The notes under the pieces: model-generated
Databases searched by the model: none
Seen by the model: only the letters and a program-made list of their open reading frames with translations
What the model was told of the DNA's origin: nothing
Made by a program: the position numbers and the translations under genes
Assembly: GCF_041361345.1 (NCBI RefSeq)
Contig: NZ_JBGKAD010000001.1
Coordinates: 248,001-312,000 of the forward strand
Direction of reading: 5' to 3'
Origin: Halobaculum sp. MBLA0147
Lineage (GTDB): Archaea > Halobacteriota > Halobacteria > Halobacteriales > Haloferacaceae
Length of the DNA stretch: 64,000 nt
Shown: positions 1-64,000 of the stretch, piece after piece
Position numbering within the stretch: the first letter of the stretch is position 1
Layout: the number at the start of each line of letters is the position of its first letter

Positions 1-6
1 TTCGCA

Positions 7-69
7 GACTCGGGTCACGAGGACACACCGCAGTTGACGGACTCGGGTCGCGAGGACACACCGCAGTCC
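7..69. repeat. Two-copy 33-bp tandem repeat
   Basis: Two near-identical units start at 7 and 40, each reading GACTCGGGTC then GAGGACACACCGCAGT. They lie directly beyond the stop codon of the minus-strand CDF transporter. This is one of several short tandem repeats at gene 3' ends in this window. No coding role is visible. Confidence 0.8.
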
Positions 70-75
70 GAGTGT

Positions 76-981
76 TCACGTCGCGACGACCGCTTCGTCG
101 GCCTCCTCCCACTCGTCGAGGCCTGCGGGGTCGAGGTGGACGTGCACGTCGGACACGTCCGTCTCCGCGAGGACGCGCTCGCGCAGGTCGGTCTCCAAGT
201 CGTGGGCGGCGGCGAGACTCATGTCGCCGTCCACCTCCGCGTGGAACTCCACCTCGATCGTGTCGCCGCGGTAGAAGGCGGTGAAGTCGTGGACGCCGTA
301 CACACCCTCGTGGTCTCTGACGACACCGCGGAGGCGATCGCGTGTCGCCTCGTCGGGAGCGGCGTCCAGCAGGTACGTCAGGTTCTCGCGAGCCACCTCG
401 ACCCCCTGGTGGACGACGAGCAGACTCACGACCCCACCCGCGAGAGGATCGAGGATCGGCACACCGGCGGCCATCCCGAGGACGCCGATCATCGCCGCGC
501 CGGTCGTCCACACGTCGTTGCGGCTGTCGGCCGCCAGCGCCGCCAACCCCGTGGAGTTCACCTCGCGGTTCACCCGGACGGTGTACCAGTAACAGGCGCC
601 ACGGTCCACCAGCGCGAAGACGAGCCCCGCGAGCAGTATCACACTGTAGCGCGCCTCCGGACCCGCGAGCAGGGTCGTCGCGGCGTCGCGGAACAACAAC
701 ACGCCGAGGAGGATCAACACCGCGCCGACGAACAACGCCGTCAGCGGCTCGAACCGCTCGTGGCCGTGCGGGTGGTCCTCGTCCGCGCCCGCGAACGAGG
801 CGCGGCCCCACACGAGGACGACCCCCGAGGCGAGGAGGTCCGCGACGGAGTGGACCGCGTCGGCGGTGAGCGCGACGCTCCCGAACACGATCCCCAGCGC
901 TCCCTCGACGACGATCTTCAACAGACTCGACACGACGTTGACCCACGAGGCCGTGAGGAACGCCGACCGCCGGTCGCTCAT
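76..981 (-). CDS. Cation diffusion facilitator (CDF) family transporter
   Basis: A 301-aa membrane protein predicted to export divalent metal ions (Zn, Co, Fe or Mn; the substrate cannot be told) across the cytoplasmic membrane in exchange for protons. Hydrophobic helices fill residues about 8-200. The second carries the CDF metal motif, D41 and HSVAD at 44-48, and a later helix carries ADSRNDV. The C-terminal ~80 residues form the usual cytoplasmic ferredoxin-like domain ending in an HVHLDP strand. The ATG at 981 is chosen because the upstream extension of the frame is arginine-rich and unlike the family. It stands alone, divergent from the small membrane gene at 1196. Confidence 0.9.
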   Translation of the reverse strand: MSDRRSAFLTASWVNVVSSLLKIVVEGALGIVFGSVALTADAVHSVADLLASGVVLVWGRASFAGADEDHPHGHERFEPLTALFVGAVLILLGVLLFRDAATTLLAGPEARYSVILLAGLVFALVDRGACYWYTVRVNREVNSTGLAALAADSRNDVWTTGAAMIGVLGMAAGVPILDPLAGGVVSLLVVHQGVEVARENLTYLLDAAPDEATRDRLRGVVRDHEGVYGVHDFTAFYRGDTIEVEFHAEVDGDMSLAAAHDLETDLRERVLAETDVSDVHVHLDPAGLDEWEEADEAVVAT

Positions 982-1195
982 CGCGCTCCAATCGGCGGTA
1001 CGGGGTGAAAAACCCACCTCTCGAACGTCCCCTGCCCGTCGCTGCCGGCGGCGCGTCTCGACCCACACTCGCCCGATCCACACTCTCCCCGGCACACACT
1101 CGCCCGATCCACACCCACGCCGACCCATGCTCGTTCCGACTCACACTCGCGTCGAGACCGAAACGCACTCGTCGGTCGCCGGGCCACGACCGGTC

Positions 1196-1408
1196 GTGAA
1201 CCTCCGCGAGTTCGTCGGCACGTACCCGTTGCCGGTCGTCCTGACACTCGGTGCCGTCGCCGCACTCGGGTGGACGGTGCTGGAGGCGACGACGCCGGGG
1301 TCGACCGCGACGACGCTGCGTGCGGCCGCGCTGACGACGGTGTTGGTGATCTTCGCCGCCGGCTTCTGGGTGGAGCCGGCGGGTGAGTGGTACGCGGACA
1401 GAGAGTGA
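1196..1408 (+). CDS. Small two-helix membrane protein of unknown function
   Basis: A 70-aa protein starting at a GTG. Two hydrophobic segments (about residues 9-25 and 38-57) are linked by a short Gly/Thr-rich turn, and the tail ends GEWYADRE. I do not recognise a family. A start at 1128 would add a Thr/Arg-rich stretch that looks like translated intergenic sequence, so the GTG is preferred. The last eight codons plus the stop are duplicated exactly 33 bp downstream. Confidence 0.6.
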   Translation: MNLREFVGTYPLPVVLTLGAVAALGWTVLEATTPGSTATTLRAAALTTVLVIFAAGFWVEPAGEWYADRE

Positions 1409-1441
1409 CCCGCGAGCGAGTGGTACGCGGACAGAGAGTGA
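1385..1441 (+). repeat. Duplicated gene 3' end (24 bp including the stop codon)
   Basis: The 24 bases at 1385-1408, encoding EWYADRE plus TGA, recur identically at 1418-1441. The second copy is outside the gene. It shows a tandem duplication with a 33-bp offset that captured the stop codon. Confidence 0.85.
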
Positions 1442-1474
1442 GCGTTTTTGCCCGGTCGGTGCGACCGTCGAGAC

Positions 1475-2221
1475 GTGACAGTCAGACACGACGGCCTCAC
1501 GGTGGAGTGGCTTGGGTACGCGACGGTGCGGATCGAGACGCGCGACGGTTACGTCGTCTACCTCGATCCGGGGCGCTACGGCGTCCTCGACGGGGAGTAC
1601 CCGAAAGACGGCGACCTCGTCTGTGTGACCCACGACCACCACTACGACTCCGACGGGATCGAGCGCGTCGCCGCCCAGGACGCAACCGTCGTGGTGTACG
1701 AGGGTGTAGACGCAACCGGGATCGACCGCGACGTGGTGCCCGTCGAGGAGATCGACCGCCACGCGGTCCGGATCGGCGAAGAGGAGCACCTCGTCCCCCC
1801 GAACGCGGACGCGGCGACGAGCGGCGCCACGCCACCGGTCGACGTGTGGAGCGTCCCGACGCACAACGAGCCCGACGGGCCGCACACCGACGCAGACGGG
1901 GAGCCGTACCACCCGGAGGGGTTCGGCGTCGGCTACCGGCTCTCGATCGACGGGGTGTCGGTGTTCTGGCCGGGTGACGGCGACGCCCTCGACGGGTTCG
2001 CGGAGTTGGACGTGTCGCTGTTCCTCGCCAACATCGGCGGCAACGTCGTCAGCGACCGCCACGAGTCCGCCGATCTGGCCGAGGCGATGGACCCGGATCT
2101 CGTCTTGCCGGTCCACTACGACACCTTCGACCTGCTCGCGGCCGACGGCGAGGCGTTCGCCGCCGACGTGGCGAGTCGCTCCGTCCCGGTCGTCCTCGAC
2201 GAGCGCGGTGCACACGAGTAG
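1475..2221 (+). CDS. MBL-fold metallo-hydrolase (UPF0173/YcjG-like)
   Basis: A 248-aa metallo-beta-lactamase-fold protein. The metal-binding signature THDHHYDSDG (an HxHxxD variant), the later histidine of SVPTHNEP, the aspartate of FWPGDGDAL and the C-terminal LPVHYDTF histidine are all in the expected order. Such proteins hydrolyse ester or amide bonds in cytosolic substrates; the substrate here is unknown. The GTG at 1475 is preferred over an upstream TTG because the fold begins at the TVRHDGLTVEWLG strand. Short tandem repeats follow the stop. Confidence 0.8.
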   Translation: MTVRHDGLTVEWLGYATVRIETRDGYVVYLDPGRYGVLDGEYPKDGDLVCVTHDHHYDSDGIERVAAQDATVVVYEGVDATGIDRDVVPVEEIDRHAVRIGEEEHLVPPNADAATSGATPPVDVWSVPTHNEPDGPHTDADGEPYHPEGFGVGYRLSIDGVSVFWPGDGDALDGFAELDVSLFLANIGGNVVSDRHESADLAEAMDPDLVLPVHYDTFDLLAADGEAFAADVASRSVPVVLDERGAHE

Positions 2222-2243
2222 CGTCCGCTCGGGTGGTACTCTC

Positions 2244-2336
2244 GGGCGGGACACCGGTGACGGCTCTCGCGTCTCGGACGGGACACTGGTGACGGCTCTC
2301 GCGTCTCGGGCGACATCGGCGGCGACTCTCGCGTGG
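2244..2336. repeat. 32-bp tandem repeat, about 2.9 copies
   Basis: Units start at 2244, 2276 and 2308 and share GGTGACGGCTCTCGCGTCTC, the third being more diverged. It fills the gap after the metallo-hydrolase stop at 2221. Confidence 0.8.
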
Positions 2337-2385
2337 TGAACCGGCGCGCAAGCTACTTGTCGGGCGGCCGTCTCGATTCGAACCG

Positions 2386-3525
2386 ATGTCGGAGTCCCCG
2401 CGGTACTGTGCGACGTGTGGTGACCGCCTCTCGCCGGGGGACAACTACTGTTCCAGTTGTGGCGAAGCCGTACGCGGCGCTACCGACTCGTCGACTGGGC
2501 GAGGTGGTGACAGGGAGATCGCGCGCGGCGGTGCCGGCGCGGGTGGGCAGAGAGACAGCGGCGGTCGAGTCGGCGACGAGCCGGCGGGTGACCGGAACTG
2601 GAGCGACACACGGACCCACGCCGACACGGGGGCCGGTCGGTCGTCGACGGACGACGACCGGGCGTGGCTCCGCCAGCGTGTCGCGGACCTCCGGGCGGAC
2701 GGGTGGGAGGTGACCCGTGACGACGGCGACCGCGTCCGACTGGTCGACCGCGGGATCGGCTCGTTGCCCGTCCACCTCCTGTTGTTCTTCCTCACGAGCC
2801 CGGTCGGGAACCTCCTGTACGGGTGGTACAGTTGGAGCTACGGCGCTCCCGAGCGAGAGGTGACCGCCGCCGGCGGCGACCGACTCGTCGACGACGGCGA
2901 CCTCGTCGGTCGCCTCGCCCCCCTGTTGACCGGGCTGATCGTCGGGTTCAACGGTCTCGTCTTCGTCGGATTCCTGCTGGCGGGGGTGCCGTCGGTCGCG
3001 TTCGGTGTCGCGCTGTTCACGCTGCTGCTCACGGTCGCCGCGGCGTTCTACACCACCGACCTCGACACCACCTCGCCGGGGACGGTCGGCCGCGAGCGGA
3101 GCGTCGAGACGGAGCACGTCCGGACGCCACCGGAGTCGTGTGCCGCCTGCGGCCACCGCGTGCTCGAGGGAGAACGCCGTCGGTTCTCCGATCGGCTCTA
3201 CCTCGCCGGACTCCCGGCGAAGACGTACGAGACCGGCACGAACACGTACTGTGCCGACTGCGTGGCGGAGAGCCGAGACCCAGACGGCGCCGACGAGTTG
3301 GAGGCGGAACTGGATCGACTCCGCTCGGAGACGACCGGAGACGCAACGCCCGGCGCGCACCACGAGACGGGTGCCGACGGCGAGCACCACACCGCCACGG
3401 GTGGCGAGGAGGAGCACCACTACGACGCGGCCGACAGCGAACGACACCACCACGAGCCGGGAGGTAGTGCCACCCGACACCGAGAGACGAGCGACGACGG
3501 AGAGCGCCCAGTAGAGCAGAACTGA
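2386..3525 (+). CDS. Zinc-ribbon membrane protein, uncharacterised
   Basis: A 379-aa protein. Its N-terminus is a double-CxxC zinc ribbon (YCATCGDRL ... YCSSCGEA, residues about 7-27), followed by a low-complexity linker. A hydrophobic hairpin follows near residues 125-145 and 180-225. A second cluster of cysteine pairs (CAACGH and, later, YCADC) follows, and the tail is rich in His, Glu and Asp. The layout suggests a membrane-anchored protein with cytosolic metal-binding ends. The His-rich tail may itself bind metal. I recognise no named family beyond 'zinc-ribbon domain-containing'. Confidence 0.75.
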   Translation: MSESPRYCATCGDRLSPGDNYCSSCGEAVRGATDSSTGRGGDREIARGGAGAGGQRDSGGRVGDEPAGDRNWSDTRTHADTGAGRSSTDDDRAWLRQRVADLRADGWEVTRDDGDRVRLVDRGIGSLPVHLLLFFLTSPVGNLLYGWYSWSYGAPEREVTAAGGDRLVDDGDLVGRLAPLLTGLIVGFNGLVFVGFLLAGVPSVAFGVALFTLLLTVAAAFYTTDLDTTSPGTVGRERSVETEHVRTPPESCAACGHRVLEGERRRFSDRLYLAGLPAKTYETGTNTYCADCVAESRDPDGADELEAELDRLRSETTGDATPGAHHETGADGEHHTATGGEEEHHYDAADSERHHHEPGGSATRHRETSDDGERPVEQN

Positions 3526-3609
3526 CGGCCGAGGGGTCCGCCGCAGTCACTCCCCGTGCCGCGAGCAGTCGCCGAGGTTATCACCGCCACACGGCTACGT
3601 TCGGCCGAG

Positions 3610-4230
3610 ATGCCATTCGACACGCGTCCGGACCGTGCGAACGAGGTCGTGTTGGTCGGGCGCTCGAACGTCGGGAAGTCGACGCTGATGCGCGAGTTGA
3701 CCGGCCACGACGTTGCGACCGGCCAGAAGCCCGGTGTGACGCTGGAGCCGAACCACTACGACTGGACCGGCCCAGAGTTCGTCTTCACCGACCTCCCCGG
3801 CTTCGGGTTCATGAGCGGCGTCGACGAGGCCACCCGCGAGCGGATCAAGACCGACGTGGTACGGTACGTCGAGGACCACGCCGACCAGATCCTCGCGGGG
3901 GTGCTCGTCGTCGACGGGAAGGCCGCCGTCGACATTATCGACCGCCACTCCGGGCCCGACGAGGTACCACACGACGTGGAACTGTTCCACTTCCTCCGCG
4001 ACGTGGACGTACCGGCGGTCGTCACCGTCAACAAGATGGACAAGGTCGACGACCGCGACGAGCGACTGAACGAGCTCTGCGAGCGACTCGGACTGTACCC
4101 GCCGTGGCAGCAGTGGGACGACACGATCGTGCCGATCTCCGCCAAGCGCGGCTCGATCGAGCCGTTGCTGGAGGCGCTACGTGGGCACGCCAGAGACGCG
4201 AAGGAGGACGAACTGTTGCAGTTCTTCTGA
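3610..4230 (+). CDS. engB: EngB-type GTP-binding protein
   Basis: A 206-aa TrmE-Era-EngA-EngB-type GTPase. G1 is GRSNVGKS (17-24), G3 is DLPG (61-64), G4 is NKMD (141-144) and G5 is SAK (177-179), which is the full set. EngB proteins act in ribosome assembly in bacteria; the archaeal role is inferred from that. A TATA-like GGTTATC lies about 25 nt upstream of the ATG at 3610, which argues against the longer GTG reading from 3556. It converges on the RPA gene, separated by only six bases. Confidence 0.9.
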
Positions 4231-4236
4231 CCCCGG

Positions 4237-5700
4237 TCAGAACACGTCTTCGGCGTCGATGGTGCCGTCCGACTCCGGGCCGCGGACGGTCACCTCCTCG
4301 CCGAGCCGGAGACTCGCGTCCGTCTCGACGCGACGTGTCTCCGTCCCGTCGTCTAGCACGACCGGGTCGCCCGCCTGCACGACCGTGCCGGTGAACTCGA
4401 CCGTTCCGGTCGCCTCGCGCTCGGCCGCGACCGCTCCGGCACTCCCGCCGCCGCTCGTGCTCGTCGCCGTCCCGTCGCTACTCGTGGCGTCGTCCGAGCC
4501 AACACCGCCACCGGTCGACCCGGTGTCGCCGTCGTCTCCACCGCCGAAGGCGCCGAGACCACCCTGCCCGCCGCTCTCGGCGGTCGTGTCGCCGCCCTCG
4601 TCCAACACGGTGACGCTGGACTGCCACCCGGCCGACGCCTCCAGGTCGTCTTGCCACCCCTCCTGGATCTCCACGTCCGTACACGCGACGCGGTCGGCCA
4701 ACTCGATGTCTCTGTCTGCCTTCTCGCCCCACAGTGCGACGCGGATCTCACCGGTGTCGTCTTTCAGTCGGACGTTGCGCACCTGCCCCTCGGAGCCGTC
4801 GTCCCGGTCGAACGTGCGCTTCTCGCTGGTCTCGACGACGCCACCAGCGATGTCGACGGTGTCGTCCAACTCGACCGCGCCGATGTCGGTGGTGTCCGGC
4901 TCGTAGTGGACGTCGGCGTCGACCACGTCGACGGCCCCACGCGAGCCGACGTGGAGTTCGAGGTCGCCGTCCCGCTCGCGGACGTAGCCGTCGACGATCT
5001 CGACGGTCTCACCCGCCGTCAACTCCTCGGCGCGGGGTGCGCGCTCGTCCCACAGCGTCACCCGCACGCGTCCCGTCTCGTCGCCGACGGTGAGGTTCGA
5101 CACCTGCCCCTGCGAGCCGTCGTCCCGATCGAACGTCCGCACGGTGTCCGTGTCCAGCAGTTCGCCGACGAGCGTCACGTCCGAGGCGCCCATCGTCAGG
5201 TCCTCGGCGCGGTACTCTTCGACGACCTCCACGTCCACGTCACCCTCCGGGTCCGGGTCGACGTCGTCGACGGAGATCTCGAGCCCGTTGTAGCCGTCCT
5301 TCGGGCGTCCGGCCACGTGGATCACGTCGCCGGCCTGGAGGTTCTCCTTCGCGTCCTCGGCCATCCGGTCCCACATGGTGATCGTGACGTGCCCGGACTC
5401 GTCGGCCACCTCGACGTTGAGCACCTTCCCGTCCTCGCGGTCTTCCTCGTCGCGTTCGAACGTGCGGAGGTCCCCGACCGAGGTCACCTTCGCGAGGAAG
5501 GTCACGTCGTCCATCCCCGTCTCCACGTCGGCGATGGAGTTCACCTCCTGGTCGTCGAGTTCGTGGGCGACCAGCATCGCGGCCGTCTCCTCGTCGGCGA
5601 GTCCGTCCATCTGTTCGACCTTCGACTCGACGGCGTCCGTGAACTCCGCCAGCGAGAGGTCGGCGTCCACGTCCTCGAATACGTCCTCGATCACGCCCAT
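4237..5700 (-). CDS. Replication protein A, three-OB-fold single-stranded DNA-binding protein (RpaC/Rpa2-like)
   Basis: A 487-aa protein. A short helical N-terminal region (residues 1-60, DLSLAEFTDAVESKVEQMDG) is followed by three repeated OB folds. Each contains the pattern 'RTFDRDDGSxGQVxNxxVxDETGxVRVxLW' in some form (near 80-170, 180-285 and 290-385). A Gly/Ser/Asp-rich linker follows, then a small C-terminal basic-acidic strand region ending AEDVF. The protein coats single-stranded DNA in replication and repair. There is no zinc finger in the part I can read, which separates it from the Rpa1/Rpa3 type. The start at 5700 gives the family-like N-terminus MGVIEDVFEDV. Confidence 0.88.
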   Translation of the reverse strand: MGVIEDVFEDVDADLSLAEFTDAVESKVEQMDGLADEETAAMLVAHELDDQEVNSIADVETGMDDVTFLAKVTSVGDLRTFERDEEDREDGKVLNVEVADESGHVTITMWDRMAEDAKENLQAGDVIHVAGRPKDGYNGLEISVDDVDPDPEGDVDVEVVEEYRAEDLTMGASDVTLVGELLDTDTVRTFDRDDGSQGQVSNLTVGDETGRVRVTLWDERAPRAEELTAGETVEIVDGYVRERDGDLELHVGSRGAVDVVDADVHYEPDTTDIGAVELDDTVDIAGGVVETSEKRTFDRDDGSEGQVRNVRLKDDTGEIRVALWGEKADRDIELADRVACTDVEIQEGWQDDLEASAGWQSSVTVLDEGGDTTAESGGQGGLGAFGGGDDGDTGSTGGGVGSDDATSSDGTATSTSGGGSAGAVAAEREATGTVEFTGTVVQAGDPVVLDDGTETRRVETDASLRLGEEVTVRGPESDGTIDAEDVF

Positions 5701-5955
5701 CTGTTCGTCGTACCACAGGTGGGTTGCTCCGTTAAGCGTTGCCGTTCGACCGTCCGGGCACCCCTCCACGCCGGTCTCGGTCCCCAACGCGGCCGTCTGG
5801 AAGTCGACGCCGTCGCCGTCTCTGCCGGGTCGTCGGTCACCCCGTCGAGTGTCGCTCGCGCGCAGCTACCTGCCGTGTCCGCCACGTGGCGTGTCGTGTT
5901 CGTCACACCAGGTGTGGTCCCGTCACCGTACAAGAAGCTACTGCGGGTGGACCCG

Positions 5956-6037
5956 GTCTCGGCGGTCCGTCACAGTCCGTCTCGGCGGTCCGTCACACGT
6001 CCATCTCGACGGTCCGTCACACGTCCGTCTCGGCGAC
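5956..6037. repeat. 24-bp tandem repeat containing the lipoprotein stop codon
   Basis: Units start at 5956, 5979, 6003 and (partial) 6027, sharing TCGGCGGTCCGTCACACGTCC. On the minus strand each full unit carries the codons for the C-terminal ETDV plus TGA of the lipoprotein gene, whose actual stop is at 6017-6019. The rest of the 5701-5955 interval shows no gene; it holds the RPA promoter region. Confidence 0.85.
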
Positions 6038-6619
6038 GACAGTCGAACCGCCACTCCCGTCGGCGTGCGACACTCTGACGCGGTCGAGCGACGCACCCGC
6101 CACCTCGATCTCGGCCCGGTAGCGGCGGTAGACGAGCTGTTGGGTGCAGATGTCGGCCGTCTCGACGGTCTCGACGACCACGTCGAGTCTGTTCGCGCCG
6201 TCGTCGTAGGCGGTCTCGCGGATCGCCGCCTCCGAGCAGCCGCTGGGCCCCTGGATACACCCCGTCGCGCGGACCGTGTCGCCGTCGCGGGCGACCGTCG
6301 CCGTCCCGCCGTCCTCGGCGGTGCAGTCGCCGAGGCGCGTGAGCACCGCGCGCTCCACCGGGTCGGTCGCCGTGTACGTGACCGTCGGCGCGTCCGTCTC
6401 GCTCGGTGTCTCGGTGGGTGTGTCTGTCGGCGTCTCGGTCGGTGTCTCCGTCGCCGTCTCCGTGGGCGAGTCGGTCGGCTCTCCCGTCGGTGTCTCGGTC
6501 GGGCTGTCCGTCGCCGTCTCCGTGTCCGTCGTGTCGCCGTCGGTCCCGCCCGTCCCGTCGCCGACACAGCCGGCGACGCCGGCGGCGGCGACCGCGGCGA
6601 GGAGTCGTCTCCGTCTCAC
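6017..6619 (-). CDS. Secreted lipoprotein with Thr/Glu/Pro stalk, unknown function
   Basis: A 200-aa protein. It begins with four arginines, a hydrophobic stretch and an AGC lipobox (Cys18), consistent with Tat export and lipid anchoring outside the cell. A 'TETPT'-type repeat stalk spans residues about 25-75. A globular domain with four cysteines (CTAED, CIQGPSGC, ICTQQ) follows, probably disulphide-bonded. This is a common haloarchaeal surface lipoprotein layout; the ligand is unknown. The last codons and stop lie inside a 24-bp tandem repeat. Confidence 0.75.
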   Translation of the reverse strand: MRRRRLLAAVAAAGVAGCVGDGTGGTDGDTTDTETATDSPTETPTGEPTDSPTETATETPTETPTDTPTETPSETDAPTVTYTATDPVERAVLTRLGDCTAEDGGTATVARDGDTVRATGCIQGPSGCSEAAIRETAYDDGANRLDVVVETVETADICTQQLVYRRYRAEIEVAGASLDRVRVSHADGSGGSTVVAETDV

Positions 6620-6881
6620 GTTTCACTCGTTCCCGCGCGGAAGGCATATACTTCGTGGTGGGACAAACAGTCGTTTGCCCGTCGCCGTCTCCGAGTTCGT
6701 GGCGCGACGGCCGCGGCGGTGTGCCGCGACGGCCGCGGCGGTGTCCCGCTCCAGCCGGTCCGTCTCGTCGCCGTCCGGTCGTCGGTCGGTCGCCGGGTCA
6801 CACTCGTGTGCCGTGTTGTCGTCCGGCCGACGGGGGACGGATCGTAAGGGGTTTAGGTGGACCCGCGATACTCGTAGGTGA

Positions 6882-6954
6882 GTCCTGGTAGGGTAGTGGA
6901 CTATCCTCTTGGCTTGCGGAGCCAGGGACCGGCGTTCAAATCGCCGCCGGGACG
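6882..6954 (+). tRNA. tRNA-Arg (anticodon GCG)
   Basis: The cloverleaf folds by eye. Acceptor GTCCTGG pairs with CCGGGAC. The D arm is GGGTAGTGGACTATCC. The anticodon stem TTGGC/GCCAG encloses loop TTGCGGA with anticodon GCG, and the T arm is GGCGTTCAAATCGCC. The discriminator base is G, and CCA is not encoded. No intron is seen. Confidence 0.93.
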
Positions 6955-7048
6955 CTTCTGCCGACCACAGTCGACGAGTGAGTGCTCTCTCGTCCGTCTC
7001 TACGACGAACTCCGAGCCGTGCGAACGCGGCGCCACACGGCCGCGCAG

Positions 7049-8887
7049 CTACGGCGTCGCTCGCTCGGCGATCTCGCGTGCCTGCTCGAGTAGCGCGACG
7101 GCACGGGTCCGCTGACGGCGGAGTGCGACGCGGTGGTGTCGTCGCTCGTCTGCGGCCCGCTCGTCCAACTCCGTCGCCGGCGCGAGTCCGGGGTACGGCG
7201 GCCGGTCGTACGCGGGGTCGTGTTCGAACTGTCCCTCCGTCGTGAAGTTCACGCGGACGAGCGGACGCGAGAGCGCACGGATCGTCTCGTCGGTCGTCGC
7301 CGCGTCCACCTCGCCCGCGTCGACGGCGTCGTAGAACGCCTCGACGGCCTCGGTCGTCGCCGCCAGCGCCGAGCGGACGGGCGCCAGGTCGAAGTCGGTC
7401 GCGTCGGCGTACTCGGCCAGCGTCTCCCCGTGGCGGGCCAGCGTGTCTCGGTGGTCCAACGGGAGCGGTTGCGTGCGGAGCAGTCTGGCGACGGCGGTCG
7501 CGTACACCCGTACGTCGCGGACCAACACGTCGGGGTCTGCCTTGTCGAGCGTGTCCGTCGTGAGGTGCCAGGCGTCGCTGTGGCCGCCACAGCCCCCGAC
7601 CGCGTGGTAGCCCCGTTCTGCCCGTACCTCGCGCGGGATGTTCGAGGACAGCATGAACGCGCCGGTGACACCGAGGTTGTCGAACGAGTAGTCGCCGGCT
7701 CGTGGCGGCCGGTTCTCCGTCGCCGTCTTCCCGCAGGTGTCGCGGATCGCGCCGCGACACAGCCCGTCCGCCTCCGGCATCCAGACGACCATGTCTTCGA
7801 ACTCCGTCGCGTCGACGCTCCCCGGCGAGTCGACGTTGACGTGGGCGACACACCGCTCGCGGAGCGTCCGCGCCCGCTGGTCGGCGTACCAGGTGCTGCC
7901 GGCGTACCGGCCGGTGGAGTGGCCGGGCCACCAGCAGACGCGGAGGTTCCGCCGGAGGTCGTCGGCGTGGTCGGCGAACACGCGGGCCAGTTCCAGCAGT
8001 GCCGCGTCGCCGGTGGCGTTGTCCGCCACGCCCACGTGCCAGGAGTCGTAGTGGCCGTGCAACAGCACGAAGTCGTCCGTCGCCGCCGCCTCCCCCTCGA
8101 TCCGTGCCTCCACGAGCGGACACGAGCGCCACTCCGTCGTCGTCTCCGCTCGCACGTCGACTGTCGGCCCGTCGCCGTCCGCTGCCGCCGCGCGCAGACG
8201 CTCGCCGACGGGGCGCGCGACGGTGAGGATCGGAATCTCCGGCTGGGCAACGTCGGATCGTGGCGTGGGTGCCCCGCCCCACACTGGGGTGGCGATCCCC
8301 TCGTGTGGCTCCCGCTCGTGGGCGTGTTGGACGATCACGCCAGCGGCACCGGCGGCGGCGAGCTCTTCGACGGCCTCGATCGGCAAAACCCCGGACAACA
8401 GCGCGACGTTGCCGGCGACGTTCGAGAGGTCGTCCAACTCCGCTCCGAGCAGGTCGTCGACACCCGACCCGGCGTCGAACCCGCCGTCGACCGGAACGAC
8501 CTCGCCGGCCGCCTCCCCGCCGCCGAACGCGACCGTCTTCACCGCGTCGAACGACTCGCCAGGAGCGAGTGCGTCGCCGGAGTCCGACACCTCCGTCTCG
8601 TCCGCCGGTTCACTCTCGTCGGCGACACGGAGGGTCGCCGTCTCCGGGATCGAGAGGTACAACGACGGCTCGTGACGGTCGTAGTCGATCCCGAGTGCGT
8701 CCAGTCGGTCACAGACGTACCCGGCCGCGCGCGCCTCGTCGGCCGAGCCGGAGACGCGTTCCAACGCCGCGAACCGCTCGACGAGCGCCCACGGCTCCTC
8801 GCGGGAGACGGCGTCGTACAGCGACCGCTCGACGCCGGACAGCGACGGCTCCGCGCAGTCGTACAGGTCGTAGTCTGCCATCGACAT
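7049..8887 (-). CDS. M28-like (PA-domain) zinc peptidase homologue
   Basis: A 612-aa protein. Residues about 90-230 hold a PA-like insert, and the catalytic M28 domain follows. Zinc ligands are recognisable: His/Asp in HGHYDSWH, Asp in GVADNATGDAALLEL, Asp in HVNVDSPG and a late His in GHSDAWHL. The usual 'EE' (catalytic base plus ligand, as in WxAEExGLxGS) is replaced by PGHSTGRYAGS, so the chemistry may be altered or lost. No signal peptide is visible, so it is likely cytosolic. The start at 8887 (MSMADYD) or 8881 is equally possible. It is divergent from cdc48 across a 27-bp repeat array. Confidence 0.8.
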   Translation of the reverse strand: MSMADYDLYDCAEPSLSGVERSLYDAVSREEPWALVERFAALERVSGSADEARAAGYVCDRLDALGIDYDRHEPSLYLSIPETATLRVADESEPADETEVSDSGDALAPGESFDAVKTVAFGGGEAAGEVVPVDGGFDAGSGVDDLLGAELDDLSNVAGNVALLSGVLPIEAVEELAAAGAAGVIVQHAHEREPHEGIATPVWGGAPTPRSDVAQPEIPILTVARPVGERLRAAAADGDGPTVDVRAETTTEWRSCPLVEARIEGEAAATDDFVLLHGHYDSWHVGVADNATGDAALLELARVFADHADDLRRNLRVCWWPGHSTGRYAGSTWYADQRARTLRERCVAHVNVDSPGSVDATEFEDMVVWMPEADGLCRGAIRDTCGKTATENRPPRAGDYSFDNLGVTGAFMLSSNIPREVRAERGYHAVGGCGGHSDAWHLTTDTLDKADPDVLVRDVRVYATAVARLLRTQPLPLDHRDTLARHGETLAEYADATDFDLAPVRSALAATTEAVEAFYDAVDAGEVDAATTDETIRALSRPLVRVNFTTEGQFEHDPAYDRPPYPGLAPATELDERAADERRHHRVALRRQRTRAVALLEQAREIAERATP

Positions 8888-8927
8888 CTCTGTTGTCGTC
8901 TCGCACCCGCTCGGTGTGAAGGTTGGG

Positions 8928-9110
8928 ACCGCGGCGCACGCGGAGGTGGTCGTGATCGCGGCACACACGGAGGTGGTCGAAATCGCGGCACACGCGGAGG
9001 TGGTCGAAATCGCGGCACACGCGGAGGTGGTCGAAATCGCGGCACACGCGGAGGTGGTCGAAATCGCGGCACACGCGGAGGTGGTCGAGACCGCGGCACA
9101 CGCGGCGCCG
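8928..9110. repeat. 27-bp tandem repeat, seven units, between divergent M28 and cdc48 genes
   Basis: Units begin at 8928, 8955, 8982, 9009, 9036, 9063 and 9090 and read (A/G)(T/C)CGCGGCACACGCGG then AGGTGGTCGAA. The four central units are essentially identical, and the outer ones are diverged or truncated. The array lies in the shared promoter gap. The cdc48 TATA-like element GGTAAAGC is at 9159-9166, beyond the array. Confidence 0.92.
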
Positions 9111-9191
9111 GGGCGACGGCCCGAACACTGCACCCCTCGCCGGGAGAGACCGAGAGAAAAGGTAAAGCGTCGAGTCCGACTACCGGGAGAC

Positions 9192-11393
9192 ATGGCTGCC
9201 GACGCGATCGAGATGACCGTCCGCGACGCCGAGAAGCGGGACGCATCGCGTGGCATCGCGCGCGTCCCGCCGGCGACGATGTCACAACTCGGTGTGCTCT
9301 CCGGCGAGACGGCGATCGTCGAGGGGAAACGCGAGACCGTCGTGAAGGTGTGGCCGGGTGGAACCGCCGTCGAGGACGGCGAGGTCAGGATCGACGGGGA
9401 GACACGCGCCAACGCCGGCGTCCGGATCGGCGAGACGGTGACGGTCAGACCACAGTCCGTCGCCGACGCCGAGGCGGTCGCCCTGGAGGCACCGGCGTCA
9501 CTCGCCAGCGGCGACTTCGACAGAGAGTCGCTGCGCCGCGCCGCCGGGCGCGACTTGGAGGGGCGACCCGTGACGGCGGGCGAACAGGTCCGGCTCCAGA
9601 AACTCGGCGGCAACGTCTTCGTCGTCGACGACACGGTCCCCGCCGGCGCGGTCCGCGTCACCGAGAACACGGAAGTACGGATCAGGTACCCGGAGCCGGA
9701 GACCGACACGAGCGGTAGCGGCGAGGCGACCGACCGCGACGCCGGCGCGGCCGACACCGGTGGCACCGGCGACGACCGCCCCGCGAGCGGCGACACGGCC
9801 GACCACAGACACGTCACCTACGAGGACATCGGCGGGTTGGACGAGGAACTCGACCTCGTTCGGGAGACCATCGAACTCCCACTGTCGGAGCCCGAGGTGT
9901 TCGCTCGCCTCGGGATCGACCCGCCGAAGGGGGTCCTGTTGCACGGCCCGCCCGGAACCGGGAAGACGCTGATCGCACGCGCCGTCGCCAACGAGGTGGA
10001 CGCGTCGTTCATCTCCGTCTCTGGCCCGGAGATCACCTCGAAGTACAAAGGCGAGAGTGAGGAGCGACTCCGGGAACTGTTCGCGGAGGCCGACGAGAAC
10101 TCGCCGAGTATCATCTTCTTCGACGAGATCGACTCCATCGCCGGCCAGCGCGACGACGGCGGCGACATGGAGAACCGGATGGTCGGCCAACTGCTGTCGC
10201 TGATGGACGGGTTGGACGCCAGCGAGGACGTGATCGTCATCGGCGCGACGAACCGAGCGGACGCACTGGACCCGGCGCTGCGCCGTGGCGGGCGGTTCGA
10301 CCGCGAGATCGAGATCGGTGTGCCGGGCGAGACGGGTCGCCGCGAGATCTTCGAGGTGCACACGCGGCGGATGCCGGTCGGAGACGACGTGGATCTGGAC
10401 AAACTCGCGGCGCGGACCCACGGGTTCGTGGGCGCGGACGTGGACTCGCTGACCACGGAGGCGGCGTTGACGGCGCTGCGGCGCGCACGGCGCGACGACA
10501 GCGACGTGGATCTGGGTGACGTGACGGTGACGCGGGCGGACTTCGACCGCGCGATGGCGGACGTGGAGCCGTCCGCGATGCGGGAGTACGTCGCCGAACA
10601 GCCGACGACGACGTACGACGACGTGGGTGGACTCGAAGACGCGAAGTCGGCGCTCGAACGGGCAGTCACGTGGCCGTTGGAGTACGGGCCGCTGTTCGAG
10701 GCGGCGGGCGCGGACCCGCCGACGGGGGTGTTGCTCCACGGCCCACCCGGCACGGGCAAGACGCTGCTCGCGCGTGCCATCGCGGGCGAGTCGGAGGTGA
10801 ACTTCATCCAGGTCGCCGGGCCGGAGCTGTTGGACCGGTACGTCGGCGAGTCCGAGAAGGCAGTTCGGGAGGTGTTCGAGCGGGCCAGACAGGCTGCGCC
10901 GAGTATCGTCTTCTTCGACGAGATCGACGCCATCGCGGGCGACCGCGACCTCGCGGGTGACTCTTCGGGCGTGGGCGAGCGCGTCGTCTCGCAGTTGTTG
11001 ACGGAGTTCGACCGGGCCGCGGACGACCCGAACCTGGCAGTCGTGGCGGCGACGAACCGGAAGGAGTCGTTGGACGACGCGCTGTTGCGGCCCGGACGGT
11101 TGGAGTCACACGTCGAGGTGCCGCGGCCGGACGAGGCGGCTCGCGAGAAGATCCTCGCCGTCCACACCGCCGAGACGCCGCTGGCCGAGGAGATAGACCT
11201 CGCGGCGGTCGCCGGGGAGACGGAGGGGTACTCCGGCGCGGACCTCACTGCGGTCGCTCGCGACGCGACCATGCGGGCCGTCGAGCGCGTCGCCGGCGCG
11301 TACGCAGACGACGCCAACGACCACGCCGACGACATCACCGTCACCCGCGAGGACTTCGACGCCGCACTGGAGACGATCGACGCGAGCGAGTGA
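9192..11393 (+). CDS. cdc48: CDC48/VAT-type AAA+ ATPase
   Basis: A 733-aa protein with an N-terminal double-psi barrel (about 1-180) and two AAA modules. Walker A GPPGTGKT occurs at 252-259 and 517-524, each followed by a Walker B ending FFDEID. It unfolds proteins, feeding the archaeal proteasome or remodelling complexes in the cytosol. The ATG at 9192 sits about 27 nt after GGTAAAGC preceded by purine-rich GAGAAAA, a good promoter. The frame stays open upstream through the 27-bp repeats, but that is repeat translation. One linker (about 175-205) is Asp/Thr-rich and variable, which is normal. Confidence 0.95.
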   Translation: MAADAIEMTVRDAEKRDASRGIARVPPATMSQLGVLSGETAIVEGKRETVVKVWPGGTAVEDGEVRIDGETRANAGVRIGETVTVRPQSVADAEAVALEAPASLASGDFDRESLRRAAGRDLEGRPVTAGEQVRLQKLGGNVFVVDDTVPAGAVRVTENTEVRIRYPEPETDTSGSGEATDRDAGAADTGGTGDDRPASGDTADHRHVTYEDIGGLDEELDLVRETIELPLSEPEVFARLGIDPPKGVLLHGPPGTGKTLIARAVANEVDASFISVSGPEITSKYKGESEERLRELFAEADENSPSIIFFDEIDSIAGQRDDGGDMENRMVGQLLSLMDGLDASEDVIVIGATNRADALDPALRRGGRFDREIEIGVPGETGRREIFEVHTRRMPVGDDVDLDKLAARTHGFVGADVDSLTTEAALTALRRARRDDSDVDLGDVTVTRADFDRAMADVEPSAMREYVAEQPTTTYDDVGGLEDAKSALERAVTWPLEYGPLFEAAGADPPTGVLLHGPPGTGKTLLARAIAGESEVNFIQVAGPELLDRYVGESEKAVREVFERARQAAPSIVFFDEIDAIAGDRDLAGDSSGVGERVVSQLLTEFDRAADDPNLAVVAATNRKESLDDALLRPGRLESHVEVPRPDEAAREKILAVHTAETPLAEEIDLAAVAGETEGYSGADLTAVARDATMRAVERVAGAYADDANDHADDITVTREDFDAALETIDASE

Positions 11394-11506
11394 CGCCGCG
11401 GGTGGGTGACACCTGCTGGTGTCTCTGTGTTGTTAGACGCTTCCGACGACACTCGTCGGTGTCGTTAGAACGTCGAAAGAAGTAGACCGAACGTGTCTGT
11501 AGTCGT

Positions 11507-12427
11507 ATGTTACAGAGTGCGCGTCCGGAGACGGTCGCCTCGGACGTGTGGACGGAGACCGTGGGGGCCGACGTGTGGCGGAACGCCGTGGAGTCGGACG
11601 ACACGGTCGGTGGAGAGGCGACCGCCGCCGACACCGAGCGGGACACGGGCGGTGATCGCGACACTGGAGCGGTGCGCCGCGAACGGCTCTACGAGGCCGA
11701 CGGCGTGGTCCTCCTCGCAGTCGCGGTGCCGGTCGGCGCGAGGTGGCGGCCGACGGTCGACACCGCGAGTGCTCGCGGCTACGTCGCGCGTGGGAGCGTC
11801 GCGTTCCGGTGGCCCGCGCGCCAGACGGACGAGACGGCGGCGACGGTGACCACCGACACGGACGAGTTCTTCGCGGTCCCGGCGGGGCGACCGCCCAGTG
11901 TCGTCGCCCGTGGCGGACCGGCGACGCTGCTGGTGGCGTTCGACACTAGTGTCGCGCCCGACGCCGGCGACGCCGCTACCCGGAGTGGGTCGACTCGCCC
12001 GACACCGGCCGCGGAGCGGGCGGCGGCGACGGCGGTCGCGGGCCGCGAGGCGTGGGGGACCGCCGGCGAGTTGGCGAACGTCACTCGTCACCGCCCGTTC
12101 CCGGACGCACCCGCGGACGCGGTCCAGACCGTCCGCGGGAGTTCGACGGGGTCGCTCGTCTCGGAGTGGCACCACCACGGCGACAACCACGTCTTCGGGT
12201 TCGTGCTCGACGGCGACGGCTTCGTCGAGTGGGGGACCGGCGAGGGCGAGCGCGTGTTCGTCGAGTCGGGGGAGTGTTTCCACGTTCCCGCGGGGTTCGT
12301 CCACCGCGACCGCAGTGACAGCCCGGACGACCAGGCGTTCGTCCTCTGGCTCACCGGCTCCGACCCCCGGACCGTCCACGTCGACGAGCCGACGATCGGC
12401 GACGGGACCGGTCTCGCGGAGCGGTGA
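11507..12427 (+). CDS. Cupin-domain protein (two cupin-like halves)
   Basis: A 306-aa protein. The C-terminal half (about 190-300) is a clear cupin: SEWHHHGDNHVFGF gives the metal-binding histidines and CFHVPAGFVHRDRS gives the second motif. The N-terminal half resembles a degraded cupin barrel without the histidines. Substrate unknown; such proteins range from dioxygenases to sugar isomerases and binding proteins. The first ~45 residues are low-complexity, so the true start could be internal. Its stop codon lies in a 36-bp tandem repeat. Confidence 0.75.
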   Translation: MLQSARPETVASDVWTETVGADVWRNAVESDDTVGGEATAADTERDTGGDRDTGAVRRERLYEADGVVLLAVAVPVGARWRPTVDTASARGYVARGSVAFRWPARQTDETAATVTTDTDEFFAVPAGRPPSVVARGGPATLLVAFDTSVAPDAGDAATRSGSTRPTPAAERAAATAVAGREAWGTAGELANVTRHRPFPDAPADAVQTVRGSSTGSLVSEWHHHGDNHVFGFVLDGDGFVEWGTGEGERVFVESGECFHVPAGFVHRDRSDSPDDQAFVLWLTGSDPRTVHVDEPTIGDGTGLAER

Positions 12428-12510
12428 GTGGTGGCCACCGGGAACGGCTTCGCGGAGCGGTGAGTGGTAGCCGTCGGGACCGGTCTCGCGGAGCGGTGAG
12501 CGACGGCCGC
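12404..12510 (+). repeat. 36-bp tandem repeat over the cupin stop codon
   Basis: Three units begin at 12404, 12440 and 12476. Each contains TCGCGGAGCGGTGAG, including the in-frame TGA used as the stop at 12425-12427. Units two and three are outside the gene. Confidence 0.9.
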
Positions 12511-12577
12511 GACTCGACCGACGGAGCCGTCGCTCGTGGGCTGTATCGGGCGGGCTACGTGGCACCGGACCCGTCTG

Positions 12578-12754
12578 TCAGGCCTCTGCGTCGCCGAACG
12601 GCAGGAAGGAACCGTTGATGTCCCACTCGTGGATACAGTACGCCACCCCGGAGTCGTCGGCGACTCGCCAGGCCGCCGCCGTCTCGTCCCACTCCTCGTG
12701 TCGCCCACACCGCTCGCAGGCTCGTTCGGACGGTCGTCGTACGCTCGGTGACAT
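12578..12754 (-). CDS. HEWD family small protein
   Basis: A 58-aa protein with a CERCGRHEEWD N-terminal motif and the family-naming IHEWDINGSFLPFG near residues 41-54. It also has CERC and a later lone Cys (YCIHEWD), so metal binding is possible but unproven. The function of this haloarchaeal family is unknown. A TATA element (ATTTATGA on the minus strand, near 12785-12791) lies about 27 nt from a start site just upstream of the ATG at 12754. It is convergent with the cupin gene. Confidence 0.8.
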   Translation of the reverse strand: MSPSVRRPSERACERCGRHEEWDETAAAWRVADDSGVAYCIHEWDINGSFLPFGDAEA

Positions 12755-12980
12755 TAGCTAACACACCAGTAGGAGTACGATTCTCATAAATCCTCCGAGT
12801 CGGACGGGTGCCGGTGAGGGGCGTGTCGCGGGGCGGTTCCCCTCGGTGGTTCGCGTGCCGCCGGAGGCCGTTCCGTCGGCGACGACTGGGAGCAGGCCTG
12901 GGTGTCGAGGGTCGGCCGGTGGCCCCGAGGCGACTGCCCCGGTGGCAAGACTTACCAGCGTGCCAGCCGCGGTGTGGCGT

Positions 12981-14102
12981 ATGGCAGGGTTCTCCGACAG
13001 CGTCGAGCAGATCTCTATCAGCGGCATCCGCGAGGTGTTCGAGGCGGCCGGCGAGGACGCGATCAACCTCGGACTCGGACAGCCGGACTTCCCGACACCC
13101 GAACACGCCCGACGGGCGGCCGTCGACGCGATCCAGTCCGGTGCCGCGGACGGGTACACCTCCAACAAGGGGACCCGAGCGCTCCGGGAGGCCATCGCTC
13201 ACAAACACGAGCGCGACGAGGGGTTCGCGGTCGACCCCGAGGACGTGATCGCCACCGCCGGCGGGAGCGAGGCGCTCCACCTCGTGATGGAGGCCCACGT
13301 CGACCCCGGCGACGAGGTTCTGATCCCGGACCCGGGGTTCGTCTCCTACGACGCCCTGACGAAACTGGCCGGCGGCGAGCCGGTACCCGTCCCGCTGCGC
13401 GAGGACCTCACCCTCGACCCGGCGGCCGTCGAGGAGCGGATCACCGACGACACCGTCGCGTTCGTGGTCAACTCCCCCGCGAACCCGACGGGGACGGTCG
13501 CCTCGGAGTCCGACATCCGCGAGTTCGCGCGGATCGCGGACGAACACGACGTGTTGTGTGTCTCCGACGAGGTGTACGAGCAGATGATCTTCGACGGGGA
13601 CCACTACTCCCCGTACGAGTTCGCCGAGTCGGACAACGTCGTCGTCGTCAACGCCTGTTCGAAGACCTACTCGATGACGGGCTGGCGACTCGGCTGGGTG
13701 ACGGGTGCCAGCGAGCGCGTCGAGCGGATGCTCCGCGTCCACCAGTACGTCCAGGCCTGTGCCTCCGCGCCGGCCCAGTACGCCGCCGAAGCCGCACTCT
13801 CCGGACCCCAGGAGCCGGTCGCGGAGATGTGCGCCGCGTTCGAGCGCCGTCGCGACCTGGTGTTGGACGGGCTCGCAGACGCCGGCTTGGAGTGTCCACG
13901 GCCGGAGGGAGCCTTCTACGCGATGCCCGAGGTCCCGGAGGGGTTCGTCGACGAGGTGATCGAGCGCGGCGTCGTCGTCGTCCCCGGCGAGGCGTTCGGC
14001 GCGAACGGCGCCGGCCACGCCCGGATCTCGTACGCGACCGGCGAGGAGGACCTGAAGGAGGCGCTGGAGATCGTCGCGGACGCCGCCGCGGCGGTGCGGT
14101 GA
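12981..14102 (+). CDS. PLP-dependent class I/II aminotransferase (aspartate aminotransferase-like)
   Basis: A 373-aa fold-type I enzyme of amino-acid metabolism, cytosolic. Landmarks are GLGQPDFPTP near residue 30, the NSPANPTGTV loop, the SDEVYEQ PLP-contact segment, and the Schiff-base lysine K228 in ACSKTYSMTGWRLGW. The substrate may be Asp or another amino acid. The ATG at 12981 is about 27 nt after an ACTTACC TATA-like box at 12951, so the in-frame upstream extension is rejected. The class V enzyme follows 10 bases after the stop, probably in one operon. Confidence 0.9.
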   Translation: MAGFSDSVEQISISGIREVFEAAGEDAINLGLGQPDFPTPEHARRAAVDAIQSGAADGYTSNKGTRALREAIAHKHERDEGFAVDPEDVIATAGGSEALHLVMEAHVDPGDEVLIPDPGFVSYDALTKLAGGEPVPVPLREDLTLDPAAVEERITDDTVAFVVNSPANPTGTVASESDIREFARIADEHDVLCVSDEVYEQMIFDGDHYSPYEFAESDNVVVVNACSKTYSMTGWRLGWVTGASERVERMLRVHQYVQACASAPAQYAAEAALSGPQEPVAEMCAAFERRRDLVLDGLADAGLECPRPEGAFYAMPEVPEGFVDEVIERGVVVVPGEAFGANGAGHARISYATGEEDLKEALEIVADAAAAVR

Positions 14103-14112
14103 GGAGCGGGCG

Positions 14113-15309
14113 ATGGTCGACGACCCGACGGTCCCACCCGAGTTGGCCGATCACCCGCCGTTCGAGCCGCTCTCGGTCGAGTTGCCGACGACGCCCGGTG
14201 AACTCCGCGAGCAGATTCCCGCCTGCGAGGGGACGGCGTACTTCAACACCGGCGCGACGGGACCGACGCCGGCGTCCCTCCTCGACCTGCTCGACGAGTG
14301 GAACCGCTACCACAAAGTCGACGTGCTCGCGGACGGCGACGCCTACGAGGTGGGATTCGCCGCCTACGAGGCGATCCGCGAGCGGGTCGCCCCCTTCCTC
14401 GGCGTCGAGCCCTCGGAACTCGCCCTCACGGAGAGCACCGCCGACGGGTTGAGTGCGGTACTGGCGGCACTCGACCCGACCGAGATCGACACCGCGGTGA
14501 CGACGGACCTGGAACACCCCGCCGCGGACGTGCCGCTGGCGCGACTCCGCGAGCGGCACGGCGTCGCGATCGAGCGTGTCGCCTGCGAGAGTGGCCGCCT
14601 CGACACGGACGCGTTCGCGCGGGTGGTCGGGGAGACGGACGCGGATCTGGTCGTCGTCTCCTCGCTCGCGTGGACGTACGGGACGCGGCTCCCGGTGGCG
14701 GAGGTGGTCGCCGCCGCGCGGGAGACGGACGCCTTCGTACTCGTCGACGCAGTTCAGGAGCCGGGGCAGTGTCCGGTGGACGTCCACGAGTGGGGTGCCG
14801 ACGCGGTCGTCGGGTCGGGCCACAAGTGGCTGTTGGGCGCGTGGGGGTCGGGGTACCTCACCGTCGCGGAGTCGGCGCTCGACCGACTCCACCCGGCGCA
14901 GGTGGGCTACCGGAGCGTGACGGAACCGACGGGCGCGTACGAGCCGAAACCGGGCGCGGCGCGGTTCGAGCGCGGGACGACGGCGATCGGTCCACACGTC
15001 GCACTCGCAGAGAGTGTCCGGACGTTCGAGTCGCTGGGGCTCGACACGGTACGCGACGAGATCCTGCGGCTGACGCGGCGCTTGGTCGACCAACTCCCCG
15101 CCGAGCGTGTGCTGAGTCCGCTGGACCCGGAGACTGGGCTGGTGACCGTCGCCGTCCCGGAGCCGGAGGCGACAGTAGAACGCCTGCGGGAGGACGGGCT
15201 CGTGGTGCGTGACCTGCCCGATCCCGAGGCCGTGCGGGTGTCCGTCCACTGTTTCAACACGGACGACGAGGTGGATCGGGTGGCCGCGGCGCTGTCGGCG
15301 GAGTGGTGA
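14113..15309 (+). CDS. Class V aminotransferase (cysteine desulfurase/isopenicillin-epimerase-like)
   Basis: A 398-aa PLP enzyme. Landmarks are AYFNTGATGPTP near residue 40 and the PLP-lysine K238 in GSGHKWLLGAWGSGYL. There is no obvious SufS-type active-site cysteine loop, so I avoid calling it a cysteine desulfurase. It follows an aspartate-aminotransferase-like gene with a 10-base gap, so the two probably share a transcript and act on related amino-acid substrates. Confidence 0.85.
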   Translation: MVDDPTVPPELADHPPFEPLSVELPTTPGELREQIPACEGTAYFNTGATGPTPASLLDLLDEWNRYHKVDVLADGDAYEVGFAAYEAIRERVAPFLGVEPSELALTESTADGLSAVLAALDPTEIDTAVTTDLEHPAADVPLARLRERHGVAIERVACESGRLDTDAFARVVGETDADLVVVSSLAWTYGTRLPVAEVVAAARETDAFVLVDAVQEPGQCPVDVHEWGADAVVGSGHKWLLGAWGSGYLTVAESALDRLHPAQVGYRSVTEPTGAYEPKPGAARFERGTTAIGPHVALAESVRTFESLGLDTVRDEILRLTRRLVDQLPAERVLSPLDPETGLVTVAVPEPEATVERLREDGLVVRDLPDPEAVRVSVHCFNTDDEVDRVAAALSAEW

Positions 15310-15413
15310 CGGCGCCGTCTGACCTACGGTGAGTGGACCGGTCTGGACGCGATCGGGGCGCGGCGGGGCGCCGCAGTCGGTCGTGAGACGGGGCTGTGAG
15401 ACCGACGCACCGC

Positions 15414-16595
15414 TCAGTTCGCGGTACTGACGATCTTGATCACGTCACCCTCCTCCAGCTCGTAGTCCTCGCCGATCCGGCGGTCCGAGCGGGCGTTCAC
15501 GGCGTGGAGGTAGCCGTCGCCGATGTCCGTGTGGACGGCGTACGCGAGGTCCTTCGGCCCGCTCCCGCGCGGCAGGAGGTGTGCGTCCGGCAGGGTGCTC
15601 CCCCGAGCGTCCGTCCAGTGCGTCTCGTTTTGAACGGGGTAGGCCGTCAGGTGGTCGAGCAGGTCGTAGACGGCCGTGTTCAACGCCGCCTGGACACCCG
15701 TCCCGCCGTGGGCGGCCATCACGTCGCCGATCTGCTCCAACCCGGCGCGCTGTGACTCCGAGAGGTCGCCGACGATCTCGAACGCCTCGTCGCCCGGGTC
15801 GTAGTCGACCGCGCCCGCCGCGGCGGCACGTTGGAGCGCCAACTCCCCGTCGGCGGTCGCCGGGATCACCGGCTTGTCCGTCTCGCGGAGGCGTTCGACG
15901 TTGCCCTCGGGTGCGACGTCCGCCTTGTTGGCGACGACGACGATGGGCTTGGTGCGTTCCCGGACGCGGCGCGCCAACTCCGCGCGGTCGTCGTCGTCCC
16001 ACGAGCCGGGGTCCGCGGGGTACTCCATCGCGCGGAGCACGTACGTCACGTCGTGGACCGTCGCACCGAAGCCCGTGAGCATGTCGACGAGCGCCTCGTC
16101 GATGTCGAAGTCCGGCGAGCGCCCCTTGCGGACGACGGACTCCCAGTTGCGGTCGACGATGCCGGCGAGCCACTGGTCCATCTCCGACTCCACGAAGTCC
16201 ACCTCCTCGACGGGGTCGTACTCGCCCACCTCGACGGGCTCGCCCTCCGCGTTCGTCTCTCCGGCGGCGTCGACCACCTGGAGGATCACGTCCGCGTCCG
16301 TCAGGGCGTCGAGGAACTGGTTGCCCAGCCCGCGCCCCTCGTGAGCGCCCGGCACCAGCCCGGCCACGTCGAGCAACTCGACGGGGACGTAGCGTTTCCC
16401 GTCGCGACAGTCGTCGGCCCCACACCGCTCGTCGCGGGCGAGACACGGACAGTCCGTCCGGACGTGCGCCACGCCGCGGTTCGGGTCGATCGTCGTGAAC
16501 GGGTAGTTGCCCACGTCGACTTCCGCCTCCGTGGCCGCCTCGTAGAACGTCGACTTGCCCGCGTTCGGCTTCCCCGCGAGCGCGACAGAGAGCAT
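15414..16595 (-). CDS. ychF: YchF/OLA1-type redox-regulated GTPase/ATPase
   Basis: A 393-aa Obg-family P-loop protein. Walker A is GKPNAGKST (8-16), with NYPFTTIDPN as switch I and DVAGLVPGAHEGRGLGNQFLD as the switch II region. NKAD is at about 217 and the C-terminus is a TGS domain (DIGDGYLHAVNARS). A cysteine cluster (CPCLARDERCGADDC, about 49-63) sits just after switch I, as in archaeal family members. It binds ribosomes and is linked to stress responses in studied organisms. The upstream frame extension from 16709 lacks family similarity. Confidence 0.93.
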   Translation of the reverse strand: MLSVALAGKPNAGKSTFYEAATEAEVDVGNYPFTTIDPNRGVAHVRTDCPCLARDERCGADDCRDGKRYVPVELLDVAGLVPGAHEGRGLGNQFLDALTDADVILQVVDAAGETNAEGEPVEVGEYDPVEEVDFVESEMDQWLAGIVDRNWESVVRKGRSPDFDIDEALVDMLTGFGATVHDVTYVLRAMEYPADPGSWDDDDRAELARRVRERTKPIVVVANKADVAPEGNVERLRETDKPVIPATADGELALQRAAAAGAVDYDPGDEAFEIVGDLSESQRAGLEQIGDVMAAHGGTGVQAALNTAVYDLLDHLTAYPVQNETHWTDARGSTLPDAHLLPRGSGPKDLAYAVHTDIGDGYLHAVNARSDRRIGEDYELEEGDVIKIVSTAN

Positions 16596-16896
16596 ACGTC
16601 CGTCTTCCCGCGACACCGACGTGTGGGTTTCGGTCGACCCCGTCGGCTCGCTCGTGTCCGGAGCGCGCGCGAGCGCAGTCCGTCTCGATTCGAGGACAGA
16701 CCGGTCCAAAGACGGCCACGATTCGATCTCGAACCGGCGGTCGCGAGAGACTCGGCACCGGTCCTGTCGGCGTTCGAGTACGTTTCACTCGTCACCGAAC
16801 GGCTTGTACCCGAATCCGGGAGGAATCCGATCTCGGTGTGGTACCACACCACACGAGGCTCGGAACGTTTTTGTCCACGTAATCGTAGCGGGTGGT

Positions 16897-17049
16897 GTGC
16901 CGAAGGTAACCTGTACAGACTGTGGTCGTCGGATCGGTATGCACGAACTCGAGGCGAAGACGACGGCACAGTCGGGCGGTTTCGCGACGCGGTACCGCTG
17001 TCCGTTCTGTCAGACGGACCTCGAAGACGTGACGGACGACTGGGGTTGA
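16897..17049 (+). CDS. Small C2C2 zinc-finger protein
   Basis: A 50-aa protein with CTDCG (residues 6-10) and CPFC (37-40), one four-cysteine zinc site, and an acidic C-terminus. Haloarchaea encode many such single-finger microproteins; the function of this one is unknown. The GTG at 16897 is supported by a GTTTTTG box about 27 nt upstream, fitting a leaderless transcript. It lies on the opposite strand from ychF. Confidence 0.75.
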   Translation: MPKVTCTDCGRRIGMHELEAKTTAQSGGFATRYRCPFCQTDLEDVTDDWG

Positions 17050-17127
17050 CCACGCCGGACCCCCAGCCGGTGGTGGTCGTTCCCGAGCCCCCGTTCTCCC
17101 GAACGCGACACCGACCAGCGACGCGGC

Positions 17128-17233
17128 GCACCCACGCGTAGTCGTCGCGAGTCACCCACGCGCAGTCGTCGCGACGTACACGTCTCGGCGGCGCACCACA
17201 CCACGTTTCGGCGGCGCACCGCACACGTCTCGG
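17128..17233. repeat. Two adjacent short tandem repeats in a convergent intergenic gap
   Basis: CACCCACGCG(T/C)AGTCGTCGCGA occurs at 17129 and 17153. ACGT(C/T)TCGGCGGCGCACC occurs twice after 17178, with a third partial copy. Both sit between the small zinc-finger stop and the lrp stop. Confidence 0.75.
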
Positions 17234-17249
17234 GTCCGAGCGCGGTGAC

Positions 17250-17708
17250 CTACTCGCCCACGTCGAGTTCGAACTGGGCGTTCTCCACGACGCTGTTCAA
17301 CACGACGGAGGTGTTCGTCTCGCGGACGTCCGCGTCCCCGAGGAGGTCCTTGATCCGCTCGTTCATGTCGTCGGTGTCGTGGAACTTCCCGACGGCGATC
17401 ACGTCGTAGTCACCCGTCACCTCGTACACCGACACCATCCCCCGTACCTCGCGGAGGCGATCGGTGACCTCCGGGAGCGCCTCCCCCTCTACCTTCAACT
17501 GGATCACCGCGGTCACGTCGTACCCCAACTCGTCGTAGTTGACACGCGGCGTGTAGCCGTCGATCACCCCGCCGTCTTCCAGGTCCTGGAGGTGGTTCGA
17601 GACGGTAGTCACCGACACGTCGAGGTCTTCCCCCAGACTCCGCAGGCTCGCTCGCCCGTCGCCCAAGAGGGCGTTTATCAACTTCGCGTCGAGATTCTCG
17701 TACGTCAT
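17250..17708 (-). CDS. lrp: Lrp/AsnC family transcriptional regulator
   Basis: A 152-aa regulator. An N-terminal winged HTH ([30 protein letters not shown], about 18-48) is followed by an alpha-beta RAM ligand-binding/oligomerisation domain (about 65-150). It lies head-to-head with glnA across 126 bases, an arrangement known in other haloarchaea, where Lrp regulates glnA. Nitrogen or amino-acid control is therefore the likely role. A TAAAGTTT box on the minus strand near 17737-17745 places transcription start just before the ATG at 17708, so MTYENLD is preferred over the ATG nine bases upstream. Confidence 0.88.
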
Positions 17709-17787
17709 CGAACCCACCTAGGGGTTCCAGCCTCTCAAACTTTACGCGTGTCCAATCCCAGCGGGAATCGGGGGAGCTTACACCGAC

Positions 17788-17803
17788 CGAAAGAGGTTTT
17801 ATG
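17788..17803 (+). promoter_or_regulatory. Promoter of glnA (BRE plus TATA box)
   Basis: CGAAAGAGG (BRE-like) runs directly into TTTTATG (17797-17803), about 27 nt before an expected start site near 17827, a few bases upstream of the glnA ATG. The spacing and sequence match the haloarchaeal consensus. Confidence 0.75.
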
Positions 17804-17834
17804 CCAGTCGTTGTGGGACCGTACGTCTACGAAG

Positions 17835-19205
17835 ATGACGAGCGAACACACTGCGACAGACGGTGGCCTGGCCGCGGCGGAACAGGACGTGCTCGACGAG
17901 ATCGAGGAGCAGGACGTCGACTTCCTCCGGCTCCAGTTCACGGACATCCTGGGGACGGTCAAGAACGTCTCCGTGCCCGCCTCGCAGGCGGAGAAGGCGT
18001 TCACGGAGGGGATCTACTTCGACGGCTCCTCGATCGAGGGGTTCGTCCGGATCCAGGAGTCGGACATGCGACTGGACCCGGACCCGGAGACGTTCGCGGT
18101 GTTGCCGTGGCGCGACGGCGGTGACGGTCGCGCGGCGCGACTCGTCTGTGACGTGATCGACACGGCGACGGGCGAGCCGTTCTCGGGTGACCCGCGGCGG
18201 GTGCTCAAGCGGGCCATCGACCGCGCCGACGAACTCGGTTACGAGGTCAACGCCGGGCCGGAGCCGGAGTTCTTCGTCTTCGAGACGGACGAGGACGGCG
18301 CGCCGACGACGGAGACCCACGACGCCGGCGGCTACTTCGACCTGGCGCCGAAGGACCTCGCCAGCGACCTGCGGCGGGAGATCATCTACAACCTGGAGTC
18401 GATGGGCTTCGAGGTCGAGGCGAGTCACCACGAGGTCGCCGAGGGGCAACACGAGATCGACTTCAAGTACGACGACGCCCTGACGACGGCGGACAACATC
18501 GCCACGTTCCGGTCGGTCGTGCGGGCGACGACGGCTCAGAACGACGCCCACGCGACGTTCATGCCGAAGCCGATCCCCCACATCAACGGCTCGGGGATGC
18601 ACACGCACCTCTCGCTGTTCGAGGACGGGGAGAACGCCTTCCACGACGACGACGACGAGTTGGGGCTGTCGGGCACGGCGAAGTCGTTCCTCGCGGGCAT
18701 CCTGGAGCACGCCCCCGCCCTGACCGCCGTGTGTAACCCGACGGTGAACTCCTACAAGCGGCTCGTGCCGGGGTACGAGGCGCCGGTGTACGTCGCCTGG
18801 TCGGACGTGAACCGCTCGGCGCTGATCCGGAAGCCGGCCGCCCGCGTCCCGGCGGCCTCTCGCATCGAACTGCGCTCGCCGGACCCGTCGTGTAACCCGT
18901 ACCTCGCGCTGGCGGCGATGATCCACGCCGGGCTGGACGGCATCGAGCGCGACCTGGAGGCGCCGGACCCGGTCCGCGAGAACATCTACGAGTTCGACGA
19001 GGCGACCCGCGAGGAGTACGGCATCGAGACGCTGCCGCCGAACCTCGGCGCCGCCGTCGACGCGCTAGAGGACGACGAGGTGATCCAGTCTGCGCTGGGC
19101 AGCCACGTCGCCGAGAAGTTCGTCGAGGCGAAGAGCGCCGAGTACGACGAGTACCGCGCGGACGTGTCCCAGTGGGAACTGGACCGCTACCTCGCGAAGT
19201 ACTGA
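17835..19205 (+). CDS. glnA: Glutamine synthetase, type I
   Basis: A 456-aa cytosolic enzyme making glutamine from glutamate, ammonia and ATP. Landmarks are the beta-grasp start [49 protein letters not shown], the [10 protein letters not shown] metal-site segment, and [12 protein letters not shown] with the NRSALIR arginine. There is no adenylylation-site tyrosine loop near the end, so regulation is probably transcriptional and by metabolites. It is divergent from lrp. Confidence 0.97.
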
Positions 19206-19262
19206 GGTAGCGACCGAATCGGGGGACTCCTCTCCTTCGGTGGTCTCCGAGTCCTCCGACCG

Positions 19263-20417
19263 TCACGCTCGTGTCACCGACGCGACTACTTCACGGAACG
19301 ACGTGCCGGTGAGCTCTCGCGACGGCCCGGCGTACACCCCGTAGTGGGTCCCGGCCTCCCGCCAGGTGACCTCCCAGCCGCCGAACCGCTCCGACAGCGC
19401 GGCGTAGTGGACGGTCCGCCCGTCGAGTGCGAGCGTCTCCCGTGTCTCGGCCGCCTGGTCGGCAGGCACCGGATCGGTCGGCGGGGCGAGCGGACTCGAC
19501 GGGGCGGCGGCGATCAGCCACAGCGGGTCGCTCTCGTTCGCGCGGTGCCGAAACACGCACTCGACGGCGTCGTGTGCGGGGAACGCGACCGCGGAGTCGA
19601 ACCGGTACAACTCCGCCGTCGGCACGAGCGGTCGCGGCATCGACTCGGTCGCGGCGGCGTGCATCGATCCGTTCTCGTCACCCACCGTCCCCAGTCCGAC
19701 CCGCGAGACGCGCTGGCTCGCGTCGTAGGGGCGCGAGGGGGCGTGGTCCCAGAGCCCGTGCGGGACCGCCGGGGGTCGACAGCCGTACCGGTGCCAGTAC
19801 GAGAGCCGGTGGAACGGCACGCGACGGACGCGGTCGGCGACTGGGTGAGCGACGGGTGTCGCCGCCGACAGCAGTCGTTCGAGTTCGGCGTCCGCGAACG
19901 AGCCGTCGACGACGGAGACCTCGAGTTGCGTGCGGGCACGGTTCGTGACCGCACCCCGGTTCTCCTTGTAGTCGGTCCCGAGGAATCCGACGGCGTCGCC
20001 ACAGTGGAACGGCTCCGGTGTGTCGGTGCGCCACAGCGGCGCGACGCCGGCCGCGGGCGGTGCCCAGTCGTACGCGAACTGCTTCACGCGGAGCCGCCGG
20101 TCGTCTCCGTCGACGACGACTCTGAGGCTACACGGGTTCCCGTCGCTGTGTGGCGTCTGATCGATCTCGTCGGCGGTGACCCCGTCCGGTCGTCCCGGCG
20201 GCCGTTCCGGACGCAGCGTCACACTGTCGACGCGACAGTCGTCCGGGAGCCACGCGAGTTCGAAGGCGACGAAGTTCACGCCCGACTGCGCGGCCGCGAC
20301 GGTCGTCTCCCGTGGCGGCTCCGGCGCCGCGTCCAGCCGGTCGCTCGGCGAGCCGGTCCGCCAGACCGGTGACCGTTCCTCGCGCGACTCGTCGTCCGTC
20401 TCGGAGGGCGTGTCCAT
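19263..20417 (-). CDS. Uncharacterised haloarchaeal protein
   Basis: A 384-aa protein with no transmembrane segment and no motif I recognise. It opens with an acidic, low-complexity ~40 residues (common in halophiles), then a mixed Trp/Tyr/His-rich globular region with 'FHRLSYWHRYGC' and 'FGGWEVTWREAGTHYGVY'. Composition and GC-rich wobble positions match the neighbouring core genes, so it is probably a resident gene. It converges on glnA. The start at 20417 precedes the first reasonable sequence; upstream frame is arginine/serine-rich. Confidence 0.6.
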   Translation of the reverse strand: MDTPSETDDESREERSPVWRTGSPSDRLDAAPEPPRETTVAAAQSGVNFVAFELAWLPDDCRVDSVTLRPERPPGRPDGVTADEIDQTPHSDGNPCSLRVVVDGDDRRLRVKQFAYDWAPPAAGVAPLWRTDTPEPFHCGDAVGFLGTDYKENRGAVTNRARTQLEVSVVDGSFADAELERLLSAATPVAHPVADRVRRVPFHRLSYWHRYGCRPPAVPHGLWDHAPSRPYDASQRVSRVGLGTVGDENGSMHAAATESMPRPLVPTAELYRFDSAVAFPAHDAVECVFRHRANESDPLWLIAAAPSSPLAPPTDPVPADQAAETRETLALDGRTVHYAALSERFGGWEVTWREAGTHYGVYAGPSRELTGTSFREVVASVTRA

Positions 20418-20565
20418 ACCACCACTCCGGCCGACGGGGTGGTGAACGTTCCCGGAAGCCGACTTTGGTACGTGTTCCGACAGGTCCGGCGAGGAGGGAG
20501 GGCGCGGTCGCGCCCACCGCTCGAGAGCCGAGAGCGATTTCGGGCTGGCGACCGTCGAGTCGCCC

Positions 20566-20949
20566 GTGCCAGAGACAGACGAGGCGGCGGACGAGGAGTC
20601 GAGTGTGGTCTCCCCGGACCCCGACGGGGCGGAGCCAGTGACGGTGACCGTCCACCACGACGAGCAGACCACCACGGTGACGGCGCGGCGTGGGGAGCCC
20701 CTGCGGGACGCGCTCCGGCGCGCGAACCTGTCGCCGTACACCCGCCTCACCGAGCGACTCAACTGCGGCGGGCGCGGGCTCTGTGCGACCTGTGGCGTCC
20801 GTGTGCTCGACGACGTGGCGCCGGACCACTGGCACGACCGGCTCGCCGAGCGGTTCGGCTACCCGCGACTGTCGTGTCAGCTCCCGGCCGAGGACGGCCT
20901 CGAGGTCGCGCTCGTGTCGGACAAGCTCGTCTGGGGTGGTCGCGAGTGA
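20566..20949 (+). CDS. [2Fe-2S] ferredoxin
   Basis: A 127-aa electron carrier with the plant/vertebrate-type beta-grasp fold. The cluster ligands are C67, C73 and C76 in LNCGGRGLCATCGV, plus C104 in RLSCQLP. The first ~22 residues are an acidic extension. GTG start. The stop overlaps the GTG of the next gene (GTGA), so the two are co-translated. Its redox partner is not evident in the window. Confidence 0.88.
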   Translation: MPETDEAADEESSVVSPDPDGAEPVTVTVHHDEQTTTVTARRGEPLRDALRRANLSPYTRLTERLNCGGRGLCATCGVRVLDDVAPDHWHDRLAERFGYPRLSCQLPAEDGLEVALVSDKLVWGGRE

Positions 20950-21455
20950 CCGCCGCCGAGGACCTCGCGGCTGACGCGACCCGCGAGGTGGTCCGACTCC
21001 ACGAGTGGTTCCAGGCGTGGTTCCGTGGCGAGGTCCCCGCGTCGGAGTTCGGCCGCGTCGCGGCCGCGCTCCAGCCGACGTTCCGGATGGTGACGCCAGA
21101 GGGAGTCGAACGGGACCGCGAGGCGGTCCTCGACGGAGTCCGAGCGGGACACGGCGAGGACGCCGACGGGGAGCCGCCGTTCGTGATCCGCGTCCGAGAC
21201 ACCCGCGTCCGTCACGCGACGAGCGACCACTGTCTGGTCACCTACGAGGAGTGGCAGCGACGCGACGGGGCGTGGACCGGGCGCCGGTCGACGGCGCTGT
21301 TCGCCAGCGAGCCGTCGGCACCCGAGGGTGTCGGCTGGCGCGACCTCCAGGAGACGTGGATCGAGGAGCGCGACGAACCGCCGACGGCGGACGACGATCC
21401 GGCAGTACCGACACTCGATCCGACCGTCGAGTCTGCGGCGTCCGGAGACCAGTGA
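20946..21455 (+). CDS. NTF2-like (SnoaL/DUF4440-type) domain protein
   Basis: A 169-aa protein. Helices HEWFQAWFRGEV and FGRVAAALQPTFRMVTPEGV, then strands with HCLVTYEEWQRR and RRSTALFA, fit the NTF2-like cone fold. The acidic tail (about 140-169) looks disordered. It begins with a GTG overlapping the ferredoxin stop by 4 bases. Function unknown; coupling to a ferredoxin may hint at a redox-linked small-molecule role, but that is weak. Confidence 0.65.
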   Translation: MTAAEDLAADATREVVRLHEWFQAWFRGEVPASEFGRVAAALQPTFRMVTPEGVERDREAVLDGVRAGHGEDADGEPPFVIRVRDTRVRHATSDHCLVTYEEWQRRDGAWTGRRSTALFASEPSAPEGVGWRDLQETWIEERDEPPTADDDPAVPTLDPTVESAASGDQ

Positions 21456-21550
21456 CGGGAGCGCCCGGGGGCTGGTGACGGCGGCGAGTACAGGCCGCGA
21501 CGGCGCCGGGGAACGCAAGCTACAAACCCGACTCCCGCGAAGGCGCGAGT

Positions 21551-21847
21551 ATGGAACTCCGCGTCGTGGACAAGACCGACGACGAACTGCGGATCGAGAT
21601 CGCCGGCGAGAACCACACGTTCATGAACGTGCTGAAGGGGTCGCTGTTGGAGAACGACGGCGTCGCCGCGGCGACGTACGACGTGAACCCCGAGCAGTCC
21701 GGCGGCCAGACCGAGCCGATCCTCTCGATGAGCACCGAGGACGGCGTCGACCCGCTCGACGCACTCGAGGAGTCCGCCCGTACCGTCTCCGCCGAGATGG
21801 AGACACTCGCCGACGAGATCGAAGCCGCGTTCGCGGCCGAGGCCTGA
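21551..21847 (+). CDS. rpoL: DNA-directed RNA polymerase subunit L (Rpo11)
   Basis: A 98-aa subunit, close to the expected family length. The characteristic segment is [27 protein letters not shown], the dimerisation face that pairs with subunit D. A TACAAAC box at 21521 sits about 27 nt from the ATG, giving a leaderless transcript. The gene stands alone, convergent with the DUF1684 gene. Confidence 0.95.
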
Positions 21848-21892
21848 GCGCGAGCCGCCGTCTCCGTTCTCTCACGCCTCCCACTCCGCCGA

Positions 21893-22492
21893 CTACTCCG
21901 CGTGCTCGTCGCCGTGCGCGGCCAGCGCCGCCGGCGGCGCGCGTTCGCCCGCGCGGACCGGCACGTCGAGCCAGTTGTCGCGCGGCACGAGCGGACACTC
22001 GTAGGCCTCGGAGTACGCACAGAACGGATTGTACGCCCGGTTGAAGTCGAGCACCCACCGGCCGTCGTCGGTGCGGTCGTCCGGGTCCTCCAGATCGAGG
22101 TACCGCCCGGCACCGTACGTCTCCGTCCCGCTGGTCGCGTCGCGGAACGGTACCCACAGCCGCGTGTGGTCGTCCACGGGACGGAACGCGTGGAGGACGA
22201 CCGTCTCGGACCCGCTCTCGACCGGGAGCGACACCCCGAACGTCCCCACGTCGTGGTACCGCTGCGTGCCGTCCTGTGTCGTCTCGACGGTCAGTTCCGT
22301 CGGCTCGTCGTGTTCGTCCAGCGCCACCTCGACCCGGTACGCGGGGTCGACCGGGTAGTAGTCCAGCCCCTCGAACGTCGACTGGCCCGACTGGACGGCA
22401 GTCGGCACCGGCGAGCGTGGGTGCTCGCCGAAGAACTCGTCCTTCTCGGCGCGGTCCCGTTCGACTCGCTCGACGTACGCGTCGGTGGTCAC
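21893..22492 (-). CDS. DUF1684 domain protein
   Basis: A 199-aa protein. The family core is visible: '[13 protein letters not shown]' near the start, [19 protein letters not shown], and the terminal [24 protein letters not shown]. Members are cytosolic and of unknown function; some have been discussed as metal- or nucleotide-related, without proof. The GTG at 22492 begins a sequence matching the family; the longer reading adds a cysteine/arginine repeat-like stretch. Confidence 0.85.
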
Positions 22493-22756
22493 ACACTTCA
22501 CTCGGTCGTCCACGGAGAAGAAGCCGAGTCGGTCGTGACGCGACGGTGCAAGACAGTCGACTGGGACGACGGCGGTGCGGACGGGCGGCGGAGACGTTCG
22601 TCGACCGCACGGGTACGCTCGTCGACCGTGGGGGTCCGCTCGTCGAACGTGCGGAGTGGGTCGCCGCCTGCACGCCACCGGTCGCCGGCCACGCAGTGTC
22701 GGCCGCCGGCTGCACGCCACCGGTCGCGGACCGCGAGGAGGCTGCGAAAGGAAACG

Positions 22757-22763
22757 GTATTAG
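22757..22763 (+). promoter_or_regulatory. TATA box of the aIF2-alpha gene
   Basis: GGTATTA, preceded by the BRE-like GCGAAAGGAAAC, is centred about 27 nt upstream of the ATG at 22786, so a leaderless transcript is expected. The 22493-22756 gap otherwise holds imperfect short repeats and no gene. Confidence 0.7.
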
Positions 22764-22785
22764 GCTCCGGTCGCAACCGTCGGAC

Positions 22786-23586
22786 ATGAAATTCAGTGGC
22801 TGGCCGGAGAAGGGTGACCTCGTCGTCGGCGAAGTCGACGAGATCGCCGACTTCGGCGTGTTCGTCGACCTGGAGGAGTACGAGGACAAGCGTGGGCTCG
22901 TCCACGTCAGCGAGGTCGCCTCGGGGTGGATCAAGAACATCCGCGACCACGTCAGTCCGGGCGAACGGGTCGTCGCGAAGGTGCTGGACATCGACGAAGA
23001 CAGCCAGCAGATCGACCTCTCGTTGAAGGACGTCAACGACCACCAGCGGTCGGACAAGATTCAAGACTGGAAGAACGAGCGGAAGGCGGACAACTGGATG
23101 ACGATCGCCTTCGGCGAGGACGTGAGCGACGACGTGTACAGCGGCGTCGCGACGGAACTGCTCGCCGAGTTCGGCTCGATGTACGACGGGTTCGAGCAGG
23201 CGGCGATCCACGGCACCGAGGCGTTGGCGGACACCGACCTCTCCGAGGAGGAGGTCGAGGCGATCGTCGAGACGGCCCGCGAGAACGTCTCCGTCCCGTA
23301 CGTCAACGTCACCGGCTACGTCGACCTGGAGTGTCCGGCGCCGGACGGCGTCGACATGATCAAGGAGGCACTGCAGGCTGCAGAGGGTAACGGCGAGGTA
23401 CCCGACGAGGTGGAACTGTCCGTCTCGTACGTCGGCTCGCCGGAGTACCGGATCAAAGTGAAGGCCCCCGACTACAAGACGGCCGAACGCGAGCTGGAGG
23501 CCTCCGGGGACCGCGCGGCGACGAAGATCGGCGAGATCGGTGGGACGGGCGAGTACCACCGCGACCGTCGGACCGACGACGAGTGA
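22786..23586 (+). CDS. eif2a: Translation initiation factor aIF2, subunit alpha
   Basis: A 266-aa protein. An N-terminal S1/OB domain ([21 protein letters not shown] ... GLVHVSEV, about 1-85) is followed by the helical domain and the C-terminal alpha-beta domain that contacts aIF2-gamma. It helps deliver initiator tRNA to the ribosome. First gene of a probable operon with nop10 and a PAC2-family gene. The ribosomal protein genes L44e and S27e, usually just upstream in haloarchaea as I recall, are not there. Confidence 0.95.
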
Positions 23587-23601
23587 CGCCGGGGTGCCCC
23601 C

Positions 23602-23847
23602 GTGAAGTCCGACATCCACGTCTGCGCCGACTGGGAGCGCCACCACGACCGTCCGGTGTACACGCTCGGCGAGACGTGTCCCTCGTGTGGCGGCGACGCG
23701 ATCGACGCTGCCCCCGCACCGTTCTCCCCCGACGATCCGCACGGGGAGTACCGGCGCCGCGCCCGCAGACGGGCACGCGACGACCTGCGTGATCCGCCGG
23801 TGGACGACGAGGCGGACGGTGACGGAGCCACGGCGGACGACGAGTGA
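23602..23847 (+). CDS. nop10: H/ACA RNA-protein complex protein Nop10
   Basis: An 81-aa protein with a GTG start. C8, C26 and C29 remain from the zinc ribbon (YTLGETCPSCG), followed by the Pro-rich FSPDDPHGEYRRRARRR linker. Nop10 binds Cbf5 in pseudouridylation complexes. The first CxxC is reduced to a single Cys (HVCADW), so zinc may be bound by three Cys plus His or not at all. The tail beyond residue ~60 is acidic and variable. It lies 15 bases after aIF2-alpha. Confidence 0.88.
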   Translation: MKSDIHVCADWERHHDRPVYTLGETCPSCGGDAIDAAPAPFSPDDPHGEYRRRARRRARDDLRDPPVDDEADGDGATADDE

Positions 23848-23944
23848 AGACGAGTCGTGCCGAGTCGGGGCGGGGTGGATCTGTGAGAGCGGCGACACGT
23901 CCGGAGCCGACGCACCTTTGTGAGACGACCCCCGCTCGTAGAGT

Positions 23945-24709
23945 ATGGACCACATCGAGATCGAGACCGTCGCGGAGGTCGACGCGGAGTCGCCGGTGTT
24001 CGTGGAGGGGCTGCCGGGTGTCGGACACGTCGGGAAGCTGGCGGCGGAACACCTCGTCGAGGAGTTCGACGGCGAACTCGTCCGGCGGGTGTACACGACG
24101 GAGTTCCCGCCGCAGGTCACCGTCGGCGACGACGGCGTGGCGGAGCTCACCTGCGCGGAGTTCCACTACGTCGAGGCGGGCGACGCCGAACTGCTCGTGT
24201 TGACCGGCGACCACCAGGCGGCCTCGAACGACGGCCACTACGCGCTGACCGACGCCTTCCTGGACGTGGCCGAGTCGTTCGGCGCCGAGCGCGCGTTCGC
24301 GCTGGGTGGGGTGCCGACTGGCGAGTTGATCGAGGACGACGAGTACGACGTGCTCGGCGCGGTGTCGGACGCCGAGACGGCCGAGGAGTTGGGCGAGACC
24401 GGCGTCGAGTTCCGCGAGGACGAGCCCGCGGGTGGGATCGTCGGCGTCTCCGGGTTGATCCTCGGGCTCGGCGGGCGGCGCGGGTTCGAGGCCGCCTGTC
24501 TGATGGGCGAGACCTCCGGCTACCTCGTCGACCCGAAGAGCGCGCAGGCCGTCCTGGAGGTCCTCGAGGACGTGTTGGACTTCGCGGTCGACTTCACGGA
24601 GTTGGAGGACCGCGCCGAGGAGATGGAGGAGGTCGTCGGCAAGATCCAGGAGATGCAGGGCGGTGGCGGCGGGATGCCCTCCGAGGACGAACTGCGCTAC
24701 ATCGGGTGA
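23945..24709 (+). CDS. Proteasome assembly chaperone (PAC2) family protein
   Basis: A 254-aa protein with the family signature EGLPGVGHVGKLAAEHLVEEF near the start and GGVPTGELIEDD in the middle. It is thought to act in proteasome assembly by homology to eukaryotic PAC2; the archaeal role is not established. A TATA-like CCTTTGTG box sits about 27 nt upstream of the ATG, so it can be transcribed apart from aif2a-nop10, although the order is conserved in haloarchaea. Confidence 0.92.
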   Translation: MDHIEIETVAEVDAESPVFVEGLPGVGHVGKLAAEHLVEEFDGELVRRVYTTEFPPQVTVGDDGVAELTCAEFHYVEAGDAELLVLTGDHQAASNDGHYALTDAFLDVAESFGAERAFALGGVPTGELIEDDEYDVLGAVSDAETAEELGETGVEFREDEPAGGIVGVSGLILGLGGRRGFEAACLMGETSGYLVDPKSAQAVLEVLEDVLDFAVDFTELEDRAEEMEEVVGKIQEMQGGGGGMPSEDELRYIG

Positions 24710-24808
24710 GCACGCCTCTGGACCGGAAGTACTCCGTTTCTGGATGGCTGGGGTGAAGAGACTCTACTGTTGGAAAACTGGTCGTGACTCGGATGCGGTG
24801 TCCGGGGG

Positions 24809-25543
24809 TCAGATCGCCTGTTCCGTCGTCGGCTCGTCGCCGCCCGGGGGTGTCGGAGTCGCCGCGTCGACGCCGGCCGCGTACAGTCGTGCCGAGACCA
24901 CCGTCGCGTACCAGGCGACGAAGGCGGCCGCGACCGCCCCGACGACCGGGAGGAAGCCGAGCAGCCCGGAGACGACGCTGGTCGCGACGCCGACTGCCAG
25001 CGCCAGCAGCCAGGCCGTCACGTAGCCGCTCGTCGCGACGGTCCGCCAGACGGACCGCAGGGCGAACGCGGACCCGATCTCGTCGGTCGCTGCCAGCCGC
25101 GCCAACGCCGCCGGCAGCAGGAACCCCGCCGCCAGCGACCAGACGATCGAGACCAACCCCAAGAGGCCGAACACGAGGAGCGTCAGCCCCCCGACGGCGC
25201 TGGCCGCCGTCGGGTCGGGGCCGCTGCCACCACCGACGACGGCGACCGGGACGAACACGGCGACCGCGAGGACCGCCAGGAGACTCGTCACGACCGGCAC
25301 CGCGAAGTACGCCAGCGTGACGGCCAGTCCTCGCAGACCGTCGACCAGCAGGTCGCCCCAGTCGTCGAAGACCGGCGGCTGTTCCTCGTCGGCGGCCGAC
25401 GTGCGGAACACGCGGATCGCGTACCCGAGGATCGGCACCAGCGGGAGCAGCAACACGCCGAACAGTGTGAGGAGGCCGCCGATGAGGACGGTGGTCACCG
25501 CGTCGTCGCCGCGTCGTGGGTAGTCGAGGGCGTCTCGTAACAT
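24809..25543 (-). CDS. DUF4013 membrane protein
   Basis: A 244-aa integral membrane protein. Five to six hydrophobic segments alternate, with the family-typical opening 'DALDYPRRGDDAVTTVLIGGLLTLF' and 'FDDWGDLLVDGLRGLAVTLAY'. The C-terminal tail is short and cytosolic-looking. Function unknown. The palindrome GGTGTAATCTACACC lies 48 bases upstream of its start. Confidence 0.88.
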   Translation of the reverse strand: MLRDALDYPRRGDDAVTTVLIGGLLTLFGVLLLPLVPILGYAIRVFRTSAADEEQPPVFDDWGDLLVDGLRGLAVTLAYFAVPVVTSLLAVLAVAVFVPVAVVGGGSGPDPTAASAVGGLTLLVFGLLGLVSIVWSLAAGFLLPAALARLAATDEIGSAFALRSVWRTVATSGYVTAWLLALAVGVATSVVSGLLGFLPVVGAVAAAFVAWYATVVSARLYAAGVDAATPTPPGGDEPTTEQAI

Positions 25544-25590
25544 GTGTGGCTCCGTGGATCACGACCCGGTGGCGACACTCCGTCGACGCC

Positions 25591-25605
25591 GGTGTAATCT
25601 ACACC
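25591..25605. promoter_or_regulatory. Candidate operator: perfect inverted repeat GGTGTA-N3-TACACC
   Basis: A perfect 6-bp inverted repeat with a 3-nt centre (GGTGTAATCTACACC), between the divergent DUF4013 and aldo/keto reductase genes. The size and symmetry fit a dimeric repressor site. No regulator is assigned. Confidence 0.4.
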
Positions 25606-25779
25606 AGGTACTACGCCCGCAGAGAGCTTAAATCGCTACTGTGGCGTGCTGACACGACCGATCGCACACGATCTGTCGTGGCCGATTCCAGCGCGACGCG
25701 TCCGTGGGGGCGACGACGACACCGACACGCACCTGCCGACTCCGGAACCCACAAGCCCGAGACGGCCGAGTGTGTGGAC

Positions 25780-26619
25780 GTGACGAACACCGACGCCACC
25801 GCCGCACCGCTGGAAGCACCGGACGCGAACGGGATGCCGATGCTCGGACTCGGCACGTGGGAGAACGACGACCCCGCGCAGTGCACCGAGTCCGTGCGGA
25901 CGGCACTGGAGGCGGGGTACCGACACGTCGACACCGCACAGATCTACGAGAACGAGGCGGCCGTCGGCGAGGGGATCGCCGCGGCGGACGTGCCCCGCGA
26001 GGACGTGTTCCTCGCGACGAAGGTGTGGATCGACAGTCTCGCGCCCGCAGACGTGGAGGAGACGACCCGGGAGTCGCTCGACAGACTCGGCGTCGACAGC
26101 GTCGACCTGCTGTACGTCCACTGGCCGGCGCGCACGTACGACCCAGAGGCGACGCTGGCGGCGTTCGCGGACCTGCAGGACGCCGGTCTGATCGACCGCA
26201 TCGGGATCTCGAACTTCGAACCCGAGCAGGTGGCGACCGCACAGGACGTGCTCGGCGGTGACGTGTTCGCCAATCAAGTCGAACTCCACCCGCTGCTCCC
26301 CCAGCCGGAGCTGCGCGAGGCGTGTGCCGACCACGGCGTCGAGGTCGTCGCCTACTCCCCGCTGGCACGCGGTGCGGTGTTCGACGTGCCGGAACTGACG
26401 GAGATCGCGGAGGCCCACGGCGTCAGCGAGGCACAGGTGTCGCTGGCGTGGCTCCGCGAGAAGGGCGTGACTGCGATTCCGAAGGCGACGAGCGAGGCAC
26501 ACATCCGCGACAACGCGGCGAGTCTCGACGTGTCGCTCACCGACGAGGAGGTCCAGACGATCGACGACCTCGACCGCCGCGACCGCCGCGTCGACCCCGA
26601 CTTCGGTCCCTGGAACTGA
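25780..26619 (+). CDS. Aldo/keto reductase
   Basis: A 279-aa NAD(P)H-dependent oxidoreductase with the TIM-barrel signature. Landmarks are GLGTWENDDP, the catalytic D/Y of GYRHVDTAQIYENE, K and H in LATKVWIDS and LLYVHWPARTY, and the cofactor segment IPKATSEAHIRDN. Substrate unknown. The GTG at 25780 lies about 27 nt after an ACCCACAAG box; a GTG six bases upstream is an alternative. It is divergent from the DUF4013 gene. Confidence 0.92.
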   Translation: MTNTDATAAPLEAPDANGMPMLGLGTWENDDPAQCTESVRTALEAGYRHVDTAQIYENEAAVGEGIAAADVPREDVFLATKVWIDSLAPADVEETTRESLDRLGVDSVDLLYVHWPARTYDPEATLAAFADLQDAGLIDRIGISNFEPEQVATAQDVLGGDVFANQVELHPLLPQPELREACADHGVEVVAYSPLARGAVFDVPELTEIAEAHGVSEAQVSLAWLREKGVTAIPKATSEAHIRDNAASLDVSLTDEEVQTIDDLDRRDRRVDPDFGPWN

Positions 26620-26654
26620 TCGGGTCGATACTCTGGTTCTCTACACGACCGAAT

Positions 26655-26876
26655 CTCGCGGCGTCACCGCTCGCCTACCAGCCAGACCGGGCTCGCGGCT
26701 CCACCGCTCGCCTACCACCCGGACCAGGCTCGCGGCGTCACCGCTCGCCTACCAGCCAGACCGGGCTCGCGGCTCCACCGCTCGCCTACCACCCGGACCA
26801 GGCTCGCGGCTCCACCGCTCGCCTACCAGCCAGACCAGGCTCGCGGCTCCACCGCTCGCCTACCAGCCAGACCACG
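26655..26876. repeat. 37-bp tandem repeat, six units, over a gene's stop codon
   Basis: Units start at 26655, 26692, 26729, 26766, 26803 and 26840 and contain CTCGCGGC, CACCGCTCGCCTACCA, then either GCCAGACC or CCCGGACC. On the minus strand every unit holds TGG-TAG, and the last unit supplies the stop (26860-26862) and final codons of the zinc-finger gene. Period 37 is not a multiple of three. The remaining gap to the reductase stop is empty. Confidence 0.93.
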
Positions 26877-27498
26877 CACTCGTCACCTGGTCGCGCCCGA
26901 ACAGCCGCTTCACGTCCTTCGCGAACACCGTCTGGCCCTCCTGATCGGCCTTGTCGAACGGGTACCCCGTCGAAGCGTCGCGGACGTGGATACCGACGAC
27001 CTCGATCTCCTCGTCGCCGAACGTCTCCTCCGCGCCGACGGTGAACTCGTGGTCACCCGGCAGGTACACCTTCTCCGAGCGGTTCTCGTCCTTCCGGCCG
27101 TCGTTCGGGTGGATCGTCACGTCGACGCCGACGTTGTCGACGACGCGCGTCCACAGCGTGTCCGCCGCCGCCGCACTGGCGCTCTCGATACGCTCGTCGC
27201 CGCGCTCGACGGCCGTGACGCGCACCTGCTGGATCGCCTGCTCCGTCTCGGCGACGAACTCGTCGCCCACCTCGTACTCCTCGTCCGGCTGGGCCGTCAC
27301 CGTCGTCGGCCACGACTCGCCGTCCTGGGAGACGATCACGTCGACCTCCGTCGTCTTCGGTTCCGACAGCTCCGTCTTGTGGGTGTGGTCACACTCCGTA
27401 CACCGCACGGTGGCCTGCCCACCGGGCTTGAGCATCTCGTGGACCGTCTCCTCGCCACACGCGGGACAGGTGGCGGAGACGCGGCTCGTGTTCGACAT
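26860..27498 (-). CDS. HVO_0476-like archaeal zinc-finger protein
   Basis: A 212-aa protein. An N-terminal C4 finger (ATCPACGEE ... VRCTECDHTHKTE, about 8-35) is followed by OB- or beta-barrel-like domains, one with YEVGDEFVAETEQAIQQVRVTAVE. These euryarchaeal proteins are uncharacterised; nucleic-acid binding is a guess from the finger. The ATG at 27498 begins right before the finger. Its final codons SGW plus TAG lie in the last unit of a 37-bp repeat. Confidence 0.82.
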   Translation of the reverse strand: MSNTSRVSATCPACGEETVHEMLKPGGQATVRCTECDHTHKTELSEPKTTEVDVIVSQDGESWPTTVTAQPDEEYEVGDEFVAETEQAIQQVRVTAVERGDERIESASAAAADTLWTRVVDNVGVDVTIHPNDGRKDENRSEKVYLPGDHEFTVGAEETFGDEEIEVVGIHVRDASTGYPFDKADQEGQTVFAKDVKRLFGRDQVTSAWSGW

Positions 27499-27722
27499 GT
27501 CCGGCGGGTACGACACCGACCGTCTTGACCCCTCCGACCGCCGGTCGCGAGCGGATCCCCGACCCGACGACTCACACGGCTCGACCGGCACGGACACCCT
27601 CGTCACCCACGTGTTTGTGACACATTAACACGGGGGTAGTGGTCCGTTTGTAGCTTTCGGCCCCCGAACGGGTGGGACCGCACGACGTGACGGGGTGGAC
27701 ACGTCTGCCGCCCCCACAACCG

Positions 27723-27728
27723 TTATAA
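27723..27728 (+). promoter_or_regulatory. TATA box of the HTH regulator gene
   Basis: TTATAA is centred about 27 nt upstream of the ATG at 27753. This marks a leaderless transcript and decides the start against the ATG 15 bases upstream. Confidence 0.7.
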
Positions 27729-27752
27729 GCGAAGAGTTTGGTAGGTCACTGT

Positions 27753-28730
27753 ATGTCTCGTGAGGCGCTCTTGGAGAACGTGACCGCACTGCTCGCCGAC
27801 GCGGGCTTCCTGACCAGCGAGCGGTGTGCGGTGCGTCCCAAGGGGTTCGACCTCGCCGCCCGCTCGGGCGAGGACCTGCTCCTCGTCAAGGTGTTGGGCA
27901 ACGTCGACGCCTTCGACGCCCCGACGGGCGGGGAGATGCGGCGCCTCGGCCGGTACCTGTCGGGGACGCCGCTCGTGGTCGGGTTGCGGACGCGCGACGA
28001 GGACCTCAAACCCGGCGTGGTGTACTTCCGCCACGGCGTGCCGGCGATCCACCCGGACACGCTGTACGACCTGCTCGTCGAGGACGTGCCGCCGCTGATC
28101 TACGCCGCCCCCGGCGGACTGTACGTCAACATCGACGGCGACCTCGTCGCCGACGAGCGACGCGAGCGCGGGTGGAGTCTCGGTCGACTCGCCGAGGAGT
28201 TGGGTGTCTCGCGGCGCACCGTCGCGAAGTACGAGGACGGGATGAACGCCTCGGTCGAAGTCGCGGTGCAGTTGGAGGAGATGTTCGACGAGCCGTTCTC
28301 CGACCCCGTCTCGGTGCTCGAGGGTGCCGAGGAGGTCCGCGGCGGGGAGCCGACTCCCGACGAGCCGGAGACGGACCCGGACCCGGAGACGGAACGACTG
28401 TTCGCGGTGTTGTCCGACGCCGGCTTCGTCGTCCACCCGACGGAGCGTGCGCCGTTCAAGGCAGTCGGCGAGGACGACGACCGCGTCGAGTTCACGCTGT
28501 TGTCTAGTTACGCGACGTTCACACGGGCCGCCGAGAAGCGCGCCCGACTGATGGCCTCCATCGGACGGGTGACCCGGACCCGTGCGGTGTTCTTCACCGA
28601 CGACGACGCCGGGCGCGACTCCGTCGACGGCACCGCCATCGTCGGCCGCGGCGAGGTGGCCGACAGCGACGACCCGGACCACGTCCGGGATCTGATCCGC
28701 GAACGGTCCGAGGAACCACAGGAGGCCTGA
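27753..28730 (+). CDS. Archaeal HTH transcriptional regulator (COG1395 type)
   Basis: A 325-aa protein. The first ~125 residues form a nuclease-like alpha-beta domain. A Cro/C1-type HTH follows ([41 protein letters not shown], about 130-170), then a Pro/Asp linker and a second alpha-beta domain. Such proteins are conserved in euryarchaea as predicted regulators; targets unknown. It is divergent from the zinc-finger gene. Confidence 0.85.
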
Positions 28731-28905
28731 GACCGGCGTCGTCCGGCCGTTGTCGGCGAGGTGTCGCCACCGAGTCACGTCTCGCCGTCGTGTAATTCTC
28801 TCACACGCACACGGCGTTCGTTCTCTCGCCGGGACCGATCAACTAGTCGGGTGCCGTTCTCACCCACCCAGAACTGATTTGAAGCATGACACTGAGGCGT
28901 GGTGT

Positions 28906-29925
28906 ATGAGCTTCCAGCGGCCGCCCGCAGTCTCGACGGGCGACACCGTCGCGCTGCTGGCCACGTCGGCACCCGTCCCGTCCGGTCTCGTCGAGCGTGC
29001 GGCCGACCGCCTGTCGTCGGTGTTCGGTGTCGAGACGGTGCAGTACCCCACCGCCGAGCGAACGCCGGCAGACGGGCCGGCACCGCCGTCGGAACGCGCC
29101 GAGGAGCTGATGACCGCCTTCGAGGACCCGGGCGTGAGCGCGGTGGTGTCCGTGACCGGCGGGGACGACCAACTGCGAGTGCTCTCCTCGCTCGACGCCG
29201 ACCGCCTGCGGCGCCACCCGACGCGGTTCTTCGGCTACTCGGACAACGACAACCTCCGGCTGTTCCTGTGGCGACTCGGGATCGTCTCGTGGGGGACCAC
29301 GGCACACCCGGACCTGACTGTCGACGCCGACCTCCACCCGTACGTCGAGGAGTACCTCTCGCGAGCGTTGTTCGCGGAGACGCTCGGCACCGTCGAACCC
29401 GCGACGGAGTGGACCGACGAGTGGTACGACTTCGAGTCGGGTGAGCCACGCTCGTGGCAGCCGTCGCCCGGCTGGTCGTGGCGGGACCGCGGCACCGTCG
29501 CCGGCCCGGTGTGGGGCGGGTCACTCGCCATCGTCGAGTGGCACCTCCAGACGGATCGGTTTCTCCCGGACCCCGAACGACTCGACGGGGCGGTGTTGGC
29601 TCTGGAGACCTCCGAGACGCTGCCGCGGGCCGAGCGCGTCGGCTACCTGCTGCGGTCGTTGGGCGAGCGCGGGTGGCTGGACCGCTTCGCGGGGGTCGTC
29701 GTCGGCCGTCCACGGGCGTTCAGTCCGGAGGTGGCCCGCGACCCAGACTTCGACGAGTACCGGACGGCGATCCGGGAGGCGGTCGAGACACGGCTCGACC
29801 GCTACGCGCCCGAGACGACGGCCGTCTTCGACGTGGACTTCGGCCACACCTCGCCGGTGTTCCCGCTGCCGCTCGGTGCGACGGCGCGACTCGACCCCGA
29901 CGCCGGGACGATCACCTTCGAGTGA
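28906..29925 (+). CDS. S66 family peptidase (LD-carboxypeptidase / MccF-like)
   Basis: A 339-aa serine peptidase-fold protein. The nucleophile is S112 in FFGYSDNDN, preceded by the VTGGDD loop. The catalytic glutamate is probably in ALETSETLPRAERV and the histidine in DFGHTSPVFPLPLG near the end. Archaea lack murein, so an LD-carboxypeptidase role is unlikely; MccF-like cleavage of acyl-nucleotide or peptide antibiotics is more plausible. An ATTTGA box about 27 nt upstream supports the ATG at 28906. Confidence 0.9.
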   Translation: MSFQRPPAVSTGDTVALLATSAPVPSGLVERAADRLSSVFGVETVQYPTAERTPADGPAPPSERAEELMTAFEDPGVSAVVSVTGGDDQLRVLSSLDADRLRRHPTRFFGYSDNDNLRLFLWRLGIVSWGTTAHPDLTVDADLHPYVEEYLSRALFAETLGTVEPATEWTDEWYDFESGEPRSWQPSPGWSWRDRGTVAGPVWGGSLAIVEWHLQTDRFLPDPERLDGAVLALETSETLPRAERVGYLLRSLGERGWLDRFAGVVVGRPRAFSPEVARDPDFDEYRTAIREAVETRLDRYAPETTAVFDVDFGHTSPVFPLPLGATARLDPDAGTITFE

Positions 29926-29949
29926 CACGCCGGTGTCCCGCGACCGCAC

Positions 29950-30639
29950 TCACGACAACTGCGCGACCAACTCGCGGAGCGTCGCCAGGTCGTACTGTCC
30001 GGGTGCGGTCGCCTCCGCCTCGTGGACGGGTGCGTAGCCGATCCGAGAGCCGTACACCGGCGCGACGGCACGGGTGTGTGCGCCGGCCTCACCCATCGCC
30101 ATCGTGGCGACGCGGTCGCCGCGTGCCGTCGCGCGCCGTGTCGCACCCAACAGTCGCAACGCGTCGTCCGGTGTCTCGGCGGTGACGGCCACCTTCCCCA
30201 CGTCACCCGCCGCCGCCGCGGCGCGGACGAGACCGTCGAGCGCCTCTCGGTCCGGTGTGCCGTCGAAGTCGTGGACGGACGCGATCAGCGTCGTCTCGGT
30301 CTCGCGGATCCGCTCGCGAAGTTCTGCGACGCCGGTGTCGTTCGTCCCGGGCGGGCGGCCGCGCAGGGTCGCCAACTCCACGTCGACGGCGACGACGGAC
30401 TCGAACGCGACCGCGGCCGCGAGTGTGTCTAGTCGGCCGTAGGGTGCCGTCTGGCCACCCTCCCACCGTGGCCGGTTCGTGACGAGTAGCGGCGTCGGCC
30501 CGTCGTACGCCCGTAGTGCGGCCAGTGGCTCCTCGGCCAGGTCGAGCCGGAACTCCACGAGGTCGGCGTGGTCGCGTGCGGCCGGTTCGTCGGCGAGCGT
30601 GCCCGTCGCCGCCGCGAGCCGGAACGTGTCGAACTCCAT
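29950..30639 (-). CDS. aroD: 3-dehydroquinate dehydratase, type I
   Basis: A 229-aa TIM-barrel enzyme of the shikimate pathway. The catalytic pair is H123 (IASVHDFDG) and the Schiff-base lysine K149 (GDVGKVAVTA). DLVEFRLDL and NRPRWEGG mark the usual N-terminal strands. It converges on the S66 gene. Together with aroC at 36.9 kb it shows the aromatic pathway genes are dispersed here, as is common in haloarchaea. Confidence 0.93.
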   Translation of the reverse strand: MEFDTFRLAAATGTLADEPAARDHADLVEFRLDLAEEPLAALRAYDGPTPLLVTNRPRWEGGQTAPYGRLDTLAAAVAFESVVAVDVELATLRGRPPGTNDTGVAELRERIRETETTLIASVHDFDGTPDREALDGLVRAAAAAGDVGKVAVTAETPDDALRLLGATRRATARGDRVATMAMGEAGAHTRAVAPVYGSRIGYAPVHEAEATAPGQYDLATLRELVAQLS

Positions 30640-31059
30640 CGCGTCGAGACACGACACGAGCACGGGAAAGTGGTGTGGGCGGGGAGCGGGCGGTGTTCGG
30701 ATCCACCGACCGCTGGAGGTGGCGGCCGAGGAACGCGCGAGAGCCTGGCGACCCGAGTGCGTGAGACCTCGTCGGAACGTGCGCCGACGGAGGTGGAGCG
30801 AGCGCAGCGAGCGATGTGCGGCTTCGCCGTGCGTCGACCGTGAGCCGGGCGAGACCGAAGGGCTCGCTACGTGTCGTGGCGGGCGGGGGCGACGCTCTCG
30901 CTCCCAGCCGCGCGACCCGCCGCGCGGCGACGGCGGTGCCACCCGGAGCCCCCTCGGAGCTCCCTGCGTGGTAGTCTCGTCCGACTACTCGGCCTCGTCT
31001 GAACACCGCCCGTGACCGCTACCCACGGGTTCATCAAACTCCCCGTGCCACTGTCTCGC
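30640..31059. other. Intergenic stretch without a supported gene
   Basis: Very GC-rich, with GAGCGAGCGCAGCGAGCG-type palindromic runs near 30793-30812. Open frames exist on both strands, but all are Arg/Ser/Pro-rich and lack promoters at the right distance. I see no gene. Confidence 0.6.
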
Positions 31060-31404
31060 GTGCACGTCGAATCACACGCAGATGCGGAGGGAGTCGAGGT
31101 CGTTCCGCAGGTCCACCTCCAGCAGGGCCCCGCCGGAACGGAGACGAGCGTCCAGCAGTTCGAGATCGAACCGGGCGCGGAGGTACCGGAACACGACCAC
31201 CCGCACGAGCAGGCCGGCTACGTCGCCAGCGGGACGCTGACGTTCCTCGTCGACGGCGAGGAGATCGCGGTGTCGGCCGGCGACTCGTACGTCGTCCCCG
31301 GCGGCGAACCCCACGCGGCCGAGAACCGCGGTGACGAGCGCGTCGTCGGGGTCGACGTGTTCGCCCCACCGCGGACCGATCCCGACTGGGCCGGCGAGGA
31401 GTGA
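31060..31404 (+). CDS. Single-domain cupin protein
   Basis: A 114-aa beta-barrel protein. Cupin motif 1 is GAEVPEHDHPHEQAGYVASG (metal-binding His cluster and Glu), and motif 2 is DSYVVPGGEPHAAENRG. Ligand unknown. The start is uncertain: GTG codons at 31012, 31045 and 31060 are all in frame, and 31060 best matches family length. It is convergent with the CHAT gene. Confidence 0.85.
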   Translation: MHVESHADAEGVEVVPQVHLQQGPAGTETSVQQFEIEPGAEVPEHDHPHEQAGYVASGTLTFLVDGEEIAVSAGDSYVVPGGEPHAAENRGDERVVGVDVFAPPRTDPDWAGEE

Positions 31405-31434
31405 GTCGTCGGAGGGTCTCGTCACCTCGCCCGC

Positions 31435-33903
31435 TCACTCTGCCTCGTTCGGCAGACGGTCGTCCGGAGACACCGCAGACGGGACTTCGTCCGAGATCGA
31501 CTCGGCAGGATCGGCTTCCGAGATCGACTCGGCAGGATCGGCTTCCGAGAACAACTCGGCCGGATCGGCTTCCGAGAACAACTCGGCCGGATCGTCGACC
31601 CGCAGTTCGTACTGGCCGTCGTGCGCCACGACGGGTGCGTAGTTCAGTCGGTGCCCGAGTGTGTCGCGGTCGACGCGAGACGGCGACTCGACCCCCGCGA
31701 GTCGGGGTCCCTCGTCGGGTGTGGTGAACTCGGCACCCTGCTCTGCAACGGCGGGGCGGCGTCGATCGGTGAGCACACCCTTCCGATCGGCCGACCCGAC
31801 GAGCAACACCTTCGGAACCACGTCGCTCGTCTGGGTAACTCTGTGTGTTCCGTCGCCGACGGCGACGTAGTCGCTGGGGACGGACGCACGTTCGCGTGCG
31901 ATCCCGGCGGCGCGGACCACACAGAACCCCTCCGCGAGGAGGTGTGCGAACGCCGCCCCGACCTCGGCGGCCATCTCGTCGAGTACGTCCCGGCAGGTGA
32001 CGACCCCGGCGACGCTCCCACGCTCGATCAACTCGATCCCGTCCGCGTGGGACCGGCAGGCGTTCAACAGGAACGTACGTGCGTTCGACTCCGACAGCGT
32101 CGTCGGCGAGAACGTGCCGTCGACACAGACGATCCCATCCTCCGAGCGGTGTGCCATCAGGTGGAGGTGGTCCGACTCCTGTTCGAACACACGAGCCAGC
32201 CGTGCGACCGTGGGCCGTTCGACCACCTCCACGTCGAGTGCCAACTCGTCCGCACGATCCCCGTACCGCTCGACCGCGTCCGCGAGTTCCGTCGGTGCGT
32301 CTTCGACACACGAGACCGCCACGATGCGGAGGGGGGACTCCTCGTCGACGAAACGGTCTCGGTTCCGAAATCCCTCCGGACTCGCCTGGAACCCATCCAC
32401 GGGTGGCCCGGAGCCGACTCGTCCGTGGTACCGGCCCCAGTCGTGTCGGCTCTCGATCCGTCTCTGGCGGTCGTCGTCGACGGCCGTCGCGTCCGCTTCG
32501 ACCGACCGGACACGACCGTCGGATCGCTCGGCCGGCTCGCCTCCCGGCGACCCACCGGGACGCTCGGCCGTCACACGACGCCGCGCGGCGGCGGACGAGG
32601 GGTCGGGGGAGTCTCCCGGCGTCCGCCGGCTCTCCGGTTTCGCGTCGGTCTCGTCTCCGTCCTCGTCGTCTCCCACCGGAGGTCGCCCCCAGTCTTCACT
32701 CGGCCGCGTGTGGTCCGTGTCACTCGTCGCCTCGACGACGGCGTCGCTGGACCGCCACTCACCCGCGGTCGGAGCCAGTGCCGGGAGGTAGTGTGCGGTC
32801 CGAGCGACGACCGGCAGCGCGTCGTTACCGACCGACAGCGACAACGGCCACGCCGGGAACAGTCCCGACACGGTGGTGAAGTCGACCGCGAGGTACCGTT
32901 CGAGGCGCTCGCCGAGCGGCGCGTCGAACAGTCCCGGGTGGGTCAACCCCAGTGCCTCTCGTTGGGCGGCAGACGACACGTGGTCGGAGTAGTCGCCGAA
33001 CCCACGTACCACACAGTCGCCGTAGAGGCTCCGCTGAAGCAACCGCGTCAGCCGACTCGCCAGTGCTGCGGTTCCCGCTCGTTCCACGGAGTCGTGTGTC
33101 TCGATCGGAGAGTCCGCTCCGAGCGACAGCGACCGAGTCGGGAGGTCGAGTGCAGGCGTCGCTCCCGACACGGTCTCGACGGTCGCACCGAGGTAGTACG
33201 CGAGTGGCCCGGCCACACACACTGCCTGTGGGTCCGCCGGGAGTGTGAGTTCGACCGCCGTCGTCGGCGTCGCCTCGCGGACGCCCTCCGGAACGTGCGT
33301 CTCCGAGCCCCACTGGACCGTCGGTGGTGGGCCTCTCGTCGTCACCCACGAACGGTCCGCCGTCTGGACGTCCGCGCCGGCCGCGAAGTGTGTCACTGCG
33401 GTCGCCATCCCCGCCGGGGTTCGAGGGACGGTCACCGTGTCCGGTGCCGTCTCGACCGACGACTCCACACCGAACGAGACGACGGTCGGCTCCTCGAACC
33501 GCAGGCGATTCCACTCTCCCGGGACGCGAGAGACACTGGCCGCCCCGTCGAACTGGAAGTACGACCGGACGTTCGTCTCCGCCACCAGGAGGTACCGGCT
33601 CTCTGGGAGCCGACCCGTCCGTTCCTGGTACCCGTCTCCCCCGGAGTCGACGGCACTGGACAAGTCGGTGATCTCGCCGGTCGTCCGATCGACCAGAGTG
33701 AGGTGGACGTAGGGGAACTCGAGTCCACGCGTCTCCCCCGTCAGCGTCGCGTCCAGTTCGTCGGGCCCGACGACACTCTCGGCGACCGCCGCCGACACCG
33801 ACGACCCACTCCGAGCCGACTCCCACCCGTCCGTCGACACGCTCACTGTCGTCCCCGACTCGTCGACGGCTCGGAGGGTCCCCTCCTGCTCTCGGAGTTC
33901 CAT
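31435..33903 (-). CDS. CHAT-domain (caspase-like) protein
   Basis: An 822-aa protein. Residues about 1-430 are an N-terminal region I do not recognise, and about 430-530 is a Ser/Arg/Asp-rich linker. A CHAT peptidase domain follows, with His585 (LMAHRSEDG) and Cys616 (LLNACRSHADG) correctly placed for catalysis. The tail has a four-fold 9-residue repeat of DPAELFSEA type. Bacterial CHAT proteases act in separase-like or gasdermin-linked death systems; what this one cleaves is unknown. No gasdermin or partner gene is next to it. Start at 33903, after an AATATTAG box on the minus strand. Confidence 0.85.
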   Translation of the reverse strand: MELREQEGTLRAVDESGTTVSVSTDGWESARSGSSVSAAVAESVVGPDELDATLTGETRGLEFPYVHLTLVDRTTGEITDLSSAVDSGGDGYQERTGRLPESRYLLVAETNVRSYFQFDGAASVSRVPGEWNRLRFEEPTVVSFGVESSVETAPDTVTVPRTPAGMATAVTHFAAGADVQTADRSWVTTRGPPPTVQWGSETHVPEGVREATPTTAVELTLPADPQAVCVAGPLAYYLGATVETVSGATPALDLPTRSLSLGADSPIETHDSVERAGTAALASRLTRLLQRSLYGDCVVRGFGDYSDHVSSAAQREALGLTHPGLFDAPLGERLERYLAVDFTTVSGLFPAWPLSLSVGNDALPVVARTAHYLPALAPTAGEWRSSDAVVEATSDTDHTRPSEDWGRPPVGDDEDGDETDAKPESRRTPGDSPDPSSAAARRRVTAERPGGSPGGEPAERSDGRVRSVEADATAVDDDRQRRIESRHDWGRYHGRVGSGPPVDGFQASPEGFRNRDRFVDEESPLRIVAVSCVEDAPTELADAVERYGDRADELALDVEVVERPTVARLARVFEQESDHLHLMAHRSEDGIVCVDGTFSPTTLSESNARTFLLNACRSHADGIELIERGSVAGVVTCRDVLDEMAAEVGAAFAHLLAEGFCVVRAAGIARERASVPSDYVAVGDGTHRVTQTSDVVPKVLLVGSADRKGVLTDRRRPAVAEQGAEFTTPDEGPRLAGVESPSRVDRDTLGHRLNYAPVVAHDGQYELRVDDPAELFSEADPAELFSEADPAESISEADPAESISDEVPSAVSPDDRLPNEAE
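31490..31594 (-). repeat. 27-bp coding tandem repeat, four units, in the CHAT gene
   Basis: Units begin at 31490, 31517, 31544 and 31571. Two carry GAGATCGACTCGGCAGG and two carry GAGAACAACTCGGCCGG, so there was a recent duplication of a two-unit block. In frame it gives repeats of nine residues. Confidence 0.9.
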
Positions 33904-34163
33904 ACACGACTTCGATACTCTGCACCGAGTGAACAGCCTTTCTAATATTTCCACACTTGTGTTCGAAACCTCATGTGACCTGTGTGGCTCGGACACGGTG
34001 ATAGGGGTGTAACGAACGCGAACAGTGTCGCCGTACACCGGTTCGACGGGGACGCACGGTGACACCCGGGGAGACGACGGGACTCCCGGCGAGTCTGTCA
34101 CGACGGTCGGATCGGGGTTCCGATTCCGTACGCGTTAACCGGTGGCCCACCACACCGTCGGGC

Positions 34164-35018
34164 GTGCGAATCGTGTGTCACGGCGGTGCGGGCGGCGAAC
34201 CGGAGGAACCGGAGCCCAGACAGGCAGTGTTGGACGAGGCGGCCGCGACGGGTGTCGCGGCCGACGACGTCGTCGACGCGGTCGTCGAGGCGGTCGCGGT
34301 GTTGGAGGCGTCCCCTCGGTTCAACGCCGGCTACGGCGGTGCGATCCAGTCGGACGGCGTCGTCCGGACGGACGCCGGGATCATGACCGACGATCGCGCG
34401 GCGGGAGCGGTCGCCTCGACACCCGGGATCGAACACGCCGCGGCGGCCGCGCGGGTGGTCATGGAGGAGACGCCACACGTCCTCGTGTCGGGCGAACACG
34501 CCGTCGAGTTGGCCGCCGAGTTCGGTGTCGAGACGGACGCCGAACTGCTCACCGAGGAGGCGCGGACGGAGTACGAGGACGCGGACCCACCGGAGGGGAG
34601 TCCACGCGACCACCTGGACTGGCTGGCGGACCGCTTCGGCGGTCACGACACGGTCGGCGCGGTCGCACACGACCCGACGACGGAGTCGTTCGCGGCGGCG
34701 ACCTCCACGGGCGGGCGGACGTTCGCGCTCGCCGGGCGCGTGGGTGACGTGCCACAGATCGGCTCGGGGTTCTTCGCCGCGCCAGCGGGTGGTGCCTCCG
34801 CGACCGGTGCGGGCGAGGACATCGCGAAAGCGACGCTCTCGCGGCGGGCCGTCCGGCACCTGGAGGCGGGCCTCGACGCACAGGCCGCCGCGGACCGCGC
34901 CATCGCGGAGTTCGGGGAACTCACGGGGTCGTCGGCGGGCGTGATCGTCTTGGACGAGGCCGGCGCCGGCTCGGCGTACAACTCCGACGGGATGCAGACC
35001 AGCGTCGCCGTCGAGTAG
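34164..35018 (+). CDS. Isoaspartyl peptidase / L-asparaginase (Ntn-hydrolase)
   Basis: A 284-aa N-terminal-nucleophile hydrolase precursor, cleaved before T163 in GGHDTVGAVAHD. HGGAGG (6-11), FNAGYGGAIQSDG and the TSTGGRTFALAGRVGD strand complete the family pattern. It removes damaged isoaspartyl dipeptides or deamidates asparagine. The GTG at 34164 is about 27 nt after GCGTTAACC, so it is leaderless. It lies head-to-head with the CHAT gene. Confidence 0.92.
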   Translation: MRIVCHGGAGGEPEEPEPRQAVLDEAAATGVAADDVVDAVVEAVAVLEASPRFNAGYGGAIQSDGVVRTDAGIMTDDRAAGAVASTPGIEHAAAAARVVMEETPHVLVSGEHAVELAAEFGVETDAELLTEEARTEYEDADPPEGSPRDHLDWLADRFGGHDTVGAVAHDPTTESFAAATSTGGRTFALAGRVGDVPQIGSGFFAAPAGGASATGAGEDIAKATLSRRAVRHLEAGLDAQAAADRAIAEFGELTGSSAGVIVLDEAGAGSAYNSDGMQTSVAVE

Positions 35019-35090
35019 CGAGCGGTCGACGCAACGTCACGGTCCCCGGGCGTCGACTCGGGTGCGAGACTCGGACTGCCGTCACCCACC

Positions 35091-35762
35091 TCACAGCGTC
35101 CGTCGCATCTCGACCACGTCGACGGCGACGCCGGTTCCGAACTCGCGGGTCGTCTCGCGGACCCGTTCGTAACCGTGGCGGCGGTAGAACCCGACGGCGT
35201 TCAGCGACGCGTGGAGGGCGACGCCGGGAGCGTCCCGACGGCGCGCGGTCCGCTCCAGTCGGCAGAGGAGTCTGGATCCGACACCACGGTCCGCGACCGC
35301 CGGGTGGACGTACACGGCCCGCAGTTCGGCGTCCGTCTCCGGTACGCCGTCGAGGTGGTCGCCCCCGTCGAAGACCAGTTCGCCGAACCCGACGACCGGC
35401 GGTGTCTCGTGATCCTCGTCTCCCTCCCCGCGCCGGTCGGCTCCAGATCGCTCGGCGACGACGAACACGCCGTCGTCCGGGTCCGTGTCGTACGCGTCGG
35501 GGTCGCGCTCGCGTCCCCACGCGGCGAGTACCTCGTCGTCGTACGCCTCCGCGGCACGCGCTCGGACGGCTGCGCGGTGGACCTCGGGGAGCCACTCGCG
35601 GTCCACCGGGCGCGCAGTACGGACGCGAACCGCCGGCCCGTCGCGGCCGACGCGCGGGCGTTCGGCGACGAGTGACACCGGCGGTGAGGTGTCGTCGGTT
35701 CCGTCCTCGCCGTTCCGACTGGTCTCTGCTCCGTGCGTGCTCGACCGGGTCAGTGTGAACAT
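35091..35762 (-). CDS. GNAT family N-acetyltransferase
   Basis: A 223-aa protein. The acetyl-CoA site is AVADRGVGSRLLCRLERTARR (motif A, near residue 165), followed by VALHASLNAVGFYRRHGYERV (motif B). The first ~40 residues are low-complexity and may not be translated; a GTG in front of VSLVAERPRVGRDG is an alternative start. Acceptor unknown. Confidence 0.85.
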   Translation of the reverse strand: MFTLTRSSTHGAETSRNGEDGTDDTSPPVSLVAERPRVGRDGPAVRVRTARPVDREWLPEVHRAAVRARAAEAYDDEVLAAWGRERDPDAYDTDPDDGVFVVAERSGADRRGEGDEDHETPPVVGFGELVFDGGDHLDGVPETDAELRAVYVHPAVADRGVGSRLLCRLERTARRRDAPGVALHASLNAVGFYRRHGYERVRETTREFGTGVAVDVVEMRRTL

Positions 35763-35875
35763 CACGGTCGTCTGTTCCGTCTCCACCGTCACCACGGGCA
35801 CGGTTCGACAGGTCGACTGTCGGACCGTCCGGGTCCGGATCACGCGCCGCGGTCGACCGGGCCACCGTATGTCGA

Positions 35876-36760
35876 TCAGGCGACGGTGAACAGTAACGCG
35901 TTGTGGACGCCCGGCCCGAGCCCGACGGCGGCGACGAGTGTCAGGAGTGCGTACCCCTGAGGGGGGCTCTCGTGGACGGTCGGCGCGACGGCGACGACCG
36001 CCAGCGACGCGACGGCGAGTTTCACGAGGACGAACAGCCACCCGGAGCCGAGCAGGCTCGCGGTCGGGAGCCCGGCTGCGAGTTCCAGGATCGCCGCCGA
36101 CAGCGGCGTGCGCTCGCCGAACCCGAGCAGGTCGACGCCGACGGCGGTCGTCACCCCGTCGACGCCGTGCGCGACGACGGCGAGTGTCGCCGCCCGGCCG
36201 GCGACGCCGACCGCGGTCGAGGCGGCGTCGAGCACGCGCGCCGTGACGAGGCCGAGTGTCCCCCCGACGAGGAGTCCGAGTGCGGGGAGCAGCGGGTCCG
36301 GCGCAGGTGTCCCGAGTAGCGTGGCCCCGACTGCGGCGGTCGCCGTCGCTGTCCCGGCGACGGCCAGCGTCCGCGGGACGGGGGCGTCGAGTGCGGCCGC
36401 AGCGAGCCACACCGCGCCGCCGACGACGGCCGTCGTGACGTAGACGGACGGCGTCCCGAACAGGGGTGCGACGGCCGCCGGGACGGCGTCGACGACGTAC
36501 AACACGTGACTCGCCGAGCCCGTCACCATCCACGGGACCACCGCGAGCACGTGGCGCTCGCCGTACGGCGGGTCGAGTCGGTAGAGCCCGCCGGCGACGG
36601 CGAGGACACCGGCGATCAGGGCGAGTGTGTACGGGAGCGGCGGGACGGAGAACCCCGCGGGGAGGAGCTGGAGCGGTGCGGAGCCGGGTGTCGAGACGAC
36701 GGCAGACGAGGCGGCGACGAGCACGGACACGCTCACGGCTTCTGTGGGGACCGATTTCAC
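35876..36760 (-). CDS. DUF63 family membrane protein
   Basis: A 294-aa polytopic membrane protein with about seven to eight hydrophobic segments. Family landmarks are LDPPYGERHVLAVVPWMVTGSASHVLYVV and AHGVDGVTTAVGVDLLGFGERTPLS. It is a conserved euryarchaeal family without known function. The GTG at 36760 is preferred; upstream is a Pro/Arg-rich stretch. It is divergent from aroC. Confidence 0.88.
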   Translation of the reverse strand: MKSVPTEAVSVSVLVAASSAVVSTPGSAPLQLLPAGFSVPPLPYTLALIAGVLAVAGGLYRLDPPYGERHVLAVVPWMVTGSASHVLYVVDAVPAAVAPLFGTPSVYVTTAVVGGAVWLAAAALDAPVPRTLAVAGTATATAAVGATLLGTPAPDPLLPALGLLVGGTLGLVTARVLDAASTAVGVAGRAATLAVVAHGVDGVTTAVGVDLLGFGERTPLSAAILELAAGLPTASLLGSGWLFVLVKLAVASLAVVAVAPTVHESPPQGYALLTLVAAVGLGPGVHNALLFTVA

Positions 36761-36896
36761 TCCTCGGGTCTGGGGTCGCGTCGTCGGTACTCCGTGCGAT
36801 CGGACCCCACCCGGACGGGTGCGTCGTGGACGACGACTCCCGTCCAGACCCGCCCACTCCACGGGACTTTAGCCCCCGCGGACCCTCCCGGAAGGT

Positions 36897-38090
36897 GTGA
36901 ACGGTAACAGCTTCGGGCGGCTCTTCCAGGTGACCACCTACGGGGAGAGTCACGGGCCGGCGATGGGGTGCACGGTGTCTGGCGTCCCCGCGGGGGTCGA
37001 ACTCTCGACGGAGGACGTCCAGCGCGAACTGGACCGCCGGAAGCCGGGCCAGTCGATGATCACGACGAGTCGGGGCGAGCCGGACGACGTGACGATCAAC
37101 TCCGGGCTCCAGGACGGCTACACCACCGGCACACCCATCGGGATGGTCGTCGAGAACAAGGACGCCCGCTCCGGCAAGTACGAGCCGTTCGTCACCGCAC
37201 CGCGACCCTCCCACGGCGACTACACCTACTCCGCGAAGTTCGGCACGCGCAACTGGGGTGGTGGTGGGCGCTCGTCGGCTCGCGAGACGGTGAACTGGGT
37301 CGCGGCCGGCGCCATCGCGAAACAGGTGCTCGACCAGAGCGAGTTGGACGTACAGGTGAAGGCTCACGTCAACCAGGTCGGCGACATCGAGTGTCCGCCG
37401 GTGACCTTCGCGGAGATGCTCGAACACACCGAGGACAACGAGGTCCGGTGTGCCCACCCGGAGACCGCCGCGGAGATGCGCGAGGCCATCGACCAGTACC
37501 AGCAGGAGGGTGACTCCATCGGCGGCTCGGTGTACTTCGAGTGTCGCGGCGTCCCCCGCGGGTTGGGTGCGCCGCGGTTCGACTCGTTCCCGGCGCGGCT
37601 CGGGCGGATGATGTTCGCCATCCCGGCGACGACGAGCTTCGAGTTCGGAGCCGGCCGCGACGCCCGGACGATGCGCGGCTCCGAGCGCAACGAGGACTGG
37701 GAGTTCCACGACGGCGAGGGACCGGTCGTCGCGGAGGAGGGTGACCCGGTGCCGGAGGGGAACGACCACGGCGGACTCCAAGGTGGGATCACCACCGGCG
37801 AGCCCATCTACGGCGAGGCGACGTGGCACGCCCCCACGTCGATCCCGAAAGAACAGACCACCGCGGACTGGGAGACGGACGAGCGGAGAGACGTGCAGGT
37901 CGTCGGTCGCCACGACCCGGTGTTGATGCCGCGTGCGGTGCCGGTCGTCGAGGCGGTGTTGTGGTGTACGATCCTCGACTTCGCGCTGCTCGACGGGCGA
38001 GTCAACCCCGACCGCATCGACGACCGGCCGGGCGAGTACGACACGGAGTACCACCCGCGCAGTCCGCGGAACACAGACGACGGCGAGTGA
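36897..38090 (+). CDS. aroC: Chorismate synthase
   Basis: A 397-aa FMN-dependent enzyme making chorismate from EPSP, the last common step to aromatic amino acids. Signatures are GESHGPAMGCTVSGVPAG, the RARETV-type segment GGGRSSARETVNWVAAGA, and MPRAVPVVEAVLWCTI. The GTG start is 27 nt after a GACTTTAGC box (36866-36873), so it is leaderless. Confidence 0.97.
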   Translation: MNGNSFGRLFQVTTYGESHGPAMGCTVSGVPAGVELSTEDVQRELDRRKPGQSMITTSRGEPDDVTINSGLQDGYTTGTPIGMVVENKDARSGKYEPFVTAPRPSHGDYTYSAKFGTRNWGGGGRSSARETVNWVAAGAIAKQVLDQSELDVQVKAHVNQVGDIECPPVTFAEMLEHTEDNEVRCAHPETAAEMREAIDQYQQEGDSIGGSVYFECRGVPRGLGAPRFDSFPARLGRMMFAIPATTSFEFGAGRDARTMRGSERNEDWEFHDGEGPVVAEEGDPVPEGNDHGGLQGGITTGEPIYGEATWHAPTSIPKEQTTADWETDERRDVQVVGRHDPVLMPRAVPVVEAVLWCTILDFALLDGRVNPDRIDDRPGEYDTEYHPRSPRNTDDGE

Positions 38091-38206
38091 CGAGTGGGAC
38101 ACACGATTCGCTCCGCCTCGAATCCGGGTCGGTCCGCTACCACGATCGACCCCCGTAGCTAAGTGTGACCGGTCCCGACGGATGTGCACGTTCCACGAGG
38201 AACCAC

Positions 38207-39871
38207 ATGTCCGAGACAGTCACCGAGACGGGGCAGTCGGAGTTGGTGGACAGACTCGCCGGTCACGAGGCGGTCGACGCGGCGACCGTCCGCGCCGCGA
38301 CAGTCACGGGTGGTGACTCCCGGACGGTCACACAGACGGTCCAAACGGAGATCGTCGCGAACGAGGCGTCCGAACGAGTCCGAGTCCCACGCTCCGAGTA
38401 CGAGGCGTGGACTCGCGAGCGCGTCCCTCGTGGCGACCGCTACGACCACCCGCCGGAAGACCGCACCGAGACGACGGTCCCGTTCGTCGAGACGGGTCGC
38501 CCGGTCGAGACGTGTCCGGACTGCGACGGCGCCGGAGAACGATCCTGTCGTACCTGCTCGGGGCGGGGGACGGTCGACTGCCGGACCTGCGACGGCACCA
38601 GACGCGTGTCGTGTGACGCCTGTGACGGCACGGGGATGGACTGGGACGAGGGTCCCTGCTGGGAGTGTTCCGGTAACGGCGACGTGGAGTGTGAGGCGTG
38701 TTACGACGGCACCGAGAGCTGTCGGAGCTGTCACGGCAGTGGCACCGCCACGTGCGGCACCTGTTCCGGCGAGGGCCAGACCGTCACCGCAGTCGCGGGG
38801 ACGGTCACCTACACACCTCGGGAGACGACGACCAGTGACCCGTCGGGGTTCCCGCGCGAGCGGTTGGACGTGACTCCCCGAACGGGTGAACGCGTCGGCC
38901 ACGCGGTCGACGACTCGCCGCCGGCCGGTGACGGCGACGGACGGGTCGTCCGGACGCTGACGGACCGGTACGAGTTCCCGGCGACGTGGGTGCGGTACGA
39001 ACTCGAGGATCGGTCGTTCGCCTCCGGCGTCGTCGACGGCGACCTCCGACTGGGTGAGTACCCACACTCGGACCGTGCGATCGACGAGGCGCTGTCGACT
39101 GCCGTCGACGAGGGGGTGTTCACCTACACGCCCGCGGCCGACGGTGACTGGGGCGGACTGGGACGAGTCGTTCGTGGGACGCTGTCGGCGCTGGCGGGCG
39201 TGGCGGTGGTGACGGTCGCCGCGCTCGTGTTCACCTTCCTCGCGGACGCGCTCCCCGGCGGTGTCGTCGTCAGCAACGCGGTACTGCTCGGGGGAACCGG
39301 GATCGTCGCCGGACTGTTCGGTCGGCGAGTCGTTCGTCGGTACGCGAACGGATCACCGGCCGCCTCGTGGCTCGACCTCGCCGTGCCACTCGCCGGAACC
39401 GTGGCGGTCCTCGCCGCGCTCGGACTCGGCGCGGTGGGGCCGTACGCGGGGGTGGTACTCGCCGGACTCCTCACCGTCTCGTGGACGGAGTACACCACCC
39501 GGCGGCTCTCGTACGAGGCCGACCGCGCCGCGTTCCTCGTCGACACCTGCGAGACGTTCCTCGCCGACGGCCCGGCGGCCGTCGACCGCGCAGACGTGCT
39601 CGAACGACTCTCGGCGTGGCGCGCGACGACCCCAGAACGGCCACGTCGTCTCGCGACCGTCGTCGGTGTCGTCGGCGTCGGTGGTGGGTCGGTGATCGCG
39701 ACTGCGACACTCGTCGTCGGGTCACTGGGTGCGCTGGGCGACGAGCCGAACAGAGCGGTGATCGAACCGCTCGCGCGGATCGGCGGGCCCGCGTTGGCGC
39801 TCGCGGTGCCGGGTCTCTGCTGGCTCGCGCTCCTGTTCGGGACGCGACTCGTCGACGTTCGACCCTCGTGA
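38207..39871 (+). CDS. DnaJ-type CxxC-repeat protein with membrane-embedded C-terminus
   Basis: A 554-aa protein. Residues about 95-185 contain a run of CxxC pairs in the CxxCxGxG-like manner of DnaJ (CPDCDGAGERSC, CRTCSGRG, CRTCDGTRRVSC, CDACDGTG, CWECSGNG, CEACYDG, CRSCHGSG, CGTCSGEG), enough for about four zinc ions. There is no J domain. Residues about 320-440 and 470-550 contain several hydrophobic helices. A membrane-tethered folding or quality-control role is possible but unproven. The start at 38207 gives a typical acidic N-terminus. Confidence 0.8.
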   Translation: MSETVTETGQSELVDRLAGHEAVDAATVRAATVTGGDSRTVTQTVQTEIVANEASERVRVPRSEYEAWTRERVPRGDRYDHPPEDRTETTVPFVETGRPVETCPDCDGAGERSCRTCSGRGTVDCRTCDGTRRVSCDACDGTGMDWDEGPCWECSGNGDVECEACYDGTESCRSCHGSGTATCGTCSGEGQTVTAVAGTVTYTPRETTTSDPSGFPRERLDVTPRTGERVGHAVDDSPPAGDGDGRVVRTLTDRYEFPATWVRYELEDRSFASGVVDGDLRLGEYPHSDRAIDEALSTAVDEGVFTYTPAADGDWGGLGRVVRGTLSALAGVAVVTVAALVFTFLADALPGGVVVSNAVLLGGTGIVAGLFGRRVVRRYANGSPAASWLDLAVPLAGTVAVLAALGLGAVGPYAGVVLAGLLTVSWTEYTTRRLSYEADRAAFLVDTCETFLADGPAAVDRADVLERLSAWRATTPERPRRLATVVGVVGVGGGSVIATATLVVGSLGALGDEPNRAVIEPLARIGGPALALAVPGLCWLALLFGTRLVDVRPS

Positions 39872-39878
39872 CACCGGA

Positions 39879-40571
39879 TCACGAGTTCCCGTCCTCGACA
39901 GACGGACTCTGCTCGACGACCGCCGCGACGAGTTTCGCCTCCGCCTTCTGGAGGTGTTCGCCGACGGTGGTCGGCGCACAGTCCAGTCGTGTCGCGAGGT
40001 CTCGGTGGGTCGTCTCTCGTGGGTGGTCGTAGTACCCCGCGTCGACTGCGGCGAGGAGTGCCTCCCGCTGTCGGTCGCTCAACACCTCCAACAGCCCCGT
40101 CTCCGGCACCGGCGCCGAGCCGACGCTCTCGACGGTCACGTCCACTCCCGGCGGTGCGGCGTCGACCGCCGACTGGAGTGCGCTCGACTGCCCGAGTAAC
40201 ACGCCGCGCGTCTCGAACTCGCGGTAGATCGCGGGCTTTCGCACCAACAGCCCCGCACGTGCCGTGACGACGAGGAACGTCCGGAAGAACGGGAGTGTGT
40301 CCGCCGCGGCCGTCACCAGCACACAGCGGCGCTCGCCCCCGTCCGTCGAGACCGCGACGTCGCTGACGCCGTCCGTCGCTCTCGCCGCCGCCGCGAACTG
40401 TGTCGCGTCACCGTCGACTTCGTAGAGCACCGTCGCGGCGTCGTTGGCCGCGAAGTTCCAGTCGTGGACCACCACCGCCGCGATCGCCGCCGAGTCGGCC
40501 ACCGTGACGTAGAACTGCGGGAGGGCCTCGCGCGGGAGCGACGCGGACAACTCGAGGCGTGTCAGCGACAT
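39879..40571 (-). CDS. HTH-10 (bacterio-opsin activator-type) regulator
   Basis: A 230-aa haloarchaeal regulator. A sensor-like N-terminal alpha-beta domain is followed by the C-terminal HTH-10 (LSDRQREALLAAVDAGYYDHPRETTHRDLATRLDCAPTTVGEHLQKAE). The TTTATGA box on the minus strand near 40606-40612 favours the ATG at 40571 over the one at 40607. It is divergent from the amidohydrolase and may control it. Confidence 0.88.
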   Translation of the reverse strand: MSLTRLELSASLPREALPQFYVTVADSAAIAAVVVHDWNFAANDAATVLYEVDGDATQFAAAARATDGVSDVAVSTDGGERRCVLVTAAADTLPFFRTFLVVTARAGLLVRKPAIYREFETRGVLLGQSSALQSAVDAAPPGVDVTVESVGSAPVPETGLLEVLSDRQREALLAAVDAGYYDHPRETTHRDLATRLDCAPTTVGEHLQKAEAKLVAAVVEQSPSVEDGNS

Positions 40572-40664
40572 CTGTCTCTTCGTCTCGACGTTCCTCGGTG
40601 CCGTCATAAACCCCCCGAGGATACCCGGCAGAACGACCACCAGTCGACACACCGTACCGGGAGT

Positions 40665-42137
40665 GTGAACGGACACGCCGACATCGTGATCCACGACGCC
40701 CTCGTCGTGACGGTCGACGACCAGAACAGACTGTTCCGGAACGGGACGGTCGTCGTCGCGGACGACACGATCACCGCCGTCCGAGAGACACGACCGGCCG
40801 ATCGGCGAGCCGACGCCGGTCACGTGATCGACGGGGACGGGAGACTCGTGATGCCGGGGCTCGTGAACGCCCACACCCACCTGGAGATGACGCCGTTCTT
40901 CGGGGCGTTCGGAGACATGCAACCCGCCGAGATGGCGACACAGATGACGGCCGTCTTCGACGCACTCTGGACCGGAGAACTGGACTACCTCGCCGAGGCC
41001 GGCGCGGCGTTGGCCGCGGTCAACTTCCTACGTGGCGGCGTGACGACCGTGAACTCGATGGACGCGCGACCGCGAGCCTGTGTCGACGCCTACGCCGAGA
41101 CGGGGCTGCGTGGGTTCTTCGGGCCGGGTCTCTCCGACCTCTTCTGGGACCACCCGGTCGCGGAACAGGTCGAGCGGTTCCGATCGTTCGTCGCCGACTA
41201 CCACGAGTCGTACGACGGCCGCATCCGAGCGACGCTGTGTCCCCACGACGACTGGTCGGTCTCCCGCGAGTTGTGGGAACGCTGCGGTGACCTCGCCGCG
41301 GAGTACCCCGAGTTGCCGGTTCACACTCACCTGCTGGAGTTGGAGTACAGCGACGTGATCGCTCGCTCGAACGGCGGAGCGGACTCGCTTGCACTGCTCG
41401 AGGACGTGGGACTTCTCGACGATCGACTCGTCGGCGCACACTACCTGACGGCCGAGGACGCGGACGTCGACCGCACCGCGGAAGCCGGTGCCTCGGTCGT
41501 TCACTGTCCGTCCGTCTTCTGTCACTGGAATCCAGACTCCGACGTGCAGTGGACGCCAGTCCCCGAACTGCGCGACGCCGGTGTCGACGTGGGGCTCGGG
41601 ATCGACGACCACTACTGGCACGACTCCTACGACATGTTCGGGGAGGCCAGACAGGCTCGCCTCGCGGCCAACCTGAAACGGAGTGCGAACCAGTACGACT
41701 CCGTCGAGTTGCTCCGGATGCTCACGATCGAGGGGGCCCGTGCGCTCGGTGTGGGCGACGAGATCGGCAGTCTCGAACCCGGGAAGCGGGCAGATTTGGT
41801 CGTCCTCGAGTGGGACGTGCCGAAGTTCACTCCGCCGACGAACGTCTCCGCACAGTTGGTCGGCAACGCGGGTCCGGGCGACGTAGAGACCGTCGTCGTC
41901 GACGGGCGAGTCCTGCTCGATCGGGGAACGTACCGAACCGTCGACCCGGGCGTCGTCCAGTCCCGTGTCGAGAGTGCGCTCGACCGGTTCGAGCGCGAGT
42001 CCGACTGGACGTTCTCGTTGACTGGCAGCGATCCACCGAGTCGGACCGAAGTGGCGAAGCAGCTCCCGAAACGTGGTCCGGCACGGATGCTGAGTCGGAT
42101 CGCCCTCCAGTCCGCGAAGGACACCGTGTTCCGGTGA
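40665..42137 (+). CDS. Amidohydrolase-superfamily enzyme (deaminase/chlorohydrolase-like)
   Basis: A 490-aa metal-dependent hydrolase. Metal ligands are in PGLVNAHTHLEM, VHTHLLELE, VGAHYLTAED and GLGIDDHYWHDSYDMF. The barrel ends with GSLEPGKRADLVVLEWD and a composite beta-sandwich. Family members deaminate nucleosides or hydrolyse cyclic amides and N-halogenated rings; the substrate here is unknown. The GTG at 40665 is the best start. Confidence 0.9.
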   Translation: MNGHADIVIHDALVVTVDDQNRLFRNGTVVVADDTITAVRETRPADRRADAGHVIDGDGRLVMPGLVNAHTHLEMTPFFGAFGDMQPAEMATQMTAVFDALWTGELDYLAEAGAALAAVNFLRGGVTTVNSMDARPRACVDAYAETGLRGFFGPGLSDLFWDHPVAEQVERFRSFVADYHESYDGRIRATLCPHDDWSVSRELWERCGDLAAEYPELPVHTHLLELEYSDVIARSNGGADSLALLEDVGLLDDRLVGAHYLTAEDADVDRTAEAGASVVHCPSVFCHWNPDSDVQWTPVPELRDAGVDVGLGIDDHYWHDSYDMFGEARQARLAANLKRSANQYDSVELLRMLTIEGARALGVGDEIGSLEPGKRADLVVLEWDVPKFTPPTNVSAQLVGNAGPGDVETVVVDGRVLLDRGTYRTVDPGVVQSRVESALDRFERESDWTFSLTGSDPPSRTEVAKQLPKRGPARMLSRIALQSAKDTVFR

Positions 42138-42195
42138 TCGGTGGCGGACGACACCGCCGAACACGGCGTCGTCGGGGGTGTTGGGAGTCGGTAGA

Positions 42196-42256
42196 GTCGA
42201 GCGGTGTGAGCGTCCGGTGGGGTCGAGTCGGTGTGAGTATCCGGTGGAGTCGGCGG
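42196..42256. repeat. Imperfect 26-bp tandem repeat in a convergent gap
   Basis: GTCGAG(C/T)CGGTGTGAG ... TCCGGTGG-type units at 42196 and 42222, then a partial third. It lies between the convergent stops of the amidohydrolase (42137) and the GH97 gene (42285). Confidence 0.65.
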
Positions 42257-42284
42257 ACCCGGTACCGGTGTGGAGACGCCAGTC

Positions 42285-45062
42285 TCAGGCGGGGCGAATC
42301 CGCATCGCCGTCCCACCGCCGGCCGCCAGCGAGAGCGTCCGCGTCTCGCCGGCCGCGACGGAGACCGTCGAGATGGCCACCTCCTCCGGGTCGGTGTCGA
42401 CGTCCGTTCCGGGTGCGTCCGTGTACTCCGTGGCCGTCCACCCGTTCGCGCGCGCCGAGAGGAAGTCGAACGAGACAGTCACGTCGCGGGCGGTCTCGTC
42501 GGTCATCGCGCCGAGGAACCACTCGTCGCCGCTGCGGCGTGCGACGACGAGGTAGTCGCCGATGGCGGCGTCGACCACCCGCGTCTCGTCCCAGTCGACC
42601 GGGACGGTCTCGACGAAGTCGAACGCCGGCACCGTGTCGTAGTTCTCGCGGCTCGGGTCGACGTTCTCGAAGGCGGGCGCGACCGGCGAACCGGCACCGG
42701 CCTCGCTCACGCCGAGCGCGTCGAAGTTGAACCCACCCACGTCGTCGGCACCCAACTTCACCGCGACCGTGTTGTCGCCCGCCTGGAGGTCGACGGAGAC
42801 GGTGTACACGTCCCAGTCGTCCCAGTAGTCGGTGAACGGCGGGGTGATCGTCTGCTCGGTCCCGTCGACGACGAGTGTCGCCTCGCCCGAGCCGAAGTCG
42901 GAGACGGCCTGCCGGTTCTGCTCGGCGTCGGCCGCGTACCGCAGGTGGAGGTCGTAGGTGCCGGCGCTGGGTACGTCCGTCACCGTGAACGTCGCCGTCG
43001 CGCCGTCCGGCTCTCGGTTCGGGTCGATCGGGACGTAGTGACCGCCGTAGGCGTCGCGCCACTGGTCGGCCGTGATCAGGCCGTCGAGACGCGCCGACTG
43101 TGCCTGGACGAACTCCCCGACGCCGACGGTCTCGTCGACGTACGCCTCGATCCGGTCGGCCGCCATCTGGAGGCCGGCGAGGTACGCTGGGTACATCGCC
43201 AACTGTTTCGCGACCGTCGTCTCGATCTGTGCGGGGTCGTCGTCGCCGAACGTCACGTCGAAGATCCCCGGCTGGTAGCTCGTCGGCCCGGCGAGCATCC
43301 GCGTGAACGGGAGCGTCACGTGGTGGTCCCGCCCCACGTCCGCGCCGAGTTCGCCGAAGCCGTCGTACTCCTGTGCCTTCACGACCTCGCGGGCGGCGAC
43401 GTTCGGGTACGTGCGGATCTCCCCCGTCGGGACGATCCCCTCGTGGATCTCCAGCAGTTGCCGGTTCGCGGCCGCCTCCCGCATCACCAGTCTGTGGTGG
43501 TTCACCGCCCGCTGACAGTGGTGGGTGTGACTCGCCGCCGCGCCGTCGCCGTCGAACCCGAGGCCGGGGTCCTTGACGTAGCCGTTCTTGATCGAGCGAA
43601 TCCCCTCGCTCTCGTAGCCCGCGAACACGTCCGCCGTCTGGATCTCGTCCTCGTAGGTGACGACGTTGCCCGCCGTCTCGTTGTGGATCGTCAACTCGAC
43701 CGGGTTCGGGAGGCTCGCGCCGTAGTCGGTGACGGTCTGGACGTCGAAGTCTGGGTACGAGTCGGTCACGCCCATCTCGAAGCCGGTGCCGTCGCCCGGG
43801 TACGTCGCCCACCCACGGTTCCACCCCTCGACGAGCACGCTGTCGACGGCGTTCTCGCTCGCGAACCGCATGTACCGCTCCGTCCGCTCCGTCCGGGCAC
43901 CGTGTACGTACTTCGCGGGGTCGTTCCCGGCGTTCGCGACCTCGGTGTCGGACTTGTACTCCCAGTTCGCGGACCCGGCGATCATCAGCCACCAGACGCC
44001 GACGTACTTCCGCGGGGTCACCCACGAGGTGTCGACGCTGCCGTCGGGGGTCGTCGGGAACACCGACTCGTCGAGCGGGTCCGCCAACAGCGGGATCAAC
44101 TGTGACTCCACCAACTCCCCGGGTGTCGATCCCACCTGGATCGTCCGCCACGGCGTCTGGTGTGGCGCGGTCGCCTTCACCGAGGAGCCGTCCGGCAAGG
44201 GAGCGAGTTCGGCGGCCAACTCGTGCCCGCCGGTGTCGGACTTGGCCGCCAGCGACAGCTTCGCGTAGTCGTCCAGGTTCGACTCGTGGACGCTCAGGTA
44301 CGTCCCGTCGTCGGCACGGACCGTCAACGGCGTGTGTGCGCCCCGCCGCACGTAGTTGTCGTTCGGACGCGTGGTCGAGCCGCCCGCCGGAATGTCACTC
44401 AGCCGCGACTCCGTGTACTCCTGTTCGAACCGCGGGTTCACCCACTCGTTCTCGATCCACCAACTCGTGTAGTCTCCCGCGAAGTTGAACTCCGTCGTCT
44501 CCGACTCGATCGTGAACGAGCCGAAGTCGTCGTCGAACACCACCCGGAACCCGAGGCCGTCGTCGAACACGCGCACCTCCAAGTTCGCGGACCGGCCGGG
44601 ACTCGTCGTCTCTTCCAGTCCGATCCGCAGCGACTCGTACGGCTCCGACACCGTGTCGTAGGCACCCCACTGCGGGGTCCACGTCTCCGTCGCGCTCGTC
44701 CGTTCGGTCCCCGTGACGGTCACGTCCGGCCCCGCGGAACCGATGCCGGTCCCGAACGTCGCCTGCCCGTCGAAGGTGAACCCGATCGGGGAGGGTTCGA
44801 GGTACGTCGTCCCCTCGTATGCCACCTCGTACGTCGGGACGCCGGAGGACACGTCCACCGTCACCTCGATGGAGCCGTCGGGCGAGGTGACGCTCTGTAC
44901 GTCGCCGCTGTCCCCCGTGGTCACCTGTGCCGCGACCTCCTCGGGCACCGTCAGCGAGTACGCGCTCGCCGCCGCGAGCCCCGCGAGGCCCCGCAACAGC
45001 CCTCGTCGGCCGACCGTTCGCCCGGTGCCGTCGCCGCCGTGATCGTCCTCTGTCTCTCGCAT
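42285..45062 (-). CDS. Secreted glycoside hydrolase family 97 enzyme with inserted carbohydrate-binding-like domain
   Basis: A 925-aa protein. The Tat signal GRRGLLRGLAGLAAAS is at about 17-32. The GH97 N-terminal beta-sandwich (about 50-330) is followed by a TIM barrel with KYVGVWWLMIAGSANWEY, VLVEGWNRGWATYPGD and IHNETAGNVVTYEDEI. A CBM6/35-like module sits about 660-760 (YDLHLRYAADAEQNRQA ... AGDNTVAVKLGADDVGGFNFDALGV), inserted before the C-terminal sandwich. GH97 enzymes are alpha-glucosidases or alpha-galactosidases; this one acts outside the cell. The minus-strand box GATTTATACG near 45087-45097 is its TATA. The start gives a complete Tat signal. Confidence 0.92.
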   Translation of the reverse strand: MRETEDDHGGDGTGRTVGRRGLLRGLAGLAAASAYSLTVPEEVAAQVTTGDSGDVQSVTSPDGSIEVTVDVSSGVPTYEVAYEGTTYLEPSPIGFTFDGQATFGTGIGSAGPDVTVTGTERTSATETWTPQWGAYDTVSEPYESLRIGLEETTSPGRSANLEVRVFDDGLGFRVVFDDDFGSFTIESETTEFNFAGDYTSWWIENEWVNPRFEQEYTESRLSDIPAGGSTTRPNDNYVRRGAHTPLTVRADDGTYLSVHESNLDDYAKLSLAAKSDTGGHELAAELAPLPDGSSVKATAPHQTPWRTIQVGSTPGELVESQLIPLLADPLDESVFPTTPDGSVDTSWVTPRKYVGVWWLMIAGSANWEYKSDTEVANAGNDPAKYVHGARTERTERYMRFASENAVDSVLVEGWNRGWATYPGDGTGFEMGVTDSYPDFDVQTVTDYGASLPNPVELTIHNETAGNVVTYEDEIQTADVFAGYESEGIRSIKNGYVKDPGLGFDGDGAAASHTHHCQRAVNHHRLVMREAAANRQLLEIHEGIVPTGEIRTYPNVAAREVVKAQEYDGFGELGADVGRDHHVTLPFTRMLAGPTSYQPGIFDVTFGDDDPAQIETTVAKQLAMYPAYLAGLQMAADRIEAYVDETVGVGEFVQAQSARLDGLITADQWRDAYGGHYVPIDPNREPDGATATFTVTDVPSAGTYDLHLRYAADAEQNRQAVSDFGSGEATLVVDGTEQTITPPFTDYWDDWDVYTVSVDLQAGDNTVAVKLGADDVGGFNFDALGVSEAGAGSPVAPAFENVDPSRENYDTVPAFDFVETVPVDWDETRVVDAAIGDYLVVARRSGDEWFLGAMTDETARDVTVSFDFLSARANGWTATEYTDAPGTDVDTDPEEVAISTVSVAAGETRTLSLAAGGGTAMRIRPA

Positions 45063-45246
45063 CCGTCTCTCGTGGTACTCTCGCTAGCGTATAAATCTTA
45101 GTCACGTCCGAGTTCGGTTCGAGAGCGGTGCGAGTATTCGGTCTCGGTGGTGACGTGGCTCTCCCCGGTCGGGTGTCGTGTAGGTCGTCCTGTGGAGTGT
45201 CGTACGGCGTGTCGGCGTGGGCTCCGTGGTGGGACCCCGGGCGGAG

Positions 45247-45735
45247 TCACGCGAGGAGTGTTCCGACGGCAGCGACGGCGGCGGCGACGTGGAGGAGGCC
45301 GAGGACGACGCCGACGGCGGTCGTCACGCCCGGGATCGAGGGGGCGACGACGATCACCGGGAGCATCGACGCGACGAGGACGACCACGGAGAGACGGAGG
45401 AACGCCCAGTCGGGGCGGCGGAGGGACCGCACCGCCAGTCCGTAGACGACCGTCGCGCCCACGCTCGCCGCGACCCCGGAGCCGACCAGCGCGGGCCACG
45501 ACGTGGGTGCGACGCCGTCGAGCGGGACCACCAGGCCGGCGACGAGTCGTACGAGGACGAGCGCGGCGACTACCGCGACCGCGGTCAGCGCGCCGCGGCG
45601 CGCGAGCCACCGCCACTCGGCTCGCGCGGTCGTGGTCGGGTCTCGGCGGTCCGTCGGTCTCTCTGCGCCGGTGTCGCCTCCGGTCGTCTGCGCGCCCGTC
45701 CCACCCGCCGTCGTCTCGTGTTCGGTGCTGGCCAT
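45247..45735 (-). CDS. Four-helix membrane protein (possibly DUF6069-like)
   Basis: A 162-aa protein. A Thr/Gly-rich cytosolic-looking N-terminus of ~45 residues is followed by four hydrophobic segments with short loops (ALTAVAVVAALVLVRLVAG, WPALVGSGVAASVGATVVYG, and so on). The layout resembles DUF6069 proteins, but I cannot confirm this. Function unknown. Start ATG at 45735. Confidence 0.6.
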   Translation of the reverse strand: MASTEHETTAGGTGAQTTGGDTGAERPTDRRDPTTTARAEWRWLARRGALTAVAVVAALVLVRLVAGLVVPLDGVAPTSWPALVGSGVAASVGATVVYGLAVRSLRRPDWAFLRLSVVVLVASMLPVIVVAPSIPGVTTAVGVVLGLLHVAAAVAAVGTLLA

Positions 45736-45873
45736 CTCACCTCGTAATACGTTTCCACACCACATAAATCGGTGCGGTAGTGGGGTGTGGTGTGTGTTGG
45801 TGGGTGGTGGTCGTCGTGGTGAGTGGCGCCAGTGTCGCTGGTGGTCACTCGGTGGTGGAACTCTCGTCGCCGC

Positions 45874-46041
45874 TCACTCGGCCGCGGCACTCCCCTCGTC
45901 GCGTCGCGCCAAGACGATCCCGGCGACGAAACAGACGATGCCGAGCCCGATCAGGCCGACGCGCAGCGGTGTCTGCCGGACGAGGATGCCGGCTACGAGC
46001 AGGACGCCGAACGCCGCGTGGAGCACTGCTGTCTGGTTCAC
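45874..46041 (-). CDS. Small two-helix membrane protein
   Basis: A 55-aa protein with a GTG start at 46041. Two hydrophobic segments (LHAAFGVLLVAGILV and VGLIGLGIVCFVAGIVLA) flank a short basic loop (RQTPLR); the C-terminus is EGSAAAE. No family recognised. It is the last gene with core-like composition before the island. Confidence 0.5.
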   Translation of the reverse strand: MNQTAVLHAAFGVLLVAGILVRQTPLRVGLIGLGIVCFVAGIVLARRDEGSAAAE

Positions 46042-46199
46042 ACCCGTGTGTGGTGGTGCGATTACAAGAGGGGTGTGATCGTCGTGTGGGTTGGGTGGAG
46101 GATAGGCTTCGGTGTGTGGCGTCAGTGCGGTCCCGTCTCTGCAAGAGCGAACAGGGTCCTGTATCGGCGTTGGACGCGACGTGATTGAGTCCGTGTGGG

Positions 46200-46409
46200 A
46201 GTTGCTGGACCTCGTTGCCGCGGTGGAGCAGTGGCCGTGGGAGGAACTCGTCGTCGAACACCCGCCGGTCGCCTTGGCGTCGATGCCGCCCCGCATCCCG
46301 ACGTAGTAGCGCGTGGCGTGGTCAAAGGCCTGTGACGTGTGGCCGTGGCCGTGGCATTACGCAGGTTGTCCCAGAGGCGTTCGCGTTGGTCGGTGATTTG
46401 GATCCGCAT
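46200..46409 (-). pseudogene. Frameshifted remnant of a small haloarchaeal gene
   Basis: From an ATG at 46409 the minus strand reads MRIQITDQRERLWDNLRNA. After a +1 shift near 46330 it continues QAFDHATRYYVGMRGG. The two pieces together look like the start of a small accessory DNA-binding-type protein common in haloarchaea. No frame continues past ~46240 without further shifts. The flank 46042-46199 holds no gene. Confidence 0.35.
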
Positions 46410-46447
46410 GGACCGATGTGTGGAGGCAGTGACTGTAAACGAGCCGA

Positions 46448-46614
46448 CTCGTTGCACAACCCCACCGGCTCACCGTGCCTGAGTGGGGAACTGGAACAGT
46501 CGATCGAGGGTTGATCGACCGTGATCGGGCCGGCGCGGCGGGGAAGACGAGCGTCGGCCCGAGGTGATCGACGTCTCGTTGCACAACCCCCTCGGATGCT
46601 CGTTGTGCAACGAG
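46448..46614. repeat. Direct copy plus 13-bp inverted repeat of a GTTGCACAAC motif
   Basis: CTCGTTGCACAACCCC occurs at 46448-46463 and again at 46575-46590. The second copy forms a perfect 13-bp inverted repeat with GTTGTGCAACGAG at 46602-46614 across a 14-nt loop. These look like ends of a lost element or protein-binding sites. The rest of 46410-46858 has no supported gene; its last part should be the CRISPR leader. Confidence 0.8.
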
Positions 46615-46858
46615 AGGGGAGCCGTTCTCGACGGCGTGCGACCCCGTGGGGGCGGTCGCACGGAACCCGGGTTCGACGGGGTTTCTCAGCTCTCCGAGTG
46701 TCCGGCTGGTTCGCACCGATCTATCAGTCTTACCGACGCCAGCGACGGCTCCGTCAACGCCAGCGACCGTTCCATCGGTCTCCGTCGACCCCGGGGGGTT
46801 TGGGGGGTGATTGAGGGTCGACGGAAACACTAAGTGCTAAGCGGCAGGTACAGACGCT

Positions 46859-46879
46859 CATGGCCTTGGAAGGGCCATG
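46859..46879 (+). promoter_or_regulatory. Hairpin abutting the first CRISPR repeat (leader end)
   Basis: CATGGCC (46859-46865) and GGCCATG (46873-46879) can pair over a 7-nt loop, ending one base before the first repeat. The leader is assigned to this side because repeats end in GTTGAAGC, the 5' handle in haloarchaeal crRNAs. Confidence 0.55.
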
Positions 46880-47512
46880 GTTCCAGATGAACCCGTTGTG
46901 GGGTTGAAGCCGGCGCGACACCGGCCCGGAGCACGATCAGATCGGTGTTCCAGATGAACCCGTTGTGGGGTTGAAGCCGGTGGGACGACGGCTCGCGCTC
47001 GCGTGCGACTTCGGTTCCAGATGAACCCGTTGTGGGGTTGAAGCGCGCGTCTCTTGCACTGCGTCGAGTCGTGTCACGAGGTTCCAGATGAACCCGTTGT
47101 GGGGTTGAAGCCGTCTCGACGGACGCGATCCGACTCCGACGAGTCGTTCCAGATGAACCCGTTGTGGGGTTGAAGCTCGGAGCCGTAGTTGTCGTCGAAC
47201 TGGGGGAAGACGGTTCCAGATGAACCCGTTGTGGGGTTGAAGCCTGGGCCTCGAGGCGATCGTCGTCGGAGGCCTCGGTCTGTTCCAGATGAACCCGTTG
47301 TGGGGTTGAAGCAGTCGATCCGTCCTTGCCCAGGATACGAACACGGGTTCCAGATGAACCCGTTGTGGGGTTGAAGCGGCTGGTACTCACCGATCCCGAC
47401 CGGGGTGTCCGCGAGTTCCAGATGAACCCGTTGTGGGGTTGAAGCCCTCGACCGTGGCCGACGCGCCACTGTCGGGTGCTCGTTCCAGATGAACCCGTTG
47501 TGGGGTTGAAGC
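46880..47512 (+). CRISPR. CRISPR array, 10 repeats of 31 nt and 9 spacers
   Basis: Repeats start at 46880, 46947, 47014, 47081, 47146, 47213, 47282, 47347, 47415 and 47482. Each begins GTTCCAGATGAACCCG and ends TTGTGGGGTTGAAGC, and all ten read identically, including the last. Spacers are 36, 36, 36, 34, 36, 38, 34, 37 and 36 nt and are all different. The repeat resembles haloarchaeal subtype I-B repeats but is one base longer (CCCGTTGTGGGG where relatives have CCCTTGTGGGG). The GTTGAAGC end sets transcription left to right. No cas gene lies in the window, so processing must rely on genes elsewhere. Confidence 0.97.
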
Positions 47513-47530
47513 TGGATGGACGGCCACCAC

Positions 47531-47556
47531 GTGCGGAAACCCATATTCCGCACCCC
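47531..47556. repeat. Partial third copy of the island motif, forming a hairpin after the CRISPR array
   Basis: GTGCGGAA (47531-47538) pairs with TTCCGCAC (47546-47553) over 7 nt, 18 bases after the last repeat. CCCATATTCCGCACCCC (47540-47556) matches 17 bp of the 28-bp inverted repeat that flanks the ATPase module. Confidence 0.8.
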
Positions 47557-47819
47557 CTCATTCCGGTTCGATCAATTTCCCCTCTGGCGATTAGTCGATT
47601 TATTATACGAAATTAAACAGTATCAGTACGGGCGTGACGAACGGAACCCTCAACAGCGTTAAAACAGTCACAAAGAGCAACAAAACGCCCTCTTACGCCG
47701 GTTTTAGATGGATTGAATGAGATGGTGACTGAGGACGAAGCAACTGCTGAGCCGGCTATACACTTTATGACAAATAACCAATTAGTGTGCAAAACCGCAA
47801 GAGGGGAAAATGACGCCAT

Positions 47820-47847
47820 CAAGATCAAGGGGTGCGGAATATGGGGT
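47820..47847 (+). repeat. Left 28-bp inverted repeat of the ATPase module
   Basis: Begins CAAGATCAAGGGG and ends GGAATATGGGGT. It is the exact reverse complement of 50839-50866. GGGGTGCGG is also repeated directly here (47829 and 47843). Confidence 0.95.
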
Positions 47848-48028
47848 GCGGGTAGGACTACCCGCTCTATCTCGGAGAGACTGGTGGGAAGACGCGCATC
47901 CGATACGACAACGACCACGAATGAATGCATCAAGAAGCACGAGAGCTACACCCGGGACAACATTGAGCAGATCGAGTTTCTCGGGATGCTCACGTTGTAC
48001 GACGGTTCCGTCGGGAGACTAAGGAAAC

Positions 48029-48035
48029 ATTTAAT
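48029..48035 (+). promoter_or_regulatory. Promoter of the two-gene ATPase module
   Basis: AAGGAAAC (BRE-like) followed by ATTTAAT, centred about 27 nt before a start site next to the ATG at 48062. This fits a leaderless transcript and fixes the start of the small gene. Confidence 0.65.
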
Positions 48036-48061
48036 TCGCTCCTATGCACCTATCTAGCTCG

Positions 48062-48253
48062 ATGGTCGACCCTGGTGCGGATTCAGAGGAAATCAAGGAA
48101 GAAATTCTCGACACGTTCGAGTCAGAAATGGCGAAGAGCGATGTACCTGCCGAGATCTCGGCCCGTATCGAAGCAGAACTACGGGACGACGACCACCCTA
48201 GCGACCTCACGGGAACACTTCCGACGGAGGTGACGGCCGATGGTGACGATTGA
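48062..48253 (+). CDS. Small acidic protein encoded with the SMC-like ATPase
   Basis: A 63-aa protein, strongly acidic, predicted mostly helical (EEIKEEILDTFESEMAKSD ... ISARIEAELRDDD) with a disordered tail. No family recognised. Its last 14 bases overlap the ATPase start at 48240, so the two are translationally coupled. The arrangement fits a partner, regulator or antitoxin of the ATPase, which is inference only. Confidence 0.7.
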   Translation: MVDPGADSEEIKEEILDTFESEMAKSDVPAEISARIEAELRDDDHPSDLTGTLPTEVTADGDD

Positions 48254-50747
48254 GAGCCTCCGCGTCCAGAACTTTCGTGGGGTAACTGGAGAGCACGAAC
48301 TAGAGACAGATGGTGAGAACGTTGTAATCGTGGGACCGAACGGATCCGGAAAGAGTTCGTTGCTGGAGGCGGCGGATTACCTGATCACGGGTACCATCTC
48401 CGACCTTCGAGGAGAGGGTATGGGTGTCGTCCCCCGCGACGAAGTAATCCCTAACGTCAGATCCGACGGGGAGTGCGTCGTAGAAGCGTCGCTGGAGCTA
48501 GACGACGGGTCCACGCAAGAGTTCCGGCGGAGTTTCGAAGAGCGGGACACGGATCCACCCGAAGACGAATTACCAACCTCTGTCGAGGAGGCGATTGATA
48601 CGGCAGAACAGGGACAACACCTGCTCACGAGGGACGACCTGCTGGACCTGATCTTGGCCCAACCACAGTCTCGTCGGGAAGCTTTCGTGGAACTTCTCGA
48701 TTTACCGGACATCGATGAGCGACGACTGGCTCTCCAGCGCACTCGAAAGAAACTGGACAAACGGGTCGAAAACGAAACGACATCCCGCGAGAACGTCGCC
48801 GAGCGACTCCGTGAGATTGCCGGAGTCGACACGCCTCACGGAGATCTCCTCGAAAGCGCTGTGTTGGAAGCAGTAAACGACCTCAGGGAGGAATTCGGCG
48901 CGGAGCCCATCGACGAGATAACCCCCGAAGGTGTGAGAAAGGGAATCAAGTCACCGAGTGAACTCGTCTCCGCGGAGGCACTTCAGCGGGAACCACCGCG
49001 CCAAGCACTCGAAGAATTCGCCAGTTGGATTGAGAGCGTCCACGAGAACCTCCCCGAAACCATCAAGAACTTTCGTAGTAAGCTATCCGAGTTCCACCGA
49101 TCCGAGTGGGGCGGGGTCGACGCAAAGCAGCTAGAACTGCTCGAACTCGGCGAGTCAGTCGTAGAACCGGATGACGACGTGTGTCCGCTCTGTGATCGTC
49201 CCTGGCACGAGGATACCCCGTTGCTGGAGGACATCAGAGACCGACGGGAAAGACTGGCGCACCTCCAACACCTGAAGGAGTCCATCGAGGGACGGCGTGA
49301 TGACCTTCGGAGTACGCTGAACGAGGGGCGGGATCTCACGGAGTACCTTTCGAGGGAACTGGAGGAGTCAGTGTACCCGCAAGTAGAGGCGATTCAACGA
49401 CTTCAGGAGGTGATCGACGAGACGCTAAGCATCTTCTCCAACGACGCCCTCGTTCGTGGCGATTTGACGCCAGAAGAATTGCCTATCGTGGACGATGAAC
49501 CCGGAGAGGAGATTCTGACGAAGCAAATCAAAGAAGCTCTTCGTGCGTCCAAGGAGCTACAGCGCCGTGCCAGCGAGGTCGACGACCTGAGCGAAACAGA
49601 AGCGAAGTACGAACGATTACAGAGCGTCGCGGATCAGTGGGCCGAGTATCAAGAGCGGCGGGCCACGGTCGAACGGCTTGAGTCGCTACTCGAACAGGTC
49701 AAGATCGCGGAGAGCAACTTCACCGACGCATGGGAGGAAGTCGTCGGCGACATTTACGAGGACATCTCGTCGCGGGTCGGAACGTACTACGAACGAATTC
49801 ACGGTGACGAAGTGGGGGCCGCTACCCGGTTCGATGTGACTGATACCGGTGTGAAATTGAAAAAAGAATTCTACGACGAAGGCGAGTTCCCGCCACAGGG
49901 AATCCACAGTGAGGGCCACCTCGACACACTCGGTCTGTGTCTCCACCTCGCACTGACCGACTACCTCCAGCAGGGCAACGAATCGATCATCCTGATGGAC
50001 GACGTAGTGATGTCCGTCGATCAAGATCACCGACGCGAGATAGCTCGCCTCATCGCCGAGGAATTCGCAGAGGAGTACCAGGTCATCATCACGACACACG
50101 ACGAGTTGTGGGCCCAACAGCTGAAATCAGAGGGGGCACTCGACGGCGGCGATCAAGTCTGGCTTCAGGAGTGGTCACTGGACGCTGGCGTAACGGAGAG
50201 TCGATACCGAATCGATGTCGGTGATCAGTGGGACGAAGTTGAGGCAGCGATGTCCGACGACGACATACAACGTGCAGCCCACGAACTCCGATATGCGACG
50301 GAACGAATGCTTCAGCAGACTTGTACGTCGCTCGGAGCACACATCGAGTACAAACCTGGTGCCGAGTATACGGTTTCTGATTTCAAGGATGCCGTCTGCC
50401 GTCGGTTAGATACACTCACCGGCAAGGCGAGAGACAACCTCCATTCTCACGACGATGACGATAGAGACGACTTTGAAGCTGCGGGGGAACTAGATGACAA
50501 ATACGGGAAATTGCTACACGACGTTGGAGAAAAGTTGGACAGAGTAAACCGTCGGGTGCACTGGACACCAGGGAAGTGGCTAACTCTCGGATCGAAGGAA
50601 TTCGAAGAGGTCTACGAGACGCACAAGGCTGCCTACGATCTCTTGTACTGCGATGAATGTGGGTCGTCGATCCGGTACGAAGAGATGGGAGGCTACCACG
50701 AACTCCGATGCAACTGTCGAGAACACTACGACATCACGTGGAGCTAG
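48240..50747 (+). CDS. SMC/Rad50-like ATPase with zinc hook and HEPN-like C-terminal region
   Basis: An 835-aa protein. Walker A is GPNGSGKS (32-39). A long coiled-coil region has a hook motif CPLC (C315, C318). The ABC-signature-like segment IHSEGHLDTLGLCLHLAL and Walker B IILMDD (D587, D588) are followed by the switch TTHD. Residues about 670-760 are helical with R684-x3-E688 and R731-D-N-L-H-S-H737, resembling the RxxxE and Rx4-6H pattern of HEPN ribonucleases, as in PrrC/RloC anticodon nucleases. A terminal ribbon has C804/C807 and C824/C826. RloC also combines a Rad50-like zinc-hook ATPase with such a nuclease. The family call is tentative. Confidence 0.85.
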   Translation: MVTIESLRVQNFRGVTGEHELETDGENVVIVGPNGSGKSSLLEAADYLITGTISDLRGEGMGVVPRDEVIPNVRSDGECVVEASLELDDGSTQEFRRSFEERDTDPPEDELPTSVEEAIDTAEQGQHLLTRDDLLDLILAQPQSRREAFVELLDLPDIDERRLALQRTRKKLDKRVENETTSRENVAERLREIAGVDTPHGDLLESAVLEAVNDLREEFGAEPIDEITPEGVRKGIKSPSELVSAEALQREPPRQALEEFASWIESVHENLPETIKNFRSKLSEFHRSEWGGVDAKQLELLELGESVVEPDDDVCPLCDRPWHEDTPLLEDIRDRRERLAHLQHLKESIEGRRDDLRSTLNEGRDLTEYLSRELEESVYPQVEAIQRLQEVIDETLSIFSNDALVRGDLTPEELPIVDDEPGEEILTKQIKEALRASKELQRRASEVDDLSETEAKYERLQSVADQWAEYQERRATVERLESLLEQVKIAESNFTDAWEEVVGDIYEDISSRVGTYYERIHGDEVGAATRFDVTDTGVKLKKEFYDEGEFPPQGIHSEGHLDTLGLCLHLALTDYLQQGNESIILMDDVVMSVDQDHRREIARLIAEEFAEEYQVIITTHDELWAQQLKSEGALDGGDQVWLQEWSLDAGVTESRYRIDVGDQWDEVEAAMSDDDIQRAAHELRYATERMLQQTCTSLGAHIEYKPGAEYTVSDFKDAVCRRLDTLTGKARDNLHSHDDDDRDDFEAAGELDDKYGKLLHDVGEKLDRVNRRVHWTPGKWLTLGSKEFEEVYETHKAAYDLLYCDECGSSIRYEEMGGYHELRCNCREHYDITWS

Positions 50748-50838
50748 AGCCGGTGGTAACTCATCGTTGGAGGCTACTCCTTGACGGTGGGGCCAACTTC
50801 CCACGTCTAACGGTCTAATTCATCAGTGACCATCCTCG

Positions 50839-50866
50839 ACCCCATATTCCGCACCCCTTGATCTTG
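50839..50866 (-). repeat. Right 28-bp inverted repeat of the ATPase module
   Basis: Exact reverse complement of 47820-47847. It lies 91 bases past the ATPase stop, so the pair encloses 3,047 bp containing only the promoter and the two genes. Confidence 0.95.
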
Positions 50867-50952
50867 CTCCGTTGAACGCCGACGCCGTCTGTGGATCGTA
50901 TCGCTGATTTCACGGGATTTGGACGCCGTCTGGCGATATGGGACGTCTCTAG

Positions 50953-51753
50953 ACCCTCGCACAGACCTTTCACGAATTCGCCACGAACCATGTTGAACAA
51001 CCAGACGTACCCGCTGTCGCCGACGGCGACAACGAGTACGCCAAGTCCACCAAAATCGCGCTCCTTCTGCTCAAAGAGGAGATCAGCAAGCCGCTTCGGA
51101 GGCTCGAAGACTATCTCAACGAGATGCCGGGAATTCTCGGTGTGTTTGATCTTGACTCATCGCCGGATTACTCATCTTTCAGCGTCTGGGACGATGAATT
51201 CCCGATGAAAGAACTGCGCCGCCTTCTCCGCGCCTCCGCGGAGCAGGCGGGGCTCTCAGGCACCGCGTCGATCGACGCCAGCGGCTTTCAGCGTGACCAA
51301 GCCAGCTCACACTACCGGAATCGGGTCGGTTACTCGTTCAACGCGATGAAAACGACGCTGCTTGTTGACACGGATTCTCTTGCTATCATGGACGCTCATT
51401 TCACGACGAAGAAAGCCTATGACGGCCATATCGGGCTGCAGGTCTTTCGGCGGAACGCCGAAGACCTGCAAGCGTTGCTGGCCGACAAAATGTACTCGTG
51501 GAGTAATCTCCGTGAAGCTTGCCGTGACAGGTCTACACGGCCAGTGATCAAACACTGCGAGCAAAACGCACTCAAGAAATCCCACAACGCCAGAATTGAC
51601 GATGATGTCTACAACCAGCGGTTAATGAGTGAGACCGTGTTTGCGATGCTGAAAGAGGACGGCGACGAGATCCGCTCCCGGAGCTGGCACGGCCAGTTCC
51701 GGGAGCTTACACGGAAGTGTATCGTCCATAACCTCGAGCAGGCGGCGAGTTAG
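50953..51753 (+). pseudogene. IS5-family transposase, 5' end decayed
   Basis: The frame gives a DDE-type transposase from TLAQTFHEFATNHVEQ to the intact C-terminus HGQFRELTRKCIVHNLEQAAS, with TASIDASGFQRDQASSHYRNR and DAHFTTKKAYDGHIG as catalytic-domain segments. An in-frame TAG at 50950 and further stops upstream leave only an internal ATG at 51124, so the N-terminus is lost or frameshifted. I could not find convincing terminal inverted repeats. Confidence 0.75.
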
Positions 51754-51769
51754 AGCTCGCCGCCTGCTC
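51736..51769 (+). terminator. Strong hairpin across the transposase stop codon
   Basis: GAGCAGGCGGCGAG (51736-51749) and CTCGCCGCCTGCTC (51756-51769) are perfect 14-bp complements with a 6-nt loop that contains the TAG stop. It could terminate transcription or block read-through into the IS. Confidence 0.6.
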
Positions 51770-52099
51770 CCCTTCTCCGAATGTATCCGAGAGAGGCATC
51801 GCCATCGTCCACCTCATGCTTTATCTGGTATCTTGTGAAACTGATGCTTTGGTAGCCGCACAATTCTGCTCGAATCGAATCGTCCGATCTGAGAATCCAC
51901 AGCTAAAGCGCTGCTACCAGTAGAAGATCGAATATCAAAAATCCGATGTTGCCGCCGTCTTGCGTTCAACACGGCATGATCAAACGGTCGGTATCGGTTA
52001 ATTCGACCACACTTCAGTTGACGGGTAGTGAAATAGCCGGCGGTCTATCACACACTCCTTCTACCTGGGCGTTTATTTGTCAGATGTTAAGATAGACGA
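51770..52099. other. A/T-rich intergenic stretch with promoter for the next gene
   Basis: No gene seen. GTTTATTTG at 52071-52079 is a TATA box about 27 nt before the ATG at 52100. The rest is low-GC and may hold the unseen end of the IS. Confidence 0.55.
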
Positions 52100-53380
52100 A
52101 TGCCAGATACAGACACGTCACAGACCGACTCGTGTTCGTACGACGACTGTAACCGGGACGTTTCTGACGGAGGCTACTGCTACTGGCATCGAGAAGATAA
52201 TAAGCAGCCACTAAGTGATGATTCACCCGTCGATAGACTTCCACGTGATCTTACTGCCGCGCATCTCTGAAACACTGACCTCTCAGACGCGGATTTCTCC
52301 AGTTCCAACCTCTCCGACGCAGATCTCTTCGGTGCCGACCTTGCCGGTGCCAACCTCACCGACGCAGATCTCTTCGGTGCCGACCTTGCCGGTGCCAACC
52401 TCACCGACGCAGACCTCGTCAGTGCCGACCTCTCAAACGCGAACCTCCATGGTGCCGACCTCGCCGGTGCCAACCTCTCCGACGCAGATCTCTTCGGTGC
52501 CGACCTCTCCGACGCGGAACTCTCCGGTGCCGACCTCCCAAACACCAACCTTCACGATGCCGACCTCTCCGACACACACCTCTTTGCTGCTGAACTCTCC
52601 ACCGCGGACCTCTCTAGCGCGGACTTCTCCGACGCAAATCTTCTTTCTGCCGACCTCTCCGACGCAAGCCTCGTCGGTGCCGACCTCTCAAACGCGACCC
52701 TCCAGCATGCCGACCTTTCCGACGCAGACCTTGTCAGTGCCGACCTCTCCGAAACAAACCTCATCCGTGCCGACCTAACAAATGCTGACCTCCGCGGTAC
52801 GAGATTTTTCCGCGTATCTCTCTCGCGTGCCACGACGATCACTGAACACCGGGATCGGGCCCTTCCAGAAGAAGTGGATGACACAAACACCGGGTCACTC
52901 ATTTTAGACTGGGTCCGTCCCACATACGACCCGACCGTGTATGACGAAATTGGTCGGATAGAACACGAACTCCGCCGGGCGTACAGCAATAATGGACTCA
53001 CAGGACAGGCGCGGACCGCTCGCGTCCGAGAGCGAAAAGCCCGGCGACGAGAGGCGTTCGCTGAGGGGGGAGCACGAGGGAAAATCGCATGGCTCTGGTC
53101 GATTCTGGCGCAGGTGTTCACCGGCTACGGGATACAGCTTCGCTGGATTCTCGCTATGATGATCCTGCTGTATACTGGCTCGGCGGTCGTTTACTCGACG
53201 GTCGGCGGAATGGCCCCTGTCGAGAGTCTCTACTATAGTATCGTGACGTTCACCACCTCACCACCGGAGCCCGCACCGACCAGCCTACCAATGCGAGCCG
53301 TCGCCGGATTCGAAACGTTCGCCGGCACCGCGGCGATTGTGTTCCTCGGCTATGTCCTCGGCACCCGTGAGCAGGTGTGA
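52100..53380 (+). pseudogene. Pentapeptide-repeat protein with ion-channel domain, split by an in-frame TGA
   Basis: One 427-codon frame. It starts MPDTDTSQTDS, then a C12/C17/C27/H30 zinc finger (CSYDDCNRD ... YCYWH), then a TGA at 52268-52270. It continues without another stop through about thirty A(D/N)LxxA pentapeptides (about 60-230), a cytosolic helical linker and a two-helix ion-channel domain with pore-like VTFTTSPPEPAPTS. Similar haloarchaeal proteins carry the same three parts. The TGA kills it unless it is a sequencing error; haloarchaea do not read TGA as Sec to my knowledge. GTG at 52874 could express only the channel part. Confidence 0.85.
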
Positions 53381-53552
53381 CCTCACTCATGCCGAGCCGG
53401 TTTGCACAGTCCCGCCGACTGTCGCTCACCTTGCGGGAACGAGTGTTACCGTTCACGATGAACGTACGTCAGAATCCGCGACCCGACGCATAGCGACACC
53501 CGCTGTAATAAGGAGGTCGCTCACGGGTGGTGATTCGGCCCTAAAATACGGA

Positions 53553-53627
53553 TGGGTTGGGGCGGATTTGAACCGCCGGCCTCCTCCATGTCAAGGAGGT
53601 GTCATAACCGGGCTAGACTACCAACCC
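53553..53627 (-). tRNA. tRNA-Val (anticodon GAC)
   Basis: Acceptor GGGTTGG pairs with CCAACCC. The anticodon stem CCTCC/GGAGG encloses TTGACAT with anticodon GAC. The T arm is GGCGGTTCAAATCCGCC, and the discriminator is A. Its 3' end faces the low-GC island, the usual geometry for tRNA-targeting integration. No attachment-site copy was found at the other island end. Confidence 0.92.
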
Positions 53628-53753
53628 GTGCCGTCTCGCTTGCAACCCAGAGTATCGCAGGTACACATTTGAACCCTTCGAACCACACCGAGGGCGTCGG
53701 GGTGTCTCACACCGACACGAGGGTTCAAACCGGAAGCCGGGACCACACACGCC

Positions 53754-54443
53754 GTGCTCGCGATCACCGGCGGCAAGGGCGGCACCGGCACCACGACCAC
53801 GGCGCTGGGACTCGGCGTCGCACTCGCGGGGCCGACACTCGTCGTCGACGGCGACTGGGCCGTGCCGGACCTCCACCGCCTGGCCGGCGTGACGCGCCAC
53901 GGCGACGACCCACCGCCAGACTCCGAGGCACTCTGGCGCACTGCGACACCGGCTTCGGCCCGACACACGAGGGTGAACGCCGGTCCCGACTCACCACCCG
54001 ACGACGAGGACACACGCTCCGGAGGGACGCGCGTCCTCGCGCCACCGGCAGACACGGACGCGACGGACCGAAAGGCGTGGTTCCGAGGCTGTCGCCGTAC
54101 GGACGCCCGCGTGCTCGTCGACTGTCCGTCCGGCGTCGGTCCGCCGACGGCGACACTGCTCCGGATCGCGGACGGCACGATACCAGTGACGACCGCCTGC
54201 GCGCCCGCGGTGCGCGACACGCGGAAGACGACCCGCGCCGCCGCGGCACTCGGCACGCCCACAGTCGCCACTGTCGTCACCCGCGCTCGGACGGTCCCGC
54301 CGCCACTCGCCAGAGCCGACGCCGGCCCGTCTGTCACCGTCCCGGCGGTCGCCGCTCCCGTGCTCCAGACGCCGTCGGTGCGCGCGGCCTACGACGGGTT
54401 GGCTGACCGCCTCGCGGCGACCGACGCAGACCACTGGGTGTGA
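53754..54443 (+). CDS. MinD/ParA-like P-loop protein with degenerate Walker A
   Basis: A 229-aa protein. It opens with TGGKGGTGTTTTALGLG, where family members have KGGxGK(S/T)T; the signature lysine K9 is present but the nucleotide-binding lysine is replaced by Thr. LVVDGDWAVPDLHRL (the DxD/switch-like region) and LVDCPSGVGPPTATLLRIAD remain. It may bind nucleotide weakly or act as a regulator of a true MinD. GTG start. No partner (ParB-like) gene follows. Confidence 0.8.
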   Translation: MLAITGGKGGTGTTTTALGLGVALAGPTLVVDGDWAVPDLHRLAGVTRHGDDPPPDSEALWRTATPASARHTRVNAGPDSPPDDEDTRSGGTRVLAPPADTDATDRKAWFRGCRRTDARVLVDCPSGVGPPTATLLRIADGTIPVTTACAPAVRDTRKTTRAAAALGTPTVATVVTRARTVPPPLARADAGPSVTVPAVAAPVLQTPSVRAAYDGLADRLAATDADHWV

Positions 54444-55096
54444 CGCCGGTGGCCACAGTTGTCACAGCGGTACAGCGCGAATCCCACTCGTCTAGGGATG
54501 GGAGGAAGAGCGAACACCTCGTCGAACATCCACCGGCGATGGCTGGTTACCAATTCCACCGTAACTACTATACTCGACACAAATAAACGAAGTATTGGCC
54601 GATCGGCATGGCGTTCACGGAACGACCACGCGACAAAGGCACTCGTCGCGGCCACCGTGATAGCGACGAGAAAACCGCTCCGTCGGGTGGTCGCGTGGCT
54701 TCCGCCGTGGGCGGATGCGAGGTCCAGCATGGATTGCTGTACCACGGGACCACTGAGCCGCAGGCGGTTGCGCGACCTCCGCGTTCGGTCGGACGAGCGG
54801 GCCACGTCCACGCGAGACACGCGCTTCCCGTGGGTTGGGTCGCCCGTCAGGAGGCCCCGAAGTCAGCGGCACCGACCGCGAGTGGTAGCTCCATGCTCCC
54901 CCGTCGCCGTGGCGTCGACAAGACGCTCTGCGTCTCGTCCGCACACCAGAACGCGTCACGTTCCGATGACGGTAGAGCACGAGCCGACTGGCAATTAAAT
55001 TGCCGACGTGGGTGGCCCACCACCGACGCAAGCCCACGGATTTAACAATGGGTACCTGACGGAATTGTTAACCGCCCCGACAGACTGCCACACGGC
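54444..55096. other. Intergenic stretch with uncertain open frames
   Basis: An A/T-richer patch (54540-54620) inside otherwise GC-rich sequence. A minus-strand frame (54389-54730) with a hydrophobic segment and CDNCGHRR exists, but it overlaps the MinD-like gene and has no TATA box. I do not call it. ATTGTTAAC at 55067 may be the promoter element of the K+ channel gene. Confidence 0.5.
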
Positions 55097-56731
55097 ATGG
55101 ACGACTGGGAACGACGGACGGTGCAGTACGTCGGGTTCGTCGTGGGGGTCGTCGTCGTGTTCTCGCTGGTGTACGACGCCGGGATGTCCGCCTTCGAGGG
55201 GCGACCGATCCCGTTCTTGCGGGCCGTCCGCGTCGTCGTCGAGACGTTCACGACGACCGGGTACGGGTCGGACGCCCCGTGGTCGACCGACGCGATGCGA
55301 CTGTTGGTCATCGGGATGGACGTGACGGGTGTCGTGCTCATCTTCCTCGCACTCCCGGTGTTGGTGTTCCCGGTACTCGAGGAGGCACTCTCGACGACGG
55401 TCCCGACGGCGGTCGACGACGACCTCTCGGACCACGTCGTGATCTGTACGCACAACGCCCGCGCCGCGACGCTGATCTCGGAGCTGAACTCGTGGGACCA
55501 GCCGTACGTGATCGTCGAACCGGATCGCGAGACCGCGACGGAGTTGTACGAGGACGGCCACCGCGTCATCCACCAGGAGGTCGTCAGCGTCGACGGGCTG
55601 GAACGCGCCAACCTCGCCGACGCGCGGGCCGTCGTCGCAGACATCTCCGACACCGTCGACACGAGTATCGTGTTGACCGCCAAGGAGATCGACGAGGACG
55701 TGCCGGTCGTGAGCGTCGTCGAGGAGCCGGACAGCGCGCGGTACCACGAACTGGCCGGCGCGGACGTGGTGTTGTCGCCACGACCACTGCTCGGGGAGAG
55801 TCTCGCCCGGAAGGTGACCACCGGCGTCTCGACGGATCTGGGCGAGGCGGTAGAACTCGGCGAGGACTTCGACATCGTGGAACTCCCGGTCTCGCGTGGC
55901 AGCGACCTCGTCGGCTCGACGCTCGCCGAGAGTGGGATCCGCGAACGGACGGGGGTCAACGTGATCGGGGCGTGGTTCCGGGGCGACTTCCAGAGTCCGC
56001 CACCGCCGAACGCCCGACTCGACGGCTCGACCGTCCTGTTGGTCACCGGTCGACCGGACCAACTGGAGGAACTCAGACAGGTGACCTCCTCGGACGTGCG
56101 CCGGTTCACGTCCGGCGAGACGGTGATCGTCGGCTACGGCGAGGTCGGCAGCCGGATCGGCGAGGCGCTGGAGGCCGCGGACATCGAACACACCGTCATC
56201 GACGTGGAGGACAAACCCGGCGTGGACGTGGTCGGGGACGCGACGGACCCGGAGGTGCTGGAGGCGGCAGGTGTCCACGGCGCTCGCTCGGTCGTCCTGG
56301 CGCTCCCCGACGACACGCTCGCCGAGTTCGTCGCGTTGATCGTTCGCGACCACACCCCCGACACGGAGATCGTCGCCCGGGTCGAACAGCCCGAGGCGAT
56401 GGGGAAGATGTACCGCGCCGGTGCCGACTACGTCCTCGCGTTGGCCTCCGTCACCGGTCGCATGACCGCCTCGGCGGTGTTGGACGACGAGGACGTACTC
56501 TCGCCGGACACACAGGTCGACGTGATCCGGACCGAGGCGCCCGGCCTCGTCGGCCGGACGCTGGGTGACGCCGACGTGCGCTCGCGGACCGGGTGTACCG
56601 TCGTCGCGGTCGAACGGAACGGCGACGTCCTCACCGACGTGGGTCCGACGTTCCGGGTCGAGGCCGGCGACAGACTGGTGATCGCCGGCACCGACGAGGG
56701 GACGAACCGCTTCCAAGAGATCCTCGGGTGA
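55097..56731 (+). CDS. Two-helix K+ channel with TrkA-N/TrkA-C (RCK) domains
   Basis: A 544-aa protein. Two transmembrane helices bracket the selectivity filter TTTGYGS (52-58). Two Rossmann RCK domains follow (VVICTHNARAATLISEL near 117 and VIVGYGEVGSRIGEAL near 345), each with a TrkA-C part (GSTLAESGIRERTGVNVIGAW; GRTLGDADVRSRTGCTVVAVE). It is expected to gate K+ flux by ligand binding, important for a salt-in halophile. ATG at 55097. Confidence 0.93.
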   Translation: MDDWERRTVQYVGFVVGVVVVFSLVYDAGMSAFEGRPIPFLRAVRVVVETFTTTGYGSDAPWSTDAMRLLVIGMDVTGVVLIFLALPVLVFPVLEEALSTTVPTAVDDDLSDHVVICTHNARAATLISELNSWDQPYVIVEPDRETATELYEDGHRVIHQEVVSVDGLERANLADARAVVADISDTVDTSIVLTAKEIDEDVPVVSVVEEPDSARYHELAGADVVLSPRPLLGESLARKVTTGVSTDLGEAVELGEDFDIVELPVSRGSDLVGSTLAESGIRERTGVNVIGAWFRGDFQSPPPPNARLDGSTVLLVTGRPDQLEELRQVTSSDVRRFTSGETVIVGYGEVGSRIGEALEAADIEHTVIDVEDKPGVDVVGDATDPEVLEAAGVHGARSVVLALPDDTLAEFVALIVRDHTPDTEIVARVEQPEAMGKMYRAGADYVLALASVTGRMTASAVLDDEDVLSPDTQVDVIRTEAPGLVGRTLGDADVRSRTGCTVVAVERNGDVLTDVGPTFRVEAGDRLVIAGTDEGTNRFQEILG

Positions 56732-56940
56732 CTCCCCCGGACGATCCCACCCGTCACCTCGCCGACACACTACCCGTAGTCGCGGACGCGTCGACCGACG
56801 TGCGCGATCACGACTGTTCGGTTCCGTGACACGTCCGAGACGGCGGACGTACAACCAAACATTCGGCGCGGAACAAGTTTTCTCCTCTCTAGAGGTAGCT
56901 AGTAGAAAGTACTTGAGTGTCGGTCCCTACCGTCCAGCGT

Positions 56941-57708
56941 ATGACCGCAGTCGTCACTGGGGGCACGGACAGAGCGGTCGAGGTGGGATTCGTGTTACGC
57001 GACCGGTCACACCCGTTCGTCGGGGTGACGGCGGCACTCGACTGTGAACTGCGACTCCGTCGACTGGTGCCGCGTGGCCCCGACAGGTGTGCACAGTACG
57101 TCGAACTCACCGGCGCCGATCCCGAACGAGCGGAGGCGTACTTCGCCGAGGCGATCTCGGGGGAGGGTGAGGAGTCGGGAGCCCAGATCAGTCTCACGCG
57201 CGTCACCCTGTTGGAGCGCCGCGAGGACGGAGGCCTGTTCGAGTTCGTCACCGACGACAGGTGTCCGCTGGCGGAGTTGTGTCGGCTCGGCGGTGTCCCG
57301 ACGAGCGTCGTCGCGACGGACGGGTACGCCCGGATCGACGCCGAGGTGACTCCGGCGAGAGATCCCGAGGCACTGATCGCGGCGTTCCGAGAGCGGTACG
57401 ACGCGGAGCTCACGCGCAAGTGCCGCCGCGAGGACGCGACGGTCGCGACCGGGGACCGTGGCCTCCGCGAGCGGGTGGTATCGTGTCTCACCGACCGCCA
57501 GCGCGACGTGTTGTTCGCCGCGTTCGAGGCGGGATACTTCGACAGCCCGCGTCGGATCAGTGCCACCGAACTCGCCGACAGACTCGACATCGCCGCGCCG
57601 ACGCTCCACGAACACCTCCGGACGGCAGAACGGAAACTCGTCGCACACCTCGCCGACGCACGGTCCGGGCTGGACGGCCACGGCCCCGTCTCGACACCGG
57701 GCTCGTGA
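56941..57708 (+). CDS. HTH-10 (bacterio-opsin activator-type) regulator
   Basis: A 255-aa regulator of the same class as the one at 39879. N-terminal sensor-like domain, then HTH-10 (LTDRQRDVLFAAFEAGYFDSPRRISATELADRLDIAAPTLHEHLRTAE) near the end. The AAAGTACTT box at 56907-56915 is about 27 nt from the ATG at 56941, so that start beats the upstream TTG/GTG. Targets unknown. Confidence 0.88.
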   Translation: MTAVVTGGTDRAVEVGFVLRDRSHPFVGVTAALDCELRLRRLVPRGPDRCAQYVELTGADPERAEAYFAEAISGEGEESGAQISLTRVTLLERREDGGLFEFVTDDRCPLAELCRLGGVPTSVVATDGYARIDAEVTPARDPEALIAAFRERYDAELTRKCRREDATVATGDRGLRERVVSCLTDRQRDVLFAAFEAGYFDSPRRISATELADRLDIAAPTLHEHLRTAERKLVAHLADARSGLDGHGPVSTPGS

Positions 57709-57866
57709 CGACGCCACGGAGTCGGAGCCAGTGACGAGCGAGCACACTGGACGACTCGCTCGCCGCCGCTCGTCGCGTCTCTCACCTGCTCGCCTCGTCT
57801 CGCGACCGTTCTCGTCGTCCGACGACCACGGGAAGACACTTACCAGTCGACCGCCTACGGTGTGGT

Positions 57867-58130
57867 ATGCGGGAACGAATCACACGGACGGTCGACAGGG
57901 CGAAGTACGCGGCGGTCGGCGGCGCCGTCGGTGGCGCGGTCGGCGGTCTGTTCGGACGGAACGCGGCGAGCTCCGGCGCGGCGGCCGGTGCACTCGTCGG
58001 TGCGACGGTCGGCGAGAAGCGCTCGCGTGTCGAACGACTCGTCGACCGCTCCGGCGTCGACGGGGTCGTCGACGTGGTCAAGACGAGCGCGCGACGAGGT
58101 CGACGCACGGCCGAGACCGAGGCCGAGTAG
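57867..58130 (+). CDS. Small glycine-zipper protein
   Basis: An 87-aa protein. A Gly/Ala-rich hydrophobic segment (AAVGGAVGGAVGGLFGR ... GALVGATVGE, 14-50) resembles glycine-zipper membrane proteins. Charged termini flank it. Function unknown. A CACTTACC box about 27 nt upstream supports the ATG. Confidence 0.6.
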   Translation: MRERITRTVDRAKYAAVGGAVGGAVGGLFGRNAASSGAAAGALVGATVGEKRSRVERLVDRSGVDGVVDVVKTSARRGRRTAETEAE

Positions 58131-58247
58131 TCCACCAGTCGGACGGCGGGTCTCACTGAACCGGAGTGCCTGTGGTCTCGCGCACGCCTCCTGCCTTCGG
58201 TAGCGTCGTGACCCAAGAGTCAAGCCGAGCCTCCGCCACGGCCCGGT

Positions 58248-59303
58248 ATGGACTCCGACACGGAGCCGTCGTCGTTCGTCTTCGAGGGCGGCGAGGTCCC
58301 GCCGGGCGAGACGGAACACGTCTGGTTCCCCGTCAGCGAGACGTACCTCGGGGAGCCGGTGACGACGCCGGTCACGGTGATCAACGGCGCTCGCGCCGGC
58401 CCGACGGTGTTCCTCACGGCGGCGGTCCACGGCGACGAGCTGAACGGCGTCGAGGTGGTCCGCGAGGTGGCCCGAGAGTGGGACCACGACGGAATCTGCG
58501 GCACGCTCGTCTGTCTGCCGGTCGTCAACACACTCGGGTTCGTCACCCAACAGCGGTACCTCCCGGTGCAGGAGCGCGACCTCAACCGAGCCTTCCCCGG
58601 GAAGGCTGGCTCGACGGGAGCGAAACGGATCGCACACCGCCTCTACGAGAACTTCCTCTCGCAGTGTGACTTCGGGCTCGACTTCCACACGTCGACGCGG
58701 GGCCGGACGAACATGTTCCACGTCCGTGCCGACATGTCCGACGACGCCGTGGCGCGACTCGCCCGTGCGTTCGGCTCGAACATGATCCTCGACACGGACG
58801 GCTCCGAGGGGATGCTCCGTCGAGAACTCTCCGAGGCCGGTGTCCCGACGATCACCGTCGAGATGGGACAGGCCCACCGGTTCGAACGCCGTCTGATCGA
58901 CCACGCCTTGGACGGCGTCGAGAGCGTGTTCGCCGAGTACGAGATCTACCCGACCGAGGACGTCCGCTGGCCGGGGTGGCGGACGGTGATCTCCGGGTGG
59001 GAGGACAAGACGTGGCTCCGCGCGGACGTGGGTGGCCTCGTCGAGGTCCACGCCGACCGCGGCGCGCTGGTCGCCGAGGGAGACCGCATCTGTACCATCA
59101 CGAACCCGTTCAAGACGGAGAAGACGGTCGTCGAAGCCCCGTTCGGCGGCGTCGTCGTCGGCGTGTTGGAGAACCCGGTCGTCTCGCCGGGCAACCCGCT
59201 GTGTCACCTCGCGAACGTCGACGACAACGTCCGCCGGGCCATCGAACTCCACCGCAGCCAGCCCAGTCCGGCCGGTGGTGACGTGCCGGCCGCAGAGGAG
59301 TGA
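58248..59303 (+). CDS. Succinylglutamate desuccinylase / aspartoacylase-family zinc enzyme
   Basis: A 351-aa M14-like zinc hydrolase. Ligands are H61 and E64 (AAVHGDELNG) and H147 (GLDFHTST); the likely catalytic Glu is in TVEMGQAH. The C-terminal ~90 residues form a barrel-sandwich (biotinyl-like) domain with LVEVHADRGALVAEGD. It probably cleaves an N-acyl amino acid; the substrate is unknown. It stands alone. Confidence 0.9.
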   Translation: MDSDTEPSSFVFEGGEVPPGETEHVWFPVSETYLGEPVTTPVTVINGARAGPTVFLTAAVHGDELNGVEVVREVAREWDHDGICGTLVCLPVVNTLGFVTQQRYLPVQERDLNRAFPGKAGSTGAKRIAHRLYENFLSQCDFGLDFHTSTRGRTNMFHVRADMSDDAVARLARAFGSNMILDTDGSEGMLRRELSEAGVPTITVEMGQAHRFERRLIDHALDGVESVFAEYEIYPTEDVRWPGWRTVISGWEDKTWLRADVGGLVEVHADRGALVAEGDRICTITNPFKTEKTVVEAPFGGVVVGVLENPVVSPGNPLCHLANVDDNVRRAIELHRSQPSPAGGDVPAAEE

Positions 59304-59367
59304 CGGAGAGTCGGGGTCCGTCGTCGACACCGCTCCCGGAACACCAACGTCGGTTTCCCGTTCGCAA

Positions 59368-59377
59368 GGTATTTTTT
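59368..59377 (+). promoter_or_regulatory. TATA box of the Lrp/AsnC gene at 59400
   Basis: GGTATTTTTT, centred about 27 nt before the ATG, implying a leaderless mRNA. Confidence 0.7.
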
Positions 59378-59399
59378 CCATGACCCGAAAGAGACGGTC

Positions 59400-59828
59400 A
59401 TGAGTTCCTCGTCGACGGCCGACCGCATCCTCGACGTGTTGGAGGCCGACGCACAGGCCTCCTACGCGGAGATCGCGGAGCGGGCGGACGTGTCGAAACC
59501 CACCGTCAGGAAGTACATCGAACAGTTGGAGGACGACGGCGTGATCGTCGGCTACTCCGCCGAGCTGGACCCGAAGAAGCTCTCCGGCCGGACCATCGCC
59601 ATCGTCGGGATCGAAGTCGAGAGCGACCACTACGTCGCGGCGACGCGGGGTCTGAAGGAGGTCGACGCCATCGAGCGACTGTACACCTCCTCGGGAGACC
59701 ACATGTTCATGGCGGAAGTCCGCGCCGAGGACGGGGAGGATCTGGGGAACGTCATCAGCGACCACGTGCTCGCCGTCGAGGGTGTCGAGGCCGCACACCC
59801 CTCCGTGTTGCAGGAACGACTCAAGTGA
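59400..59828 (+). CDS. Lrp/AsnC family transcriptional regulator
   Basis: A 142-aa regulator. Winged HTH at about 6-52 (ASYAEIAERADVSKPTVRKYIEQLEDDGVI), then a RAM domain (about 70-140) ending HPSVLQERLK. Diverged from the glnA-linked Lrp, so it probably has different effectors. No regulon evidence in the neighbourhood beyond the aspartoacylase gene upstream. Confidence 0.87.
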   Translation: MSSSSTADRILDVLEADAQASYAEIAERADVSKPTVRKYIEQLEDDGVIVGYSAELDPKKLSGRTIAIVGIEVESDHYVAATRGLKEVDAIERLYTSSGDHMFMAEVRAEDGEDLGNVISDHVLAVEGVEAAHPSVLQERLK

Positions 59829-60017
59829 CGCTCGGTCGGCGGTGTTCCGCACGACGTTCCACTCGATCGCCTTCGCTCTCGGCCGTCTTCTCCTCTCTGG
59901 ACGCCTCGTTCTCGGCCGTTTCTCCTGCTCGCGGTCTCCGCCGAGTCGGTGTCACGACCTGCCGGGACTCCGCTCGGAACCGACAGGTTGAGACTCGCCA
60001 GACGGCTCTCTGGAGAC

Positions 60018-60356
60018 GTGACAGTCGTCGACTCGCTCCCCGATCGGCCGCTGACGGACGCGGAGGTGTCGAAGTTGAACCGCTCCGACCCCGTGACGCT
60101 CGCCGTCGCCGTGGCGTTCGACGAACCGGGTGGGAAGGACACGCCGGACGGACAAGACGCCTCCGCCGGGCGCTCGGCGTCGGACGAGGGTCGCGGGCTG
60201 GTGTTGGCGACCGACGAGTGGGTCCGCGGGCTGGCGTTCGGCGACGACCACTGGACGGCGGTGGAGTCCGTCGCCTACGGCGAGGGCACCGAGCGGTACG
60301 AGGCGCTACGCGACTGTGAGACCGCCGTCCGCGAGTGGCTCGACGGACGGGAGTGA
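60018..60356 (+). CDS. Small haloarchaeal protein of unknown function
   Basis: A 112-aa protein opening VTVVDSLPDRPLTDAEVSKLN, then strands DPVTLAVAVAF and GLVLATDEWVRGLAFGDDHWTAVESV, ending TAVREWLDGRE. A variable insert (GKDTPDGQDASAGRSASDEG) splits the two strands. Soluble; family not recognised. The GTG at 60018 starts the conserved-looking part; a longer start at 59949 is possible. Confidence 0.55.
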   Translation: MTVVDSLPDRPLTDAEVSKLNRSDPVTLAVAVAFDEPGGKDTPDGQDASAGRSASDEGRGLVLATDEWVRGLAFGDDHWTAVESVAYGEGTERYEALRDCETAVREWLDGRE

Positions 60357-60405
60357 TACGGGTCGCGACTCTACCCGGCAGTGTCCGAGCCGCCCCGCCA
60401 GTCGA

Positions 60406-62076
60406 CTACTCGTCGGACACCTCGGACTCGCTCGATCCCTCCGAGCCGTCGACGCGGTTCGGGCCTTCGAGCTCGTACTCGACGGTGTCGTCGGCGACGG
60501 ACGTGGAGTAGACGGCCCAGTACCGCCGGCGGGCGATCTCGGCGACCGGCGGCGGTCGCGAGCCGACCCCCTCCACGAGGTCGTCGTCGAGCCGCGACGC
60601 CAACTCCGGTGTCGACACCCGCACCCGGAGTCCGTCCGGCGTCGGTGCCACGGTGACACGCCCGCCGCTCGGCTCGTCGCCGAGTCCCGCCTCGGCGAGT
60701 CTGGCGACCGTGTCCCCCAACACGGAGCACTCCACGTCGTACGTAGCGTCTCCGTCACCCACCACGTCCACCGACTCGCACCCGGCCGCGTCGAGACGCT
60801 CCCGTGCGACCGCGACGGCCGCAGCGAGCGTACTGGGAGCACCACCGTCCGGTCCACCGGCCGCCCGCTCTGCCACCGTCGGTGTCACCTCACCGGTCGG
60901 TAGACTCGCCCACGAGGCCGAGAGGTCGGAGGGCGATCCGACGGCGACTCGCCGGGACGTGTCGTCGGAGCCCGACTGGCCGGCACCGCGTACCGGCGCT
61001 CCCCCGTCGGCTCCGTCGGAGCCGTCGGCTGGGGTCGTAGTGTCGGTCCCAGTCGATCCGTCCGCCCCGTCGTCTCCTGCATCCTCCCGGGCGTCGACAG
61101 ACGCGGGCGTCACCGTCGACTCGCCGTCGTCTCCCGACACGTCCGTCACCGTCGACTCGCCGTCGTCTCCCGACACGTCCGTCACCGTCGCCAGCGCGTC
61201 CTCGAGGTGTGCGAGCGCGTCGTCGTGGTCCCCGTCGCCCAGCGCGTGCCGCGCAGCACGCAGGTCCGCGACGACTTCGGTCGTCTCGTCGCGAGTGGGG
61301 CGCTCCTCGTCGTCGACGGCCGCTACCGGGACGACGATCCCCAGGACCGCCGGCTCACCCCCGTACTCGACACGCCCACCGTGGACTTCGACGTCGACGT
61401 GCTCGCCGTCGGCGCGCACGCCGGTGACGACGTAGTGGAGCGTGTCGACCTCGCCGCTCTCGCGGCGGCGGAGGGCACGCGCCACGCGGTCCCGGTCCTC
61501 TGGTGCGATCAACTCCCGGACGGGTGTGTCGATCACACTGGACCGGTCGTAGCCGAACAACTCCGCGAACCGCTCGTTCACCTCCCGGAACACGCCGCCC
61601 TGACTCATCCCGATCCCCACGACGCGTTGTTCGAACAGTTGCTGGTACCGTCGCTCGGCGACACGGCGCTGCCGTCGCTCGCGTGCTCGTTCGGCGGCGT
61701 TCTGGACCCGTCTCGTCAGCAGGTCGTACCGCTCGCGGCCCGCACCCTTCTGGATGTAGTCCGCCGCACCGGCGCGGATCGCCTCGCCAGCGATCTCCTC
61801 GCTCCCCTTCCCCGTGAACAACACGAACGGCACGTCGAGCCCCCGCTCGCGGATCGCCGAGAGGAACGCCAGTCCGTCGCGATCCGGCATGTCGTAGTCG
61901 GAGACCACACAGTCGTACGTCCCCGCCTCCAGTTCCTCGAGCCCCGCCGCCGCGGAGTCGACTGCCGTCGCCGCGATCGACTCCGCGCGGAGTTCGAGCA
62001 TCCGTGCGGTCACGTCTGCGAACGCCGGGTCGTCGTCGACACACAACACCCGGATCGTGTCCGTTCCGACAGTCAT
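60406..62076 (-). CDS. Receiver-PAS signalling protein with degenerate kinase-like C-terminus
   Basis: A 556-aa cytosolic protein. The receiver domain (about 8-125) has acidic D14-D16, phospho-acceptor D60 (VVSDYDMP) and the YIQKG lysine. A PAS domain (about 140-250) and a linker of Asp/Ser/Gly repeats follow, including the exact 12-residue duplication TDVSGDDGESTV (36-bp DNA repeat at 61109-61180). The last ~150 residues resemble a kinase ATP-binding domain but lack N/G1/G2 boxes, and no phosphorylatable His box is visible. Probably a signal output or adaptor. ATG at 62076. Confidence 0.82.
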   Translation of the reverse strand: MTVGTDTIRVLCVDDDPAFADVTARMLELRAESIAATAVDSAAAGLEELEAGTYDCVVSDYDMPDRDGLAFLSAIRERGLDVPFVLFTGKGSEEIAGEAIRAGAADYIQKGAGRERYDLLTRRVQNAAERARERRQRRVAERRYQQLFEQRVVGIGMSQGGVFREVNERFAELFGYDRSSVIDTPVRELIAPEDRDRVARALRRRESGEVDTLHYVVTGVRADGEHVDVEVHGGRVEYGGEPAVLGIVVPVAAVDDEERPTRDETTEVVADLRAARHALGDGDHDDALAHLEDALATVTDVSGDDGESTVTDVSGDDGESTVTPASVDAREDAGDDGADGSTGTDTTTPADGSDGADGGAPVRGAGQSGSDDTSRRVAVGSPSDLSASWASLPTGEVTPTVAERAAGGPDGGAPSTLAAAVAVARERLDAAGCESVDVVGDGDATYDVECSVLGDTVARLAEAGLGDEPSGGRVTVAPTPDGLRVRVSTPELASRLDDDLVEGVGSRPPPVAEIARRRYWAVYSTSVADDTVEYELEGPNRVDGSEGSSESEVSDE

Positions 62077-62401
62077 CCGTCTCGTAACTCTCTGTGTCAC
62101 ACTCACACATCAACCAACCGGTCGTCACGCCGGGAGCCACCCGGGACACGAGACAGCGGCAGGTCTAGACGAGTCGCGCACCGGGAAAACGCTCAAGTCG
62201 TCGGGTTGTCAACGACTAGCACGGTGGGGGCAGGGTGACGACGGCACGCGACAGTTCGATTCGTCGGCCGGTGCCGGTTCGGGGGCGGGCACTCGCGGCC
62301 GTCGACCCGCCGCGACCGGTGGACAGTCGGTCGTCTCGCACCGTTGGGCTCGACGGACCGGCGCAGCCGTCGGACACTGGCACAGAGTCGGGAGGTGACT
62401 C
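62077..62401. other. Divergent promoter region
   Basis: Between the receiver-PAS gene and the symporter. A 56-codon frame at 62235-62405 ends in a TGA overlapping the symporter GTG but is Arg/Pro/Ser-rich with no hydrophobic part, so I do not call it. Otherwise nothing is seen. Confidence 0.5.
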
Positions 62402-63988
62402 GTGACGTGGGGACAGGTCTCGGCGTTCTCCGAGCCGCTCCCGTCGCTAGTCGACACGACCACGTCACTCCCCACGCCGGTCTCCGTGCTCACCGACGCT
62501 GGCCCGGCGGCGCTCGTGGGTGTCACGCTGCTCGTCACGCTCGGACTGTTGGGTGCGTCGAACCGAGCGTCGACGCTCCCGTCGTGGCTCCTCCCGGGGC
62601 GCACGACCGACTCCGAGGAGTTCTTCGTCGGGGACCGGACGGTCGGTCCCGTTGCCGGAGGGGCGACACTCGCGGCGACGCAGATCAGCGCCGGCACGCT
62701 CGTCGGGACCGTCGGGGTCCACTACCTCACGGGCGCCGGGTTCCTCGTCATCTGGGTGGGGATCTGGCTCGGGTGGATCGCCTCTGCGCTCCTGATCGGC
62801 CCGAAGATGCGTGCGTTCGGGGGCGTGACCGTCCCGGACTTCCTCGCTGCGCGGTTCGACGCCGGTGCCGACGGCGCCGCGATACGGGCGTTGTCCGCGC
62901 TTCTGATCGTCGTCGCCTACCTCGTGTACACCGCCGCACAGTACCTCGCCGCGGCACGTGTGACGGAGGCGTTGTTCGGCGTCGACGGCCGTCTCGTGAT
63001 GGTTGCGCTCACGCTGGTCGTGTTGGGGTACGTCGGTGCCGGGGGGATGCGAGCCAGTGTCCGGACGGACGTGCTCCAAGTGACGCTGTTGGTCGTCGGA
63101 ACCTGCGTGGCTGCGGTCGGGGCACTGTCCGCAGTCGGGTGGTTCGAGGGGCTGTACGCGGGGTTGCGTGCCGTCGACCCGACACTGGCCGTCGTCGGTG
63201 TCGACCCGTTGCGCGTCGTCGGCGTCGGGATGGAGCCGGTCAGACTCCTCGGGTTCGCGCTGGCGTTCGGCTTCGCGCTGATGGCTGCACCGAACGAACT
63301 GTCGCGGATGTACGCCATGCGAGACCCGGGGACGGTCAGGCGCGCCATCGGTGTCTCGATCGGTCTCCAGGCGGTGATCGCGGTCTCCATCGCCGTGTTG
63401 GGACTCGTCGCACGCGTCCGGTTCCCGGGGTTGACGAGTCCGGACACGGCCGTCGTCCGGCTCGTCGCCTCGCTGTTCGGGCCTGCGGTCGGTGGTCTCC
63501 TCGTCGTCGCCGTGTTGGCGGCGGTGTTGTCTACGGTCGACAGCGTGCTGTTGGTGTCTGCCTCGACGTTCGCTCACGACTTCTTCGGGGAGGCGCTGCC
63601 GGCGCTGACCGCGCTGTCGCCGCCCTCGGAGGCGTCGGTGTTGCGTGCCGCTCGCGTCGCGACCGTCCTCGCGGGGGTGGTGCCGCTCGGGTTGGCGCTG
63701 TTCCCGGGGCCGTTCGGCGAGTTGGTCCAGTTGATCGTCGCCTTCTACGCCTCGCTGATCGGTGCCTCGCTGCTGGTCCCGCTGCTCGCCGGGTTCCACT
63801 GGGACGGTGCGACGGCACGGGGTGCGATCGCCGGAACCACGACGGGCTTCCTCGTCGCGACCGGGTGGCAGTTCCTCGTCCGCCGCGGCACGCTCCTCCC
63901 CGAGTTCGCTGTTCTGGACCCCGTCCTCCCGGGCATCACGGTCAACGCCGTCGTCTTGATCGCCGTCTCGGTTCTGGACGATCGGTGA
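62402..63988 (+). CDS. Sodium/solute symporter (SSS) family protein
   Basis: A 528-aa membrane protein with about 13 helices starting near residue 33. SSS landmarks are SEEFFVGDRTVGPVAGGATLAATQISAGTLVG, GPKMRAFGGVTVPDFLAARF and the core VLAAVLSTVDSVLLVSASTFAHDF. Couples Na+ to uptake of an unknown small solute. GTG start. Complete within the window. Confidence 0.9.
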   Translation: MTWGQVSAFSEPLPSLVDTTTSLPTPVSVLTDAGPAALVGVTLLVTLGLLGASNRASTLPSWLLPGRTTDSEEFFVGDRTVGPVAGGATLAATQISAGTLVGTVGVHYLTGAGFLVIWVGIWLGWIASALLIGPKMRAFGGVTVPDFLAARFDAGADGAAIRALSALLIVVAYLVYTAAQYLAAARVTEALFGVDGRLVMVALTLVVLGYVGAGGMRASVRTDVLQVTLLVVGTCVAAVGALSAVGWFEGLYAGLRAVDPTLAVVGVDPLRVVGVGMEPVRLLGFALAFGFALMAAPNELSRMYAMRDPGTVRRAIGVSIGLQAVIAVSIAVLGLVARVRFPGLTSPDTAVVRLVASLFGPAVGGLLVVAVLAAVLSTVDSVLLVSASTFAHDFFGEALPALTALSPPSEASVLRAARVATVLAGVVPLGLALFPGPFGELVQLIVAFYASLIGASLLVPLLAGFHWDGATARGAIAGTTTGFLVATGWQFLVRRGTLLPEFAVLDPVLPGITVNAVVLIAVSVLDDR

Positions 63989-64000
63989 ACCGGCGACCGG

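Follow-up and report, generated by a model that had tools for sequence, protein, structure and literature searches.

Organization of the locus

The window, a stretch of 64,000 nucleotides from Halobaculum sp. MBLA0147, contains two overlapping genes that are flanked by inverted sequence arms. The first gene (48062-48253, plus strand) codes for a small acidic protein of 63 amino acids, which is kept upstream of the ATPase in archaea as well as in bacteria. The second gene (48240-50747, plus strand) codes for a zinc-hook SMC/Rad50-like ATPase of 835 amino acids, whose core resembles LmuB while its C-terminal domain is RloC-like. An earlier note on this DNA had given an overlap of 14 nt for the two reading frames and distances of 242 nt and 119 nt to the arms, and all of these values were found to be correct. 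A putative TATA-like box (TTTAAT, 48030-48035, plus strand), proposed from a reading of the sequence only, is situated 27 nt before the ATG of the small gene.

The region has a GC content of 55-57%, compared to about 69-70% in its surroundings. To the left, it is adjoined by a CRISPR array (46880-47512, plus strand) composed of 10 identical 31-nt repeats and spacers of 34-38 nt. The description of the locus as an A/T-rich island next to a CRISPR array thus holds. Two more chromosomal CRISPR arrays with near-identical repeats were detected (G000:C1:1936569-1937202 and 1999044-1999676). On the right side of the locus, an IS5-family element is adjoined by a gene for a pentapeptide-repeat protein with an ion-channel-like C-terminus (52100-53380). 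Its reading frame is interrupted by one in-frame TAG near the start and may represent a pseudogene. A tRNA-Val gene (gac, minus strand, 53553-53627) lies close to where the low-GC island ends on the right, and the boundary of the island at this position might be tRNA-linked. A TrkA-like gene at 55097 is the only match at the DNA level to the genus members G124, G345 and G436 and for this reason, no empty site could be read within the genus.

The arms are ends of an IS1634-type element

The arms at 47820-47847 and 50839-50866 are perfect reverse complements of 28 nt, as had been claimed. They share a 17-nt core, CCCATATTCCGCACCCC, of which the window harbors three perfect copies, starting at 47540 (plus strand), 47829 (minus strand) and 50841 (plus strand), while only 0.1 matches with up to three mismatches are expected in a shuffled window. 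Even if two mismatches are allowed, no further copy exists in the whole 4.29-Mb host genome. The third copy (47540-47556), which lies outside the arms, pairs with the left arm and thereby delimits an element of 306 bp. This element (47540-47845, plus strand), hereafter MITE A, is a complete non-autonomous IS1634-type element with inverted CCCATATTCCGCACCCC ends. The left arm (minus strand) is its inner, right end, the tip of which (47845) faces the genes. From the tenth CRISPR repeat to the start of MITE A there are only 27 nt, compared to 34-38 nt in the other spacers.

The right arm is the remnant of a second, inverted copy (MITE B). Since the IS5-family element begins at 50865, only 24 nt of this arm (50841-50864, plus strand), the right end of MITE B, are shared by descent, while the first TG of IS5 and the outer AC match by chance. 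Past IS5, matches to the remainder of MITE B did not exceed chance level. The earlier statement that the module is bounded exactly by the arms has therefore to be abandoned in view of the third core at 47540, the 24 nt common by descent and the IS5 element directly outside. It is correct that there is no transposase between the arms; the transposase gene of IS5 lies directly outside the right one.

To trace the element, 391 haloarchaeal genomes were searched for the core, followed by a further scan of GTDB contigs. Besides the host, two of the 391 genomes contain it. In one of them (G110), two cores are 289 nt apart, as are those at 47540 and 47829, and form a 306-bp element that is 83% identical to MITE A and has TTGAAA at both outer edges. 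It is inserted between other genes and the ATPase is absent. The second genome (G102) possesses a diverged copy with 60% identity. The GTDB scan additionally revealed the core in Haloarcula LUM.49, Halovenus salina and Halonotius pteroides. MITE A shares 81-83% identity with the copies of G110 and Haloarcula LUM.49, and the differing surroundings in G110, G102 and Haloarcula LUM.49 indicate that the elements occupy unrelated sites. In Halonotius pteroides and Halovenus salina (L067 3193-5149 and L060 507-2691), the same tips enclose a gene for an IS1634-family transposase (NF033559, E about 1e-80 and 3e-77, respectively). These common tips identify the segment 47540-47845 as an IS1634-derived MITE, and about 56 nt of it match the terminus of the Halonotius element at 82% identity. 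No target duplication was seen around the ends of the L067 copy. A transposase similar to that of L067 was not found in the host genome by a search that was run without positive control, and the MITE gave no match among the PLSDB plasmids. These comparisons show that the arms derive from an IS1634-family transposon of haloarchaea, of which they form the terminal inverted repeats.

The earlier note had considered that the arms might instead be recognition sites bound by the encoded ATPase, and had suggested to examine whether arms and genes co-occur. Apart from the position of the arms around the genes, nothing points to such a function, and arms and gene pair turned out to occur apart in both directions. 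The core is missing at 20 out of 20 loci containing relatives of the pair, where the best matches show three to six mismatches in 17 positions, and the arm is present without the pair in G110, G102, Haloarcula LUM.49, Halovenus salina and Halonotius pteroides. Moreover, the very same sequence makes up the ends of transposons that encode a transposase. A role as ATPase binding site is for these reasons extremely improbable.

The other proposal, a mobile element that lacks a transposase, has these arms as its ends and was moved in trans, agrees with the data as far as the nature of the ends is concerned. That they are the two ends of a gene cassette has to be rejected in view of their orientation. 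The tip CCCATA is outermost in every stand-alone copy, but at 47845 and 50841 the tips are directed towards the genes, opposite to those of the autonomous IS1634 copies and stand-alone MITEs. The genes therefore lie outside both elements, and the only way to move them would have been as cargo of a composite that used the outer ends. The left outer end is the one at 47540, the right outer end has been lost.

Distribution and neighborhood of the gene pair

Relatives of the ATPase are patchily distributed. They were detected in 16 of the 391 haloarchaeal genomes (host included), belonging to 14 genera; three of them are 54-55% identical to the protein of the window, the others 27-35%. Further relatives are encoded by plasmids of Rhizobium, Pseudohalocynthiibacter, Hymenobacter and Fibrella. 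The pair thus extends over haloarchaea, Alphaproteobacteria and Bacteroidota, where it is not accompanied by the arms. Each of the 14 complete haloarchaeal loci has a small open reading frame immediately ahead of the ATPase gene, and so does every bacterial locus examined; in most cases this frame overlaps the start of the ATPase gene. Searches of genome and viral contigs with a single protein as query did not yield relatives; with an alignment as query, two useful viral loci were obtained.

In three haloarchaea (G029, G283 and G079), the pair is located exactly between the BREX genes pglX and pglZ. In G283, pglZ is followed by brxL, while a DUF499/HmaC gene was identified as neighbor in G319. 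Among the bacterial loci, AbiE and an Abi-family gene adjoin the pair in Rhizobium, patatin-like and ThiF genes in Fibrella. Next to the pair of the window, no open reading frame for PglX or PglZ was seen. Unlike BREX accessory genes, the pair stands alone in the window, and the same holds for most relatives. The searched passages of a 2026 BREX survey (PMC12839542) do not name such a pair. Earlier work had already noticed HEPN/RloC proteins within Pgl operons (PMC3710099), and the association of RloC-like proteins with such operons is therefore not new. The suggestion that the pair serves defense is supported by these neighboring genes and by the RloC-like features of the ATPase.

The ATPase and its C-terminal domain

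The relatives of the ATPase have conserved a Walker A motif, the CPLC zinc hook, a SEGH signature-like motif, Walker B (LLDD) and the H-loop. The zinc hook (residues 315-318; 49182-49193, plus strand) is invariant in all 15 aligned archaeal sequences. A structure model of the full-length protein reached a pLDDT of 45.8 only and was left unused.

The C-terminal domain (50157-50744, plus strand) is predicted to be a HEPN-like helical bundle. It contains the motif R684-x3-E688 ... N770-x3-H774 as well as the cysteines C804, C807, C824 and C826. In an alignment of residues 640-835 from 12 proteins, one of them bacterial, the arginine, glutamate, histidine and the four cysteines are invariant and the asparagine nearly so. 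The divergent relative L077 has kept R, E, N and H. In the anticodon nuclease RloC, the active site Arg-x3-Glu-x36-52-His has been established by mutation (PMC2610378), and the tails of RloC and PrrC are HEPN domains (PMC3710099). RloC-type AAA_13 proteins in bacteria of the Paenibacillus lactis order also possess R-x3-E and N-x3-(S)H. When the profile of the whole family was compared to these proteins, a match with Prob 94 and E 1.2e-7 was obtained, the alignment running from the zinc hook into the aligned R-x3-E, while the C-terminal tails alone reached E 0.09 against the RloC profile. A model of the C-terminus computed from three sequences (pLDDT 66.5) consists of helices and a hairpin at its end, and its best fold match in the PDB is 2q00, listed as a PaREP1 HEPN (E 0.068). 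Pfam searches with 12 C-termini did not give a coherent family, and the C-terminal profile retrieved no PDB sequence above chance level. AAA_13 proteins were absent from 145 haloarchaeal genomes. Each of the supporting lines is weak or moderate, but together they favor a C-terminal domain that acts as an RloC-like RNase. What needs explaining under this assumption are three relatives (L032, L033 and L037) of about 650 amino acids which have kept the ATPase and the small partner but are devoid of the C-terminal domain. No obvious effector gene was seen adjoining these three.

Relationship to RloC and Lamassu

Like RloC, the protein has an ABC ATPase that is interrupted by a coiled coil, a CxxC zinc hook and the C-terminal R-x3-E...N-x3-H. 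The two are also similar in size, and both occur in the company of restriction or Pgl genes (PMC2610378, PMC3710099). What separates the two is the distance between Glu and His, which amounts to 85 residues in the protein of the window compared to 36-52 in RloC, the C-terminal zinc ribbon and the conserved small partner encoded upstream. The match to AAA_13, the Pfam family of PrrC and RloC, scored 16.6 bits (E 0.0033) against a cut-off of 36. Since this value is below the cut-off and the spacing differs, the protein was not filed as RloC, though we have moderate confidence that it works in a similar way.

The best match in the libraries searched was the PADLOC model of LmuB (PDLC03859; residues 2-622, E 2.5e-32), which raises the question whether the pair is a Lamassu-type module with an LmuB sensor and an LmuC-like small protein, in which the effector LmuA is missing, is provided in trans or has given way to the fused C-terminal domain. 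The core of the ATPase matches the LmuB model over its full length, a small protein encoded directly before LmuB corresponds to the Lamassu gene order (PMC10586767), and the three relatives of 650 amino acids have the size of LmuB. On the other hand, an LmuA gene does not adjoin the pair of the window, as nothing was found between the MITE and the small open reading frame, and the relatives have no consistent gene upstream of the small one. In addition, the residue following the first aspartate of Walker B is an aspartate in 15 of 15 sequences and not the glutamine reported for LmuB, and most members carry a C-terminal domain that is absent from LmuB as described. A Lamassu-type module is hence unlikely, and the pair was not filed as Lamassu because LmuA is absent and the reported Walker B substitution of LmuB was not found.

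The likeliest function is defense by a triggered RNase, resembling an antiviral suicide switch, the RNase activity, the trigger and the task of the small protein being presumed. The zinc-hook ABC ATPase would dimerize and sense a signal of infection on DNA, such as ends, replication intermediates or failing restriction. An ATP-driven change would then free the C-terminal, RloC-like HEPN-type RNase domain with its zinc ribbon, which may halt translation by cutting tRNA or another RNA. The small acidic protein, encoded in an overlapping frame just ahead, might keep the ATPase in check or couple it to a sensor. In the limited collection of literature searched, no description of the family together with its small partner was found.

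Probable composite transposition of the gene pair

A precedent for cargo between two MITEs is provided by Haloarcula LUM.49 (L062 2502-7708). There, two MITEs that are 94% identical to each other flank a gene for a type IIG restriction-methylase of 1181 amino acids. GTGGAC is present to the left of the first and to the right of the second MITE, whereas the inner junctions lack a duplication. The Haloarcula MITEs have the same orientation, in contrast to the inverted ones of the window. By analogy, the most plausible reading of the locus is that of a damaged composite like the one in Haloarcula LUM.49. Its element of 306 bp, the perfect inverted ends of 17 nt common to IS1634 transposase elements and, in G110 and around the Haloarcula composite, a target duplication of 6 bp agree with IS1634-family MITEs and composites. 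Different from IS1634-family composites, the cargo is a defense gene bracketed by two MITEs instead of full insertion sequences, and one end has been destroyed. The MITE pair would have carried the intervening segment as a composite, mobilized in trans by an IS1634 transposase, and landed in the tenth spacer of the CRISPR array. Later, insertion of IS5 and a deletion would have removed the far end. As the outer right end and its duplication have been lost, the window itself cannot demonstrate transposition.

Alternatively, the gene pair may have been there already, and the two MITE ends inserted to its left and right in separate events without ever moving it. The missing right outer end, which leaves no duplication joining the two ends, is compatible with this scenario, as is the presence of the pair in many genomes devoid of the MITEs. 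However, a lone MITE A should be surrounded by a 6-bp duplication of its own, as is the case in G110, but its edges are CGGAAA and GTGCGG. Two insertions around one 3-kb module are also hard to expect from an element without any other copy in 4.29 Mb, and the Haloarcula composite sets a precedent for MITE-bracketed cargo. Independent arrival is therefore rather unlikely. By contrast, it is reasonably likely that two things are superposed at this locus, a composite MITE transposition and, as its cargo, a two-gene antiviral module of the RloC-like RNase type, where the transposition itself, the RNase activity, its trigger and the role of the small protein are again presumed.

A more far-reaching view can be put forward tentatively. 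The pair may be an unnamed, widespread two-gene immune system, in which an RloC-like zinc-hook ATPase-RNase is checked by a dedicated partner of 60-80 amino acids from an overlapping frame, which serves as a plug-in effector for BREX and other systems and which in haloarchaea is moved by pairs of IS1634 MITEs capable of capturing defense genes. If this is true, it would constitute a two-gene branch of the RloC/PrrC translation-stopping defense, including a partner protein without counterpart in known RloC, spanning haloarchaea to Bacteroidota and having no model of its own in the defense library used. There would then be two haloarchaeal cases in which MITEs rather than full insertion sequences bracket a defense gene, and this could be a simple MITE-borne route for such genes into defense islands and CRISPR arrays.

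The IS5-family element (50865-51976, plus strand) that cut the right arm is 97.9% identical to a copy on the megaplasmid of Halorubrum ezzemoulense Fb21. The ends of the Fb21 copy are fixed by an 8-bp target duplication, AGTGACGA, and its boundaries were transferred to the window. Here the 8-bp duplication is missing, and one side of IS5 has therefore presumably been rearranged after insertion. The transposase frame (50938-51753) contains a TAG a few codons past the position corresponding to the start in Fb21, where the gene is intact, and to judge from this codon the copy of the window may be inactive.
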